Source: Methylobacillus glycogenes JCM 2850 (GTDB lineage Bacteria > Pseudomonadota > Gammaproteobacteria > Burkholderiales > Methylophilaceae). From it: a stretch of 64,000 nt of DNA. Of the stretch, positions 1 to 64,000 are shown piece by piece; within the stretch, counting starts at the first letter, position 1, and each line of letters begins with the position of its first letter. The translations under genes were made by a program, and so were the position numbers. Below the pieces are notes generated by a model. It was given only the letters and a program-made list of their open reading frames with translations, was not told the origin of the DNA and did no database searches. Location: the NCBI RefSeq assembly GCF_000617925.1, contig NZ_BAMT01000001.1, positions 124,001-188,000 of the forward strand. Reading direction: 5' to 3'.

Positions 1-303
1 TTCAACCTTGCCTAGATATTGCTGCAGGCTACGTTCAGGCTGCATGCAAGGGTTGATTAACAAACAGGGTAAGTGATGGCAGCTGGCAAACTGGTAAGCC
101 CAGAAACCACCTAGCGATGAGCCTGCCAATACCAGGCCTTGAGCTTGTAGAGGCGCTATCAAGGCGCTGAGTTGGGCATAGGAGACCTGCGGATCCCAGG
201 TGTTGTACTCAGGCACTATTACATGGGGAAAGTGCTTACGTAGCAGGCTGGATTTTTCGCTGGCAGGGCTGGAATTAAAACCGGGCAGATAAACGAGATT
301 CAA
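1..303 (-). CDS. YqiA/YcfP-type alpha/beta-hydrolase esterase (3' end cut off)
   Basis: The reading frame enters from the left edge of the window on the minus strand. The visible 101 residues begin LVYLPGFNSSPASEKS and contain the nucleophile elbow GSSLGG followed by FWAYQ, the layout of the YqiA family of small alpha/beta-fold esterases (about 190 residues). The catalytic Asp and His would lie beyond the edge. No ATG is available: an in-frame stop lies just upstream, so TTG at 303 is the likely start. It follows the HAD gene by about 30 bases, so the two are probably co-transcribed. The physiological substrate is unknown. Confidence 0.75.
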   Translation of the reverse strand, partial: MNLVYLPGFNSSPASEKSSLLRKHFPHVIVPEYNTWDPQVSYAQLSALIAPLQAQGLVLAGSSLGGFWAYQFASCHHLPCLLINPCMQPERSLQQYLGKVE

Positions 304-335
304 AATGGTGGCGAGCTAGGTATAAGGCAAGGCCC

Positions 336-1121
336 TCAATAATTCACCAAACCCAGCAAGCCTGGCAAGTCATTCACGGAGTCCAGCACCTCAGCCGGGC
401 GGATATCCGAGGCCTGGAAATAGTCTTCGCGATATTTACCTGTGCGTACCAGTATGCCGCGTATGCCCGCTTTTTGTGCGCCGCCTATGTCTGAATCTAT
501 ATCGTCTCCCACCATCAATACCTCGCTTGCTGGCAAGCCCAGATCTGCGAGCGCAATCTTGAAAAAGTCTACAGAAGGCTTGCCCATGATCATGGCCTCC
601 ACACCCGCGGCATACTCCAGGCCTGCAATAAAACTGCCTATATCCAACTGCAAACCCTGCTCGGTCTGCCAGAAACGGTTTTTATGCATAGTGATCAGTT
701 TTGCGCCACGCTTGAGGTTGCTAAACACCTCGTTCATCACGGCGTAATTCCAGCGCTCGCCTATATCGCCCACCACGATATATTCGGCATTAGTCTTCGA
801 TTGACGGAAGTGTGAGAAGTCTTTTTTGACATCATCGGCCAGCAGGAAATGGCACACCGGGTCTCCCAGGCGCTCAAGATATTTCAATGTGGCCTCAGGG
901 GCGCTGATGATTTCCTCTGGGGTGACGTAGAAACCCATGGAGAGTATTTTTTTCTGCAAGGAATCTCGCGACAGCGTGCTGGTGTTAGTGACAAAGCGGC
1001 AGCTGATGCCGCGTACACGTAATAAATCCACCGTTTCAATTGCACCGGGAATCGCGGCATTGCCTATATGCAGTACGCCATCCAAATCGAGCATGACAGC
1101 GTGTATAGATGAGGTGTCCAT
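336..1121 (-). CDS. HAD-superfamily subfamily IIA phosphatase (NagD/HDHD2-like)
   Basis: A 261-residue cytosolic phosphatase. All HAD motifs are visible: motif I MLDLDGVLHIGN near residue 10, motif II TNTST near 46, the motif III lysine in MGKPSVDFF near 190, and motif IV MVGDDIDSDIGGA near 210. The long cap between motifs II and III is typical of class IIA enzymes. I chose the start at 1121 because GGAG lies 8 bases before it; the frame is open 13 codons further but without a ribosome site. Substrate cannot be read from sequence; relatives act on sugar phosphates, nucleotides or phospho-amino acids. Confidence 0.85.
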   Translation of the reverse strand: MDTSSIHAVMLDLDGVLHIGNAAIPGAIETVDLLRVRGISCRFVTNTSTLSRDSLQKKILSMGFYVTPEEIISAPEATLKYLERLGDPVCHFLLADDVKKDFSHFRQSKTNAEYIVVGDIGERWNYAVMNEVFSNLKRGAKLITMHKNRFWQTEQGLQLDIGSFIAGLEYAAGVEAMIMGKPSVDFFKIALADLGLPASEVLMVGDDIDSDIGGAQKAGIRGILVRTGKYREDYFQASDIRPAEVLDSVNDLPGLLGLVNY

Positions 1122-1200
1122 GGTCTGTTCTCCATTACGGGGGGTAATTAGGTCAAGCAAAGCCTATGCCCATGACATTGATGCAATCTTAAGACTACGA

Positions 1201-1230
1201 GCAAAAAAAACGGAGGCCTATGCCTCCGTT
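1201..1230 (-). terminator. Rho-independent terminator
   Basis: A perfect 9-base inverted repeat (AACGGAGGC / GCCTCCGTT) with a 4-base loop is followed, on the minus strand, by eight T residues. It sits 34 bases past the end of the membrane cytochrome-like gene and separates it from the HAD phosphatase gene. Confidence 0.85.
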
Positions 1231-1263
1231 AAGTTTGTCTACATCATACTTGGCTAGTTCATC

Positions 1264-2040
1264 CTAACGATTCAGGTCTGCTTCCCAGGCATTGCCATAG
1301 GTCTTGCCCGAGCGCGACATGATCAGCATTTGGTACATGCTGGTAAACCACATAAAGGTGGATGCGAGGCTATAACCAATACCGCCTATGATGGTGAGCC
1401 AGGCAAAGCCAGGATTCCATTTCGTCAGCCACCAGGACAGCACATCCAGAATCAGGAAGGCGAAGGGGAAGATGATGGCCAGTATCTTTAATACCTTGGG
1501 CACATTGACGGCAAAGCTAAAGATAAATGCCATCAGGAAGAAGATAAAGCAGATGCCGAACAAGTGAATGTGTGAAACACGCGTCAGGCTTTGTACGCTG
1601 GCACCTTCATTGATGGCGGCAACTTTCTTGACTTCATCGAACTTGGTGAAGTTGGGAATGCCGGGAATATTGCTGTGACACATGACGCAGTATTGCGCAA
1701 ACACGCCCTTGAAGCGGTTTTCCCATTGCGCTTCTGGCGCACCTTCGCGCGCCCACTTGATGATTTCTAGACGAATCTCGGGCGGGGCGTTGTCTTTCAT
1801 GGAGCCGTTCAATTTGCTTTCCAGCTTGCTGCCGCTGCGGTCACCGTAATAACTGTAGACGATGTCATCTTTAGATAGGCCTAACTTACCGTCCGCCATG
1901 CCGTGGGTCAGCATGATCTGCAAGCCTGCCATACACAAGCCAACACCGATTACCAGTAAATAGCCGATAAACAGGGCCTTGATAGAAGTGGGCAAATTGG
2001 GGAGGTTTAGCCAGGGCAGGCTGGAAGAGGTTTCTTTCAT
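1264..2040 (-). CDS. Four-helix membrane protein with a c-type haem site
   Basis: 258 residues. One hydrophobic helix near residues 20-45 is followed by a soluble stretch of about 110 residues carrying YCVMCHS (CxxCH, covalent haem c attachment) near residue 118, then three more helices near 157-180, 183-206 and 212-240. HIHLFG at the start of the second helix is a possible additional haem or metal ligand. I recognise this as a conserved proteobacterial cytochrome-like membrane protein of unknown role; homologues in databases often carry unreliable names. A periplasmic position of the haem segment is inferred from the motif. It has its own terminator downstream. Confidence 0.7.
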   Translation of the reverse strand: MKETSSSLPWLNLPNLPTSIKALFIGYLLVIGVGLCMAGLQIMLTHGMADGKLGLSKDDIVYSYYGDRSGSKLESKLNGSMKDNAPPEIRLEIIKWAREGAPEAQWENRFKGVFAQYCVMCHSNIPGIPNFTKFDEVKKVAAINEGASVQSLTRVSHIHLFGICFIFFLMAFIFSFAVNVPKVLKILAIIFPFAFLILDVLSWWLTKWNPGFAWLTIIGGIGYSLASTFMWFTSMYQMLIMSRSGKTYGNAWEADLNR

Positions 2041-2247
2041 TTGGCTCTCATCTAGCGTTAAAAATTAGGGCACAGCAAGGATACCTCAAATCAGAATTTA
2101 TCACCTAATAAAAATAGGGGTATTGAATCAGGTCAAGTCTTGATTTGAGCGGGCGTAGCAATGTGTGCCGGGTTGGTGTGCTTGCTAAAGCTGCACATCT
2201 GAGTTTGCACTGTAAATTTAAGTCTGCACGGTAAATCTATGCCTTGA

Positions 2248-2394
2248 TTAATCGTGCCCATGCTCAAGGCTGGCGCGCTCCTTGCGTGCGTTATTGATGC
2301 AAAAGCCTACCCAATAACTAACAACGGCAATGGTCAGCAATATGGTGCCAAGCGAAGCGATGCCAACCCAAGAACCAAACAGGACTTTAAGCAT
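2248..2394 (-). CDS. DUF3149-like tiny membrane protein
   Basis: A 48-residue protein beginning MLKVLFGSWVGIASLGTILL, with one transmembrane helix (about residues 9-32) and a charged, His-containing tail ending EHGHD. The N-terminal K-V-L-F-G-S-x-V-G pattern fits the DUF3149 family of one-helix proteins common in Proteobacteria, whose function is unknown. A strong ribosome site (GGAGG, 7 bases before ATG) supports translation. It lies about 200 bases upstream of the membrane cytochrome-like gene on the same strand. Confidence 0.75.
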   Translation of the reverse strand: MLKVLFGSWVGIASLGTILLTIAVVSYWVGFCINNARKERASLEHGHD

Positions 2395-2722
2395 GATGAT
2401 TTCCTCCATTTTTACGCAATAAAACCGTGTGGCAATAAACCACTTTCAATTTATGGGTATATTACGCTTGCGCATGGCTGAGTTAAAGACCTTTTTTTAA
2501 AAAAGGTTAATCTGGAAATGAATTTGTAGGAAACTATTAATTATTTTCAAGAGATACAAAGCTGAAACATTTTATTGGTAAGATTCCTAACCATGCTGAT
2601 AGTCGCCATGGACTTGACTCTTGCTTTATAAAATCACCATAAATTCAGCGGCAATGAAGGTGGTGTCAATAAAAGTGCCGACAATCAGGGTGGCGTCAAT
2701 CAAGTTTGTGTAAGGGGTGACG
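2395..2722. other. Divergent intergenic region with short repeats
   Basis: About 330 bases between the minus-strand DUF3149 gene and the plus-strand PilZ gene. It contains a 19-base palindrome (2489-2507, ACCTTTTTT and its complement around one T) and three head-to-tail 15-base repeats at 2657-2701 just before the PilZ ribosome site. No open reading frame or RNA gene was recognised. Confidence 0.6.
2657..2701. repeat. Three tandem 15-base repeats upstream of the PilZ gene
   Basis: Units at 2657-2671, 2672-2686 and 2687-2701 read AAGGTGGTGTCAATA, AAAGTGCCGACAATC and AGGGTGGCGTCAATC. The shared core is R-G-T-G-x-x-G-x-C-A-A-T. The array ends 10 bases before the AAGGGG ribosome site of the PilZ gene, so it may hold binding sites for a regulator or be a recent duplication. 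Confidence 0.6.
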
Positions 2723-3439
2723 ATGGCAGAAGAGGATGTGGAAAAGAATCAGAACGAAACGTCAGAGGAGCAAGCGGTTGAGTTTGCCAGCCTCAATCTG
2801 CAGCCTGGTGCGAAGTTACAGCTATTCACGCATAGAGGCCGCACTCCGGTTCAGCATATTTCCAGCTTGATAGGCGTGGAAAGCAACGAGTATCTGCTGT
2901 TACGCCTGCCAAGGGTGCAGGGCACGGTGATGACGTGTTATGACGGTGAAAAAGTCACTTTACGCGTGTTCTCCGGCACCATGATTTGCAATTTCGATGT
3001 CAGCGTTATCCAAACTTTTTATCATCCCCTGAATTGCCTGTGCGTGAGTTATCCGCGCAAGCTACAGGTAAAGAAGATACGCCGAGAGCTGCGTATACGC
3101 GTGGATATGGCGGCCAAGCTCAAGCGTCAGGCCAGCCAGGATCTGGCAGTGCGCCTGGCCAATCTAAGTGCCACTGGCTGCCAGTTGCGTGTGGATCAGG
3201 ATGTGGGTGAGGTGGATGATCAATTCTCTCTATGCTTTGATCTGCCTTTGCCTGGAGATGAAGCGCCTTCCAATATTGCGGTCAACGCCAAAATCCGCAA
3301 TATCATTGATGACAATGCAGATGCAGGTTCTGGCTATCTGGTAGGGCTGGAGTTTCTGGAGGTCGATACGACGGCGCAGCTGATGATACGTCACTATGTC
3401 TATGAAGGTCTGCTGGACAGGCGCCAAGCCATCGCCTAA
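2723..3439 (+). CDS. PilZ-domain c-di-GMP receptor (YcgR-like)
   Basis: 238 residues from ATG 2723, chosen because AAGGGG precedes it by 5 bases. An N-terminal YcgR-type beta domain (about 25-115) is followed by a PilZ domain starting at RRELRIRV, which gives the c-di-GMP-binding RxxxR, and NLSATGCQL, the second D/NxSxxG element. The protein is expected to bind cyclic di-GMP in the cytoplasm and act on motility or surface behaviour, as YcgR does. It is a single gene with no obvious partner here; a diguanylate cyclase lies at 47.7-48.8 kb. Confidence 0.85.
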   Translation: MAEEDVEKNQNETSEEQAVEFASLNLQPGAKLQLFTHRGRTPVQHISSLIGVESNEYLLLRLPRVQGTVMTCYDGEKVTLRVFSGTMICNFDVSVIQTFYHPLNCLCVSYPRKLQVKKIRRELRIRVDMAAKLKRQASQDLAVRLANLSATGCQLRVDQDVGEVDDQFSLCFDLPLPGDEAPSNIAVNAKIRNIIDDNADAGSGYLVGLEFLEVDTTAQLMIRHYVYEGLLDRRQAIA

Positions 3440-3600
3440 ACGCTCAGCACGGTTACTGGTTTTTTGGTCATAGCAGGTATAATTCCCGGCTAGACCATGA
3501 AGCCATCTTTCTCTCGCCATCTTTACGACCTGTCACCATTGCAGCAGTTAAATATTGCTCCGCAATGCCTATTCCAAGTTCTGGCCAAGGTGCACACAAC

Positions 3601-4260
3601 ATGAATGCGGAAAAACGCCAGGAAATATTCCGCAGACTGAGCGTCGCCATTCCTGACCCCACCACCGAGCTGGTGCACAGCAGCACCTTTGAGTTGCTGA
3701 TTGCGGTGATTTTGTCGGCGCAGGCCACGGATAAAGGCGTCAATATTGCCACTGCGAAATTATTCCCGGTGGCCAATACCCCGCAAGCAATTCTCGACTT
3801 GGGCATAGAAGGCCTGGAAAGCTATATCAAAACCATAGGCTTGTACCGCAGCAAGGCCAAGAATGTGATGGCGACCTGCAAGATGCTGGTAGAGCAATAC
3901 GCCAGCGTAGTGCCGGATAACCGTGTGGCACTGGAAAGCCTGCCCGGCGTTGGCAGAAAAACCGCCAATGTGATTCTCAACACTGCCTTTGGTCAGCCCA
4001 CCATTGCGGTAGATACCCATATTTTCCGCCTGGGCAACCGCATCGGTATTGCGCCAGGTAAAACCCCGCTCGATGTAGAACTGAAACTGATGAAGGCCGT
4101 GCCCAAGCAATATCTGCAAGATGCGCATCATCTGCTGATACTGCATGGCCGTTACATCTGCGTGGCGCGCAAGCCCAAGTGTGGTGAATGCGTGATTGTG
4201 GATTTATGTGAATACAAGGCCAAGACCATTCCCCTGACGCATGCGGGAGCACAGGCTTGA
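3601..4260 (+). CDS. nth: Endonuclease III (base-excision repair)
   Basis: 219 residues. Removes oxidised pyrimidines and nicks the abasic site. Starting at ATG 3601 puts the helix-hairpin-helix catalytic lysine at K120 (LPGVGRKTANVI) and the catalytic aspartate at D138 (AVDTHIFR), the same numbers as in E. coli Nth, which supports this start over an upstream in-frame one. The 4Fe-4S cluster cysteines follow the C-x6-C-x2-C-x5-C spacing in CVARKPKCGECVIVDLC. It is the first of four overlapping genes. Confidence 0.95.
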   Translation: MNAEKRQEIFRRLSVAIPDPTTELVHSSTFELLIAVILSAQATDKGVNIATAKLFPVANTPQAILDLGIEGLESYIKTIGLYRSKAKNVMATCKMLVEQYASVVPDNRVALESLPGVGRKTANVILNTAFGQPTIAVDTHIFRLGNRIGIAPGKTPLDVELKLMKAVPKQYLQDAHHLLILHGRYICVARKPKCGECVIVDLCEYKAKTIPLTHAGAQA

Positions 4261-5342
4261 AAGCAGGCGCAGGCTTTAAACGTGGTCGCAAGGCCAGCCC
4301 GGAATTAGTCAGTGCAGCGGTCAATATGGCGCTGGAATCGGCCGGGCTGGAGCTTGCCAGCAGTGTGCTGCTATTTCTCACCGAACATTTTGCCCATGAT
4401 CCTCAAGCCGCCTTGCGCGCAGCGGCTGCGGCGGCCAGCACCACGCAGATCTGCGGCTGTTCTGCCCCCGGAATATTTACCGATCAGGACTGGGCACTGG
4501 ATACTCCTGCCGCTGTAGCCCTGGTGCTGGGGGATGGCACAGCACTGGCCAAACCCTTGCCTGGCGAATCTGGGCTGCTATTGACCTTGACCGCGCCTAA
4601 CGCCTTTAACCCTGCCTGGATGAGCATGCCAGGCTTGAGGTTTGGCGGGGTTTCCGGAGATGCCATGGGGCAAGGGCCGTTTTCTGTGTGGGAAAACGGC
4701 AAGGGCGCGTTGACGGGTTTTTGTGAGCTTTCCATGCACGGGGCGAGTGGCATGATATTGTCTGCCCATGGTTTCAAGCGCTTGAGTCAACCGCAACAAT
4801 TACACAGCGCGCATGATCTAGACCTATTGGAAATTGGCCGCCAATCTGCAGCCTCCAGCCTCTACGCTGCGCTCGAAAGCCATGGCGTAGACTTGGCAGC
4901 GGGTTTACCTACCCATCAGCTCATGGTGATGGTGGCGGACGAAGAGGCTGATCTGCTATTGGGGGAATGCCAGCTAGCGACTTTGATCAGTTGCCAGCAC
5001 GATGCGGTGACGGTGGCCAAGGCAATCAAGCCTGGGCAATGGTTGTCCTGGGGCATACGCGACACCGAGGCTGCGCAGCAAAACCTGGCCACGCAAATCG
5101 AGACCGTCAGCACTATCTTGCCTGCCCGGCCTGCTTTTGGCCTGTTGTTCTCCTGTATGGGGCGCGGACCTCATTTTTACGATGGCATAGATAGAGATAT
5201 AGAATTGATCAAGCAATATTACCCAGGCATGCCACTGATCGGGTTTTACGGTAACGGCGAAATTGCTCCGGTAGCGGGCAAAAACGAGTTGCTGCAACAT
5301 TCTGTGGTGCTGGGTTTATTTACCAGTAAGGACTCAGCATGA
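4257..5342 (+). CDS. FIST-domain signal transduction protein
   Basis: 361 residues starting at a TTG that overlaps the nth stop codon (TTGA). The N-terminal half matches FIST_N (AAAASTTQICGCSAPGIFT near residues 58-76) and the C-terminal part FIST_C, seen in FGLLFSCMGRGPHFYDG and GFYGNGEIAPVAG. FIST domains are proposed small-ligand (possibly amino acid) sensors, normally joined to or beside signalling proteins. Here the gene is embedded between a DNA-repair gene and a thiamin gene with 4-base overlaps on both sides, so it is translationally coupled but has no obvious signalling partner. Confidence 0.85.
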   Translation: MKAGAGFKRGRKASPELVSAAVNMALESAGLELASSVLLFLTEHFAHDPQAALRAAAAAASTTQICGCSAPGIFTDQDWALDTPAAVALVLGDGTALAKPLPGESGLLLTLTAPNAFNPAWMSMPGLRFGGVSGDAMGQGPFSVWENGKGALTGFCELSMHGASGMILSAHGFKRLSQPQQLHSAHDLDLLEIGRQSAASSLYAALESHGVDLAAGLPTHQLMVMVADEEADLLLGECQLATLISCQHDAVTVAKAIKPGQWLSWGIRDTEAAQQNLATQIETVSTILPARPAFGLLFSCMGRGPHFYDGIDRDIELIKQYYPGMPLIGFYGNGEIAPVAGKNELLQHSVVLGLFTSKDSA

Positions 5343-6190
5343 CGCTCAAAGCTTCCAGATATCCCAGGGTATTATCGATTGCCGGCTCGGACAGCAGTGG
5401 CGGTGCGGGTATTCAGGCTGACCTCAAAACCTTCTCGGCGCTGGGTTGTTATGGCATGACCGCGATTACGGCCCTCACCGCGCAAAATACCCAGGGCGTG
5501 CGCGCTATCCACAGCGTGCCCCCCGCGATGTTGCGCGACCAGATAGATGCCGTGGTAGAAGACATAGGGGTAGATGCCGTCAAGATAGGCATGCTGCATT
5601 CGCCGGAAGTGGTGATGACAGTGGCCGAGGCTTTGGATGCGCATGGTTTAACCCAAGTGGTGTTAGACCCGGTCATGGTCTCTGCCAACGGCGCAAAATT
5701 GATCTCGGATGAAGCGGTGGCGGTGCTGGTGCAAGAATTATTCCCCCGTGCGCTGGTGGTGACACCCAATCTGGATGAAGCCATGCTACTGCTCAATCGC
5801 AGCCTGACCATGGGCGATGAGCTGGAACAAGCCGCCAGCGAGCTGCTCAATCAGGGTGCTAAAGCCGTGCTGCTCAAAGGCGGACATCTGCCCGGCCATG
5901 ATGTGCTGGATATCCTGGTGCAAGCCAATGCCACAGGCGCTGTGGCCGAAAGTCACAAGCTGCATTCGCTACGCATTTCCACCCATAACCTGCATGGCAC
6001 TGGCTGCACGCTGTCTTCGGCAATTGCTGCATATCTGGCCCTGGGTTTCAGCCTGCCAGATGCAGTGCAAGCAGCACGTATTTATGTGCGCTCGGCACTT
6101 TATGCCGGGGCGCAGGTCCGAACTGGAGCAGGAGTCGGGCCGCTCAACCATGGTTTTGCACCGCAAGCCATGCAAGTCAGGGAAAGTTAA
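5339..6190 (+). CDS. thiD: Hydroxymethylpyrimidine / phosphomethylpyrimidine kinase
   Basis: 283 residues. Carries out the two ATP-dependent phosphorylations of HMP in thiamin diphosphate synthesis. Family signatures include SIAGSDSSGGAGIQADLKT at the N-terminus, the QNTQGV segment, VLDPVMVS, and the anion-hole GTGCTLSSAIAA motif with the catalytic cysteine. The ATG overlaps the FIST stop (ATGA) and the stop overlaps the next start (TAATG), so it is in a tightly coupled operon. No thi-box riboswitch was seen upstream of the operon. Confidence 0.95.
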   Translation: MTLKASRYPRVLSIAGSDSSGGAGIQADLKTFSALGCYGMTAITALTAQNTQGVRAIHSVPPAMLRDQIDAVVEDIGVDAVKIGMLHSPEVVMTVAEALDAHGLTQVVLDPVMVSANGAKLISDEAVAVLVQELFPRALVVTPNLDEAMLLLNRSLTMGDELEQAASELLNQGAKAVLLKGGHLPGHDVLDILVQANATGAVAESHKLHSLRISTHNLHGTGCTLSSAIAAYLALGFSLPDAVQAARIYVRSALYAGAQVRTGAGVGPLNHGFAPQAMQVRES

Positions 6191-6639
6191 TGGCATTGTT
6201 CAACCCCAGCCGTGACCAGGTGCGTCAGTTTTTCTTTGACGCCTGGGCCAAGTTTCAAGCGCAGCAGGCGTTGACTGCGCTGGAGTCTATGGCGGTTGAG
6301 GTGATGCAAATGCATCCGGAATATCATCAGGTGCTTAATGCCCCTGAAAAATATCTGGATCAGGCTTATTTCCCGGAAATGGGCGAGACCAATCCTTTTT
6401 TGCACATGAGCTTGCACCTATCAATCCTGGAGCAAGTGGCGATAGATCAGCCGCCCGGTATCAATGCCGCTTATCAACGCCTGTCGGCCCGGCATGACGA
6501 TGCCTATAACGCCCAGCATGAATTGATGGAGTGTCTGGCGGAAACCATCTGGGAGCGCAGCGCCAGGGTGGAGGGCTGGATGCCGAGGCTTATCTTGCCC
6601 GGATTGAAGCGCGATCACGCACATAAGATCAGTACTTAA
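6190..6639 (+). CDS. DUF1841 family protein
   Basis: 149 residues, beginning MALFNPSRDQVRQFFFDAW and containing YFPEMGETNPFLHMSLHLS, typical of DUF1841, a conserved beta- and gammaproteobacterial family without known function. It is probably cytosolic and rich in aromatic and His residues. Its stop codon lies inside the first unit of the downstream tandem repeat, so the last eight residues (DHAHKIST) are encoded by repeat DNA and may be an extension of the ancestral C-terminus. Confidence 0.85.
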   Translation: MALFNPSRDQVRQFFFDAWAKFQAQQALTALESMAVEVMQMHPEYHQVLNAPEKYLDQAYFPEMGETNPFLHMSLHLSILEQVAIDQPPGINAAYQRLSARHDDAYNAQHELMECLAETIWERSARVEGWMPRLILPGLKRDHAHKIST

Positions 6640-6825
6640 AACTGATCGCGCACATAAGATCAGTACTCAAACTGATCGCAGACATAAGATCAGTACTTAA
6701 ACTGATCGCAGACATAAGATCAGTACTTAAACTGATCACGCACACTAAGATCAGTACACAAACTGATCGCGCACATAAGATCAGTACTTAAAACTGATCG
6801 CGCACATAACATCAGTACTTAAACT
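6613..6825 (+). repeat. Seven-copy tandem repeat, 30-31 bases per unit, each able to form a hairpin
   Basis: Units start at 6613, 6644, 6674, 6704, 6734, 6765 and 6796. Each carries GATCAGT and ACTGATC arms, so hairpins can form inside a unit (loop GCGCACATAA) or across a unit junction (loop ACTTAA). Variation among copies is small (for example GCGCAC versus GCAGAC). There are no unique spacers. The array begins inside the DUF1841 coding region and ends about 58 bases before the next gene's start. Confidence 0.95.
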
Positions 6826-6882
6826 GTTAGCATCAAGGTATTTGCATCACCCTCAAAAGCAACCTTAGCAAAGGAGCATGGC

Positions 6883-7284
6883 ATGGCGCAGCAAATCTTT
6901 GTCAATCTACCAGTCAAGCAGTTAAGTCCCGCAGTCGATTTTTTCACCAAGCTGGGTTTCAGCTTTGACCCTCAGTTCACGGACGATAATGCCACCTGCA
7001 TGATGGTGGGCGAAAACATCTTTGTCATGCTGCTGGTGAATGAATTTTTCCAGACCTTTACCGCTAAACCCATTGTTGATGCGCGTCACAGCACAGAAGT
7101 GCTGGTCTGCCTAGCACTGGCCAGCCGCCAGGAAGTAGATGACCTTGTCGCCAAGGCCCAAGCCGCAGGTGGCAAGATACCTAACCCAGCCAAGGATTAT
7201 GGCTTTATGTATAGCCATGGTTTTGAAGACCTGGACGGCCATATCTGGGAACTGGTGTATATGGAGCCCAAGCAGGATGAATAA
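6883..7284 (+). CDS. VOC (glyoxalase/bleomycin-resistance fold) family protein
   Basis: 133 residues with the paired beta-alpha-beta-beta-beta modules of the vicinal-oxygen-chelate fold: MAQQIFVNLPVKQLSPAVDF at the start and the closing DLDGHIWELVYM near residue 120, whose Glu is the usual metal ligand. AAGGAG lies 6 bases before the ATG. Family members are lyases, dioxygenases or drug-binding proteins; the substrate cannot be assigned. Confidence 0.85.
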   Translation: MAQQIFVNLPVKQLSPAVDFFTKLGFSFDPQFTDDNATCMMVGENIFVMLLVNEFFQTFTAKPIVDARHSTEVLVCLALASRQEVDDLVAKAQAAGGKIPNPAKDYGFMYSHGFEDLDGHIWELVYMEPKQDE

Positions 7285-7316
7285 AACAAAACCGGCTTGA
7301 GCCGGTTGTGTTTTAT
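7284..7316. terminator. Bidirectional terminator
   Basis: An inverted repeat of about 15 base pairs with one mismatch, core AACCGGCT-TG-AGCCGGTT, is flanked by A-rich sequence on the left and TGTTTT on the right. It lies between the convergent VOC and TonB-receptor genes and can serve both. Confidence 0.8.
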
Positions 7317-7356
7317 TCAGAACACCAGGCCAATTTAAGCCAGGTTGCTCAATGAC

Positions 7357-9798
7357 TTACCAAGAGTAAGTTAGCGCAGCGCGCACATCACGCCCATAAC
7401 CCAGAATGCAGAACTCGCTACCGCGGATATTGTTGCATTGCGTCAAATATTCACGGTCGGTCAGGTTGCTGGCATTGACTGACAAGCGCCAGTGTTGTGA
7501 AAAGTCGTAAGCTGCCATGGCATCCAGCAAGGTGTACCTGTCGTTCTCAGGCGTGTCTACACCCTGCAAGGGTAAAGCCCCCAGCGCCGTGCCCACATGG
7601 CGTACGCCCAGGCCTAGCGATAGAGCACCTTGCTGATATTTTCCCCACAAGGAAGCCACATGTTTAGGCGCTGCTGCAAAAGCGCTGCCAACTTCCCATG
7701 GCTGATTGCTTTTGAGAATCTCGCTGTCCAGATAAGTGTAACTGCCAAGTAGGGAGTAGTGCTCACCCAGACGTGCTGCACCTTCAAGCTCCAGCCCGCG
7801 TGAGCGCACTTCACCAGTTTGCACATCGCGGCCTATGGTCTGTAGTGATGGCGTGCGTACATTGGTCTTGGTCAACTCATAGACTGCGGCGGTAAAGCTG
7901 TAAGGCGCACCATCGGGCATATAGCGCACACCGATCTCGTATTGTTTGCCTTTCTCAGGCTCAAATGGCTGACCATAAGCATCCGTAGTGAAAGTTGTGG
8001 AAATCGGTGGCTGGAACGAGGTGTTATAGCTGATGTAAGGCGCCCAACCATTCTCTGCCAGATAGATCAAGCCAGCGCGACCAGTAAGGGCATAGTCATT
8101 GCGCTTGAGGCGGCTGGTGGTAAAGGCTTGGGCGGCGCTAGCGCGTGCGTTATAGCGGGTATCGGTATCCGCATCGTCATAGCGTGCGCCCAGGCTGAGC
8201 ACCCAGCGTTGACCAAAATTGATCTGATCCTGCAGGTAATAGCCAAACTGGCGGTTTTCCGCACGCGTGTCGTCAGAGAGAAAATTGTTCTGCCAATCTG
8301 GTACGTCATAACGCGGATTGACCACATTGATGGGCAACACGGTATTAACCGAGTAAATGGGTAAATGCAAGCTTGACCGGTAGTAATCCAGGCCAGCAAT
8401 GGCCTTGTGCGAGACGCTGCCTGTGATAAACCTGGCCTCAAGCTGATTATCAATCACCCAGGTTCTTTCCGAGTCTGGCCTGAACATGGCAAGGCGGTTC
8501 ATATCTACACCATTGGCCGCCATGCCGCGATTACGCATTTCGCGTCTGTCATTGCTGCCATCCATATAACGCAGGTTATGGCGCACGGTGAAAGTCTGAT
8601 TGAACTCATGCTCAAACAGATAGCCTAGAGACGCGCTTTCCTTATCGTGCCCAGAGTGCGGGCCGTTGACGTTGAGGTTGTCCTTGGAGCGGCCCAGTGG
8701 GGTGTGGCGATAATATGGCGTGACAAAGCCCAGATCATCTTGCTGATATTGCGCCAACAGCGTCAGGCGTGTGCTGTCATTCTGGAAGGTCAGCGAGGGC
8801 GCGATATACAGCCTGTCGTTATCCTGATACTTCCATTGCGTGCCCGATTCACGCTGCAACACCGTCAGGCGCGCAAGCACATGGCCATCCTGATCCAGCT
8901 GTCCACCCACATCCAGCTTGGCCTGCTTACGACCAAAACTACCCAACTCAATGCCGACCTCATTGCGCATATTGGCGCGCGGGCGCTTGGTGACCGCATT
9001 GAGCAAACCGCCAGGCGCGGCCTGACCATACAGCACCGAGGCTGGGCCATGCACGACTTCCAGCCGCTCCATGCCGTAAGGCTCAATATTGGACATAAAG
9101 CCGTTATGAATCAGTCGCATGCCATCGCGATAAAGCCCGGTTCCGGTCAAATAAAAGCCGCGCACTGCAATATCATCATCAGTCGTGGCGTAATCCCAGG
9201 CGCGCACACCTGCAGAATAGCGCACCGCCTCGGTGACACTTGAAATGGCCTGATCACGGATTTGATCACTGCCTATCACCGAGACTATCTGCGGGGTTTC
9301 CTTAAGGTCAGCATCTATCTTGCTGGCGCTGGCACTCTTGCGGGCAATATAGCCATCGGTAGGACCCCAGGCTTGCTCGCGTTTGCTGATGACGTTTACC
9401 TCAGGCAAGGCATGGCCGGATGAGCGATCCAGCTTTTGCTGCGGAGTTTTTTGCAGGCTGTAGGTGCCATCCTTGTTGATAGCAGAAAGGCCAGTGCCTT
9501 CCAGCAGTCTGGCAAACGCCTGGGTCAGCGAAAACTTACCGTTGAGGCCTGGGCTTGAGAGTTGCTGGGTCAGTTCCGCATTGACGGAAATCATAATGCC
9601 CGCTTGCATGCCAAACTGGCGCAAGGCCTGATCCAGTGCCCCGGGGGCGATATTGAAGGTGTGATGTTGTGCGGATGCCTCCTCGGCTGCCAAAGCAGTG
9701 GAAATGCTGGCGCTATGGCTGATGCCTAGTGACAGGCATAACAGAGCGAGGGCGATAGGGCGGCGACATTGCAACCCGGCAGGTAAAGCGTCTTTCAT
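7357..9798 (-). CDS. TonB-dependent siderophore receptor with signalling (STN) domain
   Basis: 813 residues. A signal peptide ending near ALAAEE is followed by an STN domain (about 47-115, FNIAPGALDQALRQFG), a plug with a TonB-box-like region (PEVNVISKR) and AVRGFYLTGTGLYRDGMR, and a 22-strand barrel ending AALTYSW with a terminal aromatic residue. The STN domain lets ligand occupancy signal to the FecR-like protein encoded just upstream. The order sigma-FecR-receptor on one strand is the classical surface-signalling cassette. The ligand is probably a ferric siderophore, but which one is unknown. Confidence 0.92.
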   Translation of the reverse strand: MKDALPAGLQCRRPIALALLCLSLGISHSASISTALAAEEASAQHHTFNIAPGALDQALRQFGMQAGIMISVNAELTQQLSSPGLNGKFSLTQAFARLLEGTGLSAINKDGTYSLQKTPQQKLDRSSGHALPEVNVISKREQAWGPTDGYIARKSASASKIDADLKETPQIVSVIGSDQIRDQAISSVTEAVRYSAGVRAWDYATTDDDIAVRGFYLTGTGLYRDGMRLIHNGFMSNIEPYGMERLEVVHGPASVLYGQAAPGGLLNAVTKRPRANMRNEVGIELGSFGRKQAKLDVGGQLDQDGHVLARLTVLQRESGTQWKYQDNDRLYIAPSLTFQNDSTRLTLLAQYQQDDLGFVTPYYRHTPLGRSKDNLNVNGPHSGHDKESASLGYLFEHEFNQTFTVRHNLRYMDGSNDRREMRNRGMAANGVDMNRLAMFRPDSERTWVIDNQLEARFITGSVSHKAIAGLDYYRSSLHLPIYSVNTVLPINVVNPRYDVPDWQNNFLSDDTRAENRQFGYYLQDQINFGQRWVLSLGARYDDADTDTRYNARASAAQAFTTSRLKRNDYALTGRAGLIYLAENGWAPYISYNTSFQPPISTTFTTDAYGQPFEPEKGKQYEIGVRYMPDGAPYSFTAAVYELTKTNVRTPSLQTIGRDVQTGEVRSRGLELEGAARLGEHYSLLGSYTYLDSEILKSNQPWEVGSAFAAAPKHVASLWGKYQQGALSLGLGVRHVGTALGALPLQGVDTPENDRYTLLDAMAAYDFSQHWRLSVNASNLTDREYLTQCNNIRGSEFCILGYGRDVRAALTYSW

Positions 9799-9969
9799 GG
9801 CGTTCCTTGATCTGATGAGATAGGGACAAGCTGCGGGCAGATGGTGGGGTTTGCTGTTTTGCCCATGTGCAGATTGCTACTATCAGCTAAGCCAGACGAG
9901 AAGAAAAAAACTGCCGGAAAATACAAAAATAATCTTAAGAAAGTTTGAATGCCGCAGAAAACCCTAGGC

Positions 9970-10968
9970 CTAGGCCAGGCTGATGCCCACCCAATAACGG
10001 GTGCGGAACTGCAGCGAGATAGGCAGCGTAGCTTGCAAGGCCTGCAATATGCGCAAGCTGGCGTCCGCCCCTGTCAGCGGGTAAGTACCCGTCACCAGCA
10101 GCTGGCCTGCCGCGTCATTGCAGTGCAGCCAGCCCTGGTGATAACGCGCCAACTCCTGAATAAACTCTGCCAGCGGCATGCGCTCGGCGCTGAGCATACC
10201 GTCTGCCCAGGCGGTGGTACTGGCAGACAGCAGCTGTGGGGCCAATGCATGCGTAGGGTAAAAATCGGTTTCTTGCCCAGCCAGCACGGTGCGGGCAGGG
10301 GTCTGACTGCCAGCAAGGTAAATCTCCACCGCGCCTGCGCTAACGGCCAGATGCGTATGCTTGCCATGGGCATCACGGCTGACGCTAAAACGCGTGCCCA
10401 CCGGGCGTAGTTCACCATCGCGGGTAACAAGCACAAAAGGTCTGCCTGCGGCATCGGCGGCGGTATTGATCATAACCCTACCGTGCAGCAGGGTAACGCG
10501 GCGCATATGCTTGGAGTAATCAATATTAACCAGGGTATTGCTGTCCAGTGTCAGCGCCGTGCCCTCAGCCAGCGTGAGTTGTCGCTGTTCACCTATGGCG
10601 GTGCTGTGGTCAGCAGTCAGCCTGCGTAGCGCTGGCTCATCCTTGAGTAACCAGCCCGAGGTCAACACCGTGCCTGCCCAGACCAGGCCTTTCAGCACGC
10701 GGCGGCGCTGTTGCTGGGCGCTGGTTTTCAAGGTGGCGTGCAACACGGGCAGGGATTGCATGCGTGCAGGTTGCTGAATTTTCCCTGCAATCCCATGCAT
10801 ACGCTGCCAGGCCAGCTCATGATCGGGATGAGCTGCCAGCCAATCGTTGCGCGCCAGCTCTTCTTGCGGGTCCATGGTGCCCGAGGCACTGCGCACAAAC
10901 CAGTGTATGGCGGTGGCGATGATATCGGGATGGAGATTATCGGGATGTAAATGACTAGGCTGATTCAT
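9970..10968 (-). CDS. FecR-like transmembrane anti-sigma/signalling protein
   Basis: 332 residues. The N-terminal cytoplasmic part includes the DUF4880-type segment (AIHWFVRSASG ... DWLAAHPDHELAWQRMHGI, residues 15-65), one membrane helix near 90-108 (VLKGLVWAGTVLTSGWLL) and a periplasmic FecR domain (about 125-220, AEGTALTLDSNTLVNIDY) plus a C-terminal STN-like region. It relays the state of the receptor to the FecI-like sigma factor encoded 15 bases upstream. Confidence 0.92.
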   Translation of the reverse strand: MNQPSHLHPDNLHPDIIATAIHWFVRSASGTMDPQEELARNDWLAAHPDHELAWQRMHGIAGKIQQPARMQSLPVLHATLKTSAQQQRRRVLKGLVWAGTVLTSGWLLKDEPALRRLTADHSTAIGEQRQLTLAEGTALTLDSNTLVNIDYSKHMRRVTLLHGRVMINTAADAAGRPFVLVTRDGELRPVGTRFSVSRDAHGKHTHLAVSAGAVEIYLAGSQTPARTVLAGQETDFYPTHALAPQLLSASTTAWADGMLSAERMPLAEFIQELARYHQGWLHCNDAAGQLLVTGTYPLTGADASLRILQALQATLPISLQFRTRYWVGISLA

Positions 10969-10983
10969 GCTGGCCTTGGCTCA

Positions 10984-11490
10984 TCATGCATACAGCGTGG
11001 CATAACATTGCGACATGGCGCGCGTCATGGCTTTTTGCACCACATTAACGCTGATGCCAAGCTGGGCGGCAATTTGTGGATAGGTCATGCCATCCAGTTG
11101 TGATAGCAAAAATATCTCGCGCGTGCGGCTGGGCAGGCCATCCAGCATGCTGGCAATTTGCTCCAAAGCCTCTAAAACCAGGCGCTGGTCTTCCAGAGAG
11201 GGCGTAATGGGGCAGGGCATGGCAGCCAGGGCGTCAAGATAAGCTTGTTCCAGCGCCTGTCTGCGCCAGTGATTGACTAGTACTCCATGCGCTACGGTAG
11301 CGAGATAAGCCTTGGGTTCGCGCAGCAGTGCCAGTTCGCGCTCTTTATGGAATAAGCGCATAAACGTGTCTTGCGCCAGGTCTGCCGCATCTTGCGAGGC
11401 ACCTAATCTGCGGCGCAGCCAGCCATGCAGCCAATCGAAATGATGCTGGTAAAGCGAACTAAGCGTGTGAGACGACGACGGGCCAGACAT
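10984..11490 (-). CDS. ECF sigma factor, FecI-like
   Basis: 168 residues from ATG 11490. Sigma region 2 is seen in YQHHFDWLHGWLRRRLG and DLAQDTFMRLF, and region 4 in LPSRTREIFLLSQLDGMTYP followed by the helix-turn-helix IAAQLGISVNVVQKAM. The frame is open 24 codons further upstream, but the conserved FecI start fits 11490. A Fur-like site lies 15-50 bases upstream, so the cassette should be switched on by iron limitation and then by ligand signalling. Confidence 0.9.
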   Translation of the reverse strand: MSGPSSSHTLSSLYQHHFDWLHGWLRRRLGASQDAADLAQDTFMRLFHKERELALLREPKAYLATVAHGVLVNHWRRQALEQAYLDALAAMPCPITPSLEDQRLVLEALEQIASMLDGLPSRTREIFLLSQLDGMTYPQIAAQLGISVNVVQKAMTRAMSQCYATLYA

Positions 11491-11505
11491 GGTAATGTGC
11501 AAATA

Positions 11506-11540
11506 AAGTGTGCAAATAATAAGAATTATTCGCATTCTAA
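11506..11540 (-). promoter_or_regulatory. Fur-like operator upstream of the FecI-like gene
   Basis: The AT-rich segment around AATAATAAGAATTATTCGC resembles overlapping NATWAT hexamers of a Fur box and sits 20-50 bases before the sigma-factor start. The match to the 19-base consensus is partial, so this is an inference from sequence plus context. Confidence 0.5.
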
Positions 11541-11565
11541 TTGGATGTGTGGCCGCGTGCAACGC

Positions 11566-11605
11566 GGGCTTATAAAAGCGTGTATACGCTTAGGTTTATA
11601 AGCCC
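11566..11605. repeat. Nested inverted repeat between nadB and the FecI-like gene
   Basis: The outer arms GGGCTTATAAA (11566-11576) and TTTATAAGCCC (11595-11605) are perfectly complementary, and the region between them contains a second palindrome, AAGCG-TGTATA-CGCTT. It lies just beyond the nadB stop. There is no T-run, so termination, cruciform formation or protein binding are all possible. Confidence 0.75.
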
Positions 11606-11625
11606 AGGTTTAAGAACTCAGGTTT

Positions 11626-13269
<1,644 letters not shown>

Positions 13270-13286
13270 AAGAACCCATGGTTGGA

Positions 13287-13315
13287 TGAACTTTCGCGAG
13301 TGTAGCGCTGTCTCT
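13287..13315 (+). promoter_or_regulatory. Candidate sigma-E promoter of rpoE
   Basis: TGAACTT (13287-13293) and TCTCT (13311-13315) are separated by 17 bases, close to the GGAACTT/TCTGA pattern of RpoE-dependent promoters. It lies upstream of rpoE in the divergent region with nadB, as expected for autoregulation. Short-motif evidence only. Confidence 0.45.
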
Positions 13316-13454
13316 CTCACTAAGCTAGTCATGAAAAACTAAAGGGAAGGTCATGATAAAGACAAATAATTTTGAAGAATTTTCTCGCCTGGGCTTCGTT
13401 GATACCGGCGTGCGCGGTTATACTCCGTCAGTCAAGAAAACACAGACAGGGAGC

Positions 13455-14081
13455 ATGGCCTCTATGGCAGGTACCCCACCAGCGGGTAACCGGGAGATAG
13501 ATCAGCAACTGGTAGAGCGGGCACAAGGCGGTGACAAGCGTGCATTCGGTCTATTGGTAGACAAGTACCAGCGCAAGCTGGGACGTTTGCTGTCGCGCCT
13601 GATCCGTGATCCCGCTGAAGTCGAGGACGTGGTGCAAGAGTCTTTTATCAAGGCTTATCGTGCCCTTCCAAGTTTTCGTGGTGATAGTGCGTTCTACACC
13701 TGGCTTTACCGCATAGGCATTAACACCGCCAAGAATTATCTGGTGGCCATGGGTCGTAGGCCACAAGCTACGGGTGATATCGAAATCGAAGATGCAGAAA
13801 ACTTCGAGGATGGTAATGAGCTGCGCACCATGGATACGCCCGAAACCGAATTGATGGGCAAGGAAATCGCCCGCACGGTGAACGATACCGTGGCAGGTTT
13901 GCCCGAAGAATTAAGGACTGCCATCACTCTGCGTGAGATCGAGGGCCTCAGTTATGAGGAAATCGCCACCATGATGGATTGCCCGATTGGTACTGTACGC
14001 TCACGTATTTTCCGTGCGCGCGAAACAATTGCTCAAAAGTTGCGTCCATTGCTGGACACGCCCGAAAACAGGAGATGGTAA
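13455..14081 (+). CDS. rpoE: Envelope-stress ECF sigma factor RpoE
   Basis: 208 residues from ATG 13455, which has AGGGAG 2-7 bases upstream and gives a length near the family norm; an upstream ATG at 13353 is also in frame. The family core begins REIDQQLVERAQGGDKRAF. Region 2 motif DPAEVEDVVQESFIKAYRAL and region 4 LREIEGLSYEEIATMMDCP with IGTVRSRIFRARE are intact. The stop overlaps the rseA start (TAATG). Activates envelope-stress genes, likely including the downstream degP. Confidence 0.93.
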   Translation: MASMAGTPPAGNREIDQQLVERAQGGDKRAFGLLVDKYQRKLGRLLSRLIRDPAEVEDVVQESFIKAYRALPSFRGDSAFYTWLYRIGINTAKNYLVAMGRRPQATGDIEIEDAENFEDGNELRTMDTPETELMGKEIARTVNDTVAGLPEELRTAITLREIEGLSYEEIATMMDCPIGTVRSRIFRARETIAQKLRPLLDTPENRRW

Positions 14082-14539
14082 TGAAGAGTCAAATTTCAGC
14101 GCTGATTGATGATGATCTGGCGCTTGAGGATGCAGAGTATCTGTATACGACTTTGAAGTCTGGTGGAGAATCCACCCAGGCATGGGCTGATTACCATCTT
14201 ATCGGCGATGCCATGCGTGGCAACCCGGTCTTTAAGGCGGATTTCACTGAGCGTTTGATGGCAAGTCTGGATGATGAGCCTGTACTGCTGGTGCCCGCAG
14301 TCAAGCGTAAGCAATCCTTGTTGCGTAGCAGCAAGCTTTGGTCTGTGGCGGCTTCTGTTTCCGCTGTGGCATTTGTCGGTTGGGTCGTGTTGCAGCAACA
14401 AGTGCAAAGCAATGTGGATGATGCAGCTTCCCCTATGGAAATTGCGCAAAGCATTCCTGCGGATTATCTCTTGGCACACCAATCCCAGGCCTCTAGCAAT
14501 TCTGCCTACTATATTCAGCCTGCCAATTATTCGGAGTAG
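14081..14539 (+). CDS. rseA: Anti-sigma-E factor RseA/MucA
   Basis: 152 residues. The N-terminal sigma-binding domain is recognisable (SALIDDDLALEDAEYLYTTL, WADYHLIGDAMRG), followed by one membrane helix near residues 90-108 (LWSVAASVSAVAFVGWVVL) and a short periplasmic tail. It holds RpoE inactive at the membrane until cleaved by proteases during envelope stress. Translationally coupled to rpoE, with AGGAG in the overlap region. Confidence 0.9.
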   Translation: MKSQISALIDDDLALEDAEYLYTTLKSGGESTQAWADYHLIGDAMRGNPVFKADFTERLMASLDDEPVLLVPAVKRKQSLLRSSKLWSVAASVSAVAFVGWVVLQQQVQSNVDDAASPMEIAQSIPADYLLAHQSQASSNSAYYIQPANYSE

Positions 14540-14546
14540 CCGGTAG

Positions 14547-15500
14547 ATGAAGCGTTTCTTGCTGGCGTGCCTGCTGGCAACCCCGATGGCTGTTGTGCAT
14601 GCGGAACCCGAAGACCCCTGGCTGGTATTGCAGAAAGCAGCAGAAGCTGCCCATGACTTAAGCTACAAAGGGGTCTTCGTCTATCAGTCCGGCGAGAACG
14701 TCAAGTCGGTGCAAATCACTCACATGAATTACGGTCAGGGCGAGTATGCGCGCATGGTGGTGCTGGATGGCACGCCGCGCGAAATGCTGAGCCAGGGCAG
14801 CGATGTAGTGATCTTCAGCCCCAAGAACGAAAAAGTCATTATGGAAAAGCGGCGGGCGCATAACCTGTTCCCCGCAGTGCTGCCAGCCAATATCCAGGCA
14901 ATCAAAGCCAGCTATAAAGCCAGAATTGGCGCAATGGAGCGCGTGGCAGGCCGTGATGGCCGTGTGGTATACCTTGATCCCCGTGATCGTCTGCGCTATG
15001 CCTACAAATTCTGGGCAGATAGAGAATATGGCCTGCTGCTCAAATCCCTGATGCTCAACGAGCAAAACCAAATGCTGGAGCAGATGACCTTCAGTCAGGT
15101 TGATATGCTGGAAAGCCAGGATATGGACTGGTTCCACCCCAATGTGGATCACAGCAAGAACTACATTCTGGAAGAAGGCCATGCCCAGCCTGCCGAGCCT
15201 AGCACTGGCTGGAGTGTGGGCAATCTGCCTGCAGGTTATCGCAAGGTGGAGCAGGTCACCCGACTGGTGCCAGGCAAAGAGGCCCCTGTGACGCAGGTGA
15301 TCTTTACCGATGGCTTGGCTTCTGTTTCCTTGTTTATTGAACCTTTGGTCAAGGGCGCTCGTCCTAAGATCGGCCAGACGGCGAAGGGAGCAACCAATTT
15401 CTATGCCAATGTGAGCAAGGGTTATCAAATCCTGGTGGTCGGTGAAGTGCCTGCCGCTACCGTCACGCAAATTGGCAGTGCGGTGAGTTTCAGCAAGTAA
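14547..15500 (+). CDS. rseB: Periplasmic sigma-E regulator RseB/MucB
   Basis: 317 residues. The signal peptide ends at VHAEPED. The LolA-like N-terminal domain (YKGVFVYQSGENVKSVQITH) and the C-terminal domain (WSVGNLPAGYRKVEQVTR, VIFTDGLASVSLFIEP) match RseB throughout. It binds RseA in the periplasm and protects it from proteolysis. It lies 7 bases after rseA. Confidence 0.92.
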   Translation: MKRFLLACLLATPMAVVHAEPEDPWLVLQKAAEAAHDLSYKGVFVYQSGENVKSVQITHMNYGQGEYARMVVLDGTPREMLSQGSDVVIFSPKNEKVIMEKRRAHNLFPAVLPANIQAIKASYKARIGAMERVAGRDGRVVYLDPRDRLRYAYKFWADREYGLLLKSLMLNEQNQMLEQMTFSQVDMLESQDMDWFHPNVDHSKNYILEEGHAQPAEPSTGWSVGNLPAGYRKVEQVTRLVPGKEAPVTQVIFTDGLASVSLFIEPLVKGARPKIGQTAKGATNFYANVSKGYQILVVGEVPAATVTQIGSAVSFSK

Positions 15501-15628
15501 TCCTCCATGAAGCCTGTCATTCGGCCTGGCTGATTAAATCCCCTGTATTAACGTTGTCTGTGCATGTTGTCTGGTGTTTGCAATGCTGTATGTAGTGCAA
15601 TTTGAGTAGTGAATGTAAATCCTGAAAT

Positions 15629-15657
15629 GTAACTCTATGGCTGCGCCCTGGGTCTGA
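15629..15657 (+). promoter_or_regulatory. Candidate sigma-E promoter upstream of degP
   Basis: GTAACTC (15629-15635) and TCTGA (15653-15657) with a 17-base spacer lie 60-90 bases before the degP start in the 218-base gap after rseB. The -10 matches the RpoE consensus; the -35 is partial. Confidence 0.4.
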
Positions 15658-15718
15658 ATCACGAAACCTAATCTCGACCCTGTGGTGCATATGTGTGACG
15701 TATGAACGAGGTGAATCA

Positions 15719-17161
15719 ATGTTTAACAAACTCATTGCTGTGTCTGCAATTTGTTTAGCTCTGGGCCTGTCAACTGCAACCCCGGTATTTGCCAAGGAAT
15801 TGCCGGATTTCACTGAGCTGGCAGAAAAGCAGGGAAGCTCAGTCGTTAATATCAGCGTAACCCAGGTGGCGCAGTCCAACCAGGGTGGCTCGCCTTTCCA
15901 GGGCATGCCTGATGAAGAAGCGCTGAATGAATTTTTCCGTCGCTTCGGTATTCCAGGCATTCCTGGTAACCCACGTGGCCCAGGCGGACAAGGTGCTCCC
16001 CAGCAACCGGAATACAAGTCCCAATCTCTGGGTTCAGGTTTTATTCTCAGCAGTGACGGCTATATCCTCACCAATGCCCATGTGGTGCGCGAGGCAGATG
16101 AAGTGATCGTCAAGCTCAATGACAAGCGCGAATTCAAGGCCAAGATCATAGGCGCAGACCGCAAGACCGATGTGGCCTTGCTCAAGATTGAAGCCACTGG
16201 CCTGCCCAAGGTCACCATAGGTAACCCAGAGCAGCTCAAGGTAGGCGAGTGGGTAGTGGCGATAGGTTCACCATTTGGCCTGGAAAGCACCTTGACCGCA
16301 GGTGTAGTCAGCGCCAAGGGCAGGGCATTGCCACAAGAAAACTTTGTGCCGTTTATTCAGACCGATGTGGCCATTAATCCCGGTAACTCTGGTGGCCCGC
16401 TGTTCAACCTCAAGGGTGAGGTGGTCGGTATCAACTCGCAAATCTATAGCCGCACTGGTGGTTATATGGGCTTGTCCTTCTCGATTCCTATCGATGTGGC
16501 GATTGATGTTTCCAACCAACTCAAGAGCGCAGGTCATGTTTCGCGTGGCTGGCTGGGCATAGGCATACAGGAAATCACCAAAGACCTGGCCGAATCCTTT
16601 GGGATGAAAAACACCAATGGTGCGCTGGTCGCTGGGGTAGAGAAGGGAAGCCCGGCAGAGAAGGGCGGCCTGGAGCCTGGTGATGTGGTGATCAAGTTCG
16701 ACAGCAAGCCTGTCACCACTTCCTCTGACCTGCCACGTATTGTCGGTGCTACCAAGCCTGGCAAACAAGTACCTGTGGATGTGCTGCGCAAGGGCGCGAG
16801 CAAGGTGTTGACCATTACCCTGGGTGAAATGCCAGTAGACAAGGATGAAGTCGCGGCCGCACCCCAATCCAACGCCAAGCCTGAGTCCAATCGACTGGGC
16901 CTGACCCTGCGTGAACTCACCCCGCAGCAGCGCCGCAGCCTCAATGGCCGTAATGCCTTGCTGGTGGTCGACGCTCAGGGTGCAGCCGCGCAAGCAGGTA
17001 TACGCAGAGGTGATCTGGTATTGGGCTTTAACAATACCGAGGTGCAAAGCCTGGAACAATTTGGCAAGCAGGTGAATGCAATTCCAGCGGGTAAAACCGT
17101 CGCCTTGCTGGTGCAGCGTGGTGAAAATACCTTGTATGTACCCGTCAAGATCGCCAAGTAA
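15719..17161 (+). CDS. degP: Periplasmic serine endoprotease DegP/MucD
   Basis: 480 residues, start chosen for GAGGTGA 5 bases before ATG. The signal peptide ends near PVFAKE. The trypsin-like domain carries the catalytic triad His (TNAHVV), Asp (KTDVALLKI) and Ser (NPGNSGGPL); a Gly/Pro-rich loop (about residues 80-100, GIPGIPGNPRGPGGQG) lies before the His. Two PDZ domains follow (about 275-365 and 395-475). It degrades or refolds damaged envelope proteins and closes the rpoE operon region, as in other Betaproteobacteria. Confidence 0.95.
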   Translation: MFNKLIAVSAICLALGLSTATPVFAKELPDFTELAEKQGSSVVNISVTQVAQSNQGGSPFQGMPDEEALNEFFRRFGIPGIPGNPRGPGGQGAPQQPEYKSQSLGSGFILSSDGYILTNAHVVREADEVIVKLNDKREFKAKIIGADRKTDVALLKIEATGLPKVTIGNPEQLKVGEWVVAIGSPFGLESTLTAGVVSAKGRALPQENFVPFIQTDVAINPGNSGGPLFNLKGEVVGINSQIYSRTGGYMGLSFSIPIDVAIDVSNQLKSAGHVSRGWLGIGIQEITKDLAESFGMKNTNGALVAGVEKGSPAEKGGLEPGDVVIKFDSKPVTTSSDLPRIVGATKPGKQVPVDVLRKGASKVLTITLGEMPVDKDEVAAAPQSNAKPESNRLGLTLRELTPQQRRSLNGRNALLVVDAQGAAAQAGIRRGDLVLGFNNTEVQSLEQFGKQVNAIPAGKTVALLVQRGENTLYVPVKIAK

Positions 17162-17228
17162 TGGCTAAGTAAATCATGCTAAGCAGCGGGGTTTGTTGTA
17201 AAATCCGCTACTAATTAGTGTGTTGTAA

Positions 17229-17262
17229 AAGGGCGCTTCGGCGCCCTTCTTTGCTTGGCTTA
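17229..17262 (+). terminator. Terminator after degP
   Basis: A perfect 8-base stem AAGGGCGC / GCGCCCTT with a TTCG tetraloop followed by a T-rich stretch, 67 bases past the degP stop and just before lepA. Confidence 0.8.
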
Positions 17263-17274
17263 ACTCGATAAAAC

Positions 17275-19064
17275 ATGAAAAACATCCGCAACTTCTCCAT
17301 CATCGCCCACATCGACCACGGTAAATCAACCCTTGCAGACCGTATCATTCAGCTCTGTGGCGGCTTGTCCGACCGTGAAATGGAAGCCCAGGTGCTGGAC
17401 TCCATGGACATCGAGCGTGAGCGCGGTATTACCATCAAAGCACAAACCGCAGCCCTGGAGTACAAGGCGCTCAACGGTGAAATCTACAACCTCAACCTGA
17501 TTGACACCCCTGGCCACGTCGACTTCTCCTATGAAGTCAGCCGCTCGCTGGCTGCCTGTGAAGGCGCACTGCTAGTGTGGATGCCTCCCAGGGCGTAGAG
17601 GCGCAAAGTGTGGCCAACTGCTACACCGCAATTGATCAGGGCGTGGAAGTTGTACCCGTACTGAACAAGATAGACTTGCCTGCTGCTGATCCAGAGCGGG
17701 TGATGCAGGAAATCGAAGACGTGATCGGGGTTGATGCTTCCGAGGCTGTGCGCTGTTCTGCCAAGACTGGCGTAGGCGTGCAAGACGTTCTTGAGAATAT
17801 GATCGCCAGGATTCCCCCTCCTGTGGGCGACCCGACCAAGCCGCTCAAGGCCTTGATCATCGATTCCTGGTTTGATAATTACGTAGCGTCATCATGCTGG
17901 TGCGCGTGGTGGATGGCGTACTTAAGCCCAAAGACAAAATCCGCATGATGGCCACCAAGGCCGTGCATCTGTGTGAGCAGGTGGGTGTGTTTACGCCCAA
18001 GTCGCGTCAGCGCGCTTCGCTGTCCGCAGGTGAAGTAGGTTTTATCATTGCCGGTATCAAGGAACTGACCAGCGCCAAGGTCGGTGATACCGTCACTCTT
18101 GAATCCAGCAGGCCGAAGAAGCCTTGCCAGGTTTCAAGGAAGTACAACCACAGGTGTTTGCTGGTTTGTACCCGGTGGAATCCAATCAGTTTGAAGCCTT
18201 GCGTGAAGCGCTGGAAAAACTGCGCCTCAACGATGCCTCACTGCAATTCGAGCCAGAAAACTCCACCGCGCTGGGCTTTGGTTTCCGCTGCGGCTTCTTA
18301 GGTCTGCTGCACATGGAAATTGTGCAGGAGCGCCTAGAGCGCGAATACGATATGGACCTCATTACCACCGCTCCTACGGTGGTCTATGAACTGATGATGA
18401 AGTCTGGCGAGGTGGTGCAGATCGAGAACCCTTCACGTTTGCCTGAGCCTTCAAGAGTGGCCGAGATACGTGAGCCCATCATCAATATCAATCTGCTAAT
18501 GCCACAGGACTATGTAGGCCCGGTCATGACCTTGTGTAATGGCAAGCGTGGCGTGCAGCGCAATATGCAGTATATGGGCCGCCAGGTCATGCTCAGCTAT
18601 GAAATGCCGCTCAATGAAGTGGTGCTGGATTTCTTCGACCGCCTCAAGTCGGTATCGCGTGGCTATGCTCCATGGACTACGAATTCCTCGAGTTCCGTGC
18701 AGCGGATTTGGTCAAGCTCGACATTATGGTCAACGGCGAACGTGTTGATGCGTTGTCGCTAATTGTGCACCGCGCAACCAGCGTATATCGTGGCCGTGAA
18801 CTGGTCTCCAAGATGCGTGAACTGATTCCGCGCCAGATGTTTGATATTGCTGTGCAAGCCTCTATCGGTGCCAACATCATTGCGCGTGAAACCGTCAAAG
18901 CCATGCGCAAAAACGTATTGGCCAAGTGCTACGGTGGCGATATTACGCGTAAGAAGAAACTGCTGGAAAAGCAAAAAGAAGGCAAAAAGCGCATGAAGCA
19001 GGTTGGTAACGTAGAGATTCCACAGGAAGCATTCCTGGCCATTTTGAGGGTTGAAGACAAATGA
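17275..19064 (+). CDS. lepA: Elongation factor 4, LepA (four apparent frameshifts)
   Basis: Ribosomal back-translocase GTPase of about 597 residues. G1 [14 protein letters not shown]3 [13 protein letters not shown] and G4 [13 protein letters not shown] are visible, as is the LepA C-terminal domain ([19 protein letters not shown] ... [17 protein letters not shown]). The frame breaks near 17577, 17885, 18110 and 18668, and each break is repaired by one added base. No part of the protein is missing. The gene ends overlapping lepB. Confidence 0.9.
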
Positions 19065-19807
19065 TGTTTGCATTGTTCATGCTGGGTGTATTGGTCATTA
19101 CCGGGGTGATCTGGTTGCTGGATAACCTGTTCTGGCGCAAGAAACGCGCAGCCGATGCTGCTGACCCTGTGATTGTCGAGTACTCCAAGAGCTTCTTCCC
19201 GGTGATTCTGGCGGTGTTCCTGATTCGCTCCTTTATCGTGGAGCCATTCAAGATTCCATCCGGCTCCATGATGCCAACCTTGCTGGCTGGCGATTTCATT
19301 CTGGTTAACAAGTTCAGCTATGGCCTGCGTGTGCCCATCCTCAACAAGACTTTCTTTGAGGTTGGCCATCCACAACGTGGCGATGTGTTTGTATTCCATT
19401 ACCCACCTGACCCTTCCATTGATTACATCAAGCGCGTGGTCGGTGTGCCGGGTGACCGCATTGCCTACCGCGACAAGCGCCTCACCATCAATGGCAAACC
19501 TATTGAGACTACCTTTGCCGATGATTACAAATACGTAGGCACTGGTCTTAACATGATAGTGACCAAGCGTTACCAGGAACAACTGGGCGAGAAAAAGCAC
19601 GATATCCTGATTGAAGAAAACGGCATGGCGTTCGATGGTGAAGTCGAAGTGCCGCCTGGGCATTACTTTGCCATGGGTGATAACCGTGATAACAGCAAGG
19701 ACAGCCGTGTTTGGGGTTTTGTACCTGAAGATAACCTGGTGGGCCGTGCTTTCTTTATCTGGTGGAATTTTGACGATTTCGGCAGAATTGGCAGCAAGAT
19801 CAACTAA
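19061..19807 (+). CDS. lepB: Signal peptidase I
   Basis: 248 residues. Two N-terminal membrane helices (about 1-20 and 45-65) precede the catalytic periplasmic domain with the nucleophile serine in [10 protein letters not shown] and the general-base lysine in [12 protein letters not shown]; box E is seen in [12 protein letters not shown]. It cleaves signal peptides of exported proteins. The start overlaps the lepA stop (ATGA). Confidence 0.96.
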
Positions 19808-19819
19808 TTGAGGGCAGAC

Positions 19820-20221
19820 ATGATGATGAATTCAAGCATGATGCAACAGCCAGGCAAAAAGCTACAGCAAGGCATGACCTTTCTCAGCCTGGTGGTTGTG
19901 ATTGTCATCGGCAGCTTCTTTGCCGTGCTGGCCATGAAGCTGGTGCCCTCCTATATTGAATATTTCACGGTCAAAAAAGCGCTTACCAGACTGGCTCATG
20001 ATCCTGAATTCAAAAACATGAGCAAAAGCCAGATATTGGAAGCCTTCAACAAAACCACCACCATAGACAACATCACCAGTATTGATGGCAAGGATTTGAG
20101 CTTCCTGCGTGATGAAAGCGGCAAGACCGTGGTCTCCGTGGATTACCAAGTGGTCGTGCCCCTGGTGGCCAATGTCAGTGTATTGCTGGATTTCGAGGCT
20201 TCAACCGACAATGCACGTTAA
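19820..20221 (+). CDS. DUF4845 membrane protein
   Basis: 133 residues from ATG 19820 (AGGG 5-9 bases upstream; the in-frame TTG directly after lepB is less likely). A short N-terminal tail is followed by one prepilin-like membrane helix (GMTFLSLVVVIVIGSFFAV) and an exported domain of about 95 residues. DUF4845 genes sit between lepB and rnc in many Proteobacteria; the function is not known. Confidence 0.85.
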   Translation: MMMNSSMMQQPGKKLQQGMTFLSLVVVIVIGSFFAVLAMKLVPSYIEYFTVKKALTRLAHDPEFKNMSKSQILEAFNKTTTIDNITSIDGKDLSFLRDESGKTVVSVDYQVVVPLVANVSVLLDFEASTDNAR

Positions 20222-20272
20222 ACCCGCTGTGCACGCGCATGGCAGCAAGCAGCCCAAAGGCTGGGTGGTGGC

Positions 20273-20953
20273 ATGATCCCGGCCAAACTCGCGCGTCAGC
20301 TGGGGCATGAATTCAGTGATCCGGAATTATTAAGGCGGGCACTGACCCACCGTAGCCACTCCAGCCAAAATAATGAGCGCCTGGAATTTCTCGGCGATGG
20401 CGTGCTGAATTTCCTGGTGGCGCATCAGTTATACCAGCGCTTTCCCAAGCTGCCCGAAGGTGACCTCAGCCGCTTGCGCGCGCAATTGGTCAAGGAACAA
20501 ACCCTGAGCGAGATTGCAATCAGTCTCAACCTGGGGGAGTCCTTGCGCCTGGGTGAGGGCGAGCTTAAAAGCGGTGGCTGGCGTCGTCCTTCGGTACTCG
20601 CTGATGCGGTTGAGGCCATACTTGGTGCGGTATTCCTCGATGGTGGCTACCCGGCTGCCGATGCCCTGGTGCAGCGCCTGTTCCTGCCCTTGTTGGAAAA
20701 TATAGACCCCAAAGCCATAGGCAAGGATGCCAAGTCGCTATTGCAGGAATGGCTGCAGGGGCGCAAGCTGGACCTGCCCGAATACACCGTGCTGGCGACC
20801 GAAGGCGAGGCACATTGCCAGACTTTTCTGGTCAGCTGCCATATCGCCAAATTCCAGATCACGACTGAAGGCCGTGGCGCCAGCCGCCGCGCGGCTGAAC
20901 AACTGGCCGCCCAGTCTGCATACGAGCTATTGCTCACAAAAGGTAAACCATGA
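20273..20953 (+). CDS. rnc: Ribonuclease III
   Basis: 226 residues. The catalytic signature [14 protein letters not shown] and the second metal site [17 protein letters not shown] are present, followed by a C-terminal double-stranded RNA-binding domain (about 155-222, [17 protein letters not shown] ... [10 protein letters not shown]). The usual Ala in LEFLGDAVL is Gly here, a mild change. It processes rRNA precursors and overlaps era by 4 bases. Confidence 0.95.
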
Positions 20954-21840
20954 ATACAACCAGAAATTTCCGCTGCGGTACCGTGGCCATTGTGGGCCGA
21001 CCCAATGTCGGCAAATCCACCTTGCTCAACCATATCCTCGGCCTCAAGCTCAGCATTACCTCGCGCAAGGCACAAACCACGCGCCATCGTCTGCTGGGCA
21101 TACACACCACCGCCGACACCCAGTTTCTCTTTGTTGATACCCCGGGTTTTCAGCAAAAGCATGTCAATGCGCTGAACCGCAGCCTGAACCGCACTGTGAC
21201 CCAGGTTCTCAGCGATATTGATGTGGTGCTGTTTGTGGTGGAGCCACAAAACCTCACCGATGCTGATCGCAAAGTGGTGACCCTGTTGCCACGCAACCAG
21301 CCAGTATTCATGGTGATCAACAAGGCTGACCTCATGGAAGACAAGGGCAAGCTCTTGCCGCTGATTGAGACCATGAGTCAGGAATTCCCCTTCACAGGCA
21401 TTATCCCGGTCAGCGCCAAGCGCAGCCTTAATCTGGATCAGCTGCTTGAAACCGTACGCGAGCACCTGCCTGAGCAAGCGGCGATTTACGGCGAAGATGA
21501 ACTGACAGACCGTAATGAACGTTTCCTCGCCGCTGAACTGCTGCGCGAGAAAATCTTCCGCTTGCTGGGCGATGAAATTCCTTACTCTGTAGCCGTGGAA
21601 ATTGAGAAGTTTGAGCAAGAAGGCAATCTGCGCCGCATTCATGCTGCGATTATTGTCGACAAGGAAAGCCAGAAGCCCATGTTGATAGGCAAGGGTGGCG
21701 AGAAGCTCAAGCGTATTTCTACCGAAGCGCGGCAGGATATGGAAAAGCTGTTTGATAGCAAGGTTTGGTTGGAGACCTGGGTCAAGGTCAAGGGCGGCTG
21801 GGCCGACGATGAGCGTGCCCTCAAAAGCCTAGGCTACTGA
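20950..21840 (+). CDS. era: GTPase Era
   Basis: 296 residues. G1 [14 protein letters not shown]3 VDTPGF, G4 NKAD and G5 SAK are intact, followed by the C-terminal KH domain with the RNA-binding GKGG loop ([13 protein letters not shown]). It assists 16S rRNA maturation and 30S assembly. The rnc-era pair is translationally coupled. Confidence 0.96.
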
Positions 21841-21948
21841 GGGGCCGCTTGATGCCAGGGGCAAATACGGCGTTGTCAGCCCTTGCCGTACTAGGTGTAC
21901 TGTCTGCGGGCCTCCGCCTTGTCTTTGCCCCTGGCATCAAGCGGCTGG
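21841..21948. repeat. Long inverted repeat between era and recO
   Basis: A perfect 22-base inverted repeat: the left arm at 21844-21865 starts GCCGCTTGATGCC and the right arm at 21924-21945 ends GGCATCAAGCGGC. The 58-base interior holds a smaller hairpin (TACGGC / GCCGTA) and GTAC repeats, like repetitive extragenic palindromes. It begins one base past the era stop and may attenuate or terminate the operon before recO. Confidence 0.85.
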
Positions 21949-22050
21949 TTGGCTTGGCGTACTTAGAAAAAACCGCCAAAAATTTTCACTGCGCATACCT
22001 CATTTTGAATTAACCCAACTTCTTACCGACTCTTAATACTCTTTTAAGTA

Positions 22051-22779
22051 ATGGCGACCACCCTCAATCGTCAGGATCATCAGCCGGTTTACGTGCTGCA
22101 TACCTATCCCTTCAAGGAAACCAGCTTGGTGGCGGAGTTGTTCAGCCGCGATTTTGGGCGGATGGCGGTGTTGGCCAAGGGTGCGCGGCGGCCGCGGTCG
22201 GCGATGCGGGGGATGTTGCAGGCGTTTCAGCCTTTGCAGGCCACCTGGTCGGGCAAGTCTGAGCTGAAGAATCTGCATGGTATGGAGTGGGGAGAGGGGC
22301 TGCTGCTGTTGCAGGGTGAGGCTTTGATGTGTGGCTTTTACCTCAATGAATTGCTGCTGCGCTTGCTGCCGCGCGAGGATGGTCACGAGGCTTTGTTTAC
22401 TTATTACAGCCAGACCTTGCGTAATCTTGCGCATCAGGCAGCGCCTTTGGCCAGCACTTTGCGCCGCTTTGAGCTCAAGCTGCTGCAAGAGCTGGGCTAT
22501 GCCTTGCCCTTGGAGCAGGATGTCGCCGGGCAGGAGATTGCTCCCGATCAGTCTTACTACTATCTGCCCGAGCAGGGCGCGGTGGCTGGCAGGTCGGCGG
22601 CGCAGACAAATGGCGTACAATTATCCGGCGCTACTTTGCTGGATATGCTCAGCGATGATTACAGCAACCCGCAGACGCAACAACAAAGCAAACAACTGAT
22701 GCGGCTTTTGCTGGCGCATTATCTGGGCGACAAGCCCCTGCATACGCGACAACTTTTAATGGACTTACAGGCATTATGA
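22051..22779 (+). CDS. recO: DNA repair protein RecO
   Basis: 242 residues. The N-terminal OB fold ([38 protein letters not shown]) and helical domain ([32 protein letters not shown]) match RecO. It loads RecA onto SSB-coated gaps. The ATG overlaps nothing upstream, and its stop overlaps pdxJ by 4 bases. Confidence 0.93.
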
Positions 22780-23501
22780 TCAGACTAGGCGTCAATATCG
22801 ACCATGTGGCCACCCTGCGTCAGGCACGTGGCACCCAGTATCCCAGCGTAGTACAGGCCGCTTTGCGCGCAGAAGAAGCCGGGGCTGACAGTATCACCAT
22901 CCATTTGCGTGAAGACAGACGGCATATTCAGGATGCAGACGTTTTTGCCTTGCGCCCATTGCTGCAAACCAAAATGAATCTGGAGATGGCGGTCACCGAT
23001 GAGATGGTGGGCATTGCGCTCAAGGTCAAGCCGCAGGATGTCTGCCTGGTGCCAGAGCGACGTGAAGAGCGTACCACCGAGGGTGGGCTGGATGTGGTCG
23101 GTAATCTGGGTACTATCAAGGCTGCCTGCAAGACGCTGAGCAATGCGGGTATTCGAGTGTCACTGTTCATAGGCCCTGATGTCGCGCAGGTAGAGGCATC
23201 CAAGGCGGCGGGTGCGCAGGTGGTCGAAATCCACACTGGCGCTTATGCAGATGCGGTGGGTGAAGAAGATAAGCTGGTCGAGTTGCAGCGCGTGCAGCGG
23301 GCAATTGATCATGGTCTGGCATTGGGCTTGGTGGTCAATGCGGGTCATGGGCTCAATATCCATAACGTACATGAGATTGCCAGCATTCCCGGTATAGAAG
23401 AACTCAATATTGGACATGCCATTGTGGCGCATGCCTTGTTTGTGGGCTGGGATAACGCGGTGCGTGAAATGAAGGCGCTGATGACACAGGCCGCCAGCTG
23501 A
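22776..23501 (+). CDS. pdxJ: Pyridoxine 5'-phosphate synthase
   Basis: 241 residues. Condenses 1-deoxy-xylulose-5-phosphate with 3-amino-2-oxopropyl phosphate to [20 protein letters not shown], the catalytic HLREDRRHI segment and VVNAGHGLN are diagnostic. The ATG overlaps recO (ATGA), preserving the conserved recO-pdxJ-acpS order. Confidence 0.96.
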
Positions 23502-23551
23502 GCGATGAGTTAGGCGTTGTGGCAAATAATGAACTCCATAATGGGCCAGGC

Positions 23552-23932
23552 ATGATTTATGGCATAGGTACCGATATCGTCGAGGTGGCGCGCATAGAGG
23601 ATTCTCTCAGCCGCTTTGGTGATGCTTTTGCGCAACGCATACTCAACGAGCTTGAGTGGCAGGATTACGCCGCCAGCCGTGTCAAAGCCCGTTTTCTTGC
23701 CAAACGCTTTGCTGCCAAGGAAGCCTTTGCCAAGGCCTTGGGCACTGGCATACGTGGTGCGGCCAGTTTTGACAATATAGGCATAGGTCACGATGCGCTG
23801 GGCAAGCCTGAGTTTCAGCTTGCCCCCGCGCTGCAAGCGCTTTTGCAGCAAAAAGGCATAGGCAGTCTGCACCTATCCATCAGTGACGAAAAAGCTCTGG
23901 CTGCGGCCTTTGTGGTACTGGAAAAGGCTTGA
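23552..23932 (+). CDS. acpS: Holo-[acyl-carrier-protein] synthase
   Basis: 126 residues from ATG 23552, giving the canonical start MIYGIGTDIVEVARIE; a GTG 33 bases earlier is in frame but adds a non-conserved extension. The metal/CoA-binding motif KRFAAKEAFAKALGTGI is present. It transfers 4'-phosphopantetheine from CoA to the acyl carrier protein. Confidence 0.95.
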   Translation: MIYGIGTDIVEVARIEDSLSRFGDAFAQRILNELEWQDYAASRVKARFLAKRFAAKEAFAKALGTGIRGAASFDNIGIGHDALGKPEFQLAPALQALLQQKGIGSLHLSISDEKALAAAFVVLEKA

Positions 23933-24938
23933 GCGTGTTTTTATCTGCCCGCGGTTTTAGCGCTAGCCTGTTAAGTGCCTGTCTTTGGCTCATGATAAAC
24001 GCAGCGCATGCCGAGCAATGGGTAGAGGCCGGGCAGAGCAGCGTGGGCAAGCATTATGTTGACCCTTCCAGCGTTACGCGTAACCCAGAATTGCAACAAG
24101 TCAGCGTCATGACCCGCGTGGATGAAGCCAATGGCGGACGCTGGCTTACCAGCATGCTGATAGAGTGCCAGCAGCATAGGTTCAGCTATCAACATGGTTA
24201 CCATCTGGACGCGGCAGGCAAGCAAAGCTTCAAGTTTGATGCACCACGTGCCAGCGAACCCATCACGCAGCCTCGTTGCCAGATCAATTACAGCAGCAGT
24301 ATTGCAGCGGGCTGGGGCAAGGCCAGGATAGCCCATTACAGCCCAGTCAATCCCAACTCAGCAAATCACTGCCCAGCAAATCCCAGTCATACCAACCGCA
24401 ATGGCAACTGGTAGGTAACAGCAACACCGGGGAAGTCTCGTTTGACCAGAACTCACTGCGCGGTGGTGAATCTGGTCTGTGGACGGTGCATGCGCGCGTT
24501 AAGCCCTTCAACAAAAACGAGCAGACCCTGAGCACCATCAGCCTGGATTGCCGCGCCAACACCTTTAGTCTGCTACAAGCGCAGCGCGTACATGACGGCA
24601 AGAGCGAATCCCTGTTTGACAAGCCGCAGCCTATGGCGCCATTAGCCAAGTCTGCCACTGCCAAGCAGTTGGCCGCTGCGATTTGCCAACCGCAGGCCAA
24701 AACTGCGCGTAACCCTTTCCAAGATGACACCTGCAAAGGCTTGCAGGCTGAATTACAGGCGCTGGAAAACCGCGTGCAGGCGGATGTGGATGCCGATGCC
24801 TTGTATTGCGACACCATGAGCAAATATCTGGATCAGCTGGCCAGGCTGGGCCATGCCGTGGAACAAAATCATTGCGCGATTCATGGGCTGGAACAATATC
24901 AGCGTGAAATCCGCGCAGTGGGATGTGAGCAGCCATGA
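23929..24938 (+). CDS. Exported two-domain surface-adhesin-E-like protein (one apparent frameshift)
   Basis: A signal peptide (LSACLWLMINAAHAEQ) is followed by a domain beginning WVEAGQSSVGKHYVDPSSV, similar to the surface-adhesin protein E / CNP-type fold with paired cysteines, then a Gln/Ser-rich linker and a second copy-like domain (WQLVGNSNTGEVSFDQNSL ... ISLDCRANTF). The C-terminal third is Cys-containing and helical (CKGLQAELQALENRVQ). The frame breaks between about 24300 and 24345 and one added base restores a single protein of about 336 residues. It is coupled to acpS (TTGA overlap) and to tcdA. Function unknown. Confidence 0.65.
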
Positions 24939-25752
24939 GTCATGATACTGAACTCGATTTTGAGCGTCGCTTTGGTGGCGTGCGCCGCCTCTATGGCGAT
25001 GCAGCACTACAGCGTTTCCGTCAGGCGCATGTCTGCGTGATAGGCGTCGGTGGTGTAGGCTCTTGGGCGGTGGAAGCCCTGGCGCGTAATGCCGTAGGCC
25101 AGTTGACGCTGATAGATCTGGATAATATTGCCGAATCCAACGTCAATCGCCAGCTACATGCGGTGGAGGGTGCGTTTGGCATGGCCAAGGTCAGCGCCAT
25201 GGCGCAACGCGTCAAGCAGATCAACCCACTGGCCCAGGTGCACGAAATTGAAGATTTCATCACGCCAGATAACCTGGATGCCATGTTAAACCGGGGCTAT
25301 GACGCGGTGCTGGATGCCATTGATGATGCACGCGCCAAGACCGCACTGGCGGCCTGGTGTCGCCGTCACAAATTACCACTGGTGATGGCAGGCGGTGCAG
25401 GGGGGCGCTTTGACCCCACGCGCTTGCGGGTGGGGGATTTGTCTGAAGTGCAGGGTGACAGGCTGTTAGCCAAGGTGCGCAACCAATTGCGCCGTGATCA
25501 TGGTTTCCCCAAGGCGGGTAATCAAGCAGTGCTTCTGCCAAAAAACCCGCCAAATTTGGCATACCCTGTATCTATTCCGATGAGCCTGTGCAGCAACCAG
25601 AAACCGTGAGTTGCGAGACGGATAATGCCATTACTGGCCTCAATTGCGCGGGCTATGGTTCCACGGTGACCGTCACCGCGCCCAGCGGCATGGCCGCAGC
25701 CGGACTGGTGCTGAAACTGCTGGCGCAACAAGCAGGCCAGGCTAAAGCCTAG
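24935..25752 (+). CDS. tcdA: tRNA threonylcarbamoyladenosine dehydratase (one apparent frameshift)
   Basis: E1-like ATP-dependent enzyme that cyclises t6A37 in tRNA. VCVIGVGGVGSWAVEALARN is the nucleotide-binding motif, with DLDNIAESNVNRQLHA following. The frame breaks near 25523; adding one C (AATC to AATCC) joins the first 195 or so residues to the conserved tail containing CETDNAITGLNCAGYGS and GMAAAGLVLKLL. The corrected length of about 272 residues matches the family. Confidence 0.88.
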
Positions 25753-26012
25753 CTGCTGATCACACGTTCATATTCAGGGAAATAGCGCGAGATCACCGCA
25801 AGGTCGAAACTGCGCAAAATGCTGGTATTGGGTTCACGCGCCAGCAGAAAATCAAAAGAACGGCTGACCAGTTCTTCAGTGCTGAAGCGCCCCTGGGTCA
25901 ACCTGTCTGCATAATCGGTGGCTACGGTCACGCGGTGGGTGGTGGGTGAGGGAGTCTGGATGGCGACTTCAAATAATTGCTCATCTAACTTGTTGATCGA
26001 GATATTCGCCAT
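25749..26012 (-). CDS. Conserved small protein of unknown function
   Basis: 87 residues with a good ribosome site (AGGGGA 5 bases before ATG). The middle part, VTVATDYADRLTQGRFSTEE followed by SFDFLLAREPNTSILRSFDL and a closing ISRYFPEYE, looks like a widespread small proteobacterial protein without assigned function. It is cytosolic, acidic, with no signal or membrane segment. It converges on tcdA with a 4-base overlap of the two stops. Confidence 0.7.
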   Translation of the reverse strand: MANISINKLDEQLFEVAIQTPSPTTHRVTVATDYADRLTQGRFSTEELVSRSFDFLLAREPNTSILRSFDLAVISRYFPEYERVISS

Positions 26013-26119
26013 CGCAATCCCCTGCGGTCATGAAGGGCATAGTGTAGCCGAAACCATCTACAGACTGAAACCATCGCTGGTAAAAATCCCTGGCAAATTC
26101 CCTTGTTGCATCTGAACGT

Positions 26120-26156
26120 AAAAAAGCCACCTGCGGCCAAATAGCAGCAGGTGGCT
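26120..26156 (-). terminator. Terminator of the first methylotroph TonB-receptor gene
   Basis: A 10-base stem (AGCCACCTGC / GCAGGTGGCT) with a 12-base loop, followed by six T residues on the minus strand, lies 30 bases past the receptor stop. Confidence 0.85.
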
Positions 26157-26187
26157 GGTTGCGTGCGTGCTTTATAAAAAGCTTTAT

Positions 26188-28560
26188 TTAAAAATCGTAA
26201 CGCAAGCTCGCACCTATGGTACGCGGCTGGGCAGCAGAGCCTGCATACATACCATTGCCAGAATTCACTAGCCCTAAGAAGTAGTGCTTATCAAACAGGT
26301 TCTTGGCCCAGATGGACAAGTCCCACTGGTTCTTGCCCTGGGGAATCCTGAAACCTGTAGTCAGATTGAACACACCATAGCTTGGAATCTTGGAGTACAC
26401 GGAATTGTTCACGTCAGCGTAGGTTTCAGAGCGCCAGCCATAATTGGCAGCGGTGTAGTGCTCCACATTGCCATTGATGCTCCAGCGGTGTTGCAGGCCA
26501 GCATTGGCAGTCCAGCGTGGTGCGCCATTGACACGGTTGCCAGAGATACTGCGGAAGCCTTTGCCATAGCCACTGTTGGCATTGCCGCCTGGGCCATTGA
26601 ATTCCTCGAATGGGGTAGGCGCGCTGCCATTATCAAAGGTCGCGTCTGTGTAAGCCGCATTGAAGTTCAGCAGCAGATGACTAGTCGCCTGGGCCTTGAT
26701 GTCCAGTTCCACACCCTTGCTGGTAAGGTCACCCACATTGGAAAGCAGGGCGACATAATTGCCGTTGTTTTCCGTGGTGGTCACTGCCTGATAATCAGAG
26801 ATTTTGGTCAGGAATACATTGGCATTGATATTGACGCGATTATCCAGCCAGGATGTTTTCAGGCCAATCTCCAGGTTACGTGCCTTTTCCGGCTCAATAT
26901 TCAGTGCGCTATTGCCTAGCAATGCGGCAGGGGTAGTGACGCTGTTGACGTTGAAGCCGCCGGATTTTTCGCCCGTGGAGTAAGTGACAAAGCCCAGCAC
27001 ATCATCTTTAAAGCGGTAGCTTGCTGTCAGCAGACCAGCCAAACTTTCATCGGTGCGGCGTAATGTGCCGCTGTCGTAAGCACGGAACAGCGCAGACCAG
27101 CTGCATAAGGATTTGCCGGGTCTACCGTCTGCTGCTGTACGCTGCCTTCTTTCTTTTCTTGGGTGTAGCGCAAGCCCCCGGTCAGGTCGAATACCTGGCT
27201 AAGGTGCCAAGTGGCTTGGCCGAAAGCGGCATAGCTATCTGTAGATGATTTACCGATTCCTCGTAAGGATGCATTGGGGGGATTGGTTGTGGTGAGATTG
27301 AGTGCACTTGCACCAGTCGCATAGGCATTATCGCTGTTGATGTTCTGATGGTAGTAATAGGCTCCAACCACATAGTCATAGACTTCACCCAACGGTGAAG
27401 CCAGGCGTACTTCCTGCGAGTACTGCGACTCATCCACCTTGAAGCCGCCAACGATGCCAGGCAGGCGCGTAAAGTCCAGATCATTCTCAGGGCTGAATTT
27501 CCAGTCACGCCAGGCGGTGATAGAAGTCAGCTTGTAGCCATTGATATCCCAATTGGCCTCGGCTGATAAGGCGTCTTGATTGACGCGCGAACGCTGTCTG
27601 GCATCAAAATCTACCTTGTAGTCATAAGGGTCGCGGCTGATATTGCGTGCGCCCAGCAAGGTGGCGCGTTGGGCGTAGGTAGTGGCATTCGAGCCTGGCG
27701 TACCAAGTGGCAAGTTGGCCGCTGCCGCACCGCCTGGGTTCCATGGCCCGAAGCTGTAGGGAATTAGGCTGCCAGTACTGGAATCTTCCTCGTTATGCTC
27801 GGCAATCACGCGCAGATTGAACGTCTCGCTGGGCTTGAACAAGGCCTGCACGTAGACCTTTGCGATCAATCGCGTTGAGATCCTTGCCGTTATAAGTGTT
27901 CTTGATCCAGCCATCATCCTGGGTGTCATAAGCCGACAGGCGCACCGCCACGGTGTCGCTCAAAGGCTGGTTGATGCTGGCCTTGAACTGGCGATAGCCG
28001 CGCTCGCCGCCTGAAACTTCTACCGAGCGCTCTTCCTTGAATACCGGGGCGCGCGAGGTGATATTCAACACACCTGCGGTGGTGTTTTTGCCAAACAAAG
28101 TGCCTTGCGGGCCGCGCAAGAGGTCAATCTGTTCTATATCCAGCAGGTCAAACACGGCCTGACCGGGACGCCCGAGATAAACGTTGTCCAGATAAATACC
28201 AACGCTGCCTTCCAGGCCTTCATTGGCGGTATTGTTGCCTATGCCGCGCACCGCCACGCTGGATTGACGCGCATGGATAAACTGCGCGGTGAAGTTGGGC
28301 AGCAGTTGTTGCAGGTCCTGCACCTGGTAAATCTTGGTCTGCTCCAGTTGCTCGCCCTTGATCACGGTGATGGGGGCTGGCACGTCCTGTTCTTTTTCTG
28401 CGCGTCTTCGCGCGGTGACGGTGATATTGCCCAGACGGTTTTCGTTAGCGCTGTCTGACTGGGCGCTCACCGCTTGCGCTTCATCCGCATACACCGGGTT
28501 GTAAGCAGCGTGCACAGCCAAGGCAATGCCGCTGATGATCATAGGTTTCTTGAAGTTCAT
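26188..28560 (-). CDS. TonB-dependent receptor, copy 1 (two apparent frameshifts)
   Basis: An outer-membrane receptor of about 790 residues. The signal peptide is MNFKKPMIISGIALAVHAA..., with AAGGGG upstream of ATG 28560. A TonB-box/plug start (GNITVTARRRAEKEQ), the plug motif LLRGPQGTLFGKNTTAGVLN and a barrel ending IGASLRYDF are present. The frame breaks near 27860 (one extra base, or two missing) and between 27060 and 27125 (one missing). No STN domain. It is closely similar to the receptor at 32.3-34.7 kb. It lies downstream of the MFS and monooxygenase genes on the same strand, so its ligand is probably their substrate. Confidence 0.85.
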
Positions 28561-28667
28561 GCTTGGGTTCCCCTTTAAACTTGAAAACAAAACTTGAATG
28601 GCAAAACAGTAAATGCGTCAGCATGCAGCGCGGCGACAGGGCGCATGGCTTGTGCTTATCAGTTGTT

Positions 28668-30023
28668 TCATGCTGGCTGCACCTGGTATTGGCTGACGCG
28701 GGCAAGGTCGTGACGGTAGTAGCGCAGGGCGCTGGCAATGAACAGCACGGCCAGCAAGCCACTGCTGGCGGGCAGAATCAGCAGCGCCTGATCCAGGCCA
28801 TAACGGTCAGACAGCAAGCCCGCGAGGAAAGGCCCGGGCACTGAGCCCAGCAGGTGCAAGGTCATGACCGAAGCCGTACCAGACAAGGCCCGGCCCGAAG
28901 GCGGTGCCAGTTCCTGCGTCATGCTGAGTGGGCCAGATGCACTGACGGCGGCGGAGAAGCTGGCCGCGACAATCAGCAGATACTGCGTGTTGACCGCATG
29001 CGGCAGGCCGAACGCCAGCCAGTAAAGCAGTGAAGCCAGCGCAAATGCCACCACCGAGAAATAGACCTTGGCCTGGCGATAGCGGCGATTCAATGCATCC
29101 ATGATCCAGCCACCCAGCGGAATTGCCACCACGCCTATCATCAACAGACCGCTGGTCATCAGTGTGGCCTGTTGCAGTGGCAAGCCGTGGATGCGGTTGA
29201 GGTAAGTGGGCAGGAAGAAGATGATGGGCACCCACTGCAAGGTCGCCATGGCACCACTGAGGTAGGCCAGCAGCAAGGAGGGCGTGCGGCCTATATTGCC
29301 CAGGTTTTCCTTGAGCACCTGCCAATGGTTAATGCGAGGGGCATTGGCCTGGCTGAGCGGGACAATATTCTGGTAATCGCGGCAGCGGTAAAGTGCAATC
29401 GCCACCAAAATACCTGGAATGGCCAACAGCCCTAGTGCATGGCGCCAGCCATAATGCGCGGCGATATAACCACCTAGCGCAATGCCCAAGGCCATGCCTA
29501 TGGGCTGGCTGGCGGAGAACACCCCCAGCGCCAGTTGCAGCCTGCGGCGTGGAAACGCTGCGGTGATCCAGGCATAAGACGCTGGTGCATAAGCCGCTTC
29601 ACCAGCCCCCACCAACGCGCGCGAGGCAGCAAGCTGGCCAAAGCTCTGCGCCAGCGCACCACTGGCGGAAGCTAAACCCCAGAACACACCCATCAAACTG
29701 GCGGTTTTGATCCGGCTCCAGCGGTCTATGGCCAGTGACACCGGAAACGCAAACAACACCATGCCCAGCGTCAACAGCGAACTCAACAGGCCAGACTGCG
29801 CATCACTCAGGCTCCACTCTGCCTTGATATAAGGTAGCAGCCCGGCAATGATCAGGCGGTCAGCAAAATCGAACACCATCAACAGGCATAACAGGCTGAA
29901 GATACCCAGCGTGCCTGCCTTGCCAAACAAATACTGTTGTGGCGCGTGATTGAGATGCGCCGCCGCCGGGTTATGCTGGCTGGCACTGGGCTGGTGATTG
30001 CTGCTAGGGATGGCTTGGCTCAT
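28668..30023 (-). CDS. MFS transporter
   Basis: 451 residues with 12 predicted helices. The first helix pair (LGIFSLLCLLMVFDFADR), a loop-2/3 motif AIDRWSRIKTASLMGVFWG and a long N-terminal hydrophilic tail of 35 residues are visible. It resembles spinster-like and aromatic-acid-type major facilitator carriers. The ATG overlaps the stop of the flavin monooxygenase gene (ATGA), so the two are translationally coupled and probably handle one compound. Substrate unknown. Confidence 0.85.
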   Translation of the reverse strand: MSQAIPSSNHQPSASQHNPAAAHLNHAPQQYLFGKAGTLGIFSLLCLLMVFDFADRLIIAGLLPYIKAEWSLSDAQSGLLSSLLTLGMVLFAFPVSLAIDRWSRIKTASLMGVFWGLASASGALAQSFGQLAASRALVGAGEAAYAPASYAWITAAFPRRRLQLALGVFSASQPIGMALGIALGGYIAAHYGWRHALGLLAIPGILVAIALYRCRDYQNIVPLSQANAPRINHWQVLKENLGNIGRTPSLLLAYLSGAMATLQWVPIIFFLPTYLNRIHGLPLQQATLMTSGLLMIGVVAIPLGGWIMDALNRRYRQAKVYFSVVAFALASLLYWLAFGLPHAVNTQYLLIVAASFSAAVSASGPLSMTQELAPPSGRALSGTASVMTLHLLGSVPGPFLAGLLSDRYGLDQALLILPASSGLLAVLFIASALRYYRHDLARVSQYQVQPA

Positions 30024-31351
30024 GCGTACTGACTCCGTGGACGCGCCAGCTCAAGATGCTCGCGCAGGGTGTTGCCTGTGTATTCGGTGCGGAACAAGCC
30101 GCGACGTTGCAGTTCGGGGATGACCTGATCGACAAATTCATCCAGACCTTGTGGCAGGGTGGCGGGCAGGATATTGAAGCCATCGGCCGCCCCTTGGGTA
30201 AACCATAGCTCCAGTTGATCGGCAATATCGCTGGCGGTGCCAGTGATAATGCGGTGACCGCGTGCGCCAGCAACCTTTTGATAGAGCTGGCGTATGCTCA
30301 GATTGTCTTTACGCGCCAGGTCTACCAGCAACTGCTGGCGGCTTTGCCAGCCTTCGGTATCGGGGAAATCCGGCACAGGGTCATCTATGGAATAGCGGCT
30401 AAGGTCTATATTGCCGAGGAAGGCCGAGAGCAGGGCAATGCCTACCGCTGGGTCTATGAGGTTTTGCAGCGCCTGGTATTTTTCTTCGGCTTCTTCTGCC
30501 GTCCTGCCTATGATGGGCATGACTCCAGGCATGATCTTGAGGCTGTCTTCATCGCGGCCATGGGCCGCCAGCTTGTCTTTGAGGCCACGATAAAACGCCT
30601 GGGCAGCAGGCAAAAATTGCTGGGCGGTAAATACCACTTCAGCGGTGGCCGCCGCCAGGTTCTGCCCATCTTCTGATGAGCCTGCCTGCACAATCACCGG
30701 GTAACCCTGCACCGGACGCGCGGATTGTAGCGGGCCTGCTACCGAGAAAAACTCACCTTCATGGTTGAGGTAATGCAGCTTGGCTGGGTCAAAGAATTGC
30801 CCAGCGGCTTTATCAAACAGATAGGGATTGTCATCCCAGCCATCCCACAAGCCCTTGACCACATCCACGTATTCCCTGGCCTTGCGGTAACGCTCACTAT
30901 GCGGGGTTTGTTGCTGCAGGCTGAAATTACGCGCCTCGAAATCCGTGCCCGAGGTCACCAGATTCCAGCCTGCACGCCCCTGGCTTAAATGATCCAGCGA
31001 GGCAAACAGCCGGGCCAGATGATAAGGCTGCAAATAGCTGGTAGAAACCGTGCTGATCAGGCCTATCTTGCTGGTATTGAGTGCGAGCGCAGACAGCACA
31101 GTCAGCGGCTCCCAGAAATAGGTCACCGCGCCCTTGCTCAGCAGGGCCTGGTCTATATGCGGCAAGCCCAATGCATCCGCAAAGAAAATGGCGTCAAACT
31201 TGCCGCGTTCCGCAGTCTGGGCCAATTGCTGTAAATGGCTGAAGCGCGTGGCATTTTCCGGGTCTACATCCGGGTGACGCCAGGCGGCAAGGTGGTGCCC
31301 CACGCTTTGCAGGAAAGCGCCTAGCTTGATTTGTCTTTTCTGGTTGGCCAT
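30020..31351 (-). CDS. LLM-class flavin-dependent monooxygenase (NtaA/SnaA/DszA/SoxA type)
   Basis: 443 residues from ATG 31351. Bacterial-luciferase-like TIM barrel with the NtaA/DszA landmarks KLGAFLQSVGHHLAAWRHPD, KFDAIFFADALG, GRAGWNLVTSGTDFEARNF and YPVIVQAGSSEDGQNLAA. These enzymes use reduced FMN and O2 to open C-N or C-S bonds (nitrilotriacetate, dibenzothiophene sulfone, related compounds). With a TetR regulator, an MFS carrier and two TonB receptors around it, a role in scavenging an organic sulfur or nitrogen compound is the best inference; the substrate is not known. Confidence 0.85.
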   Translation of the reverse strand: MANQKRQIKLGAFLQSVGHHLAAWRHPDVDPENATRFSHLQQLAQTAERGKFDAIFFADALGLPHIDQALLSKGAVTYFWEPLTVLSALALNTSKIGLISTVSTSYLQPYHLARLFASLDHLSQGRAGWNLVTSGTDFEARNFSLQQQTPHSERYRKAREYVDVVKGLWDGWDDNPYLFDKAAGQFFDPAKLHYLNHEGEFFSVAGPLQSARPVQGYPVIVQAGSSEDGQNLAAATAEVVFTAQQFLPAAQAFYRGLKDKLAAHGRDEDSLKIMPGVMPIIGRTAEEAEEKYQALQNLIDPAVGIALLSAFLGNIDLSRYSIDDPVPDFPDTEGWQSRQQLLVDLARKDNLSIRQLYQKVAGARGHRIITGTASDIADQLELWFTQGAADGFNILPATLPQGLDEFVDQVIPELQRRGLFRTEYTGNTLREHLELARPRSQYA

Positions 31352-31411
31352 ACATTCTCTGCTACCGGCATGCAACATGCCGCTTGGTAATGGGAGCGGA
31401 TTGCTTTATAT

Positions 31412-31437
31412 TTAAGTGAACGGTAACGTTTACTTAA
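31412..31437. promoter_or_regulatory. Palindromic operator between the monooxygenase and TetR genes
   Basis: Half-sites TTAAGTGAACG and CGTTTACTTAA are inverted repeats with one mismatch, separated by GTAA. The size, symmetry and position in the 224-base divergent gap next to a tetR-type gene are what is expected of its own operator. Confidence 0.8.
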
Positions 31438-31575
31438 TTCGGCTCATGTTAGCGAGAATTTTTAGAATGGAAAATATTTATTATTAATATTGATATTCTA
31501 TTTTTATATAAATAGACCTGATGCGGGGCCGCATAATGTCCGCGCTTAAAATGTCTTAACTCAGGAACACAGCCC

Positions 31576-32211
31576 ATGAAAACCGTTAGCGGAAGACCGA
31601 CACGGCAGGCCTCGGAAATGCTGGTGCAGCATATGCTGACCAGTGCAGCGCAAAGCTTTTTGGAGAAAGGGTTTCAGGGCGCGAGCATAGAAGGCATCGC
31701 CAAGATGGCTGCAGTCTCCAAGTTGACCATCTATCGCCATTTCTCCAGCAAGAGCAGCTTGTTTCTCGCGGTCATACGCACGTATGTCGAAAGTTATGTC
31801 AGTGGGCTGAATCAAACCACCAATACTGGCAAGCCGCCGGAACAGGCTTTGACCGATATAGGCAATTACATCGCCACGCACTGGTTTCATAGTGACAATA
31901 TGAAGTTCAGCCGGATTGTGATTGCAGAAATGCATCGCATAGAAGGGCTGGCGGAATTGATAGATCAGTTGATGAATGAATCACGTGCGCCAGTAGAGCG
32001 TTATCTGGCGCAGTTGAAGGCGCAGGGCAGGGTACGTTTTGGCGATGTGCGTGCGGCAACCATACAGTTTGTGCAACTGTGTGTGCTGGGGCACTACTAT
32101 TTATTGCGCGATGAAAGCGTGATGCCGGATGCTGAAACCCGCGCCAGGCTAGTGCAATCAGGGGTGGATTTGTTCTTGCACGGCTATCTACTGCCCACCG
32201 ATGCTGGCTAG
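31576..32211 (+). CDS. TetR-family transcriptional regulator
   Basis: 211 residues. The N-terminal helix-turn-helix (FLEKGFQGASIEGIAKMAAV then SKLTIYRHFSSK) is followed by a C-terminal ligand-binding region resembling TetR_C_33/AefR-type domains. It is transcribed away from the monooxygenase-MFS-receptor genes and probably represses them through the palindrome at 31412-31437. Confidence 0.9.
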   Translation: MKTVSGRPTRQASEMLVQHMLTSAAQSFLEKGFQGASIEGIAKMAAVSKLTIYRHFSSKSSLFLAVIRTYVESYVSGLNQTTNTGKPPEQALTDIGNYIATHWFHSDNMKFSRIVIAEMHRIEGLAELIDQLMNESRAPVERYLAQLKAQGRVRFGDVRAATIQFVQLCVLGHYYLLRDESVMPDAETRARLVQSGVDLFLHGYLLPTDAG

Positions 32212-32279
32212 TGCCAGGCCGCATGTACAAATAGCTGCCTAGCTGGCGCCAGGCAGCATGGTGGTGAAGACTTCTTATG

Positions 32280-34692
32280 CTAGAAATCGTAGCGCAGGCT
32301 GGCCCCCAAGGTGCGGGGTTGCCCGGCAGAGCCGCCATAGGCATTGGTGAAAGTGCCTGTGAGGTCGTAGAAATAACGCTTGTCCAGGGCATTTCTTGCC
32401 CACAGTGACAAGTCCCAGCGGTGCTTGCCCTGTTGCATGCGCAAGCCAGTGGCGAGGTTGAGGATGCCGTAGCCCGGCATGCGCGAATACATAGAGTTGT
32501 TGATATCGGCATAAACCTCAGAGCGCACGGCATATTGCATGCTGACGTAATGCTCCACTGCGCTGGCTGGTTTCCAGTGCAACTCGGCATTGGCGCTCAT
32601 GCTCAGTTTGGGTGAGCCATTGACGCGATTGCCCTTGATGCTGCGCAAACCCTTGCCGTAGCCACTATCCAGCGTGCCACCCGGGCCATTGAATTCTTCC
32701 AGCGGCGTGGGCGCACTGCCATTGTCAAAGGTCGCATCTATATAGGCCGCACTCAAGCCCAGGTTAAGGTAGCGATTGGCCTGGGCTGCCAGGCTCAGCT
32801 CCAGACCCTGGCTGGTAATATCGCCCACATTGCTCATGATGGCGTATAGCCTGCATTGTTCAGCCTCATGCCCGTAATCGCCTGATAATCCCTGACCTTG
32901 GTCACAAACACACTGGCATTGAAACGCAGGCGTTGATCCAGCCACTGACTCTTGAAGCCCAGCTCCACGCTGCGCGCCTTTTCAGGGTCGAGGTCGAGAA
33001 TGTCATTGCCAAATACCGAGCCGGGCGAGCCACGCCTATGATGTTGTAGCCGCCGGATTTTTCGCTGCTGGAAAAACTCAAGTAAGCCAGCAGGTCGTCA
33101 TTGAAGCGATAGCTGCCGCTCAACAGCGTAGACAGGCTTTCATCCTTGCGGTGTTGCACCCCGGAGTTGTAGTTGTCGAATAGCGGCAGCAGGATGGCAG
33201 GCACGGGCGTGATGCGCTCCTGATTGACTTCTGCGGTTTTCTTTTCCAGGGTGGCGCGCAAGCCTGCGGTGATGTCCAGCTGCTCGGTGAGGTGGTAGAC
33301 CCCTTGACCAAACACGGCATAGCTATTGGTTTTGACATAGCCACTGCCCGCCAGCCTGGAGTTGTCGGGATATAAACCCGTGAGTGCAAACGCTGCCGGG
33401 CCAAGGTCGTAGCCCACTTCGCTCTGGATGTTCTGGTGCAGGTAATAAGCACCCAGCACGTAATCAAACGTTTCGCTCTGCGGCGAGGCCAGCCGGATTT
33501 CCTGTGAGTATTGAGTGTGGTCGGTCTTGAAGCCGCCCACACCACCATCCAGATCAGTCTGATCTATATCGTTGCGTGGCGAAAAGCGCCAGTTGCGCCA
33601 GGCGGTGATGGACGTCAGTTTATAACCATTGATGTCCTTGTTGAGCTCGGCGGATAGCGCATTTTGATTGGTGCGCGAACGTTGCTCGCCATCAATATTG
33701 ACGGTGTAGTCCTTGGGGTTCATGGCGCGTATGCCTGCGCCAGCGGCGATGGCCCGGTTCAGGCTGGTGGTGGCATTGGAGCCTGGCGTCCCCAGCGGCA
33801 GGTTCACCAGCGGGTTGGGCACCACAAACGGTGGAAAAGCCACCATCGCCATGCTGGTAGGGTTCCATGGGCCGTAGCGATAGGGCACCAGTACGCCGCT
33901 GCCAGAGTCTTCGTTATGGTGTTCTGCGATCAGGCGCACGCTCATGCTGGGGTCGGGCTTAAGCAGCAGTTGCGCACGCACGCCCTGGCGCTTTATGTCA
34001 TTGACGTAATCACCGTTATGCAGATTCTTCACCCAACCATCTTCGCGCGTGTCGTAGGCAGAAATACGCAGGGCGGCAACCTCGTTGATGGCTTGGTTGA
34101 ACATGGCCTTGAACTGGCGATAATCGCGCGCGCCCATGGAAACCTCCACGCTATTTTCAGCGCGGAACACCGGGGCTTTGGTGCTGATATTGAGCACGCC
34201 TGCGGTGGTGTTCTTGCCGAATAAAGTGCCTTGCGGGCCACGGTAAAGGTCTAGCTGTTCTATATCCAGCAGGTCAAAGAAGGCCATGCCTGGGCGGCCC
34301 AGGTAAACATTGTCCAGATAGATGCCAGCGCTGGTTTCCAGGCCTTCATTGGCCGGGTTGTAGCCTATGCCGCGTATCGCAATCCCGGTCTGGCGTGGGT
34401 TGATATATTGCATGCTGAGGCCGGGCAGCAGGGGGGCAATATCCTGTAGCTGGGTCAGGCGCAGTGGCTCCAGTTGCTTGCCTTGCAATACCTCTACGCT
34501 GGCGGGCACTTCCTGGGATTTTTCCGTGCGTCTGCGCGCAGTGACGGTGGTGGTTTCCAGCTGTTGTTCAATGTCAGATTCCTGGGTGGATTCTGTTGCG
34601 ACTTGAGGCGTGGTGGTGGCAATGGGTGCTGCATGGCTGCCATGACTGAGCGCGCACAGCGCCAGGCCATAGCCAAGATTGAGATACTTCAA
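32280..34692 (-). CDS. TonB-dependent receptor, copy 2 (two apparent frameshifts)
   Basis: About 804 residues. A TTG at 34692 behind GGGGAG gives a good signal peptide (LKYLNLGYGLALCALSHGSH); an ATG 78 bases upstream is in frame but lacks a ribosome site. TonB-box/plug start TTTVTARRRTEKSQE, plug motif YRGPQGTLFGKNTTAGVLN, barrel end LGASLRYDF. One missing base near 33023 and another near 32846 break the frame. Strongly similar along its whole length to the receptor at 26.2-28.6 kb, so they are paralogues. Convergent with the TetR gene. Confidence 0.85.
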
Positions 34693-34818
34693 GTGTGACT
34701 CCCCTGCTTGAGGGTGGGTGGTCCCATCCCTCTTGATGACTGATACCTTGATTATTGTTTTTGCGCGCATTTTACATGGGCTTTCAATCCGACATCTAGC
34801 GCGGCAGCAAATTTCGGC

Positions 34819-34846
34819 CTTGAAATCACAGTGGCTAACCCCATAT
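34819..34846 (+). promoter_or_regulatory. Heat-shock (sigma-32) promoter of htpG
   Basis: CTTGAAA (34819-34825), a 13-base spacer and CCCCATAT (34839-34846) match the RpoH consensus exactly. It lies 42 bases before the htpG start. Confidence 0.9.
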
Positions 34847-34887
34847 GCGCAGCAATGTTGTTCAAACCATCATGGGAGTAGTCAGTT

Positions 34888-36792
34888 ATGTCCACTGAGG
34901 ATTTACAAAAAGAAGCCACGCAGCAAAAACAAACCTTGGGCTTCCAGGCCGAGGTCAAGCAGTTGCTGCAGTTGATGATCCACTCGCTATACAGCAACAA
35001 TGAAATCGTCCTGCGTGAACTGATTTCCAATGCCAGCGATGCGGCCGACAAACTGCGCTTTGAAGCGCTGGCCAATAACAGCCTGTATGAAGATGATAGC
35101 GAGCTGAAAATCCGCGTCAGCTTTGACAGGGAAGCGCGTACCCTGACCATTGCCGATAACGGCATAGGCATGAGCCGCGATGAAGTGATCAACAATATAG
35201 GCACCATTGCCAAATCTGGCACCAAGGAATTCTTCCAGTCGCTGACGGGTGATCAGGCCAAGGATGCCAATCTGATTGGTCAGTTTGGTGTGGGCTTCTA
35301 TTCTGCGTTTATTCTGGCTGACAAGGTGACATTGACCACGCGTAGGGCTGGCAGCACTGAGGCTGTGCGCTGGGAATCCGCAGGCGAGGGTGATTACACC
35401 CTGGAAGCCGCTGACAAGGCGGGCCGTGGTACCGAAATCGTGCTGCACCTGCGTGAGGGTGAAGACGAGTTCCTCAATGACTGGAAGCTCAAGTCGATTA
35501 TCCGCAAGTACTCTGACCATATCACCCTGCCTATCTATATGAAAAAGTCAGAGTGGCAGGATGGCGAGCAAATCCCTACCGAGGAAGAAGAAACCGTCAA
35601 CAAGGCTTCTGCCTTGTGGGCACGCAGCAAGAGCGAGATTACGGAAGAAGATTATCAGGAGTTCTACAAGCATGTTTCCCATGACTTCGAGAACCCGCTG
35701 ACCTGGAGCCACAACCGCGTTGAAGGCAAGCAGGAATACATTTCCTTGCTGTATATCCCGACTAAGGCGCCGTTTGATCTCTATGAGCGTGACCGCCAGC
35801 ATGGCATCAAGCTCTATGTAAAACGCGTATTCATCATGGATGACGCGGATCAGTTGATGCCGCAATACCTGCGCTTTGTGCATGGCGTGATTGATAGTGC
35901 AGACTTGCCGCTGAATGTTTCGCGTGAAATTCTGCAACACTCCAAGGATATAGACGCCATCAAGGCTGGCTCGGTAAAGAAAGTGCTGGGCATGCTGGAA
36001 GACCTGGCTGAAAAGCAGCCTGAGCAATACAGCGCCTTCTGGAGCGAGTTTGGCCGCGTGCTGAAAGAAGGCCCGGGCGAAGATTTTGCCAACAAGGAAA
36101 AAATTGCCAGCCTGCTGCGCTTTGCCAGCACCCATGCCGACAGTGACGCCCAAGTGGTGTCGTTCAAGGATTACATCAGCCGCATGAAAGAAGGCCAGGA
36201 AGCCATCTACTTCATTACTGCGGACAGCTTTGCCGCCGCGCAGCACAGCCCACATCTGGAAATCTTCCGCAAGAAGGGCATCGAAGTACTGTTGCTGTCC
36301 GACCGTGTGGATGAATGGCTGTTGGGCAGCCTGACCGAGTTTGACGGCAAGAAACTGCAATCGGTAGCCAAGGGTGACCTGGACCTGGGCAAGCTGGAAG
36401 ATGAGGCCGAGAAAGAGCAACAGAAAAAGACCGAGGATAATTACAAATCCCTGGTGGAGAAGTTGCAGGCCACATTGGGTGATAGCGTCAAGGAAGTGCG
36501 CGTGACGCACCGTTTGACCGACTCTCCCGCATGCTTGGTCACTGGTGCCAATGATATGTCTGGTAACCTCGAGCGCCTGCTCAAGGCTGCAGGGCAGAAA
36601 ACCTCAGGCAGCAAGCCTATACTTGAAATCAACCCAGATCACGGTATTGTGCAGCGTTTGGCAGTGGTGAATGATGATGGCAAGTTTGCCGATTGGGCGC
36701 ATTTGCTGTTTGATCAGGCCTTGCTGGCGGAAGGTGGGCAACTGGAAGACCCAGCCGCCTTTGTGCGCCGCATCAATGCCATGCTGGCCTAA
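34888..36792 (+). CDS. htpG: Molecular chaperone HtpG (Hsp90)
   Basis: 634 residues. The N-terminal ATPase domain shows [38 protein letters not shown] and [12 protein letters not shown]; the middle domain includes [11 protein letters not shown]; the C-terminal dimerisation domain ends in the window intact. Cytosolic ATP-dependent chaperone. Single-gene unit with its own heat-shock promoter and terminator. Confidence 0.97.
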
Positions 36793-36848
36793 ACTCATGC
36801 TGGTTTAAACTTGGCCCCAGCAAACAAGCTGTTTAGAGCATGAAAGAC

Positions 36849-36884
36849 AAAAACCAGTCCCGCGCTTGGTGGGGCTGGTTTTTT
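36849..36884 (+). terminator. Terminator after htpG
   Basis: A stem of about 13 pairs (AAACCAGTCCC with GGGGCTGGTTT, loop of 9) followed by a T-run. A TATAAT promoter box for the next gene begins only 5 bases later. Confidence 0.85.
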
Positions 36885-36894
36885 ATTGTATAAT
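36866..36894 (+). promoter_or_regulatory. Sigma-70 promoter of rpsD
   Basis: TTGGTG (36866-36871), a 17-base spacer and TATAAT (36889-36894). It leaves a 5' leader of about 170 bases before rpsD, which holds two short hairpins (CCATGA/TCATGG near 36962-36976 and GATAGC/GCTATC at 36979-36996). Confidence 0.6.
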
Positions 36895-37072
36895 CCGCGG
36901 CTTCGTCTGCAGCCAGGTATGTTTTGCGCTGTTGCAAGCGGAGAAAGTAGTGTGCAGGTATGCCATGAGATTCATGGTGATAGCGTTCAAGCTATCCATC
37001 CTAATGTGGTTCAGGATGCAGGAAAATTCTGTCAGGTCAGCCTGATCAATCCAATTAAAGGAGTTTTAAAGT

Positions 37073-37690
37073 ATGTCTAGATTTACCGGCCCACGTCTTA
37101 AAGTAATGCGCGCACTTGGTATTGATCTGCCTGGCTTGTCCCGCAAGACCATTGAGGCACGTCCTACGCCTCCAGGTCAGCACGGTGCCAAGGCAACTCG
37201 TCGCAAGAAGTCTGACTTCGGCGTCAAGCTGCAAGAAAAGCAAAAGCTGCGTTTCAACTACGGCCTGTCCGAAAAGCAATTGCGTCGCCTGGTGGTTGAT
37301 GCACGTAAGGGCAAGTCCCCTACTGGCGAAACCCTGCTGCAACTGCTGGAACGTCGTCTTGATAACGTGGTATTCCGCGCTGGTTTCGCGCCTACCATTG
37401 CCGCTGCGCGTCAGCTGGTTTCCCACCGTCACGTATTGTTGAACGGCAAGTCCGTTAACATTCCTTCCATCCGCCTGCGCGTGGGTGACGAGATCTCCCT
37501 GAAGGGTAGCAGCACCAAGTTGCCTATCGTGGTTGAAACTTTGGCTAACATGCCTCTGATTCGTCCTGAGTGGCTGTCCTGGGCTGAACAAGGTCAACAA
37601 GCTAAGGTAGCTCACCTGCCAGCAGCTGAAGACGTACCATTCCCAGTTGATGTACAGCAAGTGGTTGAATACTACGCCAACCGTCTGTAA
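37073..37690 (+). CDS. rpsD: Ribosomal protein S4, stand-alone and divergent
   Basis: 205 residues with AAGGAG upstream. N-terminal S4 region SRFTGPRLKVMRALGID and the S4 RNA-binding domain RRLDNVVFRAGFAPTIAAAR with QLVSHRHVLLNGK are clear. S4 is a primary binder of 16S rRNA and normally lies in the rpsM-rpsK-rpsD-rpoA-rplQ operon; here it stands alone. The text PTPPGQHGAKATRRKKSDFG and the absence of any cysteine resemble the Bacteroidetes-type S4 more than the usual proteobacterial one, so this may be an acquired or specialised second S4. Confidence 0.92.
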   Translation: MSRFTGPRLKVMRALGIDLPGLSRKTIEARPTPPGQHGAKATRRKKSDFGVKLQEKQKLRFNYGLSEKQLRRLVVDARKGKSPTGETLLQLLERRLDNVVFRAGFAPTIAAARQLVSHRHVLLNGKSVNIPSIRLRVGDEISLKGSSTKLPIVVETLANMPLIRPEWLSWAEQGQQAKVAHLPAAEDVPFPVDVQQVVEYYANRL

Positions 37691-37712
37691 TCCTGGTTGC
37701 AAGAGTAATAGC

Positions 37713-37736
37713 AAAGGCCGCGCAAGCGGCCTTTTT
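37713..37736 (+). terminator. Terminator after rpsD
   Basis: Stem AAAGGCCGC / GCGGCCTTT with loop GCAA followed by Ts, 23 bases past the stop. Confidence 0.9.
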
Positions 37737-37851
37737 CTTGTCTGGCGTTAGTGCATTTTATGCCCGGCAAGTGATAGCCAGTGCGCTGCTGCGCAACAGA
37801 GTAGCGGACGCAAATGACAAAATTAATAAGAATCACGATTAATTAGCTGCT

Positions 37852-37900
37852 AGAATGATTGTTATTCTTGACTGAATACATGAGAATGGTTATCATTTTT
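37852..37900 (+). promoter_or_regulatory. Two Fur-like dyads upstream of the tonB operon
   Basis: AGAAT-N7-ATTCT (37852-37868) and GAGAATGGTTATCATTTTT (37882-37900); the second agrees with the 19-base Fur consensus at about 14 positions. They lie 75-125 bases before the first gene of the tonB-exbB-exbD unit, as expected for iron repression. Confidence 0.65.
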
Positions 37901-37976
37901 CGCTCACGTGCAGGGCTAGCCTTGTGCCCACATGGCTGACATCGCCAGATGCAGCATTGGTAACAGCGAGATAACG

Positions 37977-38216
37977 ATGAAGACAGTGAATAATTGTAGG
38001 CGTGTAGTGCTTGCTGGTAATGATGGATGCAAGGTCTTGTATTGTGAGGAGTGCCAAGTGGCAGAAGTGGAAGTCGGAGCACTCAGTCTCAGGCTAGAAG
38101 CCCAGGCGTTTAATTCCCTGGCGGAGTTGCTGCAGGAAGCAGCGGCCCGCCTAGCAGTATTCAGTGCTGCAAAATCCCAGAGTCAATTCACAACAAGCAT
38201 CAAAAATGTCCATTGA
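37977..38216 (+). CDS. Small CxxC protein preceding tonB
   Basis: 79 residues from ATG 37977; an upstream ATG at 37932 is in frame but less likely. KVLYCEECQVAEVEVGALS carries a CxxC pair that could bind metal or be redox-active, followed by an amphipathic helix (SLAELLQEAAARL). No signal peptide or membrane segment. Similar small proteins occur at this position in betaproteobacterial tonB operons, but I know of no function. It overlaps tonB by 11 bases and shares the Fur-like promoter region. Confidence 0.65.
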   Translation: MKTVNNCRRVVLAGNDGCKVLYCEECQVAEVEVGALSLRLEAQAFNSLAELLQEAAARLAVFSAAKSQSQFTTSIKNVH

Positions 38217-39021
38217 GTCGCAACTCGCACGCCTTTCAAGATCAGAGATTGAGGGGCAATTGAGTCAATACCCAACTCGCAGCTTAATACCCAAGCGGGT
38301 CTTCCGCGCGCCGCAAGAGAGTGATTTTTCAGCCAAGACCCTGGTGGGGATTGTGCTGCTGCACGCTGGTATTTTTGCCAGCCTGATTGCTATTTCCACG
38401 CACGAGCCGCCACGTGAAGATGCAGCACCACCCATGATGGTGAGCCTGGTGAAAAGCCCAGAGCCCATTCCAGAAGTGGCCATCAAGGAGCCTGAGCCTA
38501 CACCCAAGCCGCCTGAGCCCAAGCCTAAACCCAAGCCTAAGCAGAAAATTGTCGATAAGCCTGTGCCTATCGAAGCGCCCAAGCCTGAAGAGCCGGTAAA
38601 GGAAGTCAGCAAGGAAGTGACAGAGCCGCAGCCCGTTGAAAAACAGGCACCTTCAGCAGCGCCAGTGCAGGAAAAGCCAGTGGTGGCCGAAAAAGTGGAG
38701 CCAGTGAAGCAACCTGAGCCCAAGGATCAGCCTATCCCTGAAGTCTCCATCAGTGGCGTATCGTATTCTCACCAGGAATCGCCCAACTACCCTTCCATGT
38801 CCAAGCGGCTGGGAGAGCAGGGCGTAGTGGTGTTGCGCATCACCATTTCTGAGGCAGGTGTGCCAGAAAATATCCAGCTTGAAACCAGCAGTGGCTTTGA
38901 TCGTCTGGACAAGGCCGCACTGGAAGCTGCAAAGAAATCGCGCTTCAACCCCTACAAGCGTAACAACAAGGCCATGAGAGTTTCCGTGATCGCCCCGGTC
39001 CGGTTCACACTCGCGGATTAA
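38206..39021 (+). CDS. tonB: Energy transducer TonB
   Basis: 271 residues from ATG 38206. One membrane helix (about 47-65, TLVGIVLLHAGIFASLIAIS) is followed by a long Pro-Glu/Pro-Lys region (about 80-180) that spans the periplasm, and the TonB C-terminal domain beginning near YPSMSKRLGEQGVVVLRI. It transmits proton-motive force to outer-membrane receptors such as the three in this window. Confidence 0.93.
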   Translation: MSIESQLARLSRSEIEGQLSQYPTRSLIPKRVFRAPQESDFSAKTLVGIVLLHAGIFASLIAISTHEPPREDAAPPMMVSLVKSPEPIPEVAIKEPEPTPKPPEPKPKPKPKQKIVDKPVPIEAPKPEEPVKEVSKEVTEPQPVEKQAPSAAPVQEKPVVAEKVEPVKQPEPKDQPIPEVSISGVSYSHQESPNYPSMSKRLGEQGVVVLRITISEAGVPENIQLETSSGFDRLDKAALEAAKKSRFNPYKRNNKAMRVSVIAPVRFTLAD

Positions 39022-39061
39022 TCAGTAGATCGTCCAATTTTTACTATAGGATCAATGCAAT

Positions 39062-39805
39062 ATGGAAAGCGCATACGAATTTAACAGTCTGGATTTCATC
39101 CTGGCCGGTGGCCCGGTATCGGTGCTGGTGGCAGCGGTTCTGCTGTTCATGTCGGTGGCCAGCTGGTATCTCATGGTGGTCAAGTTCTATCAGGCACTCA
39201 CCATACGCAGCGCCAGCCGTGAATACAGCAACCATTTCTGGCAGGCTTCCTCCATTGATGCCGCCTTGCGTCACCACAATGGCGAAACCCCGGTATCACG
39301 CGTAGCCAATCAGGCAGTGGATGCTGCAGAGCATCACCAGACTTACGCGGCATCCCGTGTGGAAGAAGCCTGTAACAAAGATGAATTCATCGCCCGCGCC
39401 ATGCGTAGACAAATTGCCGATGAAAGCGAACGTCTGGATTACGGTCTGACCATGCTGGCTTCTGTTGGTAGCGTTTCACCCTTCGTTGGTCTGTTTGGTA
39501 CGGTTTGGGGTATTTACCATGCGCTGGCCAGCATCAGCCAAAGTGGCCAGGCCACCCTGGACAAAGTGGCAGGCCCAGTAGGCGAAGCCCTGATCATGAC
39601 GGCGCTGGGTCTGGCCGTGGCGATTCCAGCTGTGCTGGCTTACAACGCTCTGGTACGTCGTAACCGCGTGATCCTGGGTGAGGTTGAAGCCTTTGCCAAT
39701 GATTTCCATATCCTGTTGACCACAGGCGCGGCGCTGAACCCTAGCCACAAGACCAAGGCAGTTTCACCTGCTGCTGCCACCAAGCTCAAAGGGGTATCAG
39801 CATGA
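39062..39805 (+). CDS. exbB: TonB-system proton channel ExbB
   Basis: 247 residues, three helices (about 15-38, 128-150, 172-195). The MotA/TolQ/ExbB core LASVGSVSPFVGLFGTVWGI and GEALIMTALGLAVAIPAVLA is intact. It forms the proton channel with ExbD. The stop overlaps exbD (ATGA). Confidence 0.95.
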   Translation: MESAYEFNSLDFILAGGPVSVLVAAVLLFMSVASWYLMVVKFYQALTIRSASREYSNHFWQASSIDAALRHHNGETPVSRVANQAVDAAEHHQTYAASRVEEACNKDEFIARAMRRQIADESERLDYGLTMLASVGSVSPFVGLFGTVWGIYHALASISQSGQATLDKVAGPVGEALIMTALGLAVAIPAVLAYNALVRRNRVILGEVEAFANDFHILLTTGAALNPSHKTKAVSPAAATKLKGVSA

Positions 39806-40227
39806 TGGCGGGTGGCGGTATAGGCGGAGGCGAGGGCCATACCCGGCCAATGTCCGAGATCAATACCACGCCACTGGTGGATGTGATGCTGGTGTTGCTG
39901 GTGATCTTCATCATCACAGCCCCTCTGCTGACACACGCGGTGAAGATTGATCTGCCGCAGGCAACCAGCCAGCCATCGCCGGAAAAGCCCGATATTATTG
40001 ATGTGGCAATTGATCCTGCTGGCACCATGTACTGGAATGACCAGGTGGTGACGCTGGAAGAGCTGAACGTCAAATTGCATGAAGTGGCAGACAAAGAACC
40101 GCAGCCTGAACTGCATATCCGTGCAGATAAGGAAACCCGTTATCAGGTGCTGGCAGAAGTAATGTCTTATGCACAGAATGCAGGCGTGACCAAGCTGGGC
40201 TTTGTTAGCGACCCTAATCCAAAATAA
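39802..40227 (+). CDS. exbD: TonB-system protein ExbD
   Basis: 141 residues. MSEINTTPLVDVMLVLLVIF includes the essential membrane aspartate, followed by a periplasmic domain ending HIRADKETRYQVLAEVM. A glycine-rich cytoplasmic start (MMAGGGIGGGEG) is typical. It completes the tonB-exbB-exbD operon. Confidence 0.95.
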   Translation: MMAGGGIGGGEGHTRPMSEINTTPLVDVMLVLLVIFIITAPLLTHAVKIDLPQATSQPSPEKPDIIDVAIDPAGTMYWNDQVVTLEELNVKLHEVADKEPQPELHIRADKETRYQVLAEVMSYAQNAGVTKLGFVSDPNPK

Positions 40228-40266
40228 TTTTTGCTCTAGCGGGTATCCCGCTAAACGCAGACCATC

Positions 40267-40290
40267 AAGCCGGGCATGCCCGGCTTTTTT
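40267..40290 (+). terminator. Terminator of the tonB-exbB-exbD operon
   Basis: Perfect stem AAGCCGGGC / GCCCGGCTT with a 2-base loop followed by a T-run, 40 bases past the exbD stop. Confidence 0.9.
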
Positions 40291-40758
40291 GTTGGGTTTT
40301 TCTGGGCTTGCCCCCTGCTGCCGCTTGCGAGAGGCTCAGCAACTCCCTCACTACGTAATGTTGCGTATGTCAGGGTTTCGTTAGTACTCGTACGCTCAAA
40401 CCATGACTTGGATACTCCCGCTTTGCCCCCTCTCTGCCACATCATGCTGCCGCTGTTTACTTTATTGCACCATCTATTCAACTTTTTTCACCTGATGTAG
40501 TCTTTTAATGAACTGGCCAAACGCTTGCATGGCTGTGCTAGAGCGGAAATCCCGCTGTATAGCCCTTGCCCGGAAGAAAGTGGCCTGATTTTTGCTGAGG
40601 TTTTATGAACTATTTACGGCTGGTAAATTGCGCTTTACTGAGTCAATAAAGCGCACGATCAGATAAAACTTCGCAAGAATTTAACGTTTGTCATTCAATA
40701 TGGATTGGCTGCATCTCGCCAAGGGTGGCATTTTGTAAACGCACATGGAAACACGCCA
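40291..40758 (+). other. Long intergenic stretch before glgP
   Basis: About 470 bases without a recognisable gene, RNA or repeat. The short frames present have no ribosome site or family resemblance. Promoter elements for glgP probably lie in the AT-rich right half (after about 40580), but I cannot place them confidently. Confidence 0.5.
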
Positions 40759-43236
40759 ATGACTACAAAACAAACCAAAAACCCCAAAGTCGCCGTACCT
40801 GTGATTACCACCGAAAAAACCCCCATCGCCCAGGCATTACAGAATCACCTGATTTTTTCCGCATTCAAAACCAGTGAGGCTTCGACGCCGCGTGACTGGT
40901 TTGTCGCCACCGGGCATACCGTGCGCGACCATATGGTAGAGCGCTGGGCCAAGACGGCCGAGGCTTACAACGCGCAAGACCCCAAGCGTGTTTATTATCT
41001 TTCTCTGGAGTTTCTCATAGGCCGCATGCTGCAGAATGCGGCGCTTAACCTGGGGATAGAGCCTGAGGTGAAGCAGGGGCTGAGCGCCCTGGGGCACAAG
41101 CTGGAAGAGGTGGTAGAGCTGGAGACGGATGCGGCGCTGGGGAATGGTGGCTTGGGCAGGCTGGCGGCTTGTTTCCTTGATTCCATGGCCAGCATGGATA
41201 TACCAGGCACAGGCTATGGCATACGCTATGAGTATGGCATGTTCCGGCAGTCCATCAGCCAGGGCCAGCAAATCGAGAATCCTGACAATTGGTTGCGCTA
41301 TGGCAATCTGTGGGAGTTCCAGCGGCCTGAGAGTCATTACCCAATCAAGCTTTATGGCCGCGTGGTGGAGTTTCCCACGCCCAAGGGCACTGAATCACAC
41401 TGGGTAGATGCCGAAAGTGTGATGGCGATTGCCTATGACATGCCTATCCCTGGCTATAACACTGAAACCGTCAATACGCTGCGCTTGTGGTCGGCCAAGG
41501 CGGCGCGCGAGTTTGATCTGGCGCACTTTAACGATGGCAATTACGAAAAAGCGGTGGAAGAGCGCAATGCCTACGAGAATATCTCCAAGGTGCTTTATCC
41601 CAATGATGCCTCGGTGCTGGGGCGCGAACTCAGGCTGAAGCAGCAGTATTTCTTTGTCTCGGCTTCGATTCAGGATATCTTGCGTCGCTTCCTCTCCAAG
41701 CATGATGATTGGACGGTGCTGCCAGACAAGGTGGCGATTCAGCTGAATGATACCCACCCGGCAATTGCCGTGGCGGAGCTGATGTATCAACTGGTGGATG
41801 TGCATCACCTGAAGTGGGATCAGGCCTGGAAAATTACCGGCAAGGTGTTTGCCTATACCAATCACACGCTGATGCCTGAAGCGCTGGAAACCTGGGCGGT
41901 GGATTTATTTGCCAATCTGTTGCCACGCCACCTGGGTATTATCTATCGTATCAATCATGAGTTCCTGCAACTCGTTAACCATAAATTCCCTGGCGATACT
42001 GATCTGTTGAGCCGGGTTTCCATCATTGATGAAAATAACGGCCGCCGGGTGCGCATGGCCCACCTGGCCGTGATTGGTAGCCATACCGTCAATGGTGTGG
42101 CCGCCTTGCACAGCGAGTTGCTGCGCACCACGCTGTTTGCCGATTTCAACCGTATCTTCCCTGGCAAGTTTATCAATATCACCAATGGCATCACGCCACG
42201 CCGCTGGCTGAATCAGTGCAATCCCGGCCTGACCAAGTTGATAGACAAGGTCATAGGCCCTGACTTCCATCGCGATCTCAGCAAGCTGCGCGGGCTGGAA
42301 GCGCTGGCCGAGGATGCGGATTTCCGCAAGACCTTCCGCGAGATCAAGCGCAGCAACAAAGAGCGTCTGGCAAAACGCCTGGAGCATCTCACCGGGGTAC
42401 GCCTTAACCCCAATGCCTTGTTTGACGTGCAGATCAAGCGTATCCATGAATACAAGCGCCAATTGCTCAACGTCTTGCATATCATCACCTTGTACAACCG
42501 CATTCGCAGCGGGCAGGCCAAGGATGTCACGCCGCGTGCCGTGATCTTTGGTGGCAAGGCAGCCCCGGGCTATTGGCTGGCGAAACTAATCATTCGCCTG
42601 ATCAATGATGTGGCGGCCATTGTCAATGAAGACTCTGCCGTAGGTGACAAGCTCAAGGTGGTTTACTACCCCAACTATGAAGTTTCTGCGGCCGAGTTGC
42701 TGTTCCCCGGCAGTGATCTGTCTGAGCAGATATCCACCGCAGGCACTGAGGCCTCAGGCACTGGCAATATGAAAATGGCGCTGAATGGTGCATTGACCAT
42801 AGGCACGCTGGATGGGGCCAATGTGGAGATTCTGGAAGAAGTGGGTAAAGACAATATCTTCATCTTTGGCCTGACCACCGAAGAAGTGGCCGAGGTGAAG
42901 GCCAATCAATACAACCCATGGGATTACTACCACGGCAATGCCGAGCTTAAGCAGGCGCTGGATATGATTACTGGGGGCTTCTTCTCCGTGGATGAGCCCG
43001 ACCGTTATCAGGCCATAGGCGAGGCCTTGCTCAATAATGGCGATCATTACTTGCTGCTGGCCGATTACGCCAGCTATATCGCCACCCAGGATGAAGTGGG
43101 CAAGCTCTACCAGAATCAGGAAGAGTGGAGCCGCAAGGCCATACTCAATGTGGCACGCGTAGGTAAATTCTCCAGTGATCGCACCATAGGCGAGTATGCT
43201 GACAAGATATGGGGGGTTAAGCGCCTAGATCATTAA
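40759..43236 (+). CDS. glgP: Glycogen/alpha-glucan phosphorylase
   Basis: 825 residues from ATG 40759, a length close to family members; an in-frame start 54 bases earlier would add a non-conserved extension. Active-site segments include YYLSLEFLIGRMLQNA, LGNGGLGRLAACFLDSMA and the PLP-lysine region EASGTGNMKMALNGALTIG. Releases glucose-1-phosphate from storage glucan. No other glycogen gene is in the window. Confidence 0.95.
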   Translation: MTTKQTKNPKVAVPVITTEKTPIAQALQNHLIFSAFKTSEASTPRDWFVATGHTVRDHMVERWAKTAEAYNAQDPKRVYYLSLEFLIGRMLQNAALNLGIEPEVKQGLSALGHKLEEVVELETDAALGNGGLGRLAACFLDSMASMDIPGTGYGIRYEYGMFRQSISQGQQIENPDNWLRYGNLWEFQRPESHYPIKLYGRVVEFPTPKGTESHWVDAESVMAIAYDMPIPGYNTETVNTLRLWSAKAAREFDLAHFNDGNYEKAVEERNAYENISKVLYPNDASVLGRELRLKQQYFFVSASIQDILRRFLSKHDDWTVLPDKVAIQLNDTHPAIAVAELMYQLVDVHHLKWDQAWKITGKVFAYTNHTLMPEALETWAVDLFANLLPRHLGIIYRINHEFLQLVNHKFPGDTDLLSRVSIIDENNGRRVRMAHLAVIGSHTVNGVAALHSELLRTTLFADFNRIFPGKFINITNGITPRRWLNQCNPGLTKLIDKVIGPDFHRDLSKLRGLEALAEDADFRKTFREIKRSNKERLAKRLEHLTGVRLNPNALFDVQIKRIHEYKRQLLNVLHIITLYNRIRSGQAKDVTPRAVIFGGKAAPGYWLAKLIIRLINDVAAIVNEDSAVGDKLKVVYYPNYEVSAAELLFPGSDLSEQISTAGTEASGTGNMKMALNGALTIGTLDGANVEILEEVGKDNIFIFGLTTEEVAEVKANQYNPWDYYHGNAELKQALDMITGGFFSVDEPDRYQAIGEALLNNGDHYLLLADYASYIATQDEVGKLYQNQEEWSRKAILNVARVGKFSSDRTIGEYADKIWGVKRLDH

Positions 43237-43366
43237 GAGCTTCATTAATGCGTCATTGAGTACATAGCAAGTCATTAACTCCTGCCAGCTTGCATCTGTA
43301 TTTGCGCTGTCACGCTGGCAGCTGAGTGCTTGGGCTATATAACGATAAAACCATAAGGGAGAGCAT

Positions 43367-44046
43367 ATGCGTCAACTCATTACAGCGGCGGGCTTTGCAC
43401 TATTTGCCAGCCATGCCTCAGCCCTGGGGCTGGGCGATCTTAGCAATGCCGATGCCAGCCAGGGCCTGAAACAGGCCTTGATACAAGGTGCTGAGCGCGC
43501 CGTGAGCCAGCTCGGTGCGGCAGGGGGTTTCCTCAATAATCCCCAGGTCAAGATTCCACTGCCAGCCTCCATGCAAAAGGCAGAAAAAGCCATGCGCATG
43601 TTTGGCATGGGCAAGCAGGCAGATGAATTGGTAGTGAAGATGAATGAGGCGGCAGAGGCTGCTGTGCCAGAAGCCAAGACCTTGCTGGTGAATGCTGTGA
43701 AGAATATGAGCGTCAGTGATGCCAAGGGCATTTTGACTGGCGGTGAGGATTCCGCCACCCAGTATTTCCGCAAGGTGACAGCTGGCCCCATGGCAGAGAA
43801 ATTTCTGCCTATCGTCAAAAAGGCCACGGAAAATGTAGACCTGGCGCAGCAATACAACAAGTTTGCCGATATGGGCAGCAAATATGGCCTGGTGAATAAG
43901 GATCAACCAATCTTGAGCAATATGTCACCGCCAAGGCACTGGATGGCGTCTACTTCAAGATTGCCGAGGAAGAAAAAGCCATACGCAAGGACCCCATGGG
44001 GCAGGCCAGCAACTTGCTGAAAAAGGTATTTGGCGCGGTTAAATAA
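43367..44046 (+). CDS. DUF4197 exported protein (one apparent frameshift)
   Basis: Signal peptide MRQLITAAGFALFASHASA, then the DUF4197 pattern LSNADASQGLKQALIQGAE, KIPLPASMQKAEKAMRMFGM and KNMSVSDAKGILTGGEDSAT. The frame breaks near 43910. Adding one A gives NLEQYVTAKALDGVYFKIAE and ends at the TAA at 44046, about 226 residues, the normal length. Function unknown. Confidence 0.82.
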
Positions 44047-44178
44047 AGCGCGCAATCGCTACCTATAATCGCGGCTGGCGCGATGATGACGTGGACTATG
44101 GTTGGCTGGTGTAAGCCACTAAGTTGAAACTAAACCTGAAAATGTGTTCTAACCCATCATTCACCAGGTGGGAACAAC

Positions 44179-44757
44179 ATGTCCAGCAGCACGTCATCAG
44201 CCAGCATTGTCTACATTATTCACGGCTATCAGGCCACCCCTGACAGCCATTGGTTTCCCTGGCTGAAACAAATGTTGGAGGCAGAAGGGCATCAGGTAGA
44301 GGTATTGGCCTTGCCCGGCCCCAGCACCCCTAAATTCGAGGGCTGGCTCGATCATCTGCGTGCCAATATCACGCGCCATGATGCGCAGAGTTTTTTCATA
44401 GGCCACAGCCTGGGTAGCATCACCTTGCTGCGTCATCTGGAAAGCCAGCAAGATGCGGTAGGCGGCATGGTTCTGGTATCAGGATTTGCCGAGCCCTTAA
44501 GTTTTTTACCAGCGCTGGATAGCTTCACTGCAGAGCCGCTGAACACTGAACATCTCAAAAACATAGTGCCGCAGCGCCTGGTGATGGCAGCTCAGGATGA
44601 CAATATTGTGCCTTACCCTTATTCCCTGCGCCTGGCGGAAAAGCTGGCGGCAGAGTGGGAGTTGTTTGAAGATGGCGGGCACTTTATGGCGGAAGATGGC
44701 TTTACCGAATTTCCCGCCCTGTATGACGCCATCACGCAGATGTTGCCGCAGCAATAA
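44179..44757 (+). CDS. RBBP9/YdeN-type serine hydrolase
   Basis: 192 residues of alpha/beta-hydrolase fold. VYIIHGYQATPDSHWFPWL is the N-terminal signature, GHSLGS the nucleophile elbow, AAQDDNIVPY the Asp region and DGGHFM the His, so the triad is complete. Cytosolic; substrate unknown. Two bases are typical of this group's short C-terminus with no lid domain. Confidence 0.88.
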   Translation: MSSSTSSASIVYIIHGYQATPDSHWFPWLKQMLEAEGHQVEVLALPGPSTPKFEGWLDHLRANITRHDAQSFFIGHSLGSITLLRHLESQQDAVGGMVLVSGFAEPLSFLPALDSFTAEPLNTEHLKNIVPQRLVMAAQDDNIVPYPYSLRLAEKLAAEWELFEDGGHFMAEDGFTEFPALYDAITQMLPQQ

Positions 44758-44825
44758 ACCGCAACGCACTCAAGTTTAAGAAGTGAGGGTTTTACCAAGT
44801 CATTGTGTTGAAAAAGGAGGGGAGT

Positions 44826-45194
44826 GTGACCATCCAGCAAAGTGTAGTGCCCGCGATCCGTGTGGCTTCCTATGGTTTGAGCAAGCCTTATTATGAAAAA
44901 CTGGGTTTCGTCGAGTTATGGACGCATCAGTTTGAATCGGGTTTGCCCGTATTTGCCGCCATCGCGCGTGGCAATATGCAGATATTTCTGACCGAACACA
45001 CCGGTGATTGCGCCTTCGGTGGCCTGGTGCACTTCTATGTGCCGGATGTGGACGCCGTACACGAGGAGTTTCTGCAGCAAGGCCTGCATATCACCGAACC
45101 GCCAGGCAACGACCTTGGCCCCAGTGTGCGCAATATGCTGATGGTAGACCCGGATGGTAATCGGCTCTGCTTTATCACCGTCACCCCTCCCTGA
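44826..45194 (+). CDS. VOC-family (glyoxalase-like) protein
   Basis: 122 residues from GTG 44826, chosen because AGGAGG lies 5 bases upstream; an in-frame start 21 bases earlier is possible. SKPYYEKLGFVELWTHQFES and the closing MLMVDPDGNRLCFITV follow the bleomycin-resistance-like fold. One of two VOC proteins in the window; no close similarity to the one at 6.9 kb is apparent. Confidence 0.82.
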   Translation: MTIQQSVVPAIRVASYGLSKPYYEKLGFVELWTHQFESGLPVFAAIARGNMQIFLTEHTGDCAFGGLVHFYVPDVDAVHEEFLQQGLHITEPPGNDLGPSVRNMLMVDPDGNRLCFITVTPP

Positions 45195-45328
45195 CCCCAG
45201 CTAGCGCCTGGCAGTAGCAATGCCAGAGTAAAATGCATGCAGCTCGTTAGCTAGACCGTTTCAAAATCCCCCAAAGCCAGGCCATACCTGATGTCTAAGC
45301 CCGGCACAGCTTTAATTCTGGAGTACAC

Positions 45329-45661
45329 ATGCATTACTGGGTTTATTTAGGCATCGCCATCGTCAGCGAAGTGTTGGCCACTTCTGCGCTCAAGGCTAGC
45401 GAGGGCTTTACCCGGCCTTGGCCCAGCCTGATAGTGGTGGTGGGTTATCTGGTCGCGTTTTATTGCCTGTCACTGACACTGCGTAGCCTGCCTGTAGGCG
45501 TGGTCTATGCCATTTGGTCTGGGCTGGGCATTGTGCTGGTGTCGGTGATTGCCTGGTTGCTGTTTGGTCAAAAGCTGGATCTGCCAGCCATCATAGGCAT
45601 GGGCCTGATCATTGCCGGGGTATTGGTCATGAATCTGTTTTCACGCACCGTGGCACATTAA
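45329..45661 (+). CDS. Small multidrug resistance (EmrE-like) transporter
   Basis: 110 residues, four helices. The proton/drug-binding glutamate falls at position 14 ([12 protein letters not shown]), as in Emr[20 protein letters not shown] and [19 protein letters not shown] are standard SMR segments. It exports quaternary cations in exchange for protons. Confidence 0.93.
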
Positions 45662-45823
45662 TTTTCCTAGCGCATTAGCTCGGCTGGCGGATTAAATCTT
45701 CATCACCACCTACGTCCTTTGTATATAAATGCCTACAGCGCTATCCGTCGTATACGGATGACGCGATAGGCACAGCCATCATTAGCATAAAGCTCGACCT
45801 TCGCGAGTTCACAGGAGCAATGC

Positions 45824-46927
45824 ATGCTTGATTGGCTAGAGAGCAATACCTTTATGAATGTGCCAGCCTATCAATGGCTGACTACCTTAGTCGTTATCGT
45901 TGGCAGCTATCTCATCCTGCGGTCAGTCTGGAAACTGGCCTTGCGCAAACTGACAGAGATATCCTCGCGCAGCACCACCCATGTAGATGATGCCGTGCTG
46001 GAAGTGCTACGCAGCACACAGAAAATCACCTTTGCCTTTTTCTCCTTGCTGATAGGCCTGCACTTTCTTGATCTGCCGCAAAAATGGGAAAGTCGTCTTG
46101 ATCATCTGTCCTTCTTTGTCATCGGTTTGCAGATTGCCATCTGGCTTAGCAAATGCATTACGGTGTGGGCGCAGATGCAGCTATTGCAAAAAGAGGGCGC
46201 GCCACCCAACCCTGTCATCACCTCCATGCTGAGCTGGATTTTCAAGATAGGTGTCTGGTCCATCCTGTTGCTGACTATCTTGTCCAATGTAGGCGTCAAT
46301 ATCACTGCCTTTGTGGCCAGCCTGGGCGTGGGCGGTGTGGCGGTAGCCCTGGCGGTACAGAGCATACTCAGCGATTTGTTTGCCTCGCTGGCCATAGGCC
46401 TGGATAAGCCTTTTGTCATTGGTGATTTTGTCGTGTTTGGCGAGGTGGCGGGCAGCATAGAGCGCATAGGGCTCAAGACCACGCATATACGCAGCATCAG
46501 TGGCGAGCAGATTGTTTGCAGCAATACCGAATTGCTCAAAAACACCATACACAACTACAAGCGCATGTCTGAGCGGCGCGTGGTGTTCAAGTTTGGCGTG
46601 ATTTACGACACCGACCCAGCCTTGTTGGCCAAGATTCCAGGCATAGTGCAGGACGCGATTGCACAGTCGGAGAATACGCGCTTTGACCGTGCCCACTTCC
46701 AGGGCTTTGGCACCAGCTCGCTGGATTTCGAGGTGGTGTATTTCATCAACTCCAGTGATTTCAATCTCTATATGGATGTCCAGCAGGCCATCAATCTCTA
46801 CATGATGACTGAGTTCCGCAAGCTGGGTGTCTGGCTGGCGCTACCTGCCACCAGTCTTTATGTGCCCAAGATGGAGGAAATCAGCAAGGCCTTGCGTCAT
46901 GCACCGTCCAATAACCTAACGCACTAA
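45824..46927 (+). CDS. Small-conductance mechanosensitive channel (MscS family)
   Basis: 367 residues with AGGAG before the ATG. Four N-terminal helices are followed by the pore-lining TM3 and beta domain: GVGGVAVALAVQSILSDLF, then DKPFVIGDFVVFGEVAGSIE and RIGLKTTHIRSISGEQIVC. Longer than E. coli MscS (286) because of two extra N-terminal helices. It protects against osmotic downshock. Confidence 0.92.
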   Translation: MLDWLESNTFMNVPAYQWLTTLVVIVGSYLILRSVWKLALRKLTEISSRSTTHVDDAVLEVLRSTQKITFAFFSLLIGLHFLDLPQKWESRLDHLSFFVIGLQIAIWLSKCITVWAQMQLLQKEGAPPNPVITSMLSWIFKIGVWSILLLTILSNVGVNITAFVASLGVGGVAVALAVQSILSDLFASLAIGLDKPFVIGDFVVFGEVAGSIERIGLKTTHIRSISGEQIVCSNTELLKNTIHNYKRMSERRVVFKFGVIYDTDPALLAKIPGIVQDAIAQSENTRFDRAHFQGFGTSSLDFEVVYFINSSDFNLYMDVQQAINLYMMTEFRKLGVWLALPATSLYVPKMEEISKALRHAPSNNLTH

Positions 46928-46992
46928 CTAAGAAGATCAAGCTGGCCCAGTCTACGTGCAGCCTGGCCAGGCTTGATCAGTCAGCAGTATGA

Positions 46993-47088
46993 TCACCAGA
47001 AATCAAACACTGCATACATCAAACCCAAGCCCAGCAAGATAATCAGGGCCAAAATCAATAGATCCTTCAGAACTTCCTTGGTATCCAT
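46993..47088 (-). CDS. Tiny one-helix membrane protein (31 residues)
   Basis: MDTKEVLKDLLILALIILLG, then LGLMYAVFDFW. A charged start, one 20-residue helix and an aromatic end. It lies 64 bases downstream of a second tiny membrane protein on the same strand, past a terminator. No family is recognised; composition and paired arrangement support a real gene, but no strong ribosome site is seen. Confidence 0.5.
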   Translation of the reverse strand: MDTKEVLKDLLILALIILLGLGLMYAVFDFW

Positions 47089-47116
47089 AGCCCACATCTC
47101 AAAGCTTACATCTCAC

Positions 47117-47143
47117 AAAAAACAGGCTGCCTGGCGGCAGCCT
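47117..47143 (-). terminator. Terminator between two tiny membrane-protein genes
   Basis: An 8-base perfect stem AGGCTGCC / GGCAGCCT with a 4-base loop and, on the minus strand, a run of six Ts. It begins 10 bases past the stop of the 35-residue gene, which supports that gene being transcribed. Confidence 0.85.
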
Positions 47144-47152
47144 TTGCCCGAC

Positions 47153-47260
47153 TCAAGGCAGCACTGCCGCCCATAACCATCTACCAAATCCCAATACCAG
47201 GATGAAAACCACGGCGATCAATAACACCACCCAGACTTCCCAATGGTTTTTATTACTCAT
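47153..47260 (-). CDS. Tiny one-helix membrane protein (35 residues)
   Basis: MSNKNHWEVWVVLLIAVVFI followed by LVLGFGRWLWAAVLP: a short polar start, one hydrophobic helix and Trp residues at both interfaces. A proper terminator follows directly, so this looks like a complete small transcription unit. No family recognised. Confidence 0.55.
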   Translation of the reverse strand: MSNKNHWEVWVVLLIAVVFILVLGFGRWLWAAVLP

Positions 47261-47654
47261 AGAAATGCTTTCTTATTGTTGATTTTAATTACAGCTTAGT
47301 AAGGCCTGCTTCAGCACCTGTCTGCTACCAGGGCTGATTGAGCATAGCCCACAGCGCCTGATGGCGACTATGTGAAAAGACGTAGTCTGAAGATGAAATG
47401 GCAGCGATGAAAGTACGCGTCAAATGACGTATAGGACGTTGAGCCTAGGTGGCGCTGCCCATGCAGGATTGGTCCAGGCTCAATGCGGAGAAGAGGGTGA
47501 TTGCTTAAAATTTAGGCAGTTTTGTAACTGATGTGGTCGGACAAGGACTTAGTCCTGCTGTACGCAAATTAGCCACAAACTTATCCACAGAAATTGTGCC
47601 CCAGGCGCAGCGTATGCCTGAGAATCAATTTGACTGGATCAATAACGAACGTGT
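47261..47654. other. Intergenic region
   Basis: About 390 bases without a recognised gene. It contains one perfect DnaA-box 9-mer (TTATCCACA, 47581-47589) and an imperfect hairpin around GGACTTAGTCC (47548-47558). No clustering that would suggest an origin. Confidence 0.5.
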
Positions 47655-48827
47655 TTAGGCGGCCAGCACGCTGGTGATCCGATTCCGGCCTTGATGCTTG
47701 GATTGGTAAAGCGCGGCATCTGCCTGCTCCATGATGTGCTGCAAGGAGTGTGGTAATTGTTCGGAAGGGCAGACGGCAATGCCTATGCTCAGCGTGGGGT
47801 AGGTCTCGGCACTGCGTATCTTCATGGTGGCGTGAGCAAAGGCTTTTTGCAGACGCTCGGCGACTTCATAACCCTGTTTTTCGCCACTGCCGGGCAGGAT
47901 AATGACAAACTCATCGCCGCCATGGCGGGCAAACAGATCAGAGCCACGCAATTGCTGATTGACCATATCGGCAAAGGTACGCAGCACCTGATCGCCTATG
48001 GCATGGCCCAGCCTGTCATTGACCTGCTTGAAATGATCGATATCCACCAACAGCAAGGCGGTTAGAGAATGGTTATCTGCACGCCGCCGCAAGGCGTTGT
48101 TTTCCATGGCGGCATTCAGCCCTGCACGGTTGAGCGCCGAGGTTAAGGGGTCACGTAGCGCCCGGCCTATCCAGTTGCGGTTGATACGCTCCATGATCAT
48201 CAGCAGCATGGCCATATTCCACAGTGGTGCGACGATGGCAGCGATAATCATCATCCACATATTGATGCCGCCAGGCGCAAACACGGTGGGGCCGCCCAGT
48301 TGGTTGGTGGCCGCCGCAATCGCTCGCACCAGGAAAATCAGTGAGCTGATGGCAAAAATGCCAGTGACCAGATAGGCCGAGCTGATATCTTCATCACGCG
48401 CAATCGCCAAGGTGGTACGGCAGACCAGCGCGCAGTAAAAGCCACAGACGATGGCACCTATGGCGGCGCGCTCGGCGTAAAACTGGCTGGAGTCCTGCAG
48501 AATGGTAAAGAAAATGCCGACACTGACCAGCAAAATCAGGTGTGGGCGCCAGACGACTTCATGGTGATAAATGCGGCGTATGGTCACCATCAGCAGAAAA
48601 TAGCCGGTGATGGTGAGCATGTTGGCGACAACTATGCTGTAGAAATCTGGCACCAGATGGCGGAAAGTTAGCAATAGAATGCCAGCCCCTGCACACAGAT
48701 TGCTGATGCCCCAGTATTTCAGCCAGCGCTCAAAGCGCCCAGTCAGGGACAAGCCCCACAGCACCACGCCAGTAGTACTGACCAGCAGCCCGGTAAGGAA
48801 AAATATGGTCTTGACATCAAGCTGCAT
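47655..48827 (-). CDS. Membrane-bound diguanylate cyclase (GGDEF)
   Basis: 390 residues from ATG 48827 (ATG 48845 is an alternative). Six to seven N-terminal helices form a sensor module (about 1-205). The GGDEF domain follows with LTSALNRAGLNAA, DIDHFKQVNDRLGHAIGD and the active site RHGGDEFVIILPG. RGSD five residues before GGDEF is an inhibitory I-site, so product feedback control is expected. It makes cyclic di-GMP, which could be read by the PilZ protein at 2.7 kb. Confidence 0.92.
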   Translation of the reverse strand: MQLDVKTIFFLTGLLVSTTGVVLWGLSLTGRFERWLKYWGISNLCAGAGILLLTFRHLVPDFYSIVVANMLTITGYFLLMVTIRRIYHHEVVWRPHLILLVSVGIFFTILQDSSQFYAERAAIGAIVCGFYCALVCRTTLAIARDEDISSAYLVTGIFAISSLIFLVRAIAAATNQLGGPTVFAPGGINMWMMIIAAIVAPLWNMAMLLMIMERINRNWIGRALRDPLTSALNRAGLNAAMENNALRRRADNHSLTALLLVDIDHFKQVNDRLGHAIGDQVLRTFADMVNQQLRGSDLFARHGGDEFVIILPGSGEKQGYEVAERLQKAFAHATMKIRSAETYPTLSIGIAVCPSEQLPHSLQHIMEQADAALYQSKHQGRNRITSVLAA

Positions 48828-49160
48828 GGTGGAAAATACGCCCATTTTGAGTGGGGGGATTATAGCGAAACAAGCCAGGGAATCGGTAAGCTTATCACGA
48901 TTATTTAAGCGTTTTGAACCCCGATAAGCATGAGAAATGCCTAGACTGTGCATGAGCTGGCGTTATCGCTTCTAAAATAACTTGTCACTACTTTGCCCGC
49001 CGCAGTTGGTCAGTACAGCTCATAGGGCGGCAGGCCAGGCAGGCTTGAAAGTGAGAACTGCAAGCGCCACGCACAGACATGGATTTTCCTGCCGCCTCAG
49101 GCGCTAAGCGGCGGTAGATTCTGGTAAAATCCCGCTTTTGCCATCACATTGAATTTCTTC

Positions 49161-52100
49161 ATGTCCAGCCAAATGATCCGTCTCCGTGGCAGTGCCGCTT
49201 TATCCCCGTTCCGTATCGAAAAAATCCAGTCTGCGCTACAGACCGTTGCCCCGCGCATCACGCATCTTTATGCCGAATTCTGGCATTTTGCCTGGGCAGA
49301 GTCTGCCTTGAGCGCAGCGCAGCAGGATAACCTCAAGCAGATATTGACCTACGGCCCGCGCATGAGCGAAGAAACCCCGGCTGGCGAATTATTCCTGGTA
49401 GTGCCGCGCCCCGGCACCATTTCACCCTGGTCTTCCCGTGCTACCGATATTGCGCGCCATTGCGGCATTGAGGGCATGCAGCGTCTGGAGCGTGGCGTGG
49501 CCTATTATGCCGCCACCGCGGATGGCAGCCCGCTGACCGAGGCCGAACAAGCTGCCTTGCGTCCCCTGATTCATGACCGCATGACAGAAGCCGTATTCTC
49601 CAATCTGGACGATGCGCAAAAGCTTTATCACAGTGCAGAGCCTGCACCTTTGTCCAGCGTGGATATCCTGGCGGGTGGCAAGGCAGCGCTGGATGCAGCC
49701 AATGCCGAGATGGGCCTGGCACTATCGCCTGATGAAGTGGATTACCTGGTAGAAAACTTCCAGCGCATAGGGCGCAACCCCACCGATGTTGAGCTGATGA
49801 TGTTTGCCCAGGCCAATTCTGAGCACTGTAGGCACAAGATTTTCAATGCGGATTGGGTGATTGATGGCGTGGCCCAGGCGCAGTCGCTGTTTGGCATGAT
49901 ACGCAACACGCACAAGCTGCACCCGGGCAAGACAGTGGTGGCTTATGCCGATAATGCTTCTATCGTCGCTGGCGACCAGACACGTCGTTTCTATCCGCAA
50001 GCCGATGGCCGCTATGACTTTGTCGAGGAAGAAATGCACTTCCTCATGAAGGTGGAAACCCATAACCACCCAACCGCTATTTCCCCATTTGCGGGTGCGG
50101 CTACAGGTGCAGGCGGTGAAATCCGCGATGAAGGTGCCACAGGCTCTGGCTCCAAGCCCAAGGCTGGTTTGACTGGCTTCTCGGTTTCCAACCTCAATAT
50201 TCCCGGTTTTAAGCAGCCTTGGGAACAGAACAATGGCAAGCCCAGCCGTATTGCCTCTGCCTTGCAGATCATGGTGGATGGCCCCTTGGGTGGCGCTGCC
50301 TACAACAATGAATTTGGTCGTCCCAATATCGCTGGTTATTTTCGTACCCTAGAGATAGAAGCTGCGGACGAGCTGCGTGGTTACCACAAGCCCATCATGC
50401 TGGCAGGCGGTGTAGGTAATATCTCTGCCAAGCACTCAAAGAAAAATCCTATCCCCGCTGGTGCAGCCCTGATTCAACTCGGTGGCCCGGCGATGCTGAT
50501 CGGCCTGGGCGGTGGTGCGGCTTCCAGCATGGATACAGGTGCCAATACCGAAAACCTGGATTTTGATTCCGTACAGCGTGGTAACCCTGAGCTGGAGCGC
50601 CGCGCGCAGGAAGTGATTGATCGATGCTGGCAACTGGGCGACAACAACCCCATCCTCAGCATTCATGATGTGGGCGCAGGCGGTATTTCCAATGCCTTCC
50701 CCGAGCTGGTCAATGATGCGGGTGTAGGTGCGCATTTCCAGTTGCGCGATGTGCACAATGAAGAGCCAGGCATGGCACCGCGTGAAATCTGGAGTAACGA
50801 GGCACAAGAGCGTTACGTCATGGCCGTGCGCAAAGAAGACCTGCCACTGTTTGCCGAGATTTGCGAGCGTGAGCGTTGCCCGTTTGCCGTGGTGGGTGAA
50901 GCCACAGAAGAAAAACGCCTGATCGTCAGTGACAGTCACTTCAGCAACAACCCGGTAGATATGGATTTGTCCGTATTGCTGGGCAAGCCGCCGAAGATGA
51001 CGCGTGATGTACAACATGTCAGCCGCAGCCTGCCTGCGTTTGACCATAGCAAGATAGACCTGAAGCAGGCGGCAGACCGCGTGTTGCGCCTGCCAGGCGT
51101 TGCTGACAAGACTTTCCTTATCACCATAGGTGACCGCAGCGTGACGGGTCTGGTGGCGCGTGAGCAGATGGTAGGCCCATGGCAAGTGCCTGTGGCCGAT
51201 GTGGCCGTGACGCTGGCGGGTTACGAAACCTACAGGGGTGAGGCGTTTGCCATAGGCGAAAAAGCGCCATTGGCCCTGATCAATGCACCAGCTTCTGGCC
51301 GCATGGCTATAGGTGAATCCATCACCAATATTGCTGCCAGCCTGATCGATGATCTGGCTGAGCTCAAGCTTTCCGCCAACTGGATGGCCCCTGCGGGTCA
51401 CCCCGGTGAAGATGCGGCCTTGTTTGATACCGTCAAAGCCGTGGGCATGGAATTATGCCCACAGCTGGGCATCAGCATTCCGGTAGGCAAGGACTCCATG
51501 TCCATGAAGACCGTGTGGGAAGAGCGTGGCGAGAAGAAATCCGTCACTGCACCTATCTCATTGGTGGTGACCGCGTTTGCGCCTACACCAGATGCACGCA
51601 AGACCCTGACACCGCAATTGCGTACTGACCTGGGTGACACCCAATTGCTGTTGATAGACCTGGGCGCGGGCAAAAACCGCCTGGGCGGCTCTGCGCTGGC
51701 GCAAGTGTATGGCAGCGTGGGCAATGTGGCTCCGGATGTTGATGATGCCGCCAGCCTCAAGGCCTTGTTTGATGGCGTACAAAAGCTCAATGCTGAAGGC
51801 CGCGTGCTGGCTTACCACGATCGTTCCGATGGTGGTTTGTTTGCCACCCTGGCGGAAATGGCATTTGCAGGGCGCTGTGGTCTGGATCTGGATATTTCCA
51901 GCCTGGGTAGCGATGCCGTAGCCGCGCTGTATAACGAAGAGTTGGGTGCTGTGCTGCAAGTGCGAGCCAGCGATGCCGAGGCAATTGTGGCTGAACTCAG
52001 TGCAGCTCACGCAGCCCTGGCGGGCAAGCTGCACTTGCTGGGCAAGGTTGCCAGCCATGGCGAAATCCGCATCCATCAGGCTGGCAGGCTGGTGTTTGCC

Positions 52101-53063
52101 GAAAGCCGCGTGGTCTTGCACAGGGCCTGGTCGGAAACCACCTACCAAATGCAAAAGCTGCGTGACAATCCACAGTGCGCGCAGCAGGAATATGACCGCT
52201 TGCTGGACGAAAGTGATGCAGGTTTGCACGCCAAGCTCAGCTTTGAGCTGGATCACAATGTAGCCGCACCTTATATCGCCACTGGCGTGCGCCCCAAGAT
52301 GGCTATCCTGCGTGAGCAGGGCGTCAACGGTCAGGTGGAAATGGCAGCGGTGTTTGACCGCGCTGGCTTCCAGGCGCATGACGTGCATATGAGCGATATC
52401 ATCAGTGGCCGCATCAGTCTCAAGGACTTTGCCGGGGTGGTTGCCTGTGGTGGTTTCTCTTATGGCGATGTACTGGGTGCAGGCGAAGGCTGGGCCAAGT
52501 CCATATTGTTCAACCCGCGTGCGCGTGAGGAATTCACCGCCTTCTTCAACCGTGCCGATTCATTTGCTTTGGGCGTGTGCAATGGTTGCCAGATGATGAG
52601 CAATCTGCACAGCATTATCCCCGGGGCAGAAAACTGGCCGCACTTTGTGCGCAATCGTTCAGAGCAGTTTGAGGCTCGTGTGGCCATGGTTGAGGTGCTG
52701 GAATCGCCTTCGTTGTTCTTCAGTGGCATGGCGGGTAGCCGCATGCCTATCGCTGTGGCGCATGGTGAAGGTTATGCCGAGTTTGCCGATGCCGCCGCTC
52801 AGGCCCGCGTAGTGGCCGATAAACTGGTGAGTTTGCGTTTTGTTGATAACAGCGGCGCGCCCACCGAGATTTACCCCTTCAACCCCAATGGATCAGCACA
52901 AGGCATTACTGGCCTGACTACCCCTGATGGTCGTTTCAGTATTATGATGCCTCATCCTGAACGGGTATTCCGTGCAGTACAGCATTCATGGCACCCCGAT
53001 GGTTGGGGCGAGGATGGTCCATGGATGCGCATGTTCCGCAACGCTCGGAAATTCCTGGGCTAA
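49161..53063 (+). CDS. purL: Phosphoribosylformylglycinamidine synthase
   Basis: 1300 residues, the fused PurL/PurQ form. Active-site region [31 protein letters not shown] and [10 protein letters not shown] in the synthetase part, a second AIRS-like half, and a C-terminal class I glutamine amidotransferase domain with the nucleophile in GVCNGCQMM and the His/Glu pair in [11 protein letters not shown]. Fourth step of purine synthesis. Intact over 3.9 kb, in contrast to the frameshifted genes elsewhere. A TAAAAT box lies about 35 bases upstream. Confidence 0.97.
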
Positions 53064-53187
53064 GCGGTCAACACCCGATAACAGATGTGCGTTAGTCCAC
53101 CATGGCAGTTGCAGTTTTCGGCACTTGTCATGGCGGGCCAACAATAAAAGCACACGTTATTCAAGACTATAACTTTGGAGAAGTAGC

Positions 53188-53678
53188 ATGAAGAAGATGT
53201 TGAAGGCAGTATTGCTGGTACTGACGCTGGCGTTCACCATGGTGACTCAGATGGTGGCTCAGGCGGAAGATCAGCAGGTCGAATACACCGATGCCATAGG
53301 CAAGGGTGACATGAAGGTGGTCAAGAAGTATTTCAACAACCCTTATACAGTCGATGAAACTTTCTTTGCCTGGACAGGTTTGCAGATTGCGGCTAACAAG
53401 GGCCAACTGACCGCTACCAAGTTTTTTGTCGAGAAGGGCGCTAACGTCAACTACAAGCACCCCATCACCAAGATGACACCGCTGCATCTGGCTGCATACC
53501 ACAACAGCAAGCCTGTAGTGGAATACCTGATTGCCCACGGTGCTGACGTCAACGCCAAGCTGCGCGGTGATGTTTCCATCATCCGTGCCTGCGCGATGAA
53601 GGCATGACCGATATGGTCAACCTGCTTACCGCTGCGGGTTCCAAGGACGACGGCTGTCAAGAAGAGAAGTGCTACTAA
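53188..53678 (+). CDS. Exported ankyrin-repeat protein (one apparent frameshift)
   Basis: Signal peptide MKKMLKAVLLVLTLAFTMVT with cleavage near AQAED. At least three ankyrin units follow, visible in TGLQIAANKGQLTATKFFVE, TPLHLAAYHNSKPVVEYLI and, after correction, GMTDMVNLLTAAGSKDDGC. The frame breaks near 53592; one added C restores a protein of about 163 residues ending CQEEKCY, with paired cysteines. Probably periplasmic, partner unknown. Confidence 0.8.
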
Positions 53679-53819
53679 GCTAGCCGGATGGGCGGCTTAT
53701 GGAGTGAGTCGCCCTTCATGACCTAGCACACCAGCCAGCTTGGCTGGATATGAACTTGTGTCATGCATGACCACCGAGCTTTACCCCTTGGTCATGCCCC
53801 TTACTACAAGGATATCCGC

Positions 53820-54269
53820 ATGGAACGAATGGCGGCATTGCAGAGCCGACCCTGGGTTTTTGCTCACGCCAGGGTCATTCATGATGTATTCGTTCTTGCA
53901 GGTTTATCCCTTGTTTCACTGGCTTTATGGTCAGCTTCGGCCCAGGCGGCCCAGCCAGATCATCCCAGCCTTGCCTATACCTACCCCTCACATACCCTGA
54001 CTCTGGCTGCCTCTTGCGCGGTCTGTCATGGGACTAATGGCCATAGTGCCAGTGGTATGTTGGGTTTGGCTGGCATGCCCGCTGCACAATTCATCAGCAA
54101 GCTACAGGCTTATCGCGCTGGCAGCTTGCCCGCTACCGTCATGCACCAGCATGCGCGCGGCCTGACCGAAACCGAAATTCAAGCCTTGGCGCAGTATTTC
54201 TCAGCACAAAGTCCGGGCAAAACCGTGCTGGAGCCACAGCCGCAAGCGCTGGAGCAAGATCATGACTAG
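53820..54269 (+). CDS. Exported mono-haem cytochrome c
   Basis: 149 residues from ATG 53820 (AAGGA 7 bases upstream); an upstream ATG at 53763 lacks a ribosome site. A long hydrophobic signal (VLAGLSLVSLALWSASAQA) precedes CAVCHGTNG (CxxCH) and a class I cytochrome fold with methionine candidates in SGMLGLAGMPAAQF. It overlaps the next gene by 8 bases, the flavoprotein subunit of a flavocytochrome c, so it is probably that enzyme's electron acceptor. Confidence 0.88.
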   Translation: MERMAALQSRPWVFAHARVIHDVFVLAGLSLVSLALWSASAQAAQPDHPSLAYTYPSHTLTLAASCAVCHGTNGHSASGMLGLAGMPAAQFISKLQAYRAGSLPATVMHQHARGLTETEIQALAQYFSAQSPGKTVLEPQPQALEQDHD

Positions 54270-55564
54270 CCCCTTGAGCAGCACGCGCCGGGATGTCCTC
54301 AAGCAATTGGCAATTGCCAGCCTGGGCGTAACAGGCGCAACCCCCTGGCTGCATGCCTTGGCAGGCCAGCCATCAGGCATCAACACCCCAGTCAAGTAGG
54401 GTAGTGGTGGTAGGCGCAGGGTTTGCTGGTGCCACCCTGGCCAAGTATCTGCGTCTCTGGAGCAATTACGGCGTGGAGGTGATAGTGGTGGAGCAGAACC
54501 GCCAGTTTATCTCTTGCCCGCTGAGTAATCTGGTGCTGGGCGGCAGTCGTGAGTTGTCCTCACTGACTTTTGGCTATGACATGCTGCAACGCCATCATGG
54601 CATTCAATGGGTGCATGATCAGGTGACCGCCATAGACCCGGAGCGGCGCAAGCTCACCCTGCTGCGTGGTGAGCTTAGCTATGACAGACTAGTGCTGGCC
54701 CCAGGTGTGGATTTTGATTATTCAGCCTGGCCAGAATTGGCTGAGGCTTCAGCGCGTGCCGATTTGCCCCATGCCTGGAAAGCCGGGCCGCAAACCCAGC
54801 TATTGCGCAAGCAGCTAGAAGCCATGCCTGATGGTGGCGTGTTTGCCATCAGCATACCCAAAGCGCCTTTCCGCTGCCCACCCGGGCCTTATGAGCGTAT
54901 TTGTCAGGTGGCGCACTATCTCAAGCAGCACAAGCCCAAAAGCAAGATTATCGTGCTGGATGCCAACCCCGATATCATTGCCAAAAAACCCCTATTTAGC
55001 CGCGCCTGGCAAGAGTTATACCCCGGCCTGATTGATTACCGCCCCAATAGCAGTGTGCTGCATGTGCAAGCGGCACAACACAAGCTGGAAACCGAGTTTG
55101 AGCAGATCAGCGCCGATGTTATCAACCTGATTCCGCCGCAACTGGCGGGCAAGGTGGCGCAGATGGCCGGGCTTAATAATGTGGATAGCCGCTGGTGCAA
55201 GGTGGATTTTCGCAGCTATGCCTCCAGCCTGGCGCCGGAAATCCATGTGCTGGGTGACGCGATATTTTCACCGCAACCCAAATCCGCGCATATTGCCACC
55301 TCGCACGCCCATGTCTGCGCCAATGCCATAGTGGCGCTGCTGCGTGGCGAAGCGCCAGACCCGGAGCCTGTATTTGCCAATACTTGCTATAGCTTTGTCA
55401 GCGATGACGCTGCCATGCATGTGGCCAATGTCTACCGCTATGATGCGGCCAAAGAGCTGATGGTGACCATGGAAGGCGGTGGTTTATCAGAAGCCGCTTC
55501 AACCCTGGAGGGAACCTATGCCTTATCGTGGGCTCGTAATATCTGGTCAGACACCTTAACCTGA
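54262..55564 (+). CDS. fccB: Flavocytochrome c sulfide dehydrogenase flavoprotein subunit (one apparent frameshift)
   Basis: The full protein begins at ATG 54262 with a Tat-type signal (STRRDVLKQLAIASLGVTG). The FAD Rossmann motif RVVVVGAGFAGATLAKYLR follows in another frame; one extra base or two missing bases near 54396-54400 account for the break. FCSD landmarks are strong: FISCPLSNLVLGGSREL, GPYERICQVAHYLK preceded by PFRCPP, and ANTCYSFV. The two cysteines in PFRCPP and ANTCYS correspond to the redox disulfide of FCSD. Oxidises sulfide or a related thiol in the periplasm with a cytochrome c acceptor. Confidence 0.86.
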
Positions 55565-55577
55565 AGCGGAAGCGGCT

Positions 55578-56844
55578 ATGCTCAAGCAAATGATTACGCA
55601 CCATAACAAAGACAACCCCTTATCTCATCGCGCTAGCAGATTAGCCAAGCAAAGCAGCTGATGCCCGCCTTGCTGGCCAGCGCCAGCCTGATGGCATGTA
55701 CCACGGTGGCGGCCGTTAGCCCGGTGCCCAATGATATTGCCTCCAGCCTCAAGCTGGCCCCGGGTTTTAGCATCTCCACTTTTGCCAAACTCAACCCTGG
55801 CAAGGGTGAAGCTTTTCGTGAGCCGCGTTTTATGGCGTTTGGCCCGGATGGCAATCTCTATGTTGCCAGCAGCAGTGATGACAAAATCTATATGCTGCCA
55901 GACAGCAACCATGATGGCGTGGCCGATGAGATAGTCACTGCGGTGACTGGTCTCAATGCCCCCAACAGCCTGATTTTTGCTGATGGCAAAATGCTGGTCT
56001 CCAATCAGGATGGCGTGGTGCGTGTGGTGCAAGAATCAGGCAAATGGCCCGCCAAGAAACTGGAACCCATCATCAAGGGCTTGCCCACAGGCGGGCATAC
56101 GCTCAAGACTGTGCGCCTGGGGCCGGATAAGCACTTGTATCTGAATGTAGGCTCTAGCTGTAATGTCTGCGTGGAGAAAGACCCGCTACGCGCCACCATC
56201 TTGCGCTACACCCTGGATGGCGAGCCTGCAGGCTCACCTGATGGCAGTGTCAGTGGCAGCAAGAGCGCGGTGTGGGCCTCGGGCCTGCGCAACTCCCAAG
56301 GCATGGCCTGGCAGCCTGGCAGCATGATCTTTATGCCACCAACAATGGTGCTGACATGCGCTCTGGCACCAAAGATGGCGCTGCCAATGATGAATTGCCG
56401 CCCGAGCACATCAACCATATTGAGCCGGACAAGCACTATGGCTGGCCACATTGCTGGGGCAAACAGTTCACTGACCCCAATTTCCCTGGCAAGCCAGGGT
56501 TCTGTGCCACTACCCAGCCGCCCGCGATTACCATACGCGCGCATACTACGCCCTTAGGCATTACCTTCCTTGATCAGGCCAAATTCCCCAGTGAATACAA
56601 GCAGGATGCTATTGTTGCGCTGCATGGTTCATGGAACCGCACCGAGCCAGATGGCTATAAACTGGTGCGTGTGAAGTTCAAGGCGGGCAAGCCTGTTGCG
56701 GTTGAAGATTTTGTCAGCGGCTGGTTGCAGGGCAAAAGCGCCTGGGGCCGTCCTGTGGATGTAGTGGTAGGGCCTGATGGCGCGCTCTACGTCTCCGATG
56801 ACAGGGCTGGCTTGATTTACCGTATTCACTACAACAAAAACTAG
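55578..56844 (+). CDS. Sorbosone-dehydrogenase-like lipoprotein propeller (one or two apparent frameshifts)
   Basis: A PQQ-type/L-sorbosone dehydrogenase-like beta propeller. Visible landmarks are EPRFMAFGPDGNLYVASSSD, GGHTLKTVRLGPDKHLYLNV, VWASGLRNSQGMAW and FKAGKPVAVEDFVSG. A break near 56323 is repaired by one added C (AGCCATGAT), giving HDLYATNNGADMRSG and HYGWPHCWG. The hydrophobic LLASASLMACTT is a lipobox, so it is probably a lipoprotein. ATG 55661 is the first start in this frame; a frame from ATG 55578, 14 bases after fccB, joins it if one base is missing near 55655. The substrate, and whether PQQ is bound, are unknown. Confidence 0.72.
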
Positions 56845-56859
56845 ATATTTGAGGACATC

Positions 56860-57423
56860 ATGAAACAACTCCTGTATGCGGTCGGCGCCATTTTGCTGGC
56901 ACAAGGCCAGGCCATGGCAGAAGATACTCCCAGCAACCAAGTCGTGGTCTATATCAGCCCGCAGGAATACACACATGAAATCAAGCTTTGGCATTTTGTG
57001 AAGGACTACTGGTTTGCCCAGGGGCCGCTGATTGAGCCAGTGCTGGTCAAGACCCTGGGTGCAACTCTGGGCGAAACCGCCATCTGCGATGCAGGCGTAA
57101 CTGGCAAGGTGCTGTTGTGGGTTAAACCCGAAATGTTCTACAACCCGCATATGCGTAATTTCTACGGCACCATCAATGCCACGGTGTATAGCGGCAGTGG
57201 TCACGCTCTGGCTACCTATAGCGGCAAATCGCGTTACAGCGGTGATCTGGATATTCTGCCAGCCAAATCCGTGCAAGCCGCTTATGACCTGGCGATTCAA
57301 AGCTTTGTCGACAAGATGAAGGCCGACCCGGCTATCAGCAAGCTGTTGCAAGAGGGTATCCCCAGCAACCAGAGTTACACCCCATGTTCCATGGTGGCGG
57401 TACTGCCTGGGCTTAAACGCTAA
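56860..57423 (+). CDS. Exported protein of unknown function in the redox module
   Basis: 187 residues with a signal peptide ending AQAMAED-like (MKQLLYAVGAILLAQGQAMA). The mature part begins PSNQVVVYISPQEYTHEIKL and has two lone cysteines (TAICDAGVTG, YTPCSM) that could pair. No family is recognised. It lies 15 bases after the propeller gene and 35 before the next exported propeller, so it belongs to the same operon. Confidence 0.7.
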   Translation: MKQLLYAVGAILLAQGQAMAEDTPSNQVVVYISPQEYTHEIKLWHFVKDYWFAQGPLIEPVLVKTLGATLGETAICDAGVTGKVLLWVKPEMFYNPHMRNFYGTINATVYSGSGHALATYSGKSRYSGDLDILPAKSVQAAYDLAIQSFVDKMKADPAISKLLQEGIPSNQSYTPCSMVAVLPGLKR

Positions 57424-57458
57424 ACTGCACTGCCTATAAAAATTCAAGGAGAAGAATA

Positions 57459-58319
57459 ATGCATAAGCTGTTACGCGCTAGCCTGGCTAGTGCACTGCTC
57501 ATTAGCGCTGCCATGGTTGAAGCGCATGATGCGCAAGTGGTAAAAGGGTTCAAGAATCCGGAATCCGTTGCGGTAGCCAAGGATGGTCTGGTCTATGTCT
57601 CCGAGATAGGCGAGTTTGAAAAAGATGGCGATGGCAAAATCAGCGTCGTGGGCAAGGATGGCAAGGTCAAGGTATTTGCCAGCGGTCTTAACGACCCCAA
57701 GGGGCTGGCGTTTATAGGTGACCACCTTTATGTGGCCGATAAGGATCGCATTCTCAAGGTGGGCAAGGACGGCAAGTGGAGCGTGTTTGTCGATAAAAGT
57801 GCTTTTCCGGCACCGCCCAAGTTTCTCAATGATCTGGAGCCTGACCTGGCAGGCAATCTCTATGTCAGCGATAGCGGTGATATTGCCAATCATGGTGGCG
57901 ACAGCGGCGCGATTTACAAGATTGATACCAAGGGCAAGCTCACTACCGTCATCAATCATCAGCAAGACCCGCGTGTGAAAGCACCTAACGGCTTATTGAT
58001 GGATGACACTGGCGATATGCTGATGTTTGTCGATTTTGCCAGCGGTGTGCTGTATAGACTGGATATCCCTAACCGCCACCTGATAGAGCTGGCCAAGGGC
58101 TTTGGTGGCGCGGATGGCATTGTGCTGGCGGCCAACCAGCATCTGTATATCAGTGATTACGTCAACGGCAAGGTGTTTAGCGTCAGCGTGGACGACGTGG
58201 TGAAACAAGAAAAGCAGGGCTTCCAGAGCGCTGCTGATCTGGGCATAACAGCCGATGGCAAAACCTTGCTGGTGCCAGACATGAAGGCAGGCACGGTGAC
58301 CTGGATACACTTGCATTGA
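57459..58319 (+). CDS. Exported SMP-30/NHL-type beta propeller
   Basis: 286 residues. Signal peptide with cleavage near MVEAHDAQ. Repeated blade motifs (ESVAVAKDGLVYVSEIG, DPKGLAFIGDHLYVADKD, NDLEPDLAGNLYVSDSGD, PNGLLMDDTGDML, ADGIVLAANQHLYISDY) make a six-bladed propeller like SMP-30/gluconolactonase. Likely a periplasmic lactonase or binding protein. Last gene of the module; terminator follows. Confidence 0.82.
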   Translation: MHKLLRASLASALLISAAMVEAHDAQVVKGFKNPESVAVAKDGLVYVSEIGEFEKDGDGKISVVGKDGKVKVFASGLNDPKGLAFIGDHLYVADKDRILKVGKDGKWSVFVDKSAFPAPPKFLNDLEPDLAGNLYVSDSGDIANHGGDSGAIYKIDTKGKLTTVINHQQDPRVKAPNGLLMDDTGDMLMFVDFASGVLYRLDIPNRHLIELAKGFGGADGIVLAANQHLYISDYVNGKVFSVSVDDVVKQEKQGFQSAADLGITADGKTLLVPDMKAGTVTWIHLH

Positions 58320-58353
58320 GTTGATATGCATTAGGTCTAGAGCCTGACTTCAG

Positions 58354-58392
58354 AAAAACCGCCTTGCGCTATGCACGCAAGGCGGTTTTTTA
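58354..58392. terminator. Terminator of the exported redox operon
   Basis: A perfect 15-base stem (AAAAACCGCCTTGCG and its complement) with a 7-base loop, A-rich on the left and T-rich on the right. Confidence 0.92.
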
Positions 58393-58427
58393 TTGGTGCT
58401 AAGCGCGCTGACGTTTAAAATTGCGGC

Positions 58428-59288
58428 ATGACCTCAGCATCACACCCAAGCACCAGTCCAAGCGCAGAAACCACGCCCGAACTCAGGCAAGCCGCCTTAA
58501 CGCTGTTATGTATGAGCGATGCCAGCCTCAAGGCAACAGAGGTACGCACGCTGCAACAGCAATGGTTGGATAAGGCCTTGGTGCTGGATAGCCCAGCCAT
58601 GCTTACTCCCAGCCTGCCACTGCCGGGCCGTCCACTTAAACCTGAGCTGGTGGCACCACAGAAGGTGCAACGTCGTCCCATGAACACCGCAGAAGGTCGG
58701 GCGGCCTTGATCCATGCGCTGGCGCATATTGAATTCAATGCCATTAATCTGGCGCTGGATGCGATTTGGCGGTTTACTGGCATGCCGGATAACTACTATG
58801 CCGATTGGCTGAGGATAGCGGCGGAAGAGTCATTGCACTTCCAGATGCTCAATGCGCATTTGCAGCATCTGGGCTATCAATACGGCGATTTCACCGGACA
58901 TGACAGCTTGTGGGAAATGGTGGCCAAGACCAGTGATGACGTGCTGGCGCGCATGGCGCTGGTGCCACGCACGCTGGAGGCCAGAGGGCTCGATGCTTCA
59001 CCGCCGTTGCGGGCCAAGCTGGCGCAGGCAGGGGATCATCAGGCTGCGGCTATTCTTGATATCTTGTTGCGCGACGAAATCGGCCATGTGGCCATAGGCA
59101 ATCACTGGTATGGCTGGTTGTGTGAGCAGCGTGGGCTAGAGCCGATTGCCACTTATGACCGCTTGACCGAGCAGTATCATGCGCCCAAGTTACGCGGGCC
59201 ATTTAATTTTCCGGCACGCCGCGCCGCGGGCTTTAGCGAGGCAGAGCTGGCGCGGCTGGCTGGGCCAGGCGCATCTATACCAGCATAA
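58428..59288 (+). CDS. DUF455 ferritin-like protein
   Basis: 286 residues. The helical bundle shows paired carboxylate/His ligands typical of ferritin-like di-iron proteins: HALAHIEFNAINLALDA, AAEESLHFQMLNAHL and LLRDEIGHVAIGNHWY. DUF455 proteins are widespread; their reaction is not established. It lies convergent to the sigma-54 regulator gene. Confidence 0.88.
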   Translation: MTSASHPSTSPSAETTPELRQAALTLLCMSDASLKATEVRTLQQQWLDKALVLDSPAMLTPSLPLPGRPLKPELVAPQKVQRRPMNTAEGRAALIHALAHIEFNAINLALDAIWRFTGMPDNYYADWLRIAAEESLHFQMLNAHLQHLGYQYGDFTGHDSLWEMVAKTSDDVLARMALVPRTLEARGLDASPPLRAKLAQAGDHQAAAILDILLRDEIGHVAIGNHWYGWLCEQRGLEPIATYDRLTEQYHAPKLRGPFNFPARRAAGFSEAELARLAGPGASIPA

Positions 59289-59299
59289 ACTAACCCAGC

Positions 59300-61186
59300 T
59301 TAAATCAAATTCATTTCCCGCATACGCCGGTATAGCGTATTGCGGCTAATGCCCAGTTGGCGGGCAGCCGCCGATACATTGCCAGCATGCGCCTGTACCG
59401 CTGCTTTAACCGCTTCCGCCGTCAAACTGGTGAGAGATTCATTGCCACGCTCATCCTGACGCGCATCCAGATCAGCCAGAAAATCTCCGGTCAGGTGCAG
59501 CAGCGAGATGGCATCCGGGCCAGACAAGGCCAGCGCCGTGCGCAATACATTGTGTAGCTGACGCATATTGCCGGGCCAGGGGTGGCTCTCAAACAAGGCC
59601 ATCACTTCTTCAGTAATGACTTTGCCGCTGGCATTTTCAGTCTGCAAAATCGTCTCTACCAGCGTGCGCAAGTCTTCGCGCTGGCGCAAGGCGGGCAGGC
59701 TGACGGTTAAGCCATTGAGGCGATAATAAAGGTCGCGCCTGAATTCTCCAGTTTCTACTTTTTCGCGTAGTTTTTGATTGGTGGCACTGAGCAGTACAAA
59801 GTCCACAGGCTTGGATTTGCTGCTGCCCAGTGGCGTTACGCTGCGTTCCTGCAACACGCGCAGCAGTCTGGCCTGTAGAGATAAAGCATATCGCCAATTT
59901 CATCCAGAAACAGCGTGCCACCATCGGCCTGCTCCAGCTTGCCAGGGCTGCCCTTGCGTCTGGCCCCGGTGAAAGCACCTTCTTCATAACCAAATAACTC
60001 GGCTTCAATCAGCCTTCTGGCAGTGCGGCGCAGTTGACTGCAATCCAGGGGCCTTTGCTGCGTTGGCTGGCTTCATGAATGGCACGCGCAAATAACTCCT
60101 TGCCTGCGCCAGTCTCGCCTTCAATTAGGATGGGAATATCCAGATCCAGCACACGCTCCACCTGGCTGATGACCTGGGCGACGCGGCTATCACCAGTATT
60201 AAGCATTTGCAGGCTGGCCGCACACGTACGGCTTGTGGGGCGGCTGTTATGAGCTGGCTGCTCCTTGGCGTGTACTTGGCGCAGCTCCATACGCGCATAA
60301 ATCCGCGCCTGCTGGCTGGTTTGCAGCGGGAAAATCACGGACTGAGCGGCCTGGAAATGCTGCTGCGGCAGGCTGGCAAATAAATCAGTGAAACTCAGGC
60401 CTGCCAGATGATCATGCGCTAATGCCAGCTGAAACTGACCGCTGCGATTGATGGCCACCAAGCGGTGCTCGGCATTGAAAATGGCAATGCCTTCCCACAG
60501 CGTGCCTATGAATTCGGGGCGGGAGTGGAAATGCAGGGAATATTCGCCCGCATGGCTGGCCGTGAATAAACGGTTTTCTATCATCTGTGCCGACATGCGC
60601 ACCAAAGCCAGCGTGTGCTGCTGCGGCAGCTTGGCATCGGTGGAGACATCCAGTGTGCCCATCACCTGATTATGCGCATTGAAAATAGGCACAGCAGAGC
60701 AGCCCAGCACGTGGTTGCGGTCTAGAAAGTGCTCAGCGCCTTGTACCGTCATGGCGGTACGCTCAACCAGCGCCGTACCAATAGCGTTAGTACCTCTGAG
60801 ACTTTCCTGCCATGAACTGCCCGGTATCAGCGCTATGCGCTGGCTGTCATCCAAAAACTCACTATTGCCACGGCTATCAAGAATAAAGCTTCATGATCGG
60901 TGAGCACAATCACGCTGCGCGTGTGGCTGATTTGCTCATTGAGGCTATCCATTTCTGGCCTGGCCTGAGCCAGCAGCAAATGGTTGGCTTCCTGCTTCAG
61001 CAGTAATTCCTGCCGCGTGAGGATTTCTGTCCTGACCTGAGACCCCACCTCCATGCCATTGTCCAGGCAGCGCTGCCATGAGCGGGCGATCTCTTGCGGC
61101 AGCTTGCCGTTTTCTACCACGCCACGTGAGAGAAACTCACGGCGGGCATCTAGAAGCTGGGCATGATTGGGCGCGGAATTTTGCAT
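59300..61186 (-). CDS. AcoR-type sigma-54-dependent activator (three apparent frameshifts)
   Basis: About 628 residues. An N-terminal GAF-type sensor region ([60 protein letters not shown]) is followed by an AAA+ domain with Walker [16 protein letters not shown], the sigma-54 contact motif GAFTGA and Walker [12 protein letters not shown], then a Fis-type helix-turn-helix ([17 protein letters not shown]). Breaks near 60884, 60011 and 59886 are each repaired by one added base. Start ATG 61186. It is divergent from xoxF, which has a sigma-54 promoter, so control of xoxF is the natural inference. Confidence 0.86.
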
Positions 61187-61400
61187 GATGAAACCTGATG
61201 ATCTATTTAATGCGTCATGGATAAATTGCGGAATTCTATGTTGCCGAGGGGGGTGTTCCAGCCAATGTAGCACCTGTTCAATCCTGACACAACCAAGTCA
61301 AATCATGTTATCAGGGTTGCTAGTAATTGTTAGCTGGCTAATTTAAAAATAACTATATTATTCAATGCCATGAAGTTGTTGTGTAAAAATTTTTATGAGC

Positions 61401-61416
61401 TGGCACAGGCCTTGCC
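61401..61416 (+). promoter_or_regulatory. Sigma-54 (-24/-12) promoter of xoxF
   Basis: TGGCACAGGCCTTGCC agrees with the sigma-54 consensus TGGCACR-N4-TTGCW at all fixed positions except the last: GG near -24, GC near -12, 10 bases between. It lies about 90 bases before the xoxF start and downstream of a 215-base gap shared with the divergent sigma-54 activator gene. Confidence 0.85.
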
Positions 61417-61505
61417 ATATGCATAGCACTGGGAAAAACTCCCAGAGAGAAGTTGGCGAAGTAAGCACCATAAAAATTATTCTGCAACAGACTATGGAGA
61501 ATGGC

Positions 61506-63377
61506 ATGAGAGTAAAAACAATCAATCTGGCATTGGCTGCCAGCTTGTTGGGCGCAATGGCAAGTTCGGCGCTGGCTAGCACTGATCTGGAAAAGCTCAT
61601 GAAGGATGATGGGCAATGGGCGCATCCGCGCAAGGACTACAGCAACACCGGCTATAGCTCGCTGGCGCAAATCAACAAAGACAACGTAAAGAACCTCAAG
61701 TACAGCTGGACCTTTGCCACCGGAGTGACCCGTGGTCACGAAGGTGCGCCACTGGTGATTGATGGCGTGATGTATATCCATACCGCCTTCCCCAACAATG
61801 TGTACGCGCTGGATCTCAACAACAACCAGAAAATCATCTGGTCTTACTTCCCCAAGCAAGACCCTGCGGTGCAGGCGCTGCTGTGCTGCGATAACGTAAA
61901 CCGTGGCCTGGGGTATGGCGATGGCAAGATTTTCCTGCAACAGAATGATGGCGTGCTGGTGGCCATGGACGCCAAGACTGGTAAAAAGGTTTGGGATGTA
62001 AAAGTGGTTGATACCAAGTCTGGCGCTTCCACCACCAATGCCCCACACATCATCAAGGACAAAGTCATCACTGGCTGCTCCGGTGGTGAGTATGGCGTAC
62101 GTTGCTACATCACGGCTTACAACATCAAGGATGGCAGCCTGGTATGGCGTGCCTATAGCACAGGCTCAGATGCCGATGCGCTGATAGGCAAGGACTTCAA
62201 CAAGGAAAACCCGCACTACAGCGCGCTTTCTCTCTATGAAGATGTCAATGGCGGCAATAAGGAGGGTGGCTCTTTCAAGGCTTTACCCAAGGAAAAGCTC
62301 AAGTTCCCGGAAACTGACCTGGGTATCAAAACCTGGCTTAAGCCGCAGCAGGTCAAGAATGGCTGGGAACATGGTGGCGGCCCCACCTGGGGCTGGTACT
62401 CCTATGACCCTGCGCTCAACCTGATGTATTACGGCACTGGCAACCCCGGCACCTGGAACCCGGATGTACGCCCAGGCGACAACAAATGGTCCATGACCAT
62501 CTTTGCGCGCGATGCAGATACTGGCATGGCGCGCTGGGGCTACCAGATGACACCGCATGACGAGTGGGATTATGACGGCATGAACGAGATCATCCTTTGG
62601 GATGCGGAAGGCAAAAAGCTGGCCACGCATTTTGACCGTAATGGCTTCGGTTATACCTTTGACCGCAGCAACGGCAGCCTGGTTGTGGCCGAAAAAATGC
62701 ATCCCTTCGTCAACTGGGCCAAATCCATAGACCTGAAGAGCGGCATACCGCAGAAAGACCCTAAGTACTCCACCCACCAGGATTACAACGCCCAGGGCAT
62801 TTGCCCTTCGGCGCTGGGGGTGAAGGATGAGCAACCTGCGGCCTACTCGCCACGTACCAAGCTGTTCTATGTGCCGCTCAACCATGTGTGCATGACCTAT
62901 GAACCGACCGAGTCCAAGTACATCGCGGGTCAACCCTGGGTAGGTGCCACCCTGACCATGTTTGCTGGCCCTGATGGCGTGATGGGCGGCTTTATGGCTT
63001 GGGATGGCCTCAAGGGCAAGTCACGCTGGTACAACAAAGAGAAATTCTCCGCCTGGGGTGGTGCCCTGGTCACGGGTTCTGACCTGGTGTTCTATGGCAC
63101 ACTGGATCGCTGGTTCAAGGCGCTAGATGCCAAGACTGGCAAGGAATTGTGGAAGGCACAAGTCGGCTCTGGTGTAGTAGGTAACGCCATCACCTACACC
63201 CACAAGGGCAAGCAGTATGTTGGCGTGCTCTCCGGCATAGGCGGCTGGGCAGGCGTGGCCATGAACCTGGGTCTGGAAAACGAGACCGATGGCCTGGGTG
63301 CAGCAGGTGGCTACAAGGAGCTCAAGGACTGGAACGCCGCCCCTGGTGGTGGTGCCATGAATGTGTTCAGCCTGTAG
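61506..63377 (+). CDS. xoxF: Lanthanide-dependent methanol dehydrogenase XoxF
   Basis: 623 residues from ATG 61506 (GGAG 6 bases upstream). Signal peptide MRVKTINLALAASLLGAMAS with cleavage near ALAST. PQQ quinoprotein propeller; the adjacent-cysteine disulfide is at 127-128 (LLCCDNVNRG). PHDEWDYDG holds the catalytic Asp355 and Asp357; the second Asp is the extra lanthanide ligand that distinguishes XoxF from calcium-type MxaF, which has Ala there. Oxidises methanol to formaldehyde/formate in the periplasm. Subtype may be XoxF4, common in Methylophilaceae. No xoxG or xoxJ follows. Confidence 0.95.
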   Translation: MRVKTINLALAASLLGAMASSALASTDLEKLMKDDGQWAHPRKDYSNTGYSSLAQINKDNVKNLKYSWTFATGVTRGHEGAPLVIDGVMYIHTAFPNNVYALDLNNNQKIIWSYFPKQDPAVQALLCCDNVNRGLGYGDGKIFLQQNDGVLVAMDAKTGKKVWDVKVVDTKSGASTTNAPHIIKDKVITGCSGGEYGVRCYITAYNIKDGSLVWRAYSTGSDADALIGKDFNKENPHYSALSLYEDVNGGNKEGGSFKALPKEKLKFPETDLGIKTWLKPQQVKNGWEHGGGPTWGWYSYDPALNLMYYGTGNPGTWNPDVRPGDNKWSMTIFARDADTGMARWGYQMTPHDEWDYDGMNEIILWDAEGKKLATHFDRNGFGYTFDRSNGSLVVAEKMHPFVNWAKSIDLKSGIPQKDPKYSTHQDYNAQGICPSALGVKDEQPAAYSPRTKLFYVPLNHVCMTYEPTESKYIAGQPWVGATLTMFAGPDGVMGGFMAWDGLKGKSRWYNKEKFSAWGGALVTGSDLVFYGTLDRWFKALDAKTGKELWKAQVGSGVVGNAITYTHKGKQYVGVLSGIGGWAGVAMNLGLENETDGLGAAGGYKELKDWNAAPGGGAMNVFSL

Positions 63378-63514
63378 GCATGGCTTGATGCTGACTAAAC
63401 ATATGGCAATGCTTTTAACTAAAAGGAATACGCTTTAAGACTTTTGTACTGACGCATCATCTCCTCGACTCATTCAGTCTCATCTCCACTGAGTAAATGT
63501 TTGAGTCCTTCTTG

Positions 63515-63544
63515 CCCGGGAACCAGCCTTCCCGGGTTTTTTTT
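63515..63544 (+). terminator. Terminator after xoxF
   Basis: Stem CCCGGGAA / TTCCCGGG, loop CCAGCC, followed by eight Ts. It lies about 140 bases past the xoxF stop. Confidence 0.92.
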
Positions 63545-63891
63545 GCCTGCAGAATGGTAATTGTGATGGGTAAAGGGGGAGGTAAATGAAGGTTTTTATT
63601 TAATTGTAAAATATATTTTTTTATGGGTAATTGATTACAAGTCCTAATTTACTAGGGCTGAAAAATGGGAGATTTTTCTAATGAAAAAAATGTTTAAATA
63701 TTTGTTAAATATATAAATATTGTTGATTTGGTATTGTGGAAAGCACAGGCATGTAAATGCGCAGTATTTGCTAATTAACTTGTCATTAAATTGATTATTT
63801 ATGTTGACAATTAATTCTTTGCTTATATTATAGTCAACCAGCCAGGGGTATCCCTTGCAGCGTTGCCTTATCAATATTTCAAGGAGTAAAA
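63545..63891. other. AT-rich intergenic region with promoter
   Basis: About 350 bases markedly richer in A and T than the surrounding genes. No credible gene. It ends with a sigma-70-type promoter and a ribosome site for the prepilin-like gene. Confidence 0.6.
63804..63831 (+). promoter_or_regulatory. Sigma-70 promoter of the prepilin-like gene
   Basis: TTGACA (63804-63809), a 16-base spacer and TATTAT (63826-63831): a perfect -35 and good -10, 60 bases before the start codon. Confidence 0.7.
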
Positions 63892-64000
63892 ATGTCTATT
63901 TTAAATAACCAAATCAAAAGCTCAGCAAGGTCACAGCGTGGTTATAGCTTGATCGAACTGTCCATCGCAATGGCAATTCTGTCCGTCATCATCGTGGGTT
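63892..64000 (+). CDS. Type IV prepilin-like protein (3' end cut off)
   Basis: The first 36 residues end in RGYSLIELSIAMAILSVIIV: a prepilin peptidase site (Gly before an aromatic, Glu at +5) followed by the hydrophobic N-terminal helix of pilins and pseudopilins. AAGGAG lies 5 bases upstream. The rest is outside the window, so pilin, minor pilin or secretion pseudopilin cannot be told apart. Confidence 0.85.
   Translation, partial: MSILNNQIKSSARSQRGYSLIELSIAMAILSVIIVG

What the first reader, a model, noticed from the sequence alone, without database searches (positions are those of the whole stretch)
61187..61505. xoxF appears to be under sigma-54 control by a divergently encoded AcoR-type activator
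The xoxF upstream region holds a near-perfect -24/-12 element (61401-61416), and the divergent neighbour is a GAF-AAA-Fis activator with an intact GAFTGA motif. Methanol dehydrogenases studied in detail are controlled by two-component systems (MxbDM, MxcQE) and the lanthanide switch in Methylobacterium; a sigma-54 enhancer-binding protein acting directly on a lanthanide methanol dehydrogenase would be a different design. The GAF domain could sense an alcohol, aldehyde or other small molecule. An imperfect dyad at 61273-61291 (TGTTCA-ATCC-TGACACA) is a possible activator site.
Basis: partly seen in the sequence, partly recalled or inferred. Interest (0 to 1): 0.75.

Follow-up and report, generated by a model that had tools for sequence, protein, structure and literature searches.

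The report
Sigma-54 switch for lanthanide methanol dehydrogenase
In bacteria that eat methanol, one lineage of the rare-earth-dependent methanol dehydrogenase gene xoxF carries a conserved sigma-54 promoter element and a conserved box beside a divergent activator gene, so it is likely switched on by that activator, which would make it a different kind of control from the two-component systems known for this enzyme.

Summary
Among 46 xoxF loci from GTDB genomes the strict element lies upstream in 34 of 34 with a divergent activator and 1 of 12 without. Seven further promoter regions, not used to define the motifs but mostly from close kin, all carry both. The activators beside xoxF form one clade, within a wider Burkholderiales family often found near alcohol-oxidation cytochromes or aldehyde dehydrogenases. 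Novimethylophilus xoxF lacks the neighbouring activator but has box and element; a genome taken as M. flagellatus has activator and box without xoxF or strict element. This fits xoxF activation by sigma-54 polymerase and this activator, likely bound at the box; the signal (alcohol or aldehyde) is a guess. No expression test was possible. Caveat: in this assembly the activator gene has three frame breaks, probably sequencing errors. A 2024 review legend already lists such a regulator in drawn MDH clusters. No claim of sigma-54 control of xoxF was found (not every listed paper opened).

The parts
61506..63377 (+). xoxF, 623 aa, lanthanide-type PQQ methanol dehydrogenase; by linkage and neighbours of its kin probably the XoxF4-2 (Mmol_1770) type
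   Evidence: TIGR03075 651.7 bits, above its cut-off; aligned to XoxF1 of M. extorquens (6oc5) with both metal-site Asp of the WD-x-D motif (residue numbers)
61401..61416 (+). -24/-12 sigma-54 promoter element TGGCACAGGCCTTGCC
61266..61291 (+). conserved 26-base box, likely the activator's binding site; ends 109 bases before the element
61425..61428 (+). predicted transcription start, about 12 bases after the GC of the -12 element (inferred)
   Evidence: position arithmetic
61496..61501 (+). likely ribosome-binding site GGAGAA of xoxF
   Evidence: sequence
59300..61186 (-). divergent GAF-AAA+-Fis sigma-54 activator gene, broken into four frames in this assembly
60878..61186 (-). activator piece 1 (N-terminal region)
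   Evidence: 90% identical to P0003 residues 1-103
60012..60887 (-). activator piece 2 (GAF, start of AAA+)
   Evidence: 93% identical to P0003 residues 101-392
59887..60012 (-). activator piece 3 (GAFTGA loop)
   Evidence: 100% identical to P0003 residues 393-434
59303..59884 (-). activator piece 4 (rest of AAA+, lid, Fis-type HTH)
   Evidence: 94% identical to P0003 residues 436-629

Best explanation
The xoxF gene carries a conserved -24/-12 element and, 109 bases further upstream, a conserved 26-base box, and it is predicted to be transcribed by sigma-54 RNA polymerase only when the divergently encoded GAF-AAA+-Fis activator, likely bound at that box, opens the promoter in response to a small molecule that is likely an alcohol or aldehyde. 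Shown by sequence: the element, the box, the divergent activator, a single rpoN match in the genome, and their joint conservation on one xoxF lineage of Methylophilaceae. Inferred: box binding by this activator; DNA looping and ATP-driven promoter opening (established for sigma-54 activators with a GAFTGA loop; recalled); ligand sensing by the GAF domain; and the chemical class of the ligand, from the company the wider activator family keeps. Also inferred: the three frame breaks here are assembly errors and the living strain has a working activator.
For: 1) Strict element upstream of 34 of 34 activator-linked and 1 of 12 activator-less GTDB xoxF loci; Fisher p 9e-10 (loci are related, so this overstates independence); 0.17 of 46 expected from resampled upstream sequences; one element in each of the 35, 87-136 bases before the start. 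2) Box: with the locus's own group (eight groups, Methylobacillus split in three) left out of the matrix, it beat all 100 resampled sequences in 33 of 38 loci (in L067, L069 and L071 of these the best hit is on the other strand close by). The best score in 18 activator-less xoxF upstream regions was 3.6 bits, against 4.9-37.1 in the 38, which made the matrix. 3) Seven promoter regions not among the 38, one of them on a contig whose length matches that of a protein named Methyloradius palustris (a genus not used), all carry both; most are close kin of used loci. 4) In six Methylobacillus genomes a degenerate box pattern hits 9 places, 8 of them at xoxF; the backward control hits 1 (the pattern was made from these loci, so the scarcity elsewhere is what counts; it missed G004's second copy and the orphan box in G003). 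5) Activators beside xoxF form one clade with the G003 orphan inside, SH-aLRT 98, quick tree. 6) Two natural tests: Novimethylophilus xoxF has box and element without a neighbouring activator, and the activator nearest to the xoxF clade sits in that genome beside an aldehyde dehydrogenase with a box (17.0 bits) and strict element; G003 (taken as M. flagellatus) has activator and box where xoxF and strict element are missing. 7) One rpoN match in each of 6 genus genomes. 8) No sigma-70-like site faces xoxF.
Against: No transcript, binding or mutant data. The activator frame is broken in this assembly. The box failed its left-out test in L056, L061, L062 and L090, and 2 of 100 resampled sequences reached L083's score; each of the 38 regions yields a best hit by construction, the weakest (L056, 4.9 bits) hardly above the negatives. 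Element and box do not show that sigma-54 is the only promoter; a weak sigma-70 promoter could be missed by the scan. The ligand is unknown. The neighbour counts outside the family have no background control. In the G003 orphan gap an 8-of-12 site with the right spacing remains, though such a site occurs in 25% of random pieces. The predicted activator structure was poor (mean pLDDT 64) and was not used.
Confidence: 0.82

Rival explanations
1. The activator is a decayed pseudogene in this strain; xoxF keeps a relic sigma-54 promoter that is silent or is served in trans by the paralogous activator beside the second xoxF (C18).
For: Three frame breaks in the gene; an intact paralogous activator lies divergent to a second xoxF in the same genome with a related box and a strict element.
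Against: Third-position excess in the four pieces (45 of 71, 144 of 225, 18 of 21 and 94 of 146 differences) and 90-100% identity to an intact relative; other genes in the assembly are broken too; the window box is identical to the M. arboreus and M. caricis boxes.
Confidence: 0.13
2. The box and element belong to this system, but another input (lanthanide switch, sigma-70 promoter, two-component regulator) dominates, and sigma-54 has only a minor or condition-specific role.
For: In published transcriptomes the M. mobilis gene Mmol_1770 rises only 4-6 fold in situ over laboratory cultures, and the M. versatilis homologue is very low in each condition (PMC3728764, section 11 read).
Against: No sigma-70-like site faces xoxF; the -24/-12 is conserved throughout the activator-linked loci; the M. 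glucosotrophus homologue rises 100-fold in situ, although to a relatively low level, which would fit a tightly shut promoter.
Confidence: 0.2
3. The box is the binding site of another regulator, or serves only autoregulation of the activator gene.
For: The box lies about 80 bases from the activator start and is present beside the activator where xoxF is missing (L200).
Against: It is also present upstream of Novimethylophilus xoxF, where no activator gene adjoins, and was not found upstream of 18 activator-less xoxF genes; nine regions upstream of aldehyde-dehydrogenase-linked activators in family genomes scored -3.2 to 13.0 bits, and those activators have A where the xoxF-linked ones nearly always have N in the HTH.
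Confidence: 0.1
4. Chance match of a degenerate promoter motif.
For: The pattern occurs 55 times in the genome, some surely without function.
Against: Present in 34 of 34 activator-linked loci against 0.17 of 46 expected and in 7 of 7 further regions.
Confidence: 0.01

Closest known systems
MmoR / sMMO operon of methanotrophs
   Same: Sigma-54 -24/-12 promoter and a GAF-related activator encoded with a C1-oxidation enzyme (PMC5874634, passages read).
   Different: Controls methane monooxygenase, not methanol dehydrogenase; mmoR lies in the mmo operon rather than divergent to it.
BmoR of Thauera butanivorans
   Same: Sigma-54-dependent activator listed with C2-C8 n-alkanols as inducers (PMC8784404, passages read).
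   Different: Controls butane monooxygenase; no sequence comparison was made here.
AcoR / DhaR type activators
   Same: GAF-(PAS)-AAA+-Fis layout; DhaR is the only NCBIfam model shown that spans the whole protein (M. mobilis 13 copy) and 4lrx, a DhaR chain, the only PDB match of the sensor half at E <= 1e-5. JGI names some relatives regulator of acetoin/glycerol metabolism.
   Different: No curated NCBIfam cut-off shown is reached; no AcoR sequence was compared; target genes differ.
Sigma-54 control of ExaA in Azospirillum (Singh 2017)
   Same: A PQQ alcohol dehydrogenase under sigma-54.
   Different: Reported together with a LuxR-type regulator, by its title; only the reference-list entry was seen.
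MxbDM, MxcQE, MxaY/MxaB, PedS2/PedR2
   Same: Regulators of lanthanide-dependent or calcium-dependent PQQ alcohol dehydrogenases (PMC11845868, passages read).
   Different: Described there as sensor kinases and response regulators; none is called sigma-54 dependent in the passages read. For M. flagellatus the review says that two two-component systems did not change in protein level with La.

Membership tests
Sigma-54-dependent promoter | GG and GC dinucleotides at -24/-12 with fixed spacing, core TGGCAY-N5-TTGC | tested here: met
   consensus also printed in PMC5874634
Sigma-54-dependent promoter | Transcription start about 12 bases downstream, RpoN dependence | not testable with these tools
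   needs 5' mapping and an rpoN mutant
Sigma-54-dependent promoter | rpoN present in the genome | tested here: met
   one match
GAF-AAA+-Fis enhancer-binding protein | GAF, Sigma54_activat and HTH_8 domains, no receiver domain | tested here: met
   on four relatives; on the window's pieces (piece 1 gave no family)
GAF-AAA+-Fis enhancer-binding protein | GAFTGA loop | tested here: met
   invariant in 30 aligned relatives; present in window piece 59887-60012
GAF-AAA+-Fis enhancer-binding protein | One intact reading frame in this assembly | tested here: not met
   three frame breaks, probably sequencing errors
DhaR, NorR, PrpR, NifA, NtrC equivalogs (NCBIfam) | Score above the curated cut-off | tested here: not met
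   none of the 25 shown per intact activator reaches it
XoxF lanthanide methanol dehydrogenase | PQQ methanol/ethanol family and the second metal-site Asp two residues after the catalytic Asp | tested here: met
XoxF4-2 (Mmol_1770) subclade | Groups with the M. mobilis Mmol_1770 type, with the small cytochrome next door in Methylotenera | tested here: inconclusive
   M. mobilis 13 copy with adjacent 108-aa cytochrome in the same clade (support 91); the window itself lacks that neighbour; locus-tag identity inferred

The most novel reading that the evidence does not exclude
Across Methylophilaceae one lineage of the lanthanide methanol dehydrogenase was captured by a one-component sigma-54 switch taken over from an aldehyde/alcohol-oxidation regulator family, so that methanol oxidation is gated by a cytoplasmic small-molecule sensor rather than by a membrane two-component lanthanide sensor. 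In Novimethylophilus a single activator would run both xoxF and an aldehyde dehydrogenase in trans, and in M. flagellatus the orphan activator would act on the remaining xoxF or on nothing.
Probability: 0.6. Interest if true: 0.75.

Novelty: new variant of a known kind. Interest (0 to 1): 0.6.

Why it matters
The lanthanide switch, in the review passages read here, rests on two-component systems in other lineages; for the Methylophilaceae I saw no named regulator of xoxF. A concrete promoter, a binding site, a named activator and two natural rearrangements make the question testable in M. mobilis or M. flagellatus. Control by a substrate- or product-sensing one-component activator would separate methanol sensing from lanthanide sensing, and could supply an alcohol- or aldehyde-responsive regulatory part.

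Tried and rejected
Chance motif: rejected by conservation. Shared control of the small cytochrome gene in the second Methylobacillus type (L127, L134): no element of 9 or more and no box upstream. Other members of the regulon in the genus: one box-pattern hit outside xoxF (G004:C3:117537), followed only to its neighbours. Structure of the activator: mean pLDDT 64, so no fold search was made. NCBIfam naming: no cut-off shown was reached. Helical phasing of box-to-element gaps (90-143): considered, not claimed.

Failures of my own: one search stopped on a missing key and was rerun. The first scan read loci on the minus strand on the wrong side; those that matter were re-fetched and oriented.

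Literature limits: Keltjens 2014 and Hemmann 2023 could not be read, so whether they say more about the regulator than the review legend does is not known. Of six papers that hold xoxF together with sigma-54 or rpoN terms, passages of PMC11845868, PMC5874634 and PMC12403871 were read; PMC5623727, PMC11237559 and PMC6754898 were seen only in the listing. One search listed 30 of 1,166.

Full report
What is there. xoxF runs from 61506 to 63377 (+), with a likely ribosome site GGAGAA just before it. It is a PQQ methanol dehydrogenase (TIGR03075) and aligns to M. extorquens XoxF1 with the second Asp of the lanthanide site (residue numbers of XoxF1 from PMC11845868). Upstream on the same strand is TGGCACAGGCCTTGCC at 61401-61416, predicting a start near 61427. 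The divergent gene at 59300-61186 (-) encodes a GAF, sigma-54 AAA+, Fis-HTH activator. Its frame is broken three times. The four pieces are 90-100% identical to an intact 629-residue relative (P0003) and differ from M. arboreus mostly at third codon positions. Another gene in the window and two further xoxF copies in the genome are frame-broken too. I therefore take the breaks as probable sequencing errors; I cannot prove it.

Is it more than chance? The degenerate pattern YTGGCAYNNNNNTTGC occurs 55 times in the genome, so the match alone would be suggestive only. A scan of GTDB genomes with patterns from this xoxF, which finds close relatives only, returned 46 loci, by record title from Methylophilaceae or from bacteria named no further than order, class or phylum. 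A divergent activator within 600 bases is present in 34. The strict element TGGCAY-N5-TTGC lies within 400 bases upstream in 34 of those 34, and in 1 of the 12 without an activator (Fisher p 9e-10, though the loci are related). Resampled upstream sequences gave 0.17 of 46.

The binding box. A matrix search was run on 38 regions between activator and element (34 GTDB loci, L050, two genus loci and the window). Every region gives a best hit by construction; what matters is that all 38 best hits lie on the same strand, 90-143 bases before the element and in 35 of 38 between 102 and 123, with consensus TGTAACACCTGTTCAATTTTGACACA and 4.9-37.1 bits. Leaving out each of eight groups in turn, 33 of 38 beat all of 100 resampled sequences; L056, L061, L062 and L090 did not, and 2 of 100 reached L083. 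In 18 upstream regions of activator-less xoxF (11 GTDB, 7 from genus genomes) the best score was 3.6 bits, and none of the 18 has the strict element. Twenty further divergent regions were fetched from the 120-genome census; 13 were already among my loci, and the 7 new ones all had element and box; most of the 7 are close kin of loci used. In six Methylobacillus genomes a box pattern hit 9 places, 8 at xoxF, with 1 hit of the backward control.

Which xoxF. In a tree of 56 of 64 xoxF sequences held (six duplicates and two broken copies left out), activator-linked genes fall into a 33-row clade (support 91) that also holds the Novimethylophilus copy, and a 5-row Methylobacillus clade (100), with 3 label changes in all. 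M. mobilis 13 and M. oryzisoli carry a small cytochrome gene directly downstream. This matches the published description of Mmol_1770 with its cytochrome Mmol_1769, 4-6 fold up in situ and among the most expressed genes there; the M. glucosotrophus homologue rises 100-fold in situ but to a relatively low level, and the M. versatilis homologue stays very low (PMC3728764, section 11). I infer that the linked lineage is XoxF4-2. A promoter read here as that of M. mobilis (L228, on a contig of the same length, 2547570, as that of protein P0075, named Methylotenera mobilis) has both element and box.

Where the activator comes from. One of those two was read (L200): box present, xoxF and strict element missing, though an 8-of-12 site of a kind found in 25% of random pieces lies there. 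The window's own pair and one at a contig end (L219) come on top. Outside the family, 28 of the order genomes had a match at that threshold, in a search of 300 that included family members (at most 4 candidates per genome scored); I fetched 19 of the 28. In 16 of 19 a PQQ dehydrogenase, cytochrome c550, PedG-like binding protein or ExaC-type aldehyde dehydrogenase lies in the fetched stretch; L195 has only a PQQ match 5 kb off; L183, L189 and L196 have none (the names c550, PedG and ExaC are recalled labels for the Pfam matches, and there is no background control). Five of the 19 have a strict element facing away from the activator, and L198 a sixth outside the stretch scanned there. L185 (cytochrome-linked) has a strong box match of 26 bits; L192 scores 16.7, within the range that single resampled sequences can reach. 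In a quick tree of 59 activators (28 of 36 xoxF-linked ones used), those beside xoxF are one clade (98) with the G003 orphan inside; the nearest outside row is the Novimethylophilus activator beside an aldehyde dehydrogenase. Novimethylophilus xoxF itself has box and element. The simplest account is that a regulator of alcohol and aldehyde oxidation genes was attached to xoxF early in the family; trans control in Novimethylophilus is then expected but untested.

How it likely works. The activator would bind the box, sense a small molecule through its GAF domain, and use its AAA+ ring with the GAFTGA loop to open a sigma-54 promoter (established for this protein class; recalled). One rpoN is present. 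No sigma-70-like site faces xoxF. The ligand class is a guess from the family's neighbours. Whether lanthanides act here at all is open.

Known or new. Searches for xoxF with sigma-54 or rpoN terms turned up no claim of sigma-54 control of xoxF in the passages I read; three of the six papers that hold both terms were seen only in the listing. A 2024 review's figure legend lists a GAF-modulated sigma 54-specific regulator among genes drawn in MDH clusters that include M. mobilis JLW8 (PMC11845868, passages read), so adjacency has probably been drawn before. Keltjens 2014, to which that review refers for MDH genome information, could not be read. Sigma-54 activators of C1 and alkane oxidation (MmoR, BmoR; passages read) and sigma-54 control of exaA (title only) are precedents. 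I rate it a new variant of a known kind.

Noticed in passing
window 55661-56844 (+): A glucose/sorbosone dehydrogenase (GSDH) gene is split over two frames, another sign of indel errors in this assembly.
   Followed up: partly
G000:C27:235547-237404 and G000:C28:398479-400292: Two more xoxF copies in the same genome are frame-broken and have no activator beside them.
   Followed up: partly
G000:C27:109247-109746: A sigma-54 activator of the NtrC kind also lies in two frames.
   Followed up: no
L200 (G003:C1:937000-951000): An activator with its box but without xoxF or strict element, next to a DUF455-like gene as in M. arboreus; a second, equally scoring copy lies at 1086062 and was not read.
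   Followed up: partly
L150 and L210-L218 (family genomes): Aldehyde-dehydrogenase-linked paralogues of the activator have A where xoxF-linked ones nearly always have N in the HTH; a few show a TGAGAC/GTCTCA-like dyad instead of the box, which I did not test.
   Followed up: partly
L221 (G004:C3:114000-121000): The single box-pattern hit in the genus outside xoxF, among genes that look like TonB receptors and a FecR-type regulator by their first residues only.
   Followed up: no
window 53763-55564 (+): A weak cytochrome c match and a flavocytochrome c sulfide dehydrogenase flavoprotein lie upstream.
   Followed up: no
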